Assembly: GCF_024655565.1 (NCBI RefSeq)
Contig: NZ_JANKOF010000053.1
Coordinates: forward strand, 1 to 33,607
Reading direction: 5' to 3'
Source of the DNA: Nitratireductor sp. ZSWI3
GTDB lineage: Bacteria; Pseudomonadota; Alphaproteobacteria; Rhizobiales; Rhizobiaceae
DNA: 33,607 bases
Shown here: one piece after another, positions 1 to 33,607 of the stretch
Position numbering within the stretch: position 1 is the stretch's first letter
Layout: every line of letters begins with the position of its first letter
Position numbers and translations under genes: made by a program
The notes under the pieces: generated by a model
Told to the model about the DNA's origin: nothing
The model's database searches: none
Seen by the model: the letters and a program-made list of their open reading frames with translations, nothing else

Positions 1-294
1 GGGGCCGGCTGGGCCGAGGCGATCGTCGCGCTTTCGGCCAGGCGCGCCGCCGTGCTGTGCCGCAACGTCAAGCTGGCGCTCGACCCGGCGCTGATCGTCA
101 TCGGCGGCGGCATCGGGCTCGCCCCGGGCTATCGCAAGCGGATCGAAACGCATTTTGCCGACGTGCCGGAGCGCCTCGTCCCGCGCCTCGCCGCGGCAAG
201 GCTCGGCGACAAGGCCGGCGCCGTGGGGGTTGCCGATCTCGCCGGCCGCGCAGCCGGCAATCAACCGACAAACAAAATGGGAGAACCGAAATGA
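1..294 (+). CDS. ROK-family sugar kinase/regulator, C-terminal part
   Basis: Only the last 97 codons are inside the window; the reading frame is open from base 1. The visible part has the usual end of a ROK protein: an LDPALIVIGGGIG segment followed by a stretch on domain closure and a final LGDKAGAVGVADLA, matching the family pattern of P-x-x-I-V-x-GGG and LG-x-x-A-G-x-x-G-A-A. ROK proteins are either cytoplasmic kinases for hexoses, N-acetylglucosamine or N-acetylmannosamine, or xylose-repressor-like (NagC/XylR) regulators. The N-terminal half, which would show whether a helix-turn-helix is present, lies outside the window. The stop overlaps the start of the following sugar-binding protein gene (ATGA), so the two are probably translated together and the product probably acts on or senses the imported sugar. 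Family assignment is fairly sure; the substrate is unknown. Confidence 0.75.
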   Translation, partial: GAGWAEAIVALSARRAAVLCRNVKLALDPALIVIGGGIGLAPGYRKRIETHFADVPERLVPRLAAARLGDKAGAVGVADLAGRAAGNQPTNKMGEPK

Positions 295-1622
295 CCTTTT
301 CTGCTGCACGCGCATCGCGATTTCTCTGCACCGTCTTCGCCGCCGGCGTGGCGGCCGGCGCCGCACAGGCGGAGGTGACCGTCCTCGGCTGGCCGGGCGG
401 GCCCGAGGAGACGGCCCTGCGTGCCGTCGCCGAAGCCTACAACGCCCGCCCCGAGGTGAGCGGCGACAACAAGGTCGAGCTCCTGTTCTTCAACCGCGAC
501 GGCTTCTGGGACAAGCTGCAGGCGGATCTCGCCGCCGGCTCCGATGCGTTCGACGTCAACCTGCTCGCCACCTATTCCATCGGCCGCTACGCGCCGTTCA
601 TGGAGCCTGTGGAGCTGTCCGGCGAGGCGCAGGACCTTTACGGCGAGGCGGTTCTGTCCACCATGCAGTTTGACGGCAGGCAATATGGTGTGCCGACCGA
701 TCTTTCGCTGCACTTCCTCTATTACCGCAAGGACCTGATCGACGCGCTGATGGCGGACGAGACAGCCAAGGCACGCTACGCCGAGATCAGCGAGGAGCAT
801 CTCGGCCGCAAGCTCGAGCCGAAGGATCCGAACGACTGGAGCTGGGACGACTATGCCGCGACGGCCCTCTACTTCACCCAGGCCGTGAACCCCGACAGCC
901 CGACACGCTACGGCACCGTGCTGCAGATGAAGAACCTTCTCTTCAACATCATGGTGTGGCAGTCGACCGCCCGCTCTGAGGGGGGCGACTGGAGGGATGC
1001 CGACGGCAGGATCACCGTCAATTCGGATGCTTTCCGCAAGGGGCTCGAGCTCTACAAGATGCTCTATGACGCTGGCGCCACGCCGCGCGATTCCCTGTCC
1101 TATGAGTTCGCCGAGGCGAATGCCGCTTTTGCGTCCGGCCAGGTGGCGGCGATGGTGCAGTGGAATGCCGCGGCGGCCGATCTCACCAGCGCCGAGAAGT
1201 CGCCGGCCGTCGGCGAGGTGACCGCGACGGTCGCGCCGCCGGCCGGCTCCGAAAGCCGCGCCACGCACATTCACGGCCTCGGCCTCGGCCTCAACAAGAG
1301 CGCCGGCAACAAGGACGGCGCGAAGGCGTTTCTCGAATGGCTCTCCACCCGCCAGGCGGCGATCGCCTATGCGAAGGCGGGCGGCGCGCCCGCGCTCTCG
1401 CCGCAGGCGGTGTCGGAGATCGCCGAGGAGCGTCCCGACCTGGTGCAGCTCGGCGAGTATGCCGGCGCCTTTGGCTATGTCATGAACGGCGGCGCCTCGG
1501 CCAATGCGCTCGCCGTCTACGAATTGCAGGCGAAGGAGTTCACCGGCTACTGGTCGGGCCAGCAGGATCTCGACACCGCGCTCGCCAATGTCGAAAGGGG
1601 CATGGCCGAGCTTTTGAAGTAG
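291..1622 (+). CDS. ABC transporter sugar-binding protein (family 1)
   Basis: The product has 443 residues. The start at 291 was chosen because GGGAGAA lies just upstream, the ATG overlaps the stop of the ROK gene, and a signal peptide follows (hydrophobic core about residues 10-24, AQA cleavage motif near residue 27). The mature protein begins EVTVLGWPGG, the usual first strand of extracellular solute-binding family 1. It continues with FNRDGFWDKLQADLAAGSDAF, the region where these proteins place their first ligand loops, and ends with a helical C-terminal lobe. It would bind a sugar or polyol in the periplasm and deliver it to the two permeases downstream. A 181-bp spacer holding a RIME-like palindrome separates it from the first permease. 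No ATPase gene accompanies this set inside the window. The ligand cannot be read from the sequence. Confidence 0.88.
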   Translation: MTFSAARASRFLCTVFAAGVAAGAAQAEVTVLGWPGGPEETALRAVAEAYNARPEVSGDNKVELLFFNRDGFWDKLQADLAAGSDAFDVNLLATYSIGRYAPFMEPVELSGEAQDLYGEAVLSTMQFDGRQYGVPTDLSLHFLYYRKDLIDALMADETAKARYAEISEEHLGRKLEPKDPNDWSWDDYAATALYFTQAVNPDSPTRYGTVLQMKNLLFNIMVWQSTARSEGGDWRDADGRITVNSDAFRKGLELYKMLYDAGATPRDSLSYEFAEANAAFASGQVAAMVQWNAAAADLTSAEKSPAVGEVTATVAPPAGSESRATHIHGLGLGLNKSAGNKDGAKAFLEWLSTRQAAIAYAKAGGAPALSPQAVSEIAEERPDLVQLGEYAGAFGYVMNGGASANALAVYELQAKEFTGYWSGQQDLDTALANVERGMAELLK

Positions 1623-1650
1623 CGGCGGCGCGATCGGGTGCTGGCGCCCG

Positions 1651-1760
1651 CCCCTCATCCGCCTGCCGGCACCTTCTCCCCGCAAGCGGGGAGAAGGAGG
1701 ATGGCCGCAAGGTCGAGGACTCCCTCTCCCCGCCTGCGGGGAGAGGGTGAGGGTGAGGGG
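1651..1760. repeat. RIME-like double palindrome
   Basis: Two perfect 12-bp stem-loops stand side by side: 1672-1683 with 1686-1697 (arms CCTTCTCCCCGC and GCGGGGAGAAGG, AA loop) and 1722-1733 with 1736-1747 (arms CCCTCTCCCCGC and GCGGGGAGAGGG, CT loop). CCCCTCA at 1651-1657 pairs with TGAGGGG at 1754-1760 to close the whole. Size (about 110 bp), the two large palindromes and the motif fit the Rhizobium intergenic mosaic elements (RIME1 type). It sits between a binding-protein gene and its permease genes, where such hairpins can protect the 5' transcript or reduce read-through. Confidence 0.8.
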
Positions 1761-1803
1761 CAGCGCCGACCGCTGAACGACCCAACGAACCACACGAGAG
1801 CCG

Positions 1804-2670
1804 ATGGAAGCCACCCACCGCACCGAATGGACGCTGCTCGCCACCCCGCTGGTGGCGTTCCTGCTCGTCTGTCTCGGCTTTCCGGCCGTCGTCAACCTGG
1901 TCTACTCGGTTTCGCAGATCAGCTTCGCCACGCTGCGCCAGCCCGAGATCACCGGCTTCGGCAATTTCGTTGCCGTGGTCTCCGACACCGCCTTCTGGCG
2001 GGCCAACTGGTTCTCGCTGCGCTTCGGCCTCCTGACGGCGCTGCTCGAATGCCTGTTCGGCCTCGGGCTCGCCGTCTTCCTCGCCCCGCTGTTCAAGGAG
2101 CGGAGCTGGCCGATCGCCATCCTGATGCTGCCCCTGATGGTGGCGCCGGCCCTGATGGGCCTGATGTACCGGCTGGTGCTGCACGAGTTCGCCGGCCCGG
2201 TGCCCCATTATCTGTGGGCCTGGTTCGGCGACAGCCCCGCCTTCCTCGGCCCCAACTCCGCCTTCTGGACGTTGACCGCGGTCGAGACCCTGCAATGGAC
2301 GCCGTTCGCATTCCTGCTGTTCCACATGGCCTATCAGGCCATCCCGACCGAGCTGCGCGAGGCCGCCGCCCTCGATGGCGCCACGGGTCTGGCGCGCTTC
2401 TGGCGCATCGAACTGCCCTTGATGCTGCCGACCGCCGTCGCCGCCCTCTTGATCCGCTTCATCGACGGGTTCCGCGTGTTCGACAACGTCTATGTGCTGA
2501 CGGGCAGCGGGGCGGGAGGGTCCACCACCTCGCTGTCGATCTACATCTATGAGGCCTTCTTCAAGCAGGGCGCGATCGGCAAGGCCGTGGCCGCCTCGGT
2601 CATCCTGTTCGCGGCCTCCTTCGCCGTGCTCTATGGGCTGAACCGGCTTGCCCGGCGCAGGAGGCGATAG
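1804..2670 (+). CDS. ABC transporter permease, MalF/UgpA type
   Basis: The 288-residue product is an inner-membrane permease of the carbohydrate uptake (CUT1) class. Six membrane segments can be followed, the first at about residues 14-38 (LLATPLVAFLLVCLGF) and the last near 256-280. The EAA loop that docks on the ATPase is at about residues 185-208 (EAAALDGATGLARFWRIELP), with the conserved G in the expected place. The start ATG follows ACGAGAGCCG, a modest ribosome binding site; no better start is in frame. The stop is 2 bases before the next permease start, so the two permeases are co-translated and form the heterodimeric channel of this importer. Confidence 0.9.
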   Translation: MEATHRTEWTLLATPLVAFLLVCLGFPAVVNLVYSVSQISFATLRQPEITGFGNFVAVVSDTAFWRANWFSLRFGLLTALLECLFGLGLAVFLAPLFKERSWPIAILMLPLMVAPALMGLMYRLVLHEFAGPVPHYLWAWFGDSPAFLGPNSAFWTLTAVETLQWTPFAFLLFHMAYQAIPTELREAAALDGATGLARFWRIELPLMLPTAVAALLIRFIDGFRVFDNVYVLTGSGAGGSTTSLSIYIYEAFFKQGAIGKAVAASVILFAASFAVLYGLNRLARRRRR

Positions 2671-2672
2671 CC

Positions 2673-3494
2673 ATGCTGGCGACAATCCGCTGGACCGTCT
2701 TCGTCCTTGCCGCCTTCGCGATGAACTTTCCGCTGATCGTCACGCTGGCGACCTCGTTCAAGAGCGCGCGCGAGATCTCCACCAATCCGGGCCTGTGGGT
2801 GCAGGCGCCGACGCTTTCCAATTACCTTACCGTGCTGCAGGTGTCGGACCGGCTGAACATCTTCCTGTATCTGGCCAACAGCTTTGCGGTGGCCGCCCTG
2901 GGCACGCTCCTCGCCGTCGCGCTGGCGCTGCCGGCGGCCTATGCGATCGCGCGCGGCCGGCTCGGCGAAAAGACGCTGCTGCCGCTGATCGTCAATCTGC
3001 GCGCCGTGCCGCTCGTCATCTTCGCCATCCCCATCTACATGATGTTCCAGTTTCTCGGCCTGCTCGACACGCGGTTCGGCCTCGGCTTGGTGCTCACCAT
3101 CGTCAACATACCGCTGGTGCTGATCATCCTCGTCAACGCCATCGCCGACGTCCCCTACGAGCTCGACGAGGCGGCGATGATCGACGGCGTCAGCCGCACC
3201 GGCATCCTGTTCAGGATCCTCGCGCCGGTGTGCAGGCCGGCCATCGTCACGAGCCTCATCTTCGGCTTCATCACCGCCTGGAACGAGTTCCTGTTCGGCC
3301 TGATGCTGACCACCTCGAAGGCCGTGCCGGTGACGGTCGGCGCCTCGTTCTTCTTCGCCGCCTCGGGCGGCGGCGTGCAATGGGGCGTGGCGGCGGCGGT
3401 GATGATGGTCGGCGCCCTGCCGCCCATGCTGCTCGGCCTTTTCATGTACCGCAAGATCAGCGGCACGATGATGGCGGGCGCGGTGAAGGGCTAG
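2673..3494 (+). CDS. ABC transporter permease, MalG/UgpE type
   Basis: This 273-residue inner-membrane permease is the partner of the preceding one. It has a first membrane helix at about residues 5-25 (FVLAAFAMNFPLIVTLATSF), a periplasmic stretch with the typical SNYLTVLQ, and an EAA loop at about residues 165-189 (DEAAMIDGVSRTGILFRI). It ends with AGAVKG, the usual C-terminus of MalG-type permeases, which touches the ATPase dimer. The start follows the upstream stop by 2 bases. Downstream, the operon meets the opposite-strand DUF4287 gene after 32 bases, so the binding-protein/permease set ends here without an ATPase. It must use an ATPase encoded elsewhere: upstream of the window, or the MalK-type protein at 3825-4940. 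Confidence 0.9.
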   Translation: MLATIRWTVFVLAAFAMNFPLIVTLATSFKSAREISTNPGLWVQAPTLSNYLTVLQVSDRLNIFLYLANSFAVAALGTLLAVALALPAAYAIARGRLGEKTLLPLIVNLRAVPLVIFAIPIYMMFQFLGLLDTRFGLGLVLTIVNIPLVLIILVNAIADVPYELDEAAMIDGVSRTGILFRILAPVCRPAIVTSLIFGFITAWNEFLFGLMLTTSKAVPVTVGASFFFAASGGGVQWGVAAAVMMVGALPPMLLGLFMYRKISGTMMAGAVKG

Positions 3495-3513
3495 GCGCTG
3501 TAAGGTCTTTCTC

Positions 3514-3537
3514 GCGGTGGCGCGGCTCAGCCACCGC
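3514..3537. terminator. possible bidirectional hairpin between convergent genes
   Basis: GCGGTGGC (3514-3521) pairs with GCCACCGC (3530-3537) around an 8-base loop, in the short gap between the plus-strand permease gene and the minus-strand DUF4287 gene, overlapping the last codons of the latter. No U-tract follows on either strand, so it may only be a transcript-end stabiliser. Confidence 0.35.
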
Positions 3538-3742
3538 CCTGCGCCCGATGATAGGCGACCAGGGCGTTGGCGTGTCCATGTCCCAGCTTGTGCTGCGCCT
3601 TGAGCGCCGCGACCATCTCCATGTGCTTCCTGCCCTTCATGTCGTCGAGCACCTGCAGCCAGTGGCTGATCGGCTTGCCGTAGGTTTTCTCGATCGAAGG
3701 GAAATAGGAAGCGGGGCCCTTCACCTTTTGATTGTCCGACAC
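3527..3742 (-). CDS. DUF4287 domain-containing small protein
   Basis: The product has 71 residues. The start is taken as GTG at 3742 because AAGGAG lies 8 bases before it; an in-frame ATG at 3811 would add 23 residues without domain similarity and has no ribosome binding site. The protein carries the signature of DUF4287: SYFPSIEKTYGKPISHWL, then RKHMEMVAALKAQHKLGHGHANALVAYH at the C-terminus. It is soluble, with no signal peptide. Proteins of this family are common small proteins of Rhizobiales and actinobacteria, sometimes joined to a DUF5655 domain; their role is not known. It lies 82 bases after the ATPase gene of the sugar importer on the same strand, so it may be its last gene, but that link is only positional. 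Confidence 0.75.
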   Translation of the reverse strand: MSDNQKVKGPASYFPSIEKTYGKPISHWLQVLDDMKGRKHMEMVAALKAQHKLGHGHANALVAYHRAQGGG

Positions 3743-3824
3743 GGTCCTGTCTCCTTGAGATTGCTTGAGGCTCGTATCTGGAAGACGCCCGAAAGGCGTC
3801 GGCGCCGACATGCCGGTCGAAATT

Positions 3825-4940
3825 TCAGGCGATCCGTGCCTGCGTCTCCGGGTCGAACAGCACCGCCTTGTCGAGGTTGAAGGCGAGCCGTGCCGTCTGG
3901 CCGGCCGAGATCGGTGCGTCGGCGCGCAGCCGGGCGACGATTTCGCGTCCGCCGAGGCGGGTGACGGCGAAGGTGTCGGAGCCGGCCGGCTCGATCACCT
4001 CGATGGCGCAGTCGAGTTCGCTCACATGGCGCGCGTTGCGGTCGGCGCTGTCGGGATCGGTCAGCGCCTCGGGCCGGATGCCGAACACCACCTTCTGTCC
4101 CTTGCGGGCGGCGAGGGCCCCTGCGCCGTTGGCGAAGGGCAGGGCGAGCGGCGCACCGCCCTCGCGCTGCATGACGATGGCGACGTCCGAGCCGCTCGCC
4201 TCGATGGTGGCCGGGATCAGGTTCATCGACGGCGATCCCATGAAGTCGGCGACGAACAGGTTGGCCGGCGTGTTGTAGATCTCGGCCGGCGTGCCGAATT
4301 GCTGCAGCACGCCATCCTTGAGGACGGCGATGCGGCTGGCGAGCGTCATCGCCTCGATCTGGTCGTGGGTGACGTAGACGATGGTCGTGCCCATGCGCTG
4401 GTGCAGGCGCTTGATCTCGGTGCGCATGTCGACGCGCAGCTTGGCATCGAGGTTGGATAACGGCTCGTCGAACAGGAAGACCTGCGGCTCGCGCACCAAT
4501 GCCCGGCCCATGGCGACGCGCTGGCGCTGGCCGCCGGAGAGCTGGCTGGGCTTGCGGTCGAGCAACTGGCCGATCTGCAGCGTTTCGGCCACCTTGGCGA
4601 TGGCCGCGTCGCGCTCGGCCTTCGGCACGCCGCGGATCTCCATGCCGAAGCCGATGTTTTGCGCCACGGTCATGTTGGGATAGAGCGCGTAGGACTGGAA
4701 CACCATGGCGATGTCGCGCTGCGAGGGGTGCAGGTTATTGACCAGCCTGCCGTTGATGCTGATCGAGCCGCTGGTGATGGATTCCAGCCCGGCAATGGTG
4801 TTGAGCAGGGTAGACTTGCCGCAGCCCGACGGCCCGACCAGGACCAGGAAGCCGCCCTCTTCGATCTCCAGGTCTATGCCCTTCAGGACATCGACCTTGC
4901 CGAAGGATTTGCGCAGATTCTCGATTTTCAGAAACGACAT
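3825..4940 (-). CDS. Sugar ABC transporter ATPase, MalK/UgpC type
   Basis: This 371-residue cytoplasmic ATPase energises a carbohydrate importer. It shows Walker A GPSGCGKST (about residues 37-45), a Q-loop in VFQSYALYPNMTV, the signature LSGGQRQRVAMGRAL (about 134), Walker B VFLFDEPLSNLDAKLR and the H-loop in YVTHDQ. The C-terminal third (from about residue 240, MGSPSMNLIPA onward) is the OB-fold TOBE domain of MalK/UgpC proteins, with VFGIRPEAL. It belongs with the permeases at 5213-6969 and the binding protein at 7132-8385. Here, however, it is separated from the permease gene by 272 bases filled by a palindromic element. The only ribosome-binding-like sequence before the ATG is a weak AGG 11 bases upstream, contributed by that element. 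Confidence 0.93.
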   Translation of the reverse strand: MSFLKIENLRKSFGKVDVLKGIDLEIEEGGFLVLVGPSGCGKSTLLNTIAGLESITSGSISINGRLVNNLHPSQRDIAMVFQSYALYPNMTVAQNIGFGMEIRGVPKAERDAAIAKVAETLQIGQLLDRKPSQLSGGQRQRVAMGRALVREPQVFLFDEPLSNLDAKLRVDMRTEIKRLHQRMGTTIVYVTHDQIEAMTLASRIAVLKDGVLQQFGTPAEIYNTPANLFVADFMGSPSMNLIPATIEASGSDVAIVMQREGGAPLALPFANGAGALAARKGQKVVFGIRPEALTDPDSADRNARHVSELDCAIEVIEPAGSDTFAVTRLGGREIVARLRADAPISAGQTARLAFNLDKAVLFDPETQARIA

Positions 4941-4944
4941 GGGT

Positions 4945-5215
4945 TAGGACCTGTGGACAGTTATGGTTGTGGCGCTGGCGAGGCATGCAAGACCAATGGC
5001 TAGGCGCAAAAACCGCCGCAGTGCCGGCCACTTCAAGGTTTTTGCAACGAAGTCCATTGGTCTTGCATGCCTCGTCCCGAAGGGATTTGGCCAGATTGCT
5101 CCATGGCCGCAGCCTTCGTCGTCGAATATGCTCTGCATGTCCTTCCTCCTCAGGCTACGACCCTGGAGCAATCTGACCAAACCAGCACCGCAACCATAAC
5201 TGTCCACAGGTCCTA
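4945..5215. mobile_element. 267-bp MITE-like palindromic element flanked by TA
   Basis: Terminal inverted repeats 4947-4978 and 5182-5213 are identical at 30 of 32 positions (they begin GGACCTGTGGACAG). Each end is flanked by TA (4945-4946 and 5214-5215), which looks like a target-site duplication. Inside, 4979-4999 pairs perfectly with 5054-5074 (21 bp) and 5006-5014 with 5037-5045 (9 bp), giving a first hairpin arm of 96 nt. TCCC (5075-5078) pairs with GGGA (5082-5085) as a mini-hairpin. 5086-5102 pairs with 5165-5181 (16 of 17), giving a second 96-nt arm. The four helices abut with no unpaired base between them. No transposase is encoded. It fills the whole gap between the permease stop and the ATPase start. 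A TA target is typical of IS630 and of part of the IS5 family, so it may be a non-autonomous derivative of such an element; this is inference. Confidence 0.8.
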
Positions 5216-6094
5216 GCCCTTCACCGCGCCGGCCATCAGGCCGCGCACGAAATAGCGTCCGGAGACGATGTAGACGATCAGGGTCGGCAGCGCGGCGAGG
5301 ATCGCGCCGGCGAAATGGACGTTGTATTCCTTCACGCCGCCCGACGAGGAGACGAGGTTGTTCAGGGCCACGGTCATCGGCAGTGAATCGAAGTCGCCGA
5401 AGGAAACGCCGAACAGGAAGTCGTTCCAGATGTTGGTGAACTGCCAGATCACCGTGACGACGATGATCGGCGAGGATGACGGCAGCAGGATGCGCCGGAA
5501 GATCTGGAAGAAGCCGGCCCCGTCGATCTGCGCGGCACGCACCAGCTCGGTCGGGAAGGCCGCATAGTAGTTGCGGAAGAACAGCGTCGTGAAGCCGAGG
5601 CCATAGACCACGTGGATGAGAACCAGCCCCGTCGTCGTGCCGGCAATGCCGAGAAAGCCGAGGATACGGGCGGCGGGAATGAGCGCGATCTGGAACGGGA
5701 TGAAGCAGGACAGGAGGATCAGCCCGAAGACCACGTCGTCGCCGCGGAAGCGCCATTTGGTGAGCACATAGCCGTTGAGCGCGCCGAGGACGGTGGAGAT
5801 CGCCACCGCCGGCACCACCATCAGGATCGAGTTGAAGAAATAGGGCTTGAGGCCGGTCGGCTGCACGCCCACCTGGGCGCTCGACCAGGCCTTGGCCCAT
5901 GGCTCCAGCGTGAACAGCGCGGGCAGCGACAGCATGTTGCCCTGGCGGATCTCGTCGAGCGGCTTCACCGAGTTGACCACCATCACGTAGAGCGGCAGCA
6001 GGTAATAGACCGCGAACAGCACCAGCACCGTGTAGAGCAGGGCGCGCAGGAGCCGGTTTCCAGTGGTCGTGCCGACCATCTTCTCGTCGCTCAT
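5213..6094 (-). CDS. Sugar ABC transporter permease, MalG type
   Basis: The product has 293 residues. The start at 6094 is supported by GGGGAGG upstream and by the ATGA overlap with the preceding permease gene. A first membrane helix lies at about residues 18-38 (LYTVLVLFAVYYLLPLYVMV), followed by NSVKPLDEIRQGN, a usual feature of MalG-type permeases of the glucose/mannose (GtsC) group. The EAA loop is at about residues 182-206 (VRAAQIDGAGFFQIFRRILLP), and the protein ends RGLMAGAVKG. It pairs with the 6091-6969 permease. Its stop codon TAG is formed at the junction with the palindromic element: T and A lie in the flanking TA and G is the first base of the element. Without the insertion the stop would read TAA. 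Confidence 0.92.
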   Translation of the reverse strand: MSDEKMVGTTTGNRLLRALLYTVLVLFAVYYLLPLYVMVVNSVKPLDEIRQGNMLSLPALFTLEPWAKAWSSAQVGVQPTGLKPYFFNSILMVVPAVAISTVLGALNGYVLTKWRFRGDDVVFGLILLSCFIPFQIALIPAARILGFLGIAGTTTGLVLIHVVYGLGFTTLFFRNYYAAFPTELVRAAQIDGAGFFQIFRRILLPSSSPIIVVTVIWQFTNIWNDFLFGVSFGDFDSLPMTVALNNLVSSSGGVKEYNVHFAGAILAALPTLIVYIVSGRYFVRGLMAGAVKG

Positions 6095-6969
6095 CTCTGC
6101 CTCCCCGGCCTGAGCTCGGAATAGAGATAGGGAATGATGATCGAGAAGATCATCACCAGCATGATGATGGCCGACGAGGCGCCGATGCCCATCTGGTTGC
6201 GGGTGAAGGTGTAGGAATACATGAAGGTAGCCGGAAGCTCGGTGGCCTGCCCCGGGCCGCCGCCGGTCAGCGCGATCACCAGGTCGTAGGACTTGATGGC
6301 GAGATGGGCGAGCACGACGAAGGCGGAGAGGAACACCGGGCGCATCATGGGAATGATGATGCGGCGGTAGATGGTGACGTTTGAGGCGCCGTCCATCTGC
6401 GCCGCCTTGATGATCTCGCTGTCGACCCCGCGCAGGCCGGCGAGAAACATCGCCATGACAAAGCCGGAGGACTGCCAGATGGCGGCGATCACCACCGTGT
6501 AGATCGCCAGGTTGCGATCCTTGATCCAGGCGAAGGCGAAGCTCGTCCAGCCCCATTGGTGCATCGTGTTCTCAAGGCCGATGCCCGGATCGAGAAACCA
6601 TTTCCAGGCCGTTCCCGTGACGATGAAGGAGAGCGCCATCGGGTAGAGATAGATCGGCCGCAGAAATCCCTCGCCGCGGATCTTCTGGTCGAGCAGGATG
6701 GCCAGGAACAGGCCGAGCACCGAGCAGACGACGATGTAGAGCGAACCGAAGATGGCCAGATTGGTCAGCGCCCGCCACCAATGGCGCAGGTTCCACAGCT
6801 TCTCGTAATTGTCGAAGCCGACGAAACCGTAGGACGGCAGCATTCGCGAATCGGTCATCGACAGATAGAAGGTGTAGAGGATGAAAGCGTAGACGAAGAT
6901 CAGGATCAGCGCCATGCTTGGGCTCAGCACCAGGCGCGGAATCAGGTCCTGCAGGCGGTTTCGGTTCAT
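6091..6969 (-). CDS. Sugar ABC transporter permease, MalF type
   Basis: The product has 292 residues. The start at 6969 (MNRNRLQDLIPRL) follows AGGAACCAAC. The frame runs on further upstream to 7068, but that part passes through a hairpin repeat and is not family-like. A short cytoplasmic N-terminus is followed by a first helix (about residues 13-37, LSPSMALILIFVYAFILYTFYLS), then DSRMLPSYGFVGFDNYEKLW, the periplasmic loop typical of glucose/mannose-type permeases. The EAA loop is at about residues 185-209 (IIKAAQMDGASNVTIYRRIIIP). The stop overlaps the start of the MalG-type gene, so the two are translationally coupled. A 162-base gap holding a hairpin repeat separates it from the binding-protein gene. 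Confidence 0.92.
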   Translation of the reverse strand: MNRNRLQDLIPRLVLSPSMALILIFVYAFILYTFYLSMTDSRMLPSYGFVGFDNYEKLWNLRHWWRALTNLAIFGSLYIVVCSVLGLFLAILLDQKIRGEGFLRPIYLYPMALSFIVTGTAWKWFLDPGIGLENTMHQWGWTSFAFAWIKDRNLAIYTVVIAAIWQSSGFVMAMFLAGLRGVDSEIIKAAQMDGASNVTIYRRIIIPMMRPVFLSAFVVLAHLAIKSYDLVIALTGGGPGQATELPATFMYSYTFTRNQMGIGASSAIIMLVMIFSIIIPYLYSELRPGRQR

Positions 6970-7012
6970 GTTGGTTCCTGGTGGGCCGTTCACGTTGCTC
7001 GCTACGGGCCTG

Positions 7013-7060
7013 GCGCATCGGCCCGAAAATCGGAACCGATTTTCGGAAAGCGCGATGCGC
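7013..7060. repeat. Short hairpin repeat, copy 1
   Basis: CCGAAAATCGG (7023-7033) pairs perfectly with CCGATTTTCGG (7036-7046) across an AA loop; GCGCATCG (7013-7020) pairs with CGATGCGC (7053-7060) around it. Related copies are at 27630-27674 and 30694-30741. The core is a motif I recognise as frequent in Rhizobiales intergenic regions. Here it lies between the abundant binding-protein gene and its permease genes, a common place for hairpins that let the binding protein be made in excess. Confidence 0.8.
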
Positions 7061-7131
7061 AGATTCAAGGACGCTGTAGGCGGCGGTTGGCCGGGCGGCA
7101 GGGTCGTGCCGCCCGCTCCGCGTCGTCCGGT

Positions 7132-8385
7132 TTACTGCGCGGCCTCGACCGCGTTGACCAGCTCCTCGACCGCTTCCTCGGAGGAAAGCTCGCCGTTGAA
7201 GTGCTGCGTGACGACATCGTTGATGGCGTTCTTGACGGCTGCCGGGGCGCCGTGGCCATGGGCCATGGAGCCGAACAGCGCGCCCGCTTCATTGGCCTCG
7301 GCGAGGTCCTTCATGCCCTTCTTGCCGCAATCGTCGAACGCTTCGTCCGACACGTCGGTGCGCGCCGGCACCGATCCCTTGACGACGTTGAAGGCCGACT
7401 GGAACTCCGGGTTCATGACGGCCGAGGCCATCATCTTCTGCGCCGCCTGCTTGTCCTCGCCGACCTTGAACATGACGAACTGGTCGGAGTTGAAGGTCAC
7501 GGAGCCCTGAGTGCCGGGGAAGCGGATGCAGACGAAGTCCTCGCCCGGCTTCTTGCCGGCCTTGAGGAATTCGCCCTTCGCCCAGTCGCCCATCATCTGC
7601 ATGCCGCCCTGGCCCTCGATGACCATGGCGGAGGCCAGATTCCAGTCGCGGCCGGAGAAATTGTCGTCCACGTAGCTGCGCAGCTTCGTCATCCGGTCGA
7701 AGGCTTCCTTCATCTTATCGGAGCCCAGCGCCTCGGGGTCGAGGTCGTTGAGCGCCGCCTTGTAGAAGTCGTTGCCCAGCGACAGCACCACCGCCTCGAA
7801 CACGGTCGCGTCCTGCCACGGCTGGCCGCCATGGGCGAGCGGCGTGATGCCGTTTTCCTTCATCTTGTCGAGGACGGCGATCAGCTCTTCCCAGGTCTCC
7901 GGGGCCTTGCCGCCGGCAGCGTCGAGCGCCGCCTTGTTGATCCACACCCAGTTCGTGGAATGCACGTTCACCGGCGAGGCGATCCAGTTGCCGTCATATT
8001 TCGAGAAGTTCTGCAGCGCGGCCGGCACCACGTCGGCCCAGCCTTCCTCTTCGGCCACGTCGTTCAGATTGGCGACGGCACCCTCACTGGCCCAGTCGAT
8101 GATGTCGAAGCCGAGCATCTGCACGGCGGTCGGCGCGTTGCCGGCGGTGACGCGGGCGCGCAGCGCGGTCATGGCTTCCGAGCCGCCGCCGCCTGCAACC
8201 GGCATGTCCTGCCAGGTCACGCCCTTCTTCTCCAGGTCTTCCTTCAGCACGTTGAGCGCCGAGGCCTCGCCGCCCGAGGTCCACCAGTGCAGAACCTCGA
8301 CGGTATCCTCGGCGACGGCGCTGCCGGCGGTGAGGGTGAGAGCGGCGGCTCCCGCCGCCAGCGCGGCGAATTTGCGAATGATCAT
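7132..8385 (-). CDS. Sugar ABC transporter binding protein, glucose/mannose type
   Basis: The product has 417 residues. GGGAGGA lies 6 bases before the ATG at 8385. A signal peptide has its hydrophobic core at about residues 6-20 and an AVA-E cleavage site near residue 25. The mature N-terminus [19 protein letters not shown], together with [24 protein letters not shown], is characteristic of the periplasmic glucose/mannose-binding proteins of the family-1 group (GtsA/GltB-like). The two Trp in HWWT line the sugar pocket in characterised members. It is the first gene of the minus-strand operon and captures the sugar for the two permeases. Expression is probably controlled by the divergent LacI-type gene through the operator at 8430-8447. 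Glucose or mannose as ligand is a family-level inference; other hexoses or disaccharides are possible. Confidence 0.92.
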
Positions 8386-8429
8386 GACAGTCCTCCCAAT
8401 GGGATCGCTTGCTCCTTTGCGATCTATCT

Positions 8430-8447
8430 ATTTATAACGTTATAAAT
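8430..8447. promoter_or_regulatory. LacI-type operator 1 (perfect palindrome)
   Basis: ATTTATAACGTTATAAAT is a perfect 18-bp palindrome with a central CG, the usual architecture of LacI/GalR operators, 45 bases before the binding-protein start. It overlaps the putative -10 box of that operon, so binding of the divergent regulator would block transcription. The AT-rich site stands out in a GC-rich region. Confidence 0.8.
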
Positions 8448-8461
8448 CCGGGTGCGGTCAA
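8432..8461 (-). promoter_or_regulatory. Putative promoter of the sugar-transport operon
   Basis: Read on the minus strand, TTGACC (8456-8461) and TTATAA (8432-8437) are 18 bases apart and resemble sigma-70 -35 and -10 boxes. The -10 box lies inside the palindromic operator. No transcription start can be proved from sequence. Confidence 0.5.
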
Positions 8462-8555
8462 TCAGATTCTCTGCGGATCGATGGGAGGAGTCAGAATGTT
8501 GATTATAAAAGCCTTTTTGGGTAAGGGTCGGCGTTCGGGCGTTGCCTGGAAGCAG

Positions 8556-8573
8556 ATTTATAACGATTGAAAT
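8556..8573. promoter_or_regulatory. LacI-type operator 2 (imperfect)
   Basis: This 18-base site matches the perfect operator at 8430-8447 in 15 positions: the left half ATTTATAACG is identical and the right half is degenerate. It lies 62 bases before the regulator start, 108 bases from operator 1. Two sites could allow autoregulation or DNA looping. Confidence 0.65.
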
Positions 8574-8635
8574 GGCGAGAACCGACGAATCCGGAAGCGA
8601 GCGATCGGCCGGGCCGGCCGGTGGCGGAGGCTAGG

Positions 8636-9679
8636 ATGAAGCCGAGACCGGAACGTCCGACCCTGCGCACCATCGCCGAACTGACGGGGCTGGCCGTCAC
8701 CACCGTCTCGCGCGCGCTGCTCGACGCTCCGCAGATCGCGCTGGAGACCCGGCAGCGGGTTCAGCGCGTCGCCCGTGAGGTGGGTTACCAGCCCGATCGC
8801 GCCGCCCGTCATCTGCGCACCGGCCGCACCAATGTCATCAGCGTCGTGCTCGATCCCCATGACGAACTGCTCGGCTTCTCGACCTCGATGATCCGCGGTC
8901 TCACCCAGGCGCTGCGCGACACGCCCTACCATCTGGTGATCACACCGCACTTCGCCGAGACGCCGTCGATCGAACCGATCGAGTACATGCTGCGCAACCG
9001 CATGGCGGACGGCGTCGTCTTCTCGCGCACCGAACCTTCCGATCCGCGCGTCAGGCTGCTTCTGGAGAACGACTTCCCCTTCGTTTCGCATGGCCGCACG
9101 CTGCTGGGGCAGGTGCATCCCTTCGTCGACTACGACAATGCCGCATTCGCCATGCTGGCCGTGCGGCGGCTGGTCGCCAAGGGCCGGCGGCGGCTGGCGC
9201 TCATCCTGCCGCCCGACCGGTTCACCTTTCACCGGCACCTGCGCGACGGTTTCCTGGAGGCGGTGAGGGCAGCCGGGGTCGCCTGGGAATTTCCGGTCGG
9301 CGTCACGCTCGACAGCAGTTCCGCCGAGCTCTACGCCTGGTTGCGCCGGCGGCTGCAGGAGCCGTCGCCGCCGGACGGGATCGTCTGCGCCGGCGAGGTG
9401 TCGGCCCTGTCGATCATGGCGGTGCTCTCCGATCAGGGCCTGGCGGTGGGCGAGCATCTCGATCTGGTCGTCAAGCAGACCTCGCTTCTCTACGACGAGG
9501 TGCGGCCGCGCATCGATGCCGTCTACGAGGACATCGCCGAGGCGGGAGAGCTCCTCGGCCGCCTGCTCGTCCGGCGCATCGCCGGGGAGGATCCGGCCGG
9601 GCTGCAGCATCTGCAGAAGCCCATCCCGCGCTTTGCCGATCGCAGCGACGGGCCACGGGCGGCGATAAAGGCCGGCTAG
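8636..9679 (+). CDS. LacI-family transcriptional regulator
   Basis: The product has 347 residues. The ATG at 8636 is preceded by GGAGG at a 5-base spacing; the frame continues upstream to a TTG without family similarity. Residues about 7-30 form the helix-turn-helix (PTLRTIAELTGLAVTTVSRALLD), followed by the hinge region PDRAARHLRTGRTNVISVV, both typical of LacI/GalR proteins. The rest is a periplasmic-binding-protein-like sugar sensor domain with family segments such as RMADGVVFSR and PPDGIVCAGEVSA. It is divergent from the sugar ABC operon, and two operator-like sites lie between them, so it is most likely the repressor (possibly activator) of that importer. The inducer is probably the transported sugar or a derivative. 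Layout and sequence recall the regulators of rhizobial glucoside/glucose transport genes, but no exact match is claimed. Confidence 0.93.
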   Translation: MKPRPERPTLRTIAELTGLAVTTVSRALLDAPQIALETRQRVQRVAREVGYQPDRAARHLRTGRTNVISVVLDPHDELLGFSTSMIRGLTQALRDTPYHLVITPHFAETPSIEPIEYMLRNRMADGVVFSRTEPSDPRVRLLLENDFPFVSHGRTLLGQVHPFVDYDNAAFAMLAVRRLVAKGRRRLALILPPDRFTFHRHLRDGFLEAVRAAGVAWEFPVGVTLDSSSAELYAWLRRRLQEPSPPDGIVCAGEVSALSIMAVLSDQGLAVGEHLDLVVKQTSLLYDEVRPRIDAVYEDIAEAGELLGRLLVRRIAGEDPAGLQHLQKPIPRFADRSDGPRAAIKAG

Positions 9680-9726
9680 ATCGCGATGATTTTGGATCGG
9701 ATCAATCCAAAATCACAAACGCGATC
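9679..9726. repeat. Hairpin after the LacI gene
   Basis: An 11-bp stem (TGATTTTGGAT at 9687-9697 with ATCCAAAATCA at 9705-9715, 7-base loop) lies inside an outer GATCGC/GCGATC pair (9679-9684 and 9721-9726). It begins at the last base of the LacI-type gene's stop codon and runs directly into the 9726-9792 repeat, an arrangement I recognise from other rhizobial genomes. It may serve as a transcript end. Confidence 0.6.
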
Positions 9727-9792
9727 GCTTTCAAGAAGTTGGAGCGGAATGCGGGCGGAAAACCGCTTCACACTTTTCCTCATCCCGCTCCA
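9726..9792 (+). repeat. 67-nt rhizobial repeat, copy 1
   Basis: The segment contains GGCGGAAAACCGCTTCACAC, followed by a run ending CATCCCGCTCCA. A copy of the same length, aligned throughout with about nine in ten bases equal, lies in the opposite orientation at 26373-26439. GGAGCGGAATG near the start is complementary (imperfectly) to CATCCCGCTCC at the end, so it can fold back on itself. It ends just inside the gap before the TetR gene's 3' end. Confidence 0.75.
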
Positions 9793-9797
9793 GCGCC

Positions 9798-10364
9798 TCA
9801 GGCGGCCTTCCTGCTGCCGTCATCGAGAAGCCGGCGAAGCGCTGCGATCACGGCGCTAAGTTCGGCGTCCTCGACCACGTCGATGGACAGGAGCTCCATG
9901 GCGCGCACCCCGTGCACCACGAGAAGGGCGATCACGGCAAGGGCCGGGTCGCTGGCGTCGGCCTTCATCTGGTCGAGCACCTCGCGCTCGTAGCGCTGGA
10001 CGGGTCGCAGGAAATCCGGATTCTCGGCGAGCGCTGCGAGCAGGCCGGAGGGCGGCGGCTCGCAGCGGGCCCGTTCCTCGACGAAAACGTCGATATAGGC
10101 CCGCGTCACGCCGTTGCCGACGCCCGAATCCTCATAGCTGCGCCGGCGCTTCTGAAACTCTTCGTATTCCTGGCTGACGAACTGCTCGACCAGCGTCTCG
10201 AACAGCTTCGCCTTGCTGGAGAAATGGTAGAGAAGGCCGCCTTTCGAGACGCCCGCGCGGGCGGCGACCGCATCCAGAGACATGTTGCCGGCGCCGGATT
10301 CGCGAACGATCTGCGCAGCCGATTCCAGGATTTTCTCCCGCGCCCCCGGCGTTTTTTTTGTCAT
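9798..10364 (-). CDS. TetR/AcrR-family transcriptional regulator
   Basis: This 188-residue protein has the TetR helix-turn-helix at about residues 8-55: REKILESAAQIVRESGAGNMSLDAVAARAGVSKGGLLYHFSSKAKLFETLV, read here in its three usual blocks (helix 1, recognition region AGVSKGGLLYHF, linker). The rest is an all-alpha ligand/dimer domain (about 60-188). AAGGTG lies 8 bases before the ATG. The gene is divergent from the RND efflux pair starting at 10533, and a palindrome in the shared promoter region is a likely binding site, so it is probably the local repressor of the pump and of itself. The ligand is unknown. Confidence 0.92.
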   Translation of the reverse strand: MTKKTPGAREKILESAAQIVRESGAGNMSLDAVAARAGVSKGGLLYHFSSKAKLFETLVEQFVSQEYEEFQKRRRSYEDSGVGNGVTRAYIDVFVEERARCEPPPSGLLAALAENPDFLRPVQRYEREVLDQMKADASDPALAVIALLVVHGVRAMELLSIDVVEDAELSAVIAALRRLLDDGSRKAA

Positions 10365-10382
10365 TCATATACACCTTGAAGC

Positions 10383-10411
10383 TTGACATAACCGTCCAGA
10401 CGGTACAGTAA
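10383..10411 (+). promoter_or_regulatory. Putative RND-operon promoter with TetR-type operator
   Basis: TTGACA (10383-10388) is a consensus -35 box; a poor -10 (CAGTAA, 10406-10411) follows at 17 bases. Between them lies ACCGTC-CA-GACGGT (10391-10404), a perfect 6+6 inverted repeat of the kind TetR-family repressors of RND pumps bind. Occupation would occlude RNA polymerase. Confidence 0.6.
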
Positions 10412-10532
10412 CGGCGCGGCAGTTTGCAAGCCCTATCCGCAACCGTCCCTTGAGTCAGGCACGGCGTATCGCTATTTGCGCCACTCCTGTCTAGATTGAA
10501 CTTCACTGACACGCCCCCGGGGTATCGACGAC

Positions 10533-11684
10533 ATGATCAAGCGTCTTCTCATCGCCATCGTTCTGCTTGCGGTTCTCGCAGGCGGCATCGTCGGCTTCAA
10601 TCTCTTCCGCGACCAGGCGATCGAGCAGTTCTTCGCCAACATGCCCGCGCAGACGGTCACCGTCTCCAGCGTGACGGTCGAGAAGGCTCCCTGGAAACCG
10701 TCGATCGAGGCGATCGGCACGGTGAACGCCATTCGCGGCGTGGACCTGACGGTCGAGACCAGCGGCATCGTCACGGAGATCCTTTTCTCGGCCAACCAGC
10801 AGGTCAAGCAGGACGAATTGCTGCTGCGGCTCGACGACCGGGTCCAGCAGGCCGATCTGGAAGCCCAGCGCACCCAGGCCGAGCTCGACAAGGTGACGCT
10901 CGACCGCGCCACGGCATTGCAGGAACGCGGCGTCGGTTCCGCCGTCACGCTCGATGAAGCGCGCGCCGCGGCCTCCGCCTCCGCAGCCCAGGTCGACAAG
11001 CTGCAGGCCGTTCTGGAGCAGCGTCAGTTGCGGGCGCCCTTTGCCGGCACGATCGGCATCCCGCGCATCGACAACGGCCAGTACCTCACGCCCGGCACGC
11101 GGGTCGCGACCCTGCAGGACCTGAGCACCATGCGCGCCGACTTCACGGTGCCCGAGCAGCAGCTCGGCCTGCTGAAGATCGGCGGCCCCGTCCGCCTCAC
11201 GGTCAACGACCAGGACGTCACCTTCAGCGGCGAGATCACGGGCATCGATCCGAAGGTCGATCCGTCCAGCCGGCTGGTCTCCGTGCGCGCCGAGATCTCG
11301 AACCCCGAGCAGCGCCTGACCCCCGGGCAGTTCGCCCAGGTCAAGGTCGACCTGCCCGAAGAGGACGACATCATCTCCGTTCCGCAGACCGCCGTCGTGA
11401 CCAGCCTTTACGGCGATCACGTCTTCGCCGTGCGCGAGGTGAAGGGCGAGGGCGAGGCCCAGAGCGGCGGCGACGCCGAAAAGAAGCTCGAGGCGCGTCA
11501 GGTGTTCGTCGAGGTCGGTCGCCGCAACGACGGTCTGGTCGAGATCCGCTCCGGCCTCGAGCCCGGCGACATCATCGTCACGGCCGGGCAGAACCGCCTG
11601 TCGAACGGCACGCCGGTGGCCATCGACAACACGATCAACCCGTCGGTTACCGAGGGTGAGACAGCCAAGGCGGCGGCACAATGA
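10533..11684 (+). CDS. RND efflux membrane fusion protein (HlyD/AcrA family)
   Basis: The 383-residue periplasmic adaptor has an N-terminal membrane anchor (about residues 4-22, RLLIAIVLLAVLAGGIVGF) and no lipobox cysteine. It continues with a barrel-sandwich half-motif (IGTVNAIRGVDLTVETSGIV), a coiled-coil hairpin (about 105-165, rich in A, Q, E and L), the second lipoyl half (LRAPFAGTIGIPRIDNGQYL) and a beta-barrel domain (DFTVPEQQLGLLKIGG) with a membrane-proximal end. It joins the inner-membrane pump to an outer-membrane channel. The stop overlaps the pump's start (ATGA), so the two are coupled. No good ribosome binding site precedes the ATG at 10533; a GGGG run lies about 14 bases upstream. 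Confidence 0.93.
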   Translation: MIKRLLIAIVLLAVLAGGIVGFNLFRDQAIEQFFANMPAQTVTVSSVTVEKAPWKPSIEAIGTVNAIRGVDLTVETSGIVTEILFSANQQVKQDELLLRLDDRVQQADLEAQRTQAELDKVTLDRATALQERGVGSAVTLDEARAAASASAAQVDKLQAVLEQRQLRAPFAGTIGIPRIDNGQYLTPGTRVATLQDLSTMRADFTVPEQQLGLLKIGGPVRLTVNDQDVTFSGEITGIDPKVDPSSRLVSVRAEISNPEQRLTPGQFAQVKVDLPEEDDIISVPQTAVVTSLYGDHVFAVREVKGEGEAQSGGDAEKKLEARQVFVEVGRRNDGLVEIRSGLEPGDIIVTAGQNRLSNGTPVAIDNTINPSVTEGETAKAAAQ

Positions 11685-14600
11685 GCTTTTCTGACATCTT
11701 CATTCGCCGGCCGGTCCTGTCGACCGTGCTCGGCCTGCTCATCCTGCTGCTCGGCTTCCAGGGCCTGTTCAACCTCCAGGTGCGCCAGTATCCGGAGGTC
11801 GAGGAGACGGTCGTCACCGTCACCACCATCTATCCCGGCGCCAGCGCCGACCTGATCCAGGGCTTCATCACGGCGCCGATCGCCTCGGCCGTGTCGACGA
11901 CCGAAAACATCGATTACGTGACGTCGAAGAGCAGCCCCTCGACCAGCACGGTCAGCGTGCAGATGAAGCTCGGCTCCGATCCCGACGTGGCGCTCACCGA
12001 GGTCATGTCCAAGGTACAGCAGGTGCGCAGCCAGCTGCCCGAGGATGCCGAGGATCCGACCATCGTCAAAGGCACGGGCATGCAGTTCGCCACCATGTAT
12101 CTGGCGATGCAGAACCCGAACATGACCGACGAGCAGCTCACCGAGTATATCGACCGCGTCATCCGGCCGCGCATGTCCACCATCCAGGGCGTCGCCGAGG
12201 TGCAGCTCATCGGCGCGGCCGAATATTCGATGCGTGTGTGGATCGATCCCGTGCGCCTGGCCGCCCGCCAGCTCACCGCGTCCGAGGTGCTCGCCAGCAT
12301 CCGCGCCTCCAACTTCCTCGCCGCCCCCGGCAAGACGAAGAACGAATACGTCACCTACGCCATCTCGATGGAATCGACGCTGCAGACGCCGGAAGCCTTC
12401 GGTGCCCTGCCGATCAAGGCGACGGGTGCCGAGGTCGTGCGCCTGCGCGACGTGGCGGAAATCGAGCTCGCGGCGAAGAGCACCGACACCATCGTCAGCA
12501 TCAACGGCCAGTCGGGCACCTTCCTCGGCATCTTCCCGTCGCCGGCGGCCAACCCGCTCGACATGGCGGCGGCCGTCACCGACGAGCTGCCGGCGATTCA
12601 GGCGGGCCTGCCGGAAGGCATGACCATCGACCTGATGTACGATGCGACCGATTCCATCAGCGCGTCGATCGAGGAAGTGTTCAAGACGATCTCGGAAGCG
12701 GTGATCATCGTCATCGTCGTGATCCTCCTCTTCCTGGGCTCCTTCCGCTCGGTCCTGATGCCGATCGTCACGATCCCGCTGTCGCTGATCGGCGTCTGCT
12801 TCGTGCTGTTCGCGCTCGGCTATTCGATCAACCTCCTGTCGCTGCTCGCCATGGTGCTGGCCATCGGCCTGGTGGTGGACGACGCCATCGTCGTGGTGGA
12901 GAACATCCACCGCCACATCGAGGAGGGGCTTTCGCCCCGCCAGGCGGCGTTCGTCGGCATGAAGGAGATCACCGGCCCGGTCGTCGCCATGACGATCACG
13001 CTTGCCGCCGTGTTCGCCCCGCTCGCCTTCACCGGCGGCCTGACGGGCTCGCTGTTCCGCGAGTTCGCCATGACGCTGGCCGGCGCGGTCGTCATCTCGG
13101 GCATCGTGGCGCTCACCATCACGCCGATGATGTCGGCGCGCATCCTGAAGCGAGGCCAGGGCAGCCGTTTCCAGCACTTCGTCGACAACTCGTTCGACCG
13201 GCTGGCGAATTTCTACGAGCGGCTGGTCGGCGGCTCGCTGAAATTCCGTCCGGTGACGCTGCTCATCGTCATCGTGCTCATGTCGCTGACCGGCTTCATG
13301 TTCATGAAGACGTCGAGCGAGCTGGCGCCCGAGGAGGACGAGGGCGTGCTGTTCTCGCTGGTCAACGCACCGTCCTACGCGACGTCGAAATACACCGATC
13401 TCTACGCGACGCAGATGCGCGAGCTGACGCAGGACATTCCCGAGCTCAAGACCCAGTTCTCGATCGTCGGCTTCGGCGGCGGAACGAACTCGGCCATCGC
13501 GCTGTGGGCGTTCAAGGACTGGTCGGAGCGCGACCGTTCGCAGAAGGAGATCCAGCAGGAGATCCAGGCGCGCCTGTCCAAGGTGGCCGGCGTCGAGGCC
13601 TTCGTCTTCGCGCCTCCCTCGCTGCCGGGCACCGGCGGCGGTCTGCCGATCTCCGTCGTCATCCAGTCGACCGGCGATTCGAGCCGCGTCTACGAGGTTG
13701 CCGAGAAGATCAAGGAGGAAGCCCAGGCTTCGGGCCGCTTCATCGTCGTGCAGAACTCGCTGGCCTTCAACGCGCAGCAGGTGACGATCACGGTCGACCG
13801 CGACCGCGCGGCGGCGCTCAACCTGCCGGTGAGCGACATCGGCGCGACGCTGAGCCTGCTCGTCGGCGGGGCCTCCATCGCCGAGTTCGACCGCGATTCG
13901 AACAGCTACGACATCATCATGCAGGTGCCGGACCAATACCGGAACAACCCGGAGAAGCTCGGCGAGTTCTTCGTGCGCAGCGCGACCGGCGAGATGGTGC
14001 CGCTGTCGGCTGTGGTCGAGATCACGACCGATGTGACGGCTTCTGCGATCGAGCAGTTCAACCAGCTCAACTCGGCGACCATCTCGGCCCTGCCGCTGCC
14101 GGGCGTGTCAACGGGCGACGGCCTGCAGGCCATCGTCGACATCGCCAATGCCCAGCTGCCGGACGGGTTCTTCATCGAATATTCGGGCCAGTCGCGGCTC
14201 GAGGTCGAGCAGGGCAACACGATCCTCATCGCCTTCGCGCTCGCCGTCATCGTCATCTATCTGGTGCTGGCGGCACAGTTCGAGAGCTTCCGCGATCCGC
14301 TGATCATCATGATGACCGTGCCGCTGTCGATTTTCGGTGCCGTCCTGCCGCTCAATCTCGGCCTGTCGACGCTCAACATCTACACCCAGGTGGGCCTGAT
14401 CACCCTGATCGGCCTGATCACCAAGCACGGCATCCTGATGGTGGAGTTCGCCAACCAGCAGCGCGAGGAGCACGGGCTGTCGCGCTTCGAGGCGATCGTT
14501 GCCTCGGCCAAAGTGCGCTTGAGGCCGATCCTGATGACGACGGCGGCCATGGCGCTCGGCGTGGTGCCGCTGATCACCGCCGCCGGGGCGGGCGCCGCGG

Positions 14601-14776
14601 CGCGCTTCTCGATGGGCCTCGTCATCTTCACCGGCCTGATCATCGGCACGATGTTCACGCTGTTCGTGGTGCCGATGTTCTACACCTTCATCTCGAAGGA
14701 CAAGCTGGCGCACGAGGAGGACGACTACCCGATCCGCAAGGGGCCGCCCCCCGAAACGGCTCCGGCAGGCGAATAG
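11681..14776 (+). CDS. RND-family multidrug efflux inner-membrane pump (HAE1/AcrB type)
   Basis: The 1031-residue protein has the size and two-repeat layout of AcrB-type pumps: TM1 (about residues 13-31), a large periplasmic porter loop, TM2-6 (about 335-500), a second loop and TM8-12 (from about 850). The proton-relay residues are present: the Asp pair in GLVVDDAIVVVENI (about residues 395-408, TM4) and Lys in LITKHGILMVEFAN (about residue 915, TM10). It uses the proton gradient to expel compounds from the periplasm or membrane outward, with the fusion protein before it. No outer-membrane factor gene follows, so a channel encoded elsewhere must be shared. Substrates cannot be predicted. A terminator hairpin lies 29 bases after the stop. 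Confidence 0.95.
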   Translation: MSFSDIFIRRPVLSTVLGLLILLLGFQGLFNLQVRQYPEVEETVVTVTTIYPGASADLIQGFITAPIASAVSTTENIDYVTSKSSPSTSTVSVQMKLGSDPDVALTEVMSKVQQVRSQLPEDAEDPTIVKGTGMQFATMYLAMQNPNMTDEQLTEYIDRVIRPRMSTIQGVAEVQLIGAAEYSMRVWIDPVRLAARQLTASEVLASIRASNFLAAPGKTKNEYVTYAISMESTLQTPEAFGALPIKATGAEVVRLRDVAEIELAAKSTDTIVSINGQSGTFLGIFPSPAANPLDMAAAVTDELPAIQAGLPEGMTIDLMYDATDSISASIEEVFKTISEAVIIVIVVILLFLGSFRSVLMPIVTIPLSLIGVCFVLFALGYSINLLSLLAMVLAIGLVVDDAIVVVENIHRHIEEGLSPRQAAFVGMKEITGPVVAMTITLAAVFAPLAFTGGLTGSLFREFAMTLAGAVVISGIVALTITPMMSARILKRGQGSRFQHFVDNSFDRLANFYERLVGGSLKFRPVTLLIVIVLMSLTGFMFMKTSSELAPEEDEGVLFSLVNAPSYATSKYTDLYATQMRELTQDIPELKTQFSIVGFGGGTNSAIALWAFKDWSERDRSQKEIQQEIQARLSKVAGVEAFVFAPPSLPGTGGGLPISVVIQSTGDSSRVYEVAEKIKEEAQASGRFIVVQNSLAFNAQQVTITVDRDRAAALNLPVSDIGATLSLLVGGASIAEFDRDSNSYDIIMQVPDQYRNNPEKLGEFFVRSATGEMVPLSAVVEITTDVTASAIEQFNQLNSATISALPLPGVSTGDGLQAIVDIANAQLPDGFFIEYSGQSRLEVEQGNTILIAFALAVIVIYLVLAAQFESFRDPLIIMMTVPLSIFGAVLPLNLGLSTLNIYTQVGLITLIGLITKHGILMVEFANQQREEHGLSRFEAIVASAKVRLRPILMTTAAMALGVVPLITAAGAGAAARFSMGLVIFTGLIIGTMFTLFVVPMFYTFISKDKLAHEEDDYPIRKGPPPETAPAGE

Positions 14777-14805
14777 CGCTCCCGGCGCGTCGGCTCGAAA
14801 ACCGC

Positions 14806-14831
14806 AAAGGCCCCGCTTCGTCGGGGCCTTT
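14806..14831 (+). terminator. Rho-independent terminator of the RND operon
   Basis: AAAGGCCCCG (14806-14815) and CGGGGCCTTT (14822-14831) form a 10-bp stem with loop CTTCGT; the stem itself ends in TTT. The hairpin is strong and well placed 29 bases after the pump stop, though the U-tract is short. Confidence 0.8.
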
Positions 14832-15027
14832 CGCATTTGCGGGCATCGTTTGCATCGGAAAGCACGGTGCCCGGCGCCGTGAAGCCTCATTTTTTGTTTT
14901 CCCGGGCAACCGGAATTGATCGCCGACGGCGGCGGACGCAAATCTTTCCGCCACATTCTTCGCGTCGGCTGCCCGCGGGACTATCCCGGGGTCGGGCTTC
15001 GAACGCACCGGAATGAAAGGAACAGCC

Positions 15028-15432
15028 ATGATCTTCCGAAGACCAACGCGTGCTGCGGCAGCCGCCTTCGCCCTCGCAGCAGGCATCGCCGTGACCGCTC
15101 CCGCGCTGGCGCAGGAGGCGGCTCCCTCGACGCCGCCGGCTGCACAGACGCAGTCCTTCGACGATCAGAAGCTCCAGGCCTTCACGGTCGCCTTCCTCGC
15201 CGTCAGCGAGGTCAAGGAGCAATACACGCAGCGCTTCCAGCAGGCGCCGTCCGACAACGAGAAGCAGCAGATCCAGACCGAGGCAACGGCAAAGATGGAG
15301 GAGGCGGTGGAGACGACCGAAGGCATTTCGGTCGACGAGTACAACCAGATCATCCAGACGGCTCAGACCGATGAAGCCTTGGCACAGAAGCTGAACGGGA
15401 TGATCGGCGAGGCCGCGAAGTCGCAGGACTGA
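15028..15432 (+). CDS. Secreted DUF4168 domain protein
   Basis: The product has 134 residues. The start is set at 15028 because AAAGGA lies 7 bases before it; an in-frame ATG at 15013 would place that ribosome binding site inside the gene. A signal peptide (hydrophobic core about residues 10-24, ALA-QE cleavage near 29) is followed by a low-complexity A/P/T linker and a charged helical domain (about 46-130: KLQAFTVAFLAVSEVKEQYTQRF, then ISVDEYNQIIQTAQTDEALAQKL), the pattern of DUF4168. Such proteins are periplasmic or secreted; their function is not known. The gene stands alone, convergent with the GntR-type gene. A short hairpin, GCCCG-ATCAT near 15445, follows the stop. Confidence 0.8.
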   Translation: MIFRRPTRAAAAAFALAAGIAVTAPALAQEAAPSTPPAAQTQSFDDQKLQAFTVAFLAVSEVKEQYTQRFQQAPSDNEKQQIQTEATAKMEEAVETTEGISVDEYNQIIQTAQTDEALAQKLNGMIGEAAKSQD

Positions 15433-15764
15433 CACCGCCCCGCCCGATCATATGATGGGCCGGCGCCTCCGGGAGACAGAGACATTGCCTGAATGCCGAC
15501 CCAGCGGTTGCCCTGACGGTTCGCCGCGATTCGAGAGTTTACACAGTCCGGTGAGCCTGTCGAGGCGCAGAACGAACTGTTTGCAAGCAAACAAACGAAC
15601 GAGACCGGTGGCGAACGAGACCGCAGCGCGTGCTCATGGAAGTGACTGGCTCCAAAAAACGTGAATTGAGACGTTGGGATTACCCCTCTGCCTGACCGGG
15701 CAGAGGGGTAAAAAATGCAAAAGATGAAGCGGGTCTCGCCTTGGTGCCGGCCGTCCTGCCGGAA
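15433..15764. other. 332-bp intergenic region without a gene
   Basis: This gap lies between two convergent genes (DUF4168 and GntR). It holds a small imperfect hairpin just after the DUF4168 stop, no convincing open frame, no tRNA-like fold that I can see, and a strong 12-bp hairpin at 15681-15710. The stretch 15540-15660 is purine-rich (repeated GAACGAGACC-like words) and slightly different in composition from its surroundings. I cannot assign a function. Confidence 0.5.
15681..15710. terminator. Strong hairpin between convergent genes
   Basis: TACCCCTCTGCC (15681-15692) pairs perfectly with GGCAGAGGGGTA (15699-15710), with a 6-base loop. On the plus strand it is followed by AAAAA; on the minus strand the U-run comes before, not after, the stem. 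It could still end transcripts from both sides. The CCCCTCTGCC word is shared with the arms of the long inverted repeats at 19100 and 26187, so it may be a solo relic of that family. Confidence 0.5.
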
Positions 15765-16439
15765 TCAGGCATCGCTCTCGAATTCCTCGAACAGGGCGAC
15801 CACCGCATCGCGGGCGACCGCGATGTGGTAGCGCAGCGCGCCGCGCAGTGCCTCGTCGTCGCGCTTCTTCAACGCAGCCATGATGGGCTCGTGCGTTTCG
15901 GCCATGCGATGCGGATCGTCGTAGAGCTTGCCGATCAGCGTGATGCCGGCGCGCATTTCCATCGCCAGCTCGTCATAGACCTTGATCAGCCGCGCATTGC
16001 CGCCCGCCTGGCAGAGCATGCGGTGAAAGGCGAAATCCTCAAAGATCTGCGCTTCGACGGAATCCGTCTCGGCCGTCTCGTAAAGCTTGCCGAGCTGCCT
16101 TTCGAGCGCGGCGATGTCGTCCGGTGTCGCGCGTTCCACCGCCAGGCTCGCCGCATGCAGCTCCAGCCCGATTCGCAGCTCGTAGATGTCGCGCAGGTCG
16201 TTCGCCTTCAGCGTGCGGACGAAGAAGCCGCGCCGCGGGCTGAAGGTGACCAGTCCCTGGCTTTCCAGAAGCCGCGCCGCCTCGCGCACCGGCGCCCGGC
16301 TGGTGCCGAACTCGCGCGACAATTGCAGCTCGGTCAGGCGCGCGCCGGGCTTCAGCCGGCCGGCGACAATCGCCTCGGTGATCTGCCGGGCGATCTGCGT
16401 GACGAGATCGATCGTGGAAACTTCCGAGAACACGCTCAC
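15765..16439 (-). CDS. GntR-family regulator, FCD (FadR-type) subfamily
   Basis: The product has 224 residues. The GTG at 16439 is favoured: AGGGA stands 8 bases before it and the length is then typical. Frames further upstream are open but unlike the family. The winged helix is at about residues 8-72: LVTQIARQITEAIVAGRLKPGARLTE, then LSREFGTSRAPVREAARLLESQGLV, and a wing with RRGFFVR. The C-terminal FCD domain (about 80-215) has the metal/ligand-binding pattern with His in FHRMLCQAG and THEPIMAAL. It is divergent from the aldolase and importer genes, with a matching palindrome between them, so it most likely controls that catabolic run in response to a small organic acid or related ligand. 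Ligand unknown. Confidence 0.93.
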   Translation of the reverse strand: MSVFSEVSTIDLVTQIARQITEAIVAGRLKPGARLTELQLSREFGTSRAPVREAARLLESQGLVTFSPRRGFFVRTLKANDLRDIYELRIGLELHAASLAVERATPDDIAALERQLGKLYETAETDSVEAQIFEDFAFHRMLCQAGGNARLIKVYDELAMEMRAGITLIGKLYDDPHRMAETHEPIMAALKKRDDEALRGALRYHIAVARDAVVALFEEFESDA

Positions 16440-16523
16440 GGAAACCGTCCCTGAAAATCTTCCTTCATTCCATTGCCACAAAGGCGCAGCCCTTGCCATG
16501 GCACTATGACAGGCAAAATGCAG

Positions 16524-16535
16524 ATTGTCGACAAT
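16524..16535. promoter_or_regulatory. FadR-type GntR operator
   Basis: ATTGTCGACAAT is a perfect 12-bp palindrome that fits the TNGTNNACNA core bound by FCD-type GntR regulators. It lies 85 bases before the regulator start and 122 before the aldolase start. A TTGACA (16535-16540) overlaps its end and could be the -35 box of the plus-strand genes, though no good -10 follows. Confidence 0.75.
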
Positions 16536-16656
16536 TGACACTTTGTCGCGGCTGTGCTTGCCTGTGACCATCTTTTGCGGCTCCGAGGGGTGCCGCTCAG
16601 CCGTCAAAGAGAAAGCCGGTGGAGATCCATCCGGCCGCGCGAGCAGGGAGACTTCG

Positions 16657-17442
16657 ATGAGCGTCCAGTCGCAGCTTGTCACCGAGATCGACACCGGCAC
16701 CGGGCAGCCACGCGAGCGCATCGAGCTTGCTGCCGCCTATCGGCTGATCGCGCATTATCATCTCGACGACAGCATCTTCACCCACATCTCGGCCCGCGCC
16801 CCGGCGGAGGAGGGCGAACACGCCTTCCTCATCAACCCGTTCGGGCTGCGTTTCGACGAGGTGACGGCGTCGAGCCTCGTCACCGTCGACATCAACGGCG
16901 ACATCCTGCGCGACGCGTATGGGGCCGGCATCAACAAGGCCGGCTTCACGATCCACAGCGCGGTGCACGCCGCCCGCCCGGATGTCCACTGCGTGCTGCA
17001 CACCCACACGGTGGCGGGCGTCGCGGTCTCCTCCATGAAGGAGGGCGTCCTGCCCCTGAACCAGTGGTCGCTGCAGTTCCACCACCGCATCGCCTTCCAC
17101 GACTACGAGGGCATCGCCCTCGATCTCGGCGAGCGCGAGCGGCTGGTCGCCGATCTCGGCGACCGCAACGTGATGATCCTGCGCAATCATGGGCTTTTGA
17201 CCTGCGGGCGCACCGTCGGCGAGGCCTTCGCGCTGATGTTCAACATGGAGCGCACCTGCCGGGCGCAGCTTGCCATCATGTCGTCCGGGGGCACGCCGCT
17301 CACCATCGGCGAAGAGCTCGCCGAGAAAACGGCCCGCCAGTACGAGGGCTGGGACAAGCACCACACGGGCAACAAGCCCGATCCGCAATGGGATGCCTTC
17401 CAGCGTCTCGCCGTCAAGCATTATCCGGATCTCGTGACCTGA
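16657..17442 (+). CDS. Class II aldolase/adducin family protein
   Basis: The product has 261 residues. The start at 16657 follows GGGAG with 6 bases between. It is of the fuculose-phosphate-aldolase/adducin fold: an N-terminal segment AAAYRLIAHYHLDDSIFTHISARAP with the family's substrate loop, FLINPFGLRFDEVTASSLVTVD, then the zinc-binding HTHT in CVLHTHTVAGVAV (about residues 111-114) and a third His in ILRNHGLLTCG (about 180). The acidic catalytic residue of true aldolases is not obvious, as in many relatives annotated only as aldolase/adducin. Such enzymes cleave or decarboxylate sugar-acid or phosphorylated sugar substrates in the cytoplasm. It is the first gene of the plus-strand run ruled by the GntR regulator. 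Confidence 0.9.
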   Translation: MSVQSQLVTEIDTGTGQPRERIELAAAYRLIAHYHLDDSIFTHISARAPAEEGEHAFLINPFGLRFDEVTASSLVTVDINGDILRDAYGAGINKAGFTIHSAVHAARPDVHCVLHTHTVAGVAVSSMKEGVLPLNQWSLQFHHRIAFHDYEGIALDLGERERLVADLGDRNVMILRNHGLLTCGRTVGEAFALMFNMERTCRAQLAIMSSGGTPLTIGEELAEKTARQYEGWDKHHTGNKPDPQWDAFQRLAVKHYPDLVT

Positions 17443-17466
17443 GGTCAAAAGCAAAGCCAACTCCCG

Positions 17467-17489
17467 GCGGGTCGAGGAGAACGACCCGC
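17467..17489 (+). other. Hairpin in the aldolase/binding-protein gap
   Basis: GCGGGTCG (17467-17474) and CGACCCGC (17482-17489) form an 8-bp stem with a 7-base loop, 30 bases before the binding-protein start. Its place fits a stem-loop that stabilises the downstream message, but it could be chance in GC-rich DNA. Confidence 0.4.
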
Positions 17490-17519
17490 TCAGCCGGCAA
17501 AACAAGGGGAACACAAGCC

Positions 17520-19067
17520 ATGCTGAAAAGACTGACGACACTCGCCGCAACCCTTCTGGTCTCGACGGCGCTGCACGCCGAACCGGTCGCCGGGGGGCGC
17601 GCCAATGTGGTGATCCAGCCCGAGCCGCCGAGCCTGATGATGGGCCTGGTGCAGAACGGACCGACCCAGATGGTTGCCGGCAATATCTATGAAAGCTTGC
17701 TGCGCTACGACGAGAAGCTGCAGCCCATGCCGCAGCTCGCCACCTCCTGGGACGTGTCCGAGGACGGGCTGACCTACACCTTCCATCTCCACGACGATGT
17801 GAAGTGGCACGACGGAAAGCCGTTCACTTCCGCCGACGTGGTCTTCTCCGCCGACGTCTTCCTGCGCGAGACCCACACGCGCCTGCGCGCCTCTCTGGAA
17901 CATGTGGAATCGATCACCGCGCCGGACGATACCACCGTCGTCTTCAAGCTGAAGCAGCCCTTCGGCCCGTTCCTCGGCATCTTCGAGGCCGGCACCATGC
18001 CGATGATCCCGAAGCACATCTACGAGGGCACCGACTACAAGAACAATCCGGCCAACAACACGCCGATCGGCACCGGCCCGTTCAAGTTCAAGGAGTGGGT
18101 GAAGGGGTCGCACATCCTCCTGACGAGGAACGAGGAGTACTACGAGGAGGGCAAGCCCTATCTCGACGAGATCTACTGGCACGTCATCCCCGACGCCGCC
18201 TCGCGCGCCGTCGCCTATGAAACCGGCGTCGTCGACGTCCTGCCCGGCGGTTCGATCGAGAATTTCGACGTGCAGCGCATCGCCGACATGGAAAACACCT
18301 GCGTCACCGACAAGGGCTGGGAATATTTCGGCCCGCTGTCCTGGATGTGGCTGAACAACCGCGAGGGCCCGACGGCCGACAAGCGCTTCCGCCAGGCGGT
18401 GATGTACGCCATGGACCGCGACTTCGCGCGCGACGCGCTGTGGAACGGACTCGGCAAGGTTGCCGCCGGCCCCGTCTCCTCCTCCACCCGCTTCTTCACC
18501 GAGGAGGTGACCAAGTACGACCACGATCCGGAGAAGGCCAAGGCCCTGCTTGCCGAGATGGGCTACAAGGGCGAGCCGGTGCGGCTCCTGCCGTTGCCCT
18601 ATGGCGAGACCTGGCAGCGCTGGGCCGAGGCCGTGAAGCAGAATCTCGACGAGGTCGGCATCAATGTCGAACTGGTCTCCACCGATGTCGCCGGCTGGAA
18701 CCAGAAGCTGGCCGAGTGGGATTACGACATGGCCTTCACCTATCTCTACCAGTATGGCGATCCGGCGCTGGGCGTCGCCCGCAATTACGTGTCGACGAAC
18801 ATCGCCAAGGGTTCCCAGTGGAACAATGTCGAGGGCTACGAGAACAAGGAGATCGACGATCTCTTCGCCAAGGCGGCCGTTGCGGTGACGGCCGAGGAGC
18901 GCCAGAAGCTCTACACCGAAGCCCAGCAGAAGCTCGTGGACGACGTGCCGGTGGCCTGGCTCCTCGAACTCGGCTTCCCGACCATCTACCGCTGCAACGT
19001 GAAGGACCTTGTCACCACCGCCATCGGCGTCAATGACGGGTTCAAGGACGCCTATATCGAGAAGTGA
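17520..19067 (+). CDS. ABC transporter binding protein, family 5 (peptide/opine type)
   Basis: The product has 515 residues. AAGGGGA lies 9 bases before the ATG at 17520. A signal peptide (about residues 1-20, ending LHA-E) precedes the mature protein. Family-5 landmarks are in order: EPPSLMMGLVQNG, then YESLLRYDEKLQPMPQLATSW, LTYTFHLHDDVKWHDGKPFTSADVVFS (the signature of the group), GTGPFKFKEWVKG, and a C-terminal lobe with YGDPALGVARNYVS. It binds a peptide-like or opine-like molecule in the periplasm and passes it to the DppB/DppC-type permeases. The next permease gene is 247 bases away, beyond a long inverted repeat. The ligand is unknown; neighbours suggest an N-acylated or amide compound. 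Confidence 0.93.
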   Translation: MLKRLTTLAATLLVSTALHAEPVAGGRANVVIQPEPPSLMMGLVQNGPTQMVAGNIYESLLRYDEKLQPMPQLATSWDVSEDGLTYTFHLHDDVKWHDGKPFTSADVVFSADVFLRETHTRLRASLEHVESITAPDDTTVVFKLKQPFGPFLGIFEAGTMPMIPKHIYEGTDYKNNPANNTPIGTGPFKFKEWVKGSHILLTRNEEYYEEGKPYLDEIYWHVIPDAASRAVAYETGVVDVLPGGSIENFDVQRIADMENTCVTDKGWEYFGPLSWMWLNNREGPTADKRFRQAVMYAMDRDFARDALWNGLGKVAAGPVSSSTRFFTEEVTKYDHDPEKAKALLAEMGYKGEPVRLLPLPYGETWQRWAEAVKQNLDEVGINVELVSTDVAGWNQKLAEWDYDMAFTYLYQYGDPALGVARNYVSTNIAKGSQWNNVEGYENKEIDDLFAKAAVAVTAEERQKLYTEAQQKLVDDVPVAWLLELGFPTIYRCNVKDLVTTAIGVNDGFKDAYIEK

Positions 19068-19099
19068 GGAGCAACCACGCCGGGGCTTGCGTCCCTTCG

Positions 19100-19260
19100 C
19101 ACCCCCCTCTGCCCTGCCGGGCATCTCCCCCTCAAGGGGGGAGATCAGCCTTCATCTCTGGCTCGCTGATCGGCGTAGACGCTGCGGAACAGGCGGGGCG
19201 TCGATGAAGAGACAATCTCCCCCCTTGAGGGGGAGATGCCCGTCAGGGCAGAGGGGGGTG
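19100..19260. repeat. Long inverted repeat with 46-nt arms, copy 1
   Basis: Arms 19100-19145 and 19215-19260 match as inverted repeats in 45 of 46 positions, with a 69-base loop that itself holds CTTCATC/GATGAAG (19150-19156 and 19203-19209). Within each arm, ATCTCCCCC-TCAA-GGGGGGAGAT is a smaller hairpin. The outer ends read CACCCCCCTCTG and CAGAGGGGGGTG. Related elements lie at 26187-26360 and 33554-33607. It separates the binding-protein gene from its permease genes inside one operon. Confidence 0.85.
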
Positions 19261-19314
19261 TGAAAGGCGCCAGGCTTCACCAGTTAGCCGAACATCAGGA
19301 CCATCCCCACTCCT

Positions 19315-20283
19315 ATGCTACGCTTCATTCTCATGCGCCTGGGCAAGGCGGCGGTCATCCTGATCGCCATCATGACGCTCAACTTCTTCCTGATCCATGC
19401 CGCGCCCGGCGACCCCGCCGCCGTCATGGCCGGCGAGGCGGGTGCCGCCGACGCCAAGTTCATCGCCCAGTTGCGCGAGCAGTTCGGCCTCGACAAGCCG
19501 CTGCTGACCCAGCTCGGCATCTATCTGAAGGGCGTGCTGCAGTTCGATCTCGGCTTCTCGTACCGGCAGCAGATGCCGGTGGCGCAGCTCATTCTCGACC
19601 GCCTGCCGGCGACGCTGCTGCTGACCATGACCGCCTTCGTCATCTCGCTCGTGCTCGGCACGTTCGCCGGCGTGCTGGCCTCGGCCCGTGTCGGCAAATG
19701 GTCCGACACGGCGATCTCGTCGCTGGCGCTGCTCTTCTACGCGACGCCGCTCTACTGGGCGGCGCTCATGGCGGTGCTGGTCTTCTCCGTCTATTTCAAC
19801 TGGCTGCCCGGCTTCGGCTACGAGACGGTCGGCGCCAACCATACGGGCCTGGCGCGCCTGCTCGACATCGGCCGGCACCTGATCCTGCCGGCCACCACGC
19901 TCGGCCTGTTCTTCATGGCGGTCTACATGCGCATGACGCGCGCCTCCATGCTGGAGGTCAGCCAGCTCGATTTCGTCAAGACGGCGCGTGCCAAGGGCCT
20001 GAAGCGGTCGATCATCCAGCGGCGCCATATCTTCCGCAACGCCATGCTGCCGGTCGTTACGCTCGCCGGCCTGCAGGCGGGCCAGCTCGTCGGCGGCGCC
20101 GTGCTGACGGAGACCGTCTTCGCCTGGCCCGGCATCGGCCGCCTGATGTTCGAGGCGCTGGCCCAGCGCGACTACAACCTGCTGCTCGGCGTCTTCTTCG
20201 TTTCGGCCGCGATGGTCCTCCTCTTCAACCTCATCACCGATATCCTCTATCGGTTTGTTGACCCAAGGATCCGGGTGGCGTGA
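19315..20283 (+). CDS. ABC transporter permease, DppB type
   Basis: The 322-residue inner-membrane permease starts MLRFILMRLGKAAVILIAIM, the conserved N-terminal helix of DppB/OppB proteins, followed by HAAPGDPA, the family motif in the first loop. It has six membrane segments in all, a cytoplasmic EAA-like region (ARAKGLKRSIIQRRHIFRNAMLPV, about residues 223-246) and the typical end LITDILYRFVDPRIRVA. No clear ribosome binding site precedes 19315; the closest AGGA is about 15 bases away, and a second ATG six codons on has none either. The stop overlaps the following start (TGATG). It forms the translocation path with the DppC-type protein. Confidence 0.93.
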   Translation: MLRFILMRLGKAAVILIAIMTLNFFLIHAAPGDPAAVMAGEAGAADAKFIAQLREQFGLDKPLLTQLGIYLKGVLQFDLGFSYRQQMPVAQLILDRLPATLLLTMTAFVISLVLGTFAGVLASARVGKWSDTAISSLALLFYATPLYWAALMAVLVFSVYFNWLPGFGYETVGANHTGLARLLDIGRHLILPATTLGLFFMAVYMRMTRASMLEVSQLDFVKTARAKGLKRSIIQRRHIFRNAMLPVVTLAGLQAGQLVGGAVLTETVFAWPGIGRLMFEALAQRDYNLLLGVFFVSAAMVLLFNLITDILYRFVDPRIRVA

Positions 20284-21122
20284 TGGCTGATTTCTGGAAA
20301 CGCTTTTGCCGCAACCGCGGCGCCGTCATCGGCATCACCATCCTCGCAGTCGTCGTGCTGGTGGCCGTCCTTGCCCCGCTCGTCTTCCCGCAGTCGCCCT
20401 GGCGCATGGTGCAGCGGCCCTTCCTGCCGCCATTCTCCATGGAGCAGTATCCGCTCGGGACCGATGCGCTCGGCCGCAACGTCATGTCCGGGCTCGCCTA
20501 TGGCGCCCAGGTGTCGCTTCTGGTCGGCCTCGTCTCGACGGTCGCCGCGCTCCTCATCGGCATCCCGATCGGCGCCCTGGCCGGTTATTTCGGCGGCTGG
20601 ATCGACGATGCCCTGATGCGCTTCACCGAGTTCTTCCAGACCGTGCCGAGCTTCGCCCTCGCCATCGTGCTGGTGGCGATTTTCGAGCCTTCCATCCAGT
20701 CGATCATCGCCGCCATCGCCATCGTCAGCTGGCCGCCGGTGGCGCGCCTGGTGCGCGGCGAGGTGCTGTCGCTGCGCTCGCGCGAATACATCGAAGCGGC
20801 GATCCTGTCGGGCCAGACCAGCGCGGCCATCATCCTGCGCCAGGTGCTGCCCAACACGCTGTCGCCGATCATCGTGCTCGCCTCGCTGATGGTGGCGACC
20901 GCCATCCTGCTCGAATCCTCGCTGTCCTTCCTCGGCCTCGGCGATCCCAACATGATGTCCTGGGGCTACATGATCGGTGCCGCCCGCACCGTCATCCGCC
21001 AGGCCTGGTGGCTGTCCTTCTTCCCGGGCGTCGCGATCCTCCTGACGGTGCTGGCGCTCAACCTCATCGGCGAGGGCCTGAACGACGCCCTCAACCCGCG
21101 CCTGGCGCGGCGCGGCAAATAG
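20283..21122 (+). CDS. ABC transporter permease, DppC type
   Basis: The 279-residue partner permease starts at the ATG at 20283, which overlaps the DppB stop; a GTG one codon earlier is possible. It has an N-terminal helix (about residues 13-38) and the loop motif YPLGTDALGRNVMSGLAYGAQVSLLVGLV, the hallmark of DppC/OppC. An EAA-like loop (EAAILSGQTSAAIILRQVLPN, about 173-193) is followed by the conserved SLSFLGLGDPNMMSWGYM and an end with NLIGEGLNDALNPRLARR. It is followed after 9 bases by the fused ATPase gene. Confidence 0.94.
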   Translation: MADFWKRFCRNRGAVIGITILAVVVLVAVLAPLVFPQSPWRMVQRPFLPPFSMEQYPLGTDALGRNVMSGLAYGAQVSLLVGLVSTVAALLIGIPIGALAGYFGGWIDDALMRFTEFFQTVPSFALAIVLVAIFEPSIQSIIAAIAIVSWPPVARLVRGEVLSLRSREYIEAAILSGQTSAAIILRQVLPNTLSPIIVLASLMVATAILLESSLSFLGLGDPNMMSWGYMIGAARTVIRQAWWLSFFPGVAILLTVLALNLIGEGLNDALNPRLARRGK

Positions 21123-21131
21123 GAGGGGACG

Positions 21132-22757
21132 ATGAGGGAACCAGTGCTCCGCATCAAGAACCTGAAGATCGCGCTGCCGGCCGGCGCCGACCGCGACTTC
21201 GCGGTCGACGAGGTCAGCTACGACCTCTATCCCGGCGAGATCCTGTGCATCGTCGGCGAGAGCGGCTCCGGCAAGTCCATGTCGGCAAATGCGGCAATGG
21301 GGCTCCTGCCCGATCTGGTGCGGCCCGTCGCCGGCGAGATCCTGTTCGACGGCAAGGACATCCTCAAGCTCACGGAAGACGAGATGATGGATCTGCGCGG
21401 ACGCCGGATCGCCATGATCTTCCAGGAGCCCATGTCGGCGCTCAACCCGCTGATGCGGGTGGAGGACCAGATCGCCGAGGTGTTCGAGGCGCACGATCTG
21501 CTCACCCCGCGCGACCGCAGGCGCCGCGCCATCGAGCTATTGACCGAGGTCGGCATTCCGGATCCCGAAAAGGCGGCCCGCGCCTATCCGTTCCAGCTTT
21601 CCGGCGGGCAGCGGCAGCGCGTCATGATCGCCATGGCGCTGGCGCTCGAGCCGAAGATCCTGATCGCCGACGAGCCGACCACCGCCCTCGACGTGACCAC
21701 GCAGGCGCAGATCCTCGAGCTCATCCGCGACCTGCAGGAGCGGCATGGCATGGCGGTGATGTTCATCACCCACGATTTCGGCGTGGTCGCCGAGATCGCC
21801 GACCGCGTCGCGGTGATGCAATATGGAAAGATCGTCGAGACCGGCACGGCCGACGAGGTGCTCGACCATCCGCAGCACCCCTATACGCAGAAGCTGATCG
21901 CGGCGATCCCCAAGCTCGCCGCCGGGGCCGCTCCGGAAGAGCCGGCGCGGAAGGCGCCGATCCTCGAGGTGGAAGGGCTCAACAAGACCTATGTGACGGG
22001 CGGCGGCCTGCTCTTCTCCAAGCCGCGAGTCGTGCATGCGGTCAACGACGTCAGCCTCAGCCTGGCGGAAGGCGAGACGCTGGGCATCGTCGGCGAGAGC
22101 GGTTCGGGCAAGTCGAGCGTCGGGCGCTGCCTGGTGCGGCTGATGGACCCCGATTCCGGCACGGTGAAGCTTGCCGGCCAGGACATGGCGCATCTTTCCG
22201 GCGAGGCGCTGCGCGAGGCCCGCAAGTCGATCCAGATGATTTTCCAGGACCCGTATGCTTCCCTCAATCCGCGCGCCAAGGTCGGCCGCATCATCGCCGA
22301 GGGGCCGATGGCCCACGGCGTGCCCAGGGCCGAGGCCTACAGCCGGGCGGTCAAGCTCCTCGATCTGGTCGATCTCGACGCGCTCGCCATCGACCGTTAT
22401 CCGCACGAATTCTCCGGCGGCCAACGGCAGCGCATCGGCATCGCCCGCGCCCTGGCGCTCGAGCCGCGGGTCATCATCGCCGACGAGGCGGTGTCGGCGC
22501 TCGATGTGTCGATCCAGGCGCAGGTGCTGGATCTGCTGGCCGAGCTGAAGGACCGGCTCAACCTGGCGCTGATCTTCATCACTCACGATCTGCGCGTCGC
22601 CGCCCAGATCTGCGACCGCATCGCCGTCATGCAGAAGGGCAGGATCGTGGAGATGGGGCCGGCCCGCGCCATCTTCGACAACCCGCAGAACGCGTACACC
22701 CGCACCCTGATCGAGGCCATTCCCGGCCGGGAGAAGGAGCTCGCGGCGGCGGGATAG
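21132..22757 (+). CDS. ABC transporter ATPase, fused double domain (DppDF/GsiA type)
   Basis: The 541-residue cytoplasmic protein carries both ATPase domains of a peptide importer on one chain. Domain 1: Walker A GESGSGKS (about residues 42-49), signature LSGGQRQRVMIAMAL (about 156), Walker B ILIADEPTTALDV. Domain 2: Walker A GESGSGKSSVGR (about 321), signature FSGGQRQRIGIARAL (about 427), Walker B VIIADEAVSALDVS; here E-A replaces the usual E-P after the catalytic Glu, a common variant in the second domain. Each ends in the oligopeptide-ATPase C-terminal extension (about 232-262 and after 510). AGGAGGG precedes the ATG. Fusions of this kind (YejF, GsiA) serve as the single energy unit of family-5 importers. 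Confidence 0.95.
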   Translation: MREPVLRIKNLKIALPAGADRDFAVDEVSYDLYPGEILCIVGESGSGKSMSANAAMGLLPDLVRPVAGEILFDGKDILKLTEDEMMDLRGRRIAMIFQEPMSALNPLMRVEDQIAEVFEAHDLLTPRDRRRRAIELLTEVGIPDPEKAARAYPFQLSGGQRQRVMIAMALALEPKILIADEPTTALDVTTQAQILELIRDLQERHGMAVMFITHDFGVVAEIADRVAVMQYGKIVETGTADEVLDHPQHPYTQKLIAAIPKLAAGAAPEEPARKAPILEVEGLNKTYVTGGGLLFSKPRVVHAVNDVSLSLAEGETLGIVGESGSGKSSVGRCLVRLMDPDSGTVKLAGQDMAHLSGEALREARKSIQMIFQDPYASLNPRAKVGRIIAEGPMAHGVPRAEAYSRAVKLLDLVDLDALAIDRYPHEFSGGQRQRIGIARALALEPRVIIADEAVSALDVSIQAQVLDLLAELKDRLNLALIFITHDLRVAAQICDRIAVMQKGRIVEMGPARAIFDNPQNAYTRTLIEAIPGREKELAAAG

Positions 22758-22813
22758 CGGATCGTCGCGCTGCCGGGCATCGCCCTTGGACTTCAACACA
22801 CCAGATCGCAGGG

Positions 22814-24124
22814 ATGCATCAAGTGGACGAACAACTCACGCAGAAAATCCTCGCTGCCGTCGAACAAGGTTTCGAGGAGCAGATCGCCTTCACCGAGGAG
22901 CTGATCCGCTTCCCCTCGCTGCGCGGCAAGGAAAAGCCGGCGCAGGATTTCGTCCATCAGGCGCTGGAGGCGCGCGGCTATGCGGTCGAGACGTTCCACA
23001 TCGAGGAACACAAGATCAAGGATCATCCCGGCTTCTCGCCCATCGCCGTCGACTATTCCGATGCGGTGAACGTCGTCGCCACCCATGAGCCGCGTGAGGC
23101 GCGGGGCCGCTCGCTGATCCTCAACGGCCATATGGACGTGGTGCCGGAGGGGCCGCACGACATGTGGGAGGTCTCGCCGCCCTACGAGCCGAAGCGCGTC
23201 GGCGACTGGCTCTACGGGCGCGGCGGCGGCGACATGAAGGCCGGCATCGCCGCCAACATCTTCGCGCTCGACGCGCTTGCCCGCATCGGCCTGCAGCCGG
23301 CGGCGAAGGTGCATGTGCAAAGCGTGGTCGAGGAGGAATGCACCGGCAACGGTGCGCTCGCCTGCCTCGTCGAGGGCTACACGGCCGACGCGGCGATCAT
23401 TCCCGAGCCGGAGGACGAGAAGCTGGTGCGGGCCAATTGCGGCGTGCTGTGGTTCGAGGTCACCGTCTCCGGGCATCCGGTGCATGTGCGCGAGGCGGGC
23501 ACCGGGGCAAGCGCCATCGAGGCAAGCTACCGGGTCATCGAGAGCCTGAAGCGGATGACCGAGGCGTGGAACGCCGAAAAGGTGAATTACCCCTATTTCG
23601 AGGATCTCGAACATCCGATCAACTTCAACGTCGGCAGGATCGAGGGCGGCGACTGGGCGTCGAGCGTCCCGGCCTGGTGCAAGATCTCCTGCCGCATCGC
23701 CATCTATCCGGGCGACGACCCGAAGGATCGCGCCGCGCAGATCGAGGCGCATCTGGCGCGCGAATTGGCCGACGATCCCTTCCTCGGCAACCGCCTGCCG
23801 GAAATCACCTGGAACGGCTTCTTCGCGCGCGGCTACGTGCTGGAGGAAGGCAGCGACGCGGAGAAGGCGCTGGCCGCGGCGCATCGCACCGCGACCTCCA
23901 GCGAGCTCGAGGCCTTCGTCACGCCGGGCTATCTGGATGCCCGCGTCTTCGTCATCTATGCCGGCATGCCGTGCCTGGTCTACGGGCCGATCACGGAGAA
24001 CATCCACGGCTTCGACGAGCGCGTCAGCCTTTCCTCCCTGAAGCGCGTGACCGGCGCCATCGCGCTGTTCATCGCCGATTGGTGTGGCGTCGAGCCCGTC
24101 GATCCGGAGGGGAAGCATGGCTGA
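22814..24124 (+). CDS. M20-family metallo-deacylase (ArgE/DapE type)
   Basis: The 436-residue cytoplasmic enzyme is of the two-zinc M20 family. Visible residues: His105 and Asp107 in LNGHMDVVP, Asp140 (bridging ligand) in GRGGGDMKAG, the Glu cluster 173-175 in VVEEECTGN (catalytic Glu and a zinc ligand), and His398 in ENIHGFDE. A lid/dimerisation domain lies between about residues 205 and 325. Relatives remove acetyl, succinyl, formyl or similar groups from amino compounds. The start could be ATG 22814 or GTG 22823; the AGGG upstream is better spaced for the latter. The gene lies 56 bases after the ATPase gene and its end overlaps the next gene. The substrate is probably the imported compound or a derivative. 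Confidence 0.9.
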   Translation: MHQVDEQLTQKILAAVEQGFEEQIAFTEELIRFPSLRGKEKPAQDFVHQALEARGYAVETFHIEEHKIKDHPGFSPIAVDYSDAVNVVATHEPREARGRSLILNGHMDVVPEGPHDMWEVSPPYEPKRVGDWLYGRGGGDMKAGIAANIFALDALARIGLQPAAKVHVQSVVEEECTGNGALACLVEGYTADAAIIPEPEDEKLVRANCGVLWFEVTVSGHPVHVREAGTGASAIEASYRVIESLKRMTEAWNAEKVNYPYFEDLEHPINFNVGRIEGGDWASSVPAWCKISCRIAIYPGDDPKDRAAQIEAHLARELADDPFLGNRLPEITWNGFFARGYVLEEGSDAEKALAAAHRTATSSELEAFVTPGYLDARVFVIYAGMPCLVYGPITENIHGFDERVSLSSLKRVTGAIALFIADWCGVEPVDPEGKHG

Positions 24125-25085
24125 GACGGGGGTGATCGAGGGCGTCTATCTGAGCTCCGTCTTCGATCTCGAAAAACTCTACGGCCGCGCCTTCGCCGCC
24201 CATGCGGACACGATCCGGCTGCGCCACCCGCACGAGATCGAGGATCCGGCGGCCGTGCGCTTCGCGCTTTGCTGGCGCCCGCGCGACGATGCCTTCAGCG
24301 CCTATCCCAATCTTGGCCTTGCCAGCTCCATCGCCGCCGGCATCGACAGCATCGTCAACTGCCCGAGCCTGCCTGCCGGTGCCCTCGTCACCCGCATTCG
24401 CGACGACGACCAGGGCGACCTGATGGCCGGTTACGCGGCATGGAACGTGGTCTGGCATCACCGCAACCTGCGTCATGCCATCGTCCATGAAGCCCGGCGC
24501 GAATGGTCTCGGCAGGCGCCGGCCGATGCCGTTCCGCCGCGCAATTGCACGGTGGGCCTGTTGGGCTACGGTCTGATGGGCAGGGCCATCGCGCGCGCCG
24601 TCACGGCGATGGGGTTTCCGGTGGTGGCCGCCGTCCGCAATCCTCCGCAGAGCCCGCCATCCGCCGGGGTCGGTTTCGAAAGCGGGGAGGGGGCGGCCGA
24701 GCGCGTCGCCGCCCGCGCGAACATCCTGATCAACGTCTTGCCGCTGACGGCCGAAACGCGCGGCCTCATCGGCGCGGCGTTTTTCGCCCGCATGCCGAAA
24801 GGCGCTGCGCTCGTCCAGCTCGGCCGCGGCGAGCAGCTGATCGAGAAGGATCTCCTCGCCGCGCTCGACAGCGGCCAGCTCTCCGGGGCCTCGCTCGACG
24901 TCTTCGCCGTCGAGCCGCTGCCGCCGGAGCACCCGTTCTGGGCGGATGAGCGCATCCTCGTCACCCCGCACCAGGCCAGCGAAAGCACACCGCGCCTTGT
25001 CGCCGAGCAGGTGGCGCGCGCGGCGCAGGAATTCGTGGCGGGGCGGGTGCCGGAAACGGCGGTCGACAGGGTCAACGGATACTGA
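24117..25085 (+). CDS. D-isomer-specific 2-hydroxyacid dehydrogenase (GhrA-like)
   Basis: The product has 322 residues. The start at 24117 overlaps the M20 stop by 8 bases and follows GGAGGGGAAGC. The Rossmann motif GYGLMG is at residues 150-155. The catalytic triad of the family is in place: Arg237 (LGRGEQL), Glu266 (DVFAVEPLP) and His285 (TPHQAS). Segments NVLPLTAETRGLI and PKGAALVQLGRG are typical of the glyoxylate/hydroxypyruvate reductase A group. It would interconvert a 2-keto acid and a D-2-hydroxy acid with NAD(P)H in the cytoplasm. Only weak phosphate-binding residues follow the glycine loop (RNPPQ), which hints at NADPH. It is followed after 9 bases by the amidohydrolase gene, so the three enzymes are made together. 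Confidence 0.9.
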   Translation: MAETGVIEGVYLSSVFDLEKLYGRAFAAHADTIRLRHPHEIEDPAAVRFALCWRPRDDAFSAYPNLGLASSIAAGIDSIVNCPSLPAGALVTRIRDDDQGDLMAGYAAWNVVWHHRNLRHAIVHEARREWSRQAPADAVPPRNCTVGLLGYGLMGRAIARAVTAMGFPVVAAVRNPPQSPPSAGVGFESGEGAAERVAARANILINVLPLTAETRGLIGAAFFARMPKGAALVQLGRGEQLIEKDLLAALDSGQLSGASLDVFAVEPLPPEHPFWADERILVTPHQASESTPRLVAEQVARAAQEFVAGRVPETAVDRVNGY

Positions 25086-25094
25086 AGGACGATC

Positions 25095-26138
25095 ATGAAA
25101 GCGATTTTCGACGAACGCCAATTGCTGCACGCGCCCGCGCGCTATTTCCGCCGCGGCGCCAACATTCCCCATCCCGAGCAGGCCGAGCGCGCCATCCTCA
25201 TCCGCGACATGCTGCTGCGCAACGGCTTTCCCGTCGAGGCGCCGCGCGATTTCGGCGAGGCGCCGATCAAGGCCGTGCACGATCCCGACTATGTGGATTT
25301 CTGGAAGGACGCCCACAGCCGCTGGCAGGCCGCGGCGCCGGGCCAGGATGCCGTTCCGAACTGCCATCCCGGTCCGCGGCGCGGCCGTCCGTCCTCCACC
25401 ATTTTCGGCCAGCTCGGCTGGTGGACCACCGATACCTCCTTTCCCCTGACCGAGGGAACCTGGGAGGCGATCTACTGGTCGGCGCAGACGGCGCTCGAGA
25501 CCGCCGAGCGCGTCAAGGCCGGCAGCCGCATGGTCTACGGCCTGTGCCGGCCGCCCGGCCACCACGCGCTGTCCAACGCCTCGAATGGCTTCTGCGCCTT
25601 CAACAATGCGGCGATCGCCGCTGAGAGCCTGCGCGGCCGTTTCGGCAAGGTGGCGGTGCTCGACATCGACACGCACACGGGCAACGGCACGCTCGACATC
25701 TTCTATGAGCGCGGCGACGTGTTCGTCTGCTCGCTGCACACCGACCCCGATCTTTATCCGACCTACTATCTCGGCTACGAGGACGAGCGCGGCGAGGGGG
25801 AGGGCGCGGGCACGACGCTCAACCTCTGCCTCAAGCCCGGCGCAGACACGGAAACGATCCTTGCCCGCTTCCGCGAGGGGCTTGCGGCGATCACGGCGTT
25901 CGGCGCCGAGGCGCTGGTCGTCTCGCTCGGCTTCGACATGGCCGCGGACGACCCGCTGTCCGAGGTGCGGCTGACCGGCGACGGCTTTGCCGCCATGGCG
26001 GGCGAGATCGTCGCCCTCGGCCTGCCGACGGCGCTGATCCAGGAAGGCGGCTATCTCGGTCCGTCGCTGGCGAGGAATGCGGAGATCTTCCTGACCACCA
26101 GCCGCGCCGCCCTCGCCGCCGAGCAGGAGCCGGCCTGA
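25095..26138 (+). CDS. Histone-deacetylase-family amidohydrolase (acetylpolyamine type)
   Basis: The 347-residue cytoplasmic protein has the arginase/deacetylase fold. Zinc-site residues are present: Asp192 and His194 in DIDTHTGNG, and Asp281 in LGFDMAADDP. The catalytic His pair is 156-157 in CRPPGHHAL, and the transition-state Tyr320 lies in EGGYLG. It also has the N-terminal HPEQAERAILIRDML characteristic of bacterial acetylpolyamine amidohydrolases and relatives. After the zinc-binding His, the usual second His (HHGNG) is Thr195, a departure from the common motif. Bacterial members split acetylated polyamines or other short amides. It is the last gene of the catabolic run, and a long inverted repeat follows. 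It probably removes an acyl or amide group from the imported molecule or a product of it; the true substrate is not known. Confidence 0.9.
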   Translation: MKAIFDERQLLHAPARYFRRGANIPHPEQAERAILIRDMLLRNGFPVEAPRDFGEAPIKAVHDPDYVDFWKDAHSRWQAAAPGQDAVPNCHPGPRRGRPSSTIFGQLGWWTTDTSFPLTEGTWEAIYWSAQTALETAERVKAGSRMVYGLCRPPGHHALSNASNGFCAFNNAAIAAESLRGRFGKVAVLDIDTHTGNGTLDIFYERGDVFVCSLHTDPDLYPTYYLGYEDERGEGEGAGTTLNLCLKPGADTETILARFREGLAAITAFGAEALVVSLGFDMAADDPLSEVRLTGDGFAAMAGEIVALGLPTALIQEGGYLGPSLARNAEIFLTTSRAALAAEQEPA

Positions 26139-26186
26139 GCGGTCGGCGCATCTCATCTTCTGCCTGGAGCACCGGGTGCCCGTTCG

Positions 26187-26360
26187 CCCCCCTCTGCCCT
26201 GCCGGGCATCTCCCCCTCAAGGGGGGAGATTAGCGGACATCGACGGATAGCATTTTCTGCGACGTTCGATACTTGGTCGAAATCGCTGCGGCCATCCAAT
26301 CTCCCCCCTTGAGGGGGAGATGGCCGCCCCGTTCGACAAGCTCAGGAGGCCAGAGGGGGG
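26187..26360. repeat. Long inverted repeat, copy 2 (unequal arms)
   Basis: The left arm 26187-26231 is nearly identical to the left arm of the 19100 copy. The right arm starts at 26298 and matches its complement for 25 bases, then differs: it carries GGCC words instead of the expected GCCC and a 21-base replacement (26327-26347) containing TTCGACAAGCTCAGG, before ending in CAGAGGGGGG. The loop of 66 bases is unrelated to that of the other copy. It occupies most of the 350-bp gap between two convergent genes (26139-26488); the rest is the 26373 repeat, and there is no gene here. Confidence 0.82.
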
Positions 26361-26372
26361 TGTGCCGCAGGC

Positions 26373-26439
26373 TGGAGCGGGATGAGGAAAGGTGTGAAGC
26401 GGCTTTCCGCCTGCATCCTGCTCCAACTGGTTGAAAGCG
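26373..26439 (-). repeat. 67-nt rhizobial repeat, copy 2
   Basis: This is the reverse-orientation counterpart of 9726-9792: read on the minus strand it has GTTGGAGCAGGATGCAGGCG and the same CCGCTTCACAC, ending at CATCCCGCTCCA. Both copies can fold through GGAGC...GCTCC. It lies 12 bases after the long inverted repeat, next to the 3' end of the oxidoreductase gene. Confidence 0.75.
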
Positions 26440-26488
26440 CGATCCAATGCTGCCGGACCGAGCCCGCACGACCGGCAATCCACTTCCG

Positions 26489-27613
26489 TCAGCCCTGCAC
26501 CTTGACCCGTCGCCCCTCGCGCGCCGAGGCGGCGATGGCGTGGATGACCTTCTCGAACTCCAGCGCCTCGGCGAAGTCCGGCCCGACCTTGTCGCCGCCG
26601 GCGATCTCGCCGAGGAACGCGCCTGCCTCCAGCACCTTCAGGTCGTTGAAGCCGAGCTGATGGCCGGGCGCCGGGCAGAAGACGCCATAGGGCGCGTGCG
26701 CCGGTCCGGTGAGGATGGTCTTGAACCCCTGCTCGCCGGCCGGTCCCTCGTTGCGGTAGAGCTGCAGCTCGTTCATGCGCTCCTGCTCGAAGGCGATCAT
26801 GCCCTTCGTGCCGTGCACCTCGAAGGCAAGCTTGTTCTTGCGCCCCCAGGCCGAGCGCGAGGTGCACAGGACGCCCTGCGCGCCGCTCGCAAAGCGCACC
26901 AGCGCCGAGGCGACGTCCTCGTTCTCGACCCTGCCTCGGCCCGAGCCGTCCGGCAGGGGACGCGTCTCGTGGATCGTCTGCATGTCGGCGATCAGGCTGT
27001 CGACCGGTCCCATCAGGCCATAGGCCATGGAGACGAGATGGCAGCCGAGATCGCCGAGCGCGCCAAGCCCGGCTTCCTCCATGCGCGCCCGCCAGGTCCA
27101 GGCAAGGTCGGGGTCGGCCTGGTAGTCCTCGTCGACGAAGCCGCGGAAATGCACCGGCCGGCCGATGGCGCCGTCGGCGATCAGTTGCCGGGCATGGGCG
27201 AAGGCCGGGTTCTTGATGTAATTGTAGCCGACCATGGTCTTCACGCCGGCCCTGGCTGCGGCCAGCGCCATCGTCCGGCCTTCCTCCAGCGTCAGGCCCA
27301 TCGGCTTCTCGCAATAGACGTGCTTGCCGGCCTTGATGGCGGCGAGCGCCATTTCGCAATGCATCCGGTTGGGCGTGGTGATCGACACGATCTCCACCGC
27401 CGGATCGTTTACCAGCGCCCGCCAATCATCTGTCGCGCGGGCAAAGCCGAACTGCCCGGCCATCTGCCGCGCCCGCTCGGCGGGCGTGTCGCAGAGCAGC
27501 TCCAGCCGCGCCGCGGGCACGTCTCCCAGCACCGCCTTCGCCGCGCGGAAAGCCAGCGCGTGCGTCTTGCCCATGAAACCCGTGCCGATCAGGCCGATGC
27601 TGATTTCGCGCAT
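26489..27613 (-). CDS. iolY: Gfo/Idh/MocA-family oxidoreductase, IolY-like
   Basis: The product has 374 residues. GGAGG is placed 6 bases before the ATG at 27613; the frame runs 7 codons further up without support. The N-terminal Rossmann domain has GTGFMGKTHA (NAD-binding loop, about residues 9-18) and the family motif EKPMGL (about 98-103) with the catalytic Lys. The C-terminal domain (about 130-370) holds the active-site Asp/His pair in LGALGDLGCHLVSMAYGLMG. It would oxidise an inositol or related polyol with NAD. In S. meliloti an oxidoreductase gene of this family, iolY, is linked to iolRCDEB; position beside iolR and the shared IolR-type site suggest the same role. The symbol is given on context and is less certain than the family. 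Here the gene faces away from iolR instead of preceding it on the same strand. Confidence 0.85.
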   Translation of the reverse strand: MREISIGLIGTGFMGKTHALAFRAAKAVLGDVPAARLELLCDTPAERARQMAGQFGFARATDDWRALVNDPAVEIVSITTPNRMHCEMALAAIKAGKHVYCEKPMGLTLEEGRTMALAAARAGVKTMVGYNYIKNPAFAHARQLIADGAIGRPVHFRGFVDEDYQADPDLAWTWRARMEEAGLGALGDLGCHLVSMAYGLMGPVDSLIADMQTIHETRPLPDGSGRGRVENEDVASALVRFASGAQGVLCTSRSAWGRKNKLAFEVHGTKGMIAFEQERMNELQLYRNEGPAGEQGFKTILTGPAHAPYGVFCPAPGHQLGFNDLKVLEAGAFLGEIAGGDKVGPDFAEALEFEKVIHAIAASAREGRRVKVQG

Positions 27614-27629
27614 GGAAGTCCTCCTCCAC

Positions 27630-27674
27630 CGCATCGCTGCGAAGTCGAAAACGATCTTCGCAATGCACGATGCG
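27630..27674. repeat. Short hairpin repeat, copy 3 (diverged)
   Basis: CGCATCG (27630-27636) pairs with CGATGCG (27668-27674), and TGCGAAG...CTTCGCA forms the inner stem with one bulge. The outer stem and the tail with GCTGCAGCG downstream match the copy at 30694; the core differs more. It lies 17 bases before the oxidoreductase start, in the space shared with the iolR promoter. Confidence 0.65.
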
Positions 27675-27730
27675 TCGTTAAAGATGCTGCAGCGTGTTTA
27701 TGCATCCGATGGAAACGCACCGCGCCGCAA

Positions 27731-27746
27731 TGGAATTTTTATTCCA
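27731..27746. promoter_or_regulatory. IolR operator between iolY and iolR
   Basis: TGGAATTTTTATTCCA contains GGAA-N6-TTCC, the palindrome shown to be bound by IolR in S. meliloti. It lies 52 bases before the iolR start and 118 before the divergent oxidoreductase start, so one site could control both genes, including iolR itself. Confidence 0.85.
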
Positions 27747-27797
27747 ATTGCGTTAGGATTGGGATGGGTGTTTTGTCAAGCGAAAGAGGGGCCGTGC

Positions 27798-28616
27798 ATG
27801 ACCGAGGTTTCCGCTCCCGCATCGATCGAGGAACTGCTCGACCGGATGCTGGAGGTGTCGGACGGGTTGCCGAAAAGATTGAAGCAGTGCGCCGACTATG
27901 TGGCGGCCAATCCGGACCGGATCGCCGTGTCGACCGTCGCCGAGATGGCGGACGGGGCGGGGGTCAAGCCGTCCGCCTTCATGCGCTTCTGCCAGGTGCT
28001 CGGCTTTTCCGGCTTTTCGCAGATGCAGCGCCTGTTCCGCGATTCCTACGCCCAGAACTGGCCCGATTATGCGACGCGGCTGGAAAAGCTGCGCGAGAGC
28101 GGCGCCGGCAGCCCCTCGGCGCTTCTTGCCGAGTTCATCGAAGCCGGGCGGCTGTCGCTCGAAAATCTCGCCAAGACGATCGATCCGCGCACGCTGGACG
28201 CCGCCATCAAGACGCTGTCCGAAGCCAACATGGTTCACATCATCGGGCTGCGCCGGGCGTTTTCGGTCGCCGCCTATTTCGCCTATGCGTTCGAGAAGAT
28301 GAGCGTGCCCACCATGCTGCACGACACGGTGGGGGCGCTCGACAGCCGGCACGCCATCCGCCGGGGCGACGCGGTGATCGCCATCACCTTTGCGCCCTAC
28401 ACGCCCGAGACCATCGAACTGGCCGAGGCGGCGCGCGCCGCAGGCGCCGAGGTGGTGGCCATCACGGATGCGATCGCCAGTCCGCTCCGGCCGATCACCC
28501 CGCTTTTGCTGACCGTTTCGGAAGCCGATTTCGGCGACTTCCGGTCCCTGTCGGCAACCCTGTCGCTGGCGGTCGCGCTGGTGGTGGCGGTCGGGGCGAG
28601 CGGGCGGCAGAAATAG
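27798..28616 (+). CDS. iolR: RpiR-family regulator of inositol catabolism
   Basis: The product has 272 residues. GAGGGG precedes the ATG at 27798; an upstream in-frame ATG at about 27762 lacks a ribosome binding site. The N-terminal helix-turn-helix (about residues 8-85) has LPKRLKQCADYVAANPDRIAVSTVAEMADGAGVKPSAFMRFCQVLGFSGFSQMQRLFRD in its usual order: helix, turn, recognition segment VKPSAFMRFCQ, then the GFSGFSQMQ linker. The C-terminal SIS domain (about 110-265), with VHIIGLRRAFSVA and ITFAPYTPETIELAEAARAAGA, senses a phosphorylated sugar-like ligand. In S. meliloti IolR represses iol genes until an inositol-derived metabolite is present. Both GGAA-N6-TTCC sites and the iolC-D-E genes next to it support the assignment. 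Confidence 0.92.
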   Translation: MTEVSAPASIEELLDRMLEVSDGLPKRLKQCADYVAANPDRIAVSTVAEMADGAGVKPSAFMRFCQVLGFSGFSQMQRLFRDSYAQNWPDYATRLEKLRESGAGSPSALLAEFIEAGRLSLENLAKTIDPRTLDAAIKTLSEANMVHIIGLRRAFSVAAYFAYAFEKMSVPTMLHDTVGALDSRHAIRRGDAVIAITFAPYTPETIELAEAARAAGAEVVAITDAIASPLRPITPLLLTVSEADFGDFRSLSATLSLAVALVVAVGASGRQK

Positions 28617-28641
28617 AATTTTGATGTTGATTTTATCTGAG

Positions 28642-28663
28642 TAATGGAACATATCTTCCATTA
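28642..28663. promoter_or_regulatory. IolR operator before iolC
   Basis: Arms TAATGGAA (28642-28649) and TTCCATTA (28656-28663) form a perfect 8+8 inverted repeat around 6 bases, containing GGAA-N6-TTCC. It lies 140 bases before the iolC start in the 186-bp iolR-iolC gap, implying that iolCDE have their own IolR-controlled promoter. Confidence 0.88.
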
Positions 28664-28802
28664 TTGCCGATGGACGAATGCCGCCCCACCGGCAGCCCGT
28701 CGGTGCCCGCGCCGGGAGGAAACAGTGGCGCGAGCGCGGCATCACGAGGGGGATTGCCTCTCCCTTCCGTGACGGCTGAACGAATCCATGGAGGAGACTG
28801 CG

Positions 28803-30752
28803 ATGAAGCCCCTCGACCTCATCACCATCGGCCGCTCCTCGGTCGATCTCTACGGCGCGCAGGTGGGCGGGCGCCTGGAGGATATGGGCTCCTTCAACAA
28901 ATATCTCGGCGGCTCGCCGACCAACATCGCCGCCGGCACGGCGAGGCTCGGCCTGAAATCGGCGCTCATCACCCGCGTCGGCAACGAGCATATGGGCCGC
29001 TTCATCCGCGAGGAGCTTCAGCGTGAGGGCGTTGACACGCGCGGCGTCGTCACCGACCCCGAAAGGCTGACGGCGCTGGTGCTGCTCGGCATCCGCGACC
29101 AGGAGCAGTTTCCGCTGATCTTCTATCGCGAGAACTGTGCCGACATGGCGCTCGACGCGGACGACATCGATTCCGCCTTCATCGCCGAGGCGCGCTGCGT
29201 CTGCGCCACCGGCACGCATCTTTCGCACCCGCGCACCGAGGCCGCGGTGCTGAAGGCGCTGCGGCTGGCGCGGGAGAACCAGGCGCTGACGGCGCTCGAC
29301 ATCGATTACCGACCCAATCTGTGGGGGCTCGCCGGCCACGACGCCGGTGAAAGCCGCTTCATCGAATCCCAGCGCGTCACGGCCAAGCTGCAGGCCACCC
29401 TGCCGCTGTTCGACCTGATCGTCGGCACGGAGGAGGAGTTCCACATCGCCGGCGGCTCCACCGACACGATCGAGGCGCTGCGCGCCGTGCGCGCGCTCAC
29501 CAAGGCTGTCCTCGTCTGCAAGCGCGGGCCAATGGGCGCCTCCGCTTTCACCGGCGCGATCCCCGATACGCTGGATGAGGGTGAGGCCGGCGAGGGCTTT
29601 CCCATCGAGGTGTTCAACGTGCTCGGCGCCGGCGACGGCTTCATGTCGGGCCTGCTCAAGGGCTGGCTCTCCGGTGAGGACTGGCCGACGGCGCTGAAAT
29701 ACGCCAATGCCTGCGGCGCCTTCGCCGTCTCGCGGCACGGCTGCACGCCGGCCTATCCTTCCTGGGAGGAGCTGCAGTACTTTTTCCGCACCGGCATCCG
29801 GGACAGGGCGCTGCGCAAGGATGCGGCGCTGGAGCAGGTGCATTGGGCAACGACCAGGCATGGCGATTGGCGCGAGATGCGTGTCTTCGCCTTCGACCAC
29901 CGCATGCAGCTCGAGGCCATGGCCGACGAGGCCGGCGTGCCGCACGAGCGCATCGGCGCCTTCAAGACGCTTTGCCTGGAGGCTGCCGGAAAGGTCGCCG
30001 ACGGCCGGCACGGCTACGGCATATTGTGCGACGGGCGGCTCGGTCGCGATGCGCTCTATCGCGCCTCGGGCTCGGGCCTGTGGATCGGCCGGCCGGTGGA
30101 GTGGCCGGGCTCGCGGCCGCTGACGCTGGAGCCGTCGATCGGCCCGGATTGTGGCGGGCTCGGCGAATGGCCGCTGGAGAACGTCGTCAAGGTCCTGTGC
30201 TTCTATCATCCCGACGATGCCGCCGAGATGAAGGCCGCCCAGGAGGCGACCGTGCAGCGGCTGTTCGCCGCCAGCCGTCGCAACCGGCTGGAAATGCTGC
30301 TCGAGGTCATCCCGTCCAAGGTCGCGGCCTGCGATGATCACACGGCGGCGGCGGTCATCGAGCGCTTGTACGAGATCGGCGTTTATCCCGACTGGTGGAA
30401 GCTCGAGCCGATGACCTCGCGGGAGGCCTGGCGCAACGCCTGCGAGGCCATCCGGCGCAACGACCCCTATACGCGCGGCATCGTCGTGCTCGGCCTCGAC
30501 GCGCCGGCGGAGGAGCTGGAGGAGAGCTTTGCGGTTGCGGCGGGCTTCGACCTGGTGAAAGGTTTCGCCGTCGGCCGCACCATTTTCGCCGACGCCGCCC
30601 GGCGCTGGCTGAAGGGCGAGATCGACGATGCGGCGGCGGTCGCCGACATGACGGCGCGGTACGGCGAACTCTGCGCGGTCTGGGACCGTGCACGCGCATC
30701 GGCCCGAAAGCCGGAACCGGTTTTCGGCAAGCACGATGCGCAACTCGGATAA
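28803..30752 (+). CDS. iolC: 5-dehydro-2-deoxygluconokinase fused to DUF2090 aldolase-like domain
   Basis: The product has 649 residues. GGAGGAG lies 6 bases before the ATG at 28803. Residues about 1-320 are a PfkB/ribokinase-type kinase: LITIGRSSVDLYGAQVGGRLEDM at the start, GGSPTNIAAGTARLGL, and the anion-hole motif GAGDGF with catalytic Asp278. Residues about 345-640 form the DUF2090 domain (FDHRMQLEAMADEAG) with predicted 2-deoxy-5-keto-gluconate-6-phosphate aldolase activity, a fusion usual in proteobacterial IolC. The kinase phosphorylates 5-dehydro-2-deoxygluconate from inositol; the second half would cleave it. The last 19 codons (631-649) lie inside a hairpin repeat, so the C-terminus is repeat-derived and probably not needed for activity. 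Confidence 0.95.
   Translation: MKPLDLITIGRSSVDLYGAQVGGRLEDMGSFNKYLGGSPTNIAAGTARLGLKSALITRVGNEHMGRFIREELQREGVDTRGVVTDPERLTALVLLGIRDQEQFPLIFYRENCADMALDADDIDSAFIAEARCVCATGTHLSHPRTEAAVLKALRLARENQALTALDIDYRPNLWGLAGHDAGESRFIESQRVTAKLQATLPLFDLIVGTEEEFHIAGGSTDTIEALRAVRALTKAVLVCKRGPMGASAFTGAIPDTLDEGEAGEGFPIEVFNVLGAGDGFMSGLLKGWLSGEDWPTALKYANACGAFAVSRHGCTPAYPSWEELQYFFRTGIRDRALRKDAALEQVHWATTRHGDWREMRVFAFDHRMQLEAMADEAGVPHERIGAFKTLCLEAAGKVADGRHGYGILCDGRLGRDALYRASGSGLWIGRPVEWPGSRPLTLEPSIGPDCGGLGEWPLENVVKVLCFYHPDDAAEMKAAQEATVQRLFAASRRNRLEMLLEVIPSKVAACDDHTAAAVIERLYEIGVYPDWWKLEPMTSREAWRNACEAIRRNDPYTRGIVVLGLDAPAEELEESFAVAAGFDLVKGFAVGRTIFADAARRWLKGEIDDAAAVADMTARYGELCAVWDRARASARKPEPVFGKHDAQLG
30694..30741. repeat. 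Short hairpin repeat, copy 2, in the end of iolC
   Basis: CCGAAAGCCGG (30704-30714) pairs with CCGGTTTTCGG (30717-30727; one G-T wobble) across AA, enclosed by GCGCATCG/CGATGCGC-like ends (30694 and 30734-30741). It is the same family as 7013-7060. It is translated as the last residues of iolC and is followed 9 bases later by the stop, so its insertion set the present stop codon. Confidence 0.8.
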
Positions 30753-30807
30753 TCTGCAGCGTCCTGACGGACGCACGGCGCTGCAGGGCACGCAAGGGAG
30801 AAGCGGC

Positions 30808-32634
30808 ATGAAAACCATCAGACTGACGGCGGCGCAGGCGGCCATCCGCTACATCGCCGCGCAGAAGAACGAGGAGGGCGAGCCCTTCATCGCCGGCGTC
30901 TGGGCGATCTTCGGTCATGGCAATGTCGCCGGCATCGGCGAGGCGCTCCATGCCGAGCGCGCGGCGATCGCCACCTTCCGCGGCCACAACGAGCAGTCGA
31001 TGGCGCATGCGGCCATCGCCTATGCCAAGCAGCTCGGCCGGCGCCGCGCGATGGCCGTCACCTCGTCCATCGGCCCCGGCGCGACCAACATGGTGACGGC
31101 TGCCGCCCTTGCCCATGTCAACCGCCTGCCGGTGCTGTTCATGCCGGGCGACGTCTTCGCCGGCCGCGGCCCCGATCCGGTGCTGCAGCAGGTCGAGGAC
31201 TTTTCCGACGGCACGGTGAGCGCCAACGACTGCTTCCGCCCCGTGTCGCGCTATTTCGACCGCATCGCCCGTCCCGAGCATCTCCTGACCGCGCTGCCGC
31301 GCGCCTTCCGCGTCATGACCGATCCGGCCGATTGCGGCCCCGTCACGCTCGCCTTCTGCCAGGACGTGCAGGCCGAGGCCCATGACTGGCCGGAGGATTT
31401 CTTCGCCGAAAGGATCTGGCGCCGGCGCCGGCCTCGCCCCGACGAGACGGAGCTTGCGGCGGCGGTCGAGGCGATCCGTGCCGCCAGCCGCCCGGTCATC
31501 GTGGCCGGCGGCGGCGTGTATTATGCGGGCGCCTCAGAGGCGCTGAAGGCCTTTGCCGAAAAGCATCGCATCCCGGTGGTCGAGACGCAGGCCGGCAAGT
31601 CGGCGCTGCCCTTCGACCATCCGCTCAACCTCGGTCCGGTCGGCGTGACGGGCGCTTCCAGCGCCAATGCCATGTGCGAGGAGGCCGACCTGGTGTTCGG
31701 CGTCGGCACGCGCTTCCAGGATTTCACCACGGGCTCCTGGGCTCTGTTCAAGAATCCGGCGCGCCGGCTGCTCGCCCTCAACGTCCAGCCCTATGACGGC
31801 TACAAGCATGGCGCCCTGCCGCTGGTGGCCGATGCCGCGGTCGGGCTCGAGCTCCTGTCCCGGGCGCTCGGCGGCTGGCAGGCGGCCGGCGCCGATCCGG
31901 CGTTGAAGGAGCGCTGGTTCGCGGCAGCGGATGCGGTCACCGCGCCGCCGTCGGCAGACGACAACGCGCTGCCCACCGACATGCAGGTGATCGGCGCCGT
32001 GCAGCGCGCCGCCCGCGAGGACACGGTGGTCATGTGCGCGGCCGGCACCATGCCCGGCGAATTGCACAAATTGTGGAAGGCCGGCCGGCCGGGCAGCTAC
32101 CATATGGAATACGGCTATTCCTGTATGGGCTACGAGATCGCCGGCGGGCTGGGCATCAAGATGGCCGAGCCCGACCGCGACGTGGTCGTGATGGTCGGCG
32201 ACGGCTCCTACATGATGATGAACTCGGAGCTCGCCACCGCCGTGATGATGGGGGTGAAGATCACCGTGGTCATCACCGACAATCGCGGCTATGGCTGCAT
32301 CAACCGGCTGCAGATGGCGACCGGCGGGGCGGAGTTCAACAACCTGCTCGACCACGCGCATCATGTGAACCCGGCGCATATCGATTTCGTCGCGCATGCC
32401 GCCTCGATGGGCGCCGAAGCGCGCAAGGCGGGCTCCATCGCCGAGCTGGAGCAGGTGCTTGCCGACGCCCGGAACGCCGACGGCCCGTTCGTCGTTGTCG
32501 TCGATACCGATCCCTATCCCTCCACCGAGGCGGGGGGCTATTGGTGGGATGTCGCCGTGCCGGAAGTTTCCGGCCGCGTGCAGGTGAATGCCGCGCGCGC
32601 AAGGTATGAAGCCGCGTTGAAGGAAAGAAGCTGA
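30808..32634 (+). CDS. iolD: 3D-(3,5/4)-trihydroxycyclohexane-1,2-dione hydrolase
   Basis: The 608-residue thiamine-diphosphate enzyme opens the ring of the dione made from inosose in inositol catabolism. GGGAG stands 7 bases before the ATG at 30808. Features: the catalytic Glu62 in GHNEQSMAHAA (N-terminal ThDP-pyrimidine domain), a middle domain (about 215-350) with VIVAGGGVYYAGA, and the ThDP/Mg motif starting at GDG 464-466 (VGDGSYMMMNSELATAV) and ending at Asn near 492 (TDNRGYG). The full-length fold and the neighbours iolC and iolE make the assignment firm. The stop codon is directly followed by the iolE start. Confidence 0.96.
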   Translation: MKTIRLTAAQAAIRYIAAQKNEEGEPFIAGVWAIFGHGNVAGIGEALHAERAAIATFRGHNEQSMAHAAIAYAKQLGRRRAMAVTSSIGPGATNMVTAAALAHVNRLPVLFMPGDVFAGRGPDPVLQQVEDFSDGTVSANDCFRPVSRYFDRIARPEHLLTALPRAFRVMTDPADCGPVTLAFCQDVQAEAHDWPEDFFAERIWRRRRPRPDETELAAAVEAIRAASRPVIVAGGGVYYAGASEALKAFAEKHRIPVVETQAGKSALPFDHPLNLGPVGVTGASSANAMCEEADLVFGVGTRFQDFTTGSWALFKNPARRLLALNVQPYDGYKHGALPLVADAAVGLELLSRALGGWQAAGADPALKERWFAAADAVTAPPSADDNALPTDMQVIGAVQRAAREDTVVMCAAGTMPGELHKLWKAGRPGSYHMEYGYSCMGYEIAGGLGIKMAEPDRDVVVMVGDGSYMMMNSELATAVMMGVKITVVITDNRGYGCINRLQMATGGAEFNNLLDHAHHVNPAHIDFVAHAASMGAEARKAGSIAELEQVLADARNADGPFVVVVDTDPYPSTEAGGYWWDVAVPEVSGRVQVNAARARYEAALKERS

Positions 32635-33534
32635 ATGATCCGCTACGGCACCAACCCCATCGCCTGGTCCAACGACGACGACCAGAGCATCGGCGCCCAC
32701 ATCCCGCTCGAGCAATGCCTGCGCGAGACCGCGGCGATCGGCTTCGACGGCATCGAGAAGGGCCACAAGATGCCCTCCGACGGCGCGGCGCTGAAGGCAA
32801 CGCTCGCCGCGCACGGCCTCGTCTTCGTGTCGGGCTGGCACTCGCTGAACCTGCTCGTCAACGACATCGAGACGGAGAAGAAGGCCATCCAGCCGCATCT
32901 CGACATGCTGAAGGCCAATGGCTGCGAGGTCTGCATCGTCTGCGAGACCTCCAACGCCGTGCACGGCAACGACGCCGTCGCGCTCGCCGCCCGGCCGCGC
33001 CTCGAAGAGGACCGCTGGCCGGCATTCTGCGCCGGCGTCGAGGCGATCGCCGAATATTGCGCGGCGCAGGGCATCGCGCTGGTCTATCATCACCATATGG
33101 GAACCATCGTCGAGAATCGTGACGAGATCGGCCGGCTGATGGCCGGCACCGACCCCGTGACGAAGCTGCTGCTCGACACCGGCCATGCCTGGTTCGGCGG
33201 CTCCGATCCGGTCGAGCTGGCGCGCGCCTATGGCGAGCGGGTGGGGCATTTCCATGCGAAGAATGTGCGCCCGGCGGTCCGCCGGCAGGTCGAGCAGGAG
33301 CGCCTGTCCTTCCTCGAAGGCGTCCGGCGCGGCGTCTTCACCGTTCCGGGCGATGCCGAGGGCGGCGTCGAATTCCAGCCCGTGCTCGAGGTGCTGGCGC
33401 AGAAGGGCTATGACGGATGGCTGGTGATCGAGGCCGAGCAGGATCCGCTGAAGGCCGACCCCGTCAAGTACCAGTCCATGGGACTGACGGCGCTGAAGGC
33501 GGCTGCCCGGGCGGCGGGGCTGGACAGGACTTGA
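32635..33534 (+). CDS. iolE: Myo-inosose-2 dehydratase
   Basis: The 299-residue protein of the xylose-isomerase-like TIM barrel family removes water from 2-keto-myo-inositol (inosose) to give the dione substrate of IolD. The N-terminus [15 protein letters not shown] is the IolE signature; [12 protein letters not shown], then [19 protein letters not shown] and [33 protein letters not shown] carry the metal-binding Glu, Asp and His positions of the family. It starts at the base after the iolD stop, with GGAAAG upstream inside iolD. The next gene of the S. meliloti order, iolB, is not reached; a long-inverted-repeat arm follows after 19 bases. Confidence 0.95.
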
Positions 33535-33553
33535 CGATGGGCGCGTGCGGCAC

Positions 33554-33607
33554 CACCCCCCTCTGGCCTGCCGGCCATCTCCCCCTCAAGGGGGGAGATC
33601 GGCTGTC
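33554..33607. repeat. Long inverted repeat, copy 3, left part (cut by window end)
   Basis: ACCCCCCTCTGGCCTGCC, followed by GGCCATCTCCCCC-TCAA-GGGGGGAGAT, is the left arm of the family seen at 19100 and 26187. It has GGCC words where copy 1 has GCCC, matching the right arm of copy 2. The window ends 7 bases into the loop, so the other arm is not seen. It begins 19 bases after iolE. Confidence 0.8.

Follow-up and report, generated by a model that had tools for sequence, protein, structure and literature searches.

Rhizobia carry RIME, a palindromic intergenic repeat of the Hyphomicrobiales of about 108 bp, and the 267-nt element described here is set apart from RIME, as generally described, by its length.

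Excerpts of PMC2229807 present ERIC, NEMIS/Correia, RPE and YPAL as bacterial miniature inverted-repeat elements (MITEs), which are small, non-autonomous and bounded by terminal repeats, and which form long stem-loops when transcribed. According to the same excerpts, these elements mostly have TA at the ends, YPAL and some RPE being exceptions; several bacterial MITEs have contiguous open frames, and the effects of ERIC in operons depend on its orientation. In the pneumococcus, BOX and RUP are folded repeats that occur in operons; stop codons and open frames may be contributed by BOX, whose terminal repeats have been likened to those of a resident insertion sequence (IS) (excerpts of PMC3049150). 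The Br-REP of Bradyrhizobium was rejected as the identity of our element, as the consensus printed in PMC5082802 is different. Among the titles and abstract openings covered by our literature search, no element of the kind described below was named, and the collection of papers searched contained none joining inverted-repeat transposable elements with translational coupling.

The element, its insertion site and its relatives

The window, that is, the whole 33,607-nt stretch of Nitratireductor sp. ZSWI3 DNA that was analysed, holds the element between two genes of a sugar transporter operon (Table 1). The initial annotation had described a gap-free four-way junction at 4947-5213, and this is borne out in the minus-strand fold, in which no spare base lies between the helices; the 32-nt terminal repeats with 30 of 32 identical positions and the TA on both outer sides were likewise found where it had placed them. 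Folded as the plus strand, the element reaches -168.7 kcal/mol, compared with -87.2 (sd 5.3) for 200 dinucleotide shuffles (z -15.4; 0 of 200 as good), and the minus-strand fold is lower still at -190.0 kcal/mol. The minus-sense fold is also the lower one in 43 of 60 family copies, a set defined by a length of 255-345, at least 17 of 24 terminal matches and the exclusion by hand of six named loci. The meaningful strand of the element appears to be the minus strand, and this sense, together with the orientation bias, the placement at a stop codon and the reading frame, is what the initial annotation had left out.

On the minus strand the gene order is ABC permease, element, ABC ATPase, and the element sits exactly in the permease stop codon, with the ATPase gene following directly. 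The empty junction of the nearest relative reads GGATAAGCCATG, and the element is absent from the permease-ATPase junction in 20 of the 21 relatives' loci listed, the remaining one (L029) not showing that junction. One record (L012) is titled Bacillus subtilis and encodes a protein 77% identical to the Hyphomicrobiales ATPase at the same gene junction; it is probably a mislabelled or mixed assembly.

Table 1 Features of the element and of its flanking genes in the window
Feature	Coordinates	Strand	Remarks
Whole element, 267 nt	4947..5213	-	read on the minus strand, as are the host operon and the conserved motif
Terminal inverted repeat, 5' side on minus strand	5182..5213	-	30/32 (94%) match with 4947-4978
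Terminal inverted repeat, 3' side on minus strand	4947..4978	-	pairs with 5182-5213
Arm B, 96 nt	5086..5181	-	holds the conserved apical motif; source of covariance model R1
Apical motif GAGGAGGAAGGACATGCNNNGCATATTCGACGACGA	5116..5151	-	GA faces GA in three modules set between single pairs; reads also as a Shine-Dalgarno-like sequence with ATG
Mini-hairpin, 11 nt	5075..5085	-	
Arm A, 96 nt	4979..5074	-	absent in the 156-160-nt copies of G024, G218, G227 and G789
TA target duplication, upstream-gene side	5214..5215		with the element's first base G (5213) forms TAG 5213-5215
TA target duplication, downstream-gene side	4945..4946		TAA with base 4944; original stop of the permease by empty-site comparison
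Open frame, 64 codons plus TAA	4944..5138	-	from the apical ATG to the TA of the target duplication; candidate translational bridge; amino acids not conserved
Upstream gene, binding-protein-dependent transport permease	5213..6100 (start not fixed)	-	Pfam PF00528; stop codon TAG made up of the target TA and the element's first base
Downstream gene, sugar ABC transporter ATPase, MalK-type domains	3825..4940	-	Pfam PF00005, PF17912

A second copy, 99% identical, lies elsewhere in the same genome, where no further convincing copy was found beyond these two. This copy, the empty sites, the diverged TA-flanked copies described below and an IS5-family IS with ends of the main type all support the proposal of a non-autonomous mobile element with TA duplication, and the mobile nature of the element is near certain. 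The initial annotation had also reasoned that a sequence kept at this locus across genera, with no second copy, would argue for a local regulatory structure, and what was found opposes such a structure. The element is 267 nt long, has no transposase gene, has terminal repeats and a target-site duplication, and occurs in dispersed copies; judged by these sequence features, it is a MITE-like, non-autonomous member of a family of the Alphaproteobacteria.

The search found 95 family places, one of them too short, and a rule on the ends kept 72 of the other 94 as the first set. The multiple TA-ended copies that had been anticipated are present, with TA on both sides in 49 of the 72 and on one side in 20. 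A later set of 30 copies was kept from 38 (eight had no clear ends, and three ends were adjusted by hand); it was drawn from six genomes of the class-level sample, with a small number of additional copies from G299 and G096, two genomes already in the first set to which four of the 30 belong, and TA stands on both sides in 18 of the 30. Most copies, 56 of 72 in the first set and 26 of 30 in the later one, are 264-270 nt long. Among 397 genomes of the order, 31 had matches to model R1 at E 0.001, in some cases weak ones, as had 7 of 384 other genomes sampled in the class at E 1e-5 (own genome excluded); copy numbers from the order-wide search, which scored ten candidates per genome, are lower bounds. 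Genome G299 has 13 matches. The apical motif was found within three mismatches in 4 of 151 genomes of the bacterial family, and the distribution of the element family is therefore patchy. Three plasmid queries gave no match, and the exact motif was not found in viral contigs.

Two equal 96-nt arms are indeed present, as the initial annotation had it, and its suggestion that both may be needed is only partly right, arm A being missing from the short copies of four genomes; arm B is thus the more essential part. Other departures from the common form were noted. From position 301 of L149 (G096:C96:10036) a hairpin of ~50 nt retains little beyond the two terminal repeats and is apparently a fully stripped copy, and in L232, L233 and L240 (G227) the right part ends in a common stretch, GACCTCAAAAGGTCCACCGGACC, which looks like the replacement of the right half by some other repeat.

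The terminal repeats of the family fall into several unlike types, GGGYCTGTTGA, GGTCGTGGTGAGGATTTAAC, GAGCGTTTTCAGGG, GGTCACG and GGCTTCGG, and the ends of the window's copy, GGACCTGTGGA, are a variant of the GGGYCTGTTGA type. A full-length IS with the same terminal repeats had been proposed as a check, and an IS with ends of the family's main type is present in G128 (C5:88541-89365, 825 bp including the TA flanks): it belongs to the IS5 family, has the ends TAGGGTCTGTTGA, and encodes transposase pieces in two frames that match NF033580 (transpos_IS5_3), the second piece with 120.9 bits (cut-off 110) and the first with 108.9, just under it. Only 8 of 11 outer letters agree between its ends and those of the window's copy. 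In G013, copies of the GAGCGTTTTCAGGG type and an IS630-type IS (PF13358) of the same genome have common ends, TAGAGCGTTT. No autonomous partner was seen in the draft genome of the window by searches of low sensitivity, one showing only long terminal matches and another using a pattern unfit for the ends of the window's copy, and for ends of the GGTCGTGGTGA type only element-sized pairs or single ends were found in five genomes. IS630 was rejected as the source of the ends of the window's copy, which differ from those of the IS630 copies with findable ends. The element may be moved in trans by TA-duplicating transposases of the IS5 family or the IS630 type, the IS5 type being the most likely for ends like those of the window's copy. 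G128 also contains repeats of ~143 nt (L137-L140) with GGGTCTGTTGA-type ends, TA flanks and an interior hairpin unlike that of the element, and these apparently represent another MITE family that uses the same type of ends.

The conserved core of the interior

The paired changes that would be expected of conserved helices are present: in 52 aligned copies, 71 of 80 consensus pairs show compensatory changes, standard pairs fill 91.8% of pair cells as against 36-41% when partners are slid by 1-3 columns, and cells with double changes number 793 compared with a shuffle mean of 210. The apex of arm B consists of three GA-opposite-GA modules with single pairs between them, and GA stands opposite GA in 43 of the 52 copies in the outer module, in 48 in the middle one and in 37 in the inner one; such an apex would fit tandem sheared G.A pairs. 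Inside the middle module, 38 of the 52 copies have a G-C pair, 13 have C-G and one has G-U, and the pair is broken in none. Because this pair, which lies within the motif, flips from G-C to C-G together with its partner, the idea that the motif is a Shine-Dalgarno sequence only was dropped. One copy (L257) has the middle GA/GA module swapped for Watson-Crick letters.

Read in the minus-strand sense, G.U cells outnumber A.C cells by 67:18 in the stem of arm B and by 20:1 in its apex (a near-invariant G.U excluded), compared with 39:26 in arm A and 46:40 in the terminal helix (12 to 5 by clusters). The structural conservation of the core is strong by these comparisons, and the interior is best described, at the level of sequence, as a single conserved core, of RNA or of single-strand nature, in the minus-strand sense. 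Covariation and G.U asymmetry thus lend weight to the initial suggestion of an RNA function. Rfam gave 0 matches above the gathering threshold in the window and one irrelevant match below it, so that no known RNA family was recognised.

Reading frame, orientation and a possible translational bridge

In the window's own copy, a GGAGG precedes an ATG, from which 64 codons run to the TAA at 4944-4946, with the ATG of the ATPase gene beginning 3 nt past it. Across the 52 aligned copies, the GGAGG of the apical motif is missing in 17 and the ATG is missing at its place in 8. The start codon lies in the frame of the duplicated TA, hereafter the terminal register, in 53 of the 71 first-set copies that have one, and in another register in 18. 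Counted by clusters, starts are in the terminal register in 20 of 30 at 85% identity (p 2e-4; 19 of 29, p 4e-4, without one three-way tie) and in 9 of 13 at 75% identity (p 0.009), p values that are optimistic because the copies are related and ancestry was left uncorrected. Some copies have an altered loop length or start codon yet keep the terminal register (G415; L106 and L113; and, with GTG, L098, L204 and L219, the GTG of these lineages lying five bases further on), and other variants of loop or start codon are out of register (L218, L221, L225, L227, L228, L230 and L238). Extra hairpins or short inserts occur within L090 (G003), L107 (G099), L237, L243 and L249 (G335) and L252 (G415); the frame is in register in L090, L107, L237 and L252 and out of register in L243 and L249. 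Of these, L090 (345 nt) entered only the fold and frame comparisons. The ends of five copies (L206, L103, L223, L224 and L220) were corrected by hand before the first-set counts of start register, frame end and orientation.

Most in-register frames are open: 51 of 53 reach to within 18 nt of the end, a limit chosen after seeing one terminal-repeat type, and 40 stop exactly on the duplicated TA. Counted over all 72 copies, before the five corrections of ends, the terminal register is stop-free in 49 and the other two in 28 and 7; since 28 of the 72 copies have no stop in register 1 either, openness is partly cheap. The downstream sense gene is clear in 40 first-set copies, and in 23 of these no more than 20 nt separate the frame's end from the first candidate start of that gene, compared with 4 and 5 for the other frames; the later set gives 6 of 15, compared with 2 and 0. 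Eight first-set frames overrun the element; six of them (L113, L197, L219, L227, L243 and L245) stop at a candidate downstream start or one base away, and two (L238 and L244) do not, while one of four such frames in the later set (L291) stops at a candidate start.

In the later set, for which the start-codon window was placed on the arm and not, as in the first set, on the motif, a terminal-frame start is found in only 12 of the 27 copies having a start codon; three copies have none. The lineages are mixed, with the terminal register in 3/3 copies of G727, 3/3 of G299, 3/5 of G789, 1/2 of G882, 1/3 of G866, 1/7 of G876 and 0/4 of G622. All three copies of G727 have an exact terminal stop, sense orientation and the upstream stop in the TA, in line with prediction. 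Several lineages (G024, G876, G622) have a closed frame and have kept the core.

The surrounding genes were called by codon log-odds trained on the genes of the window, and therefore on the codon usage of one genome, and both flanks were clear in 57 of 102 copies. A copy was counted as open when its first stop, in any register, lay within the last 18 nt or beyond (61 of 71 first-set copies with a start codon). Open copies have both genes in the sense orientation in 31 cases, both antisense in one (L220, the sole open antisense copy after the flank filter) and convergent or divergent genes in eight, whereas the corresponding numbers for closed copies are six, four and seven. The difference in sense and antisense counts (31/1 versus 6/4) has a Fisher p of 0.008; it is 40/6 versus 8/6 without the flank filter (p 0.024) and 27/1 versus 4/3 with a stricter one (p 0.019). 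In 17 of 18 genomes with open copies these are mostly sense. By set, sense and antisense stand at 30 to 1 in the first and 7 to 4 in the later, in which all four antisense copies have closed frames and are located in G876 and G622. Where the upstream sense gene is clear, its stop falls exactly at the left TA in 27 of 56 cases.

The explanation that we lean towards, by a modest margin of confidence, is that of a MITE-like element whose RNA core may double in many lineages as a translational bridge. The element would insert at a stop-codon TA where two genes follow one another in the same direction; the G with which it begins would re-make a TAG for the upstream gene, and ribosomes would load at the Shine-Dalgarno sequence and start codon on the tip of arm B. 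They would then translate a frame that needs only to be free of stops, the identity of its amino acids being indifferent, and would end on the duplicated TA, that is, on the original stop codon a few bases ahead of the start of the next gene. Translational coupling would thus be preserved across the insertion, which would be tolerated as a result. We infer this bridge from the agreement of register, frame ends and orientation, which it fits well. Against it, the start site lies at the tip of a very stable arm, the GA/GA modules by themselves could account for the apical motif, and GGAGG is lacking in 17 of 52 copies; the closed-frame lineages, the out-of-register starts and the later set count against it as well. 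Since the registers and orientations of the later set are mixed, the bridge would be a trait of lineages and not of the whole family. Moreover, because lineages with closed frames retain the RNA core, the core must have another job, which is probably propagation and perhaps a role older than the bridge.

The same observations can be read in other ways. That the transcribed structure acts on the mRNA in the manner described for ERIC and NEMIS, by stabilising the upstream message, offering an RNase site or causing attenuation, with the frame as a by-product of composition, is an unlikely though serious alternative: the conserved fold with its minus-strand asymmetry, the sense bias in operons and the retention of the core in frame-closed lineages would all follow, and orientation-dependent effects on mRNA are described for ERIC in excerpts of PMC2229807 and PMC3049150. 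However, this alternative leaves unexplained the terminal-register starts across different loop lengths, the frame ends at downstream starts and the absence of a clear sense bias in closed copies (6 to 4). Less probable again is a core that serves transposition, with the arms as cruciform or single-strand DNA seen by the transposase or a host factor, and with the sense bias as purifying selection against polar antisense copies. The terminal helix is after all a transposon terminal repeat, closed-frame copies still keep the core, and the element length is narrowly held despite unlike terminal repeats, all of which this reading accommodates, but arm A can be lost, and the excess of G.U over A.C in arm B favours one strand, although G.T in single-strand DNA could do likewise. 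It also counts against a transposition core that IS5 and IS630 DDE transposases are not known to need one.

Two further alternatives fare much worse. A functional small protein encoded by the 64-codon frame would agree with the conserved start region and with a frame that is open in many copies; it is very improbable and largely refuted by the flat differences at codon positions 1-3 (0.331, 0.328 and 0.343 in 23 non-redundant of 27 copies), with a pN/pS in the same 23 copies of 0.84 in the frame and of 0.84 and 0.89 in the other frames, and by the lack of a Pfam match for the 64-aa frame of the window. That the element is a regulatory structure local to the sugar transporter operon, as the position exactly between the permease and ATPase genes might suggest, has practically no chance of being correct and is refuted by the empty junctions in relatives and by the 99% identical copy elsewhere.

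More tentatively, and with somewhat less confidence than we place in the bridge by itself, the element may be an operon-adapted mobile element that re-makes the stop codon on entry and bridges itself with a sequence-indifferent frame, its core being a portable module of more than one transposase family. Insertions between coupled operon genes are normally polar, and a start codon of its own, a stop-free frame and the return of the original stop through the target duplication would solve this polarity directly, as ribosomes would arrive at the original stop codon, still as far from the next gene as before the insertion. Similarly, one core with several unlike terminal-repeat types would suggest an RNA module that passes between transposon families.

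Comparison with known systems

Two ISs share ends with the family and differ from it in other respects. The IS5-family IS of G128 resembles it in its main-type ends and TA flanks, but has a two-frame transposase and none of the arm A/B core; the IS630-type IS of G013 carries the ends of the GAGCGTTTTCAGGG-type copies, but is autonomous and differs in the rest of the terminal repeat. BOX differs from our element in being modular and of variable length, and the three expressed BOX frames examined had no good Shine-Dalgarno sequences (excerpts of PMC3049150). Since TA ends, open frames and orientation effects are known in MITEs, as excerpts of PMC2229807 and PMC3049150 describe, the element would represent a new kind only if the bridge were demonstrated. 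Compared with ERIC, NEMIS, RPE and YPAL as those excerpts portray them, the 267-nt element is larger and forms a four-way junction with a conserved GA-rich apical motif, its family combines one core with several unlike terminal-repeat types, and its frame begins at a start codon inside the element and in most cases runs to the target duplication, where it stops.
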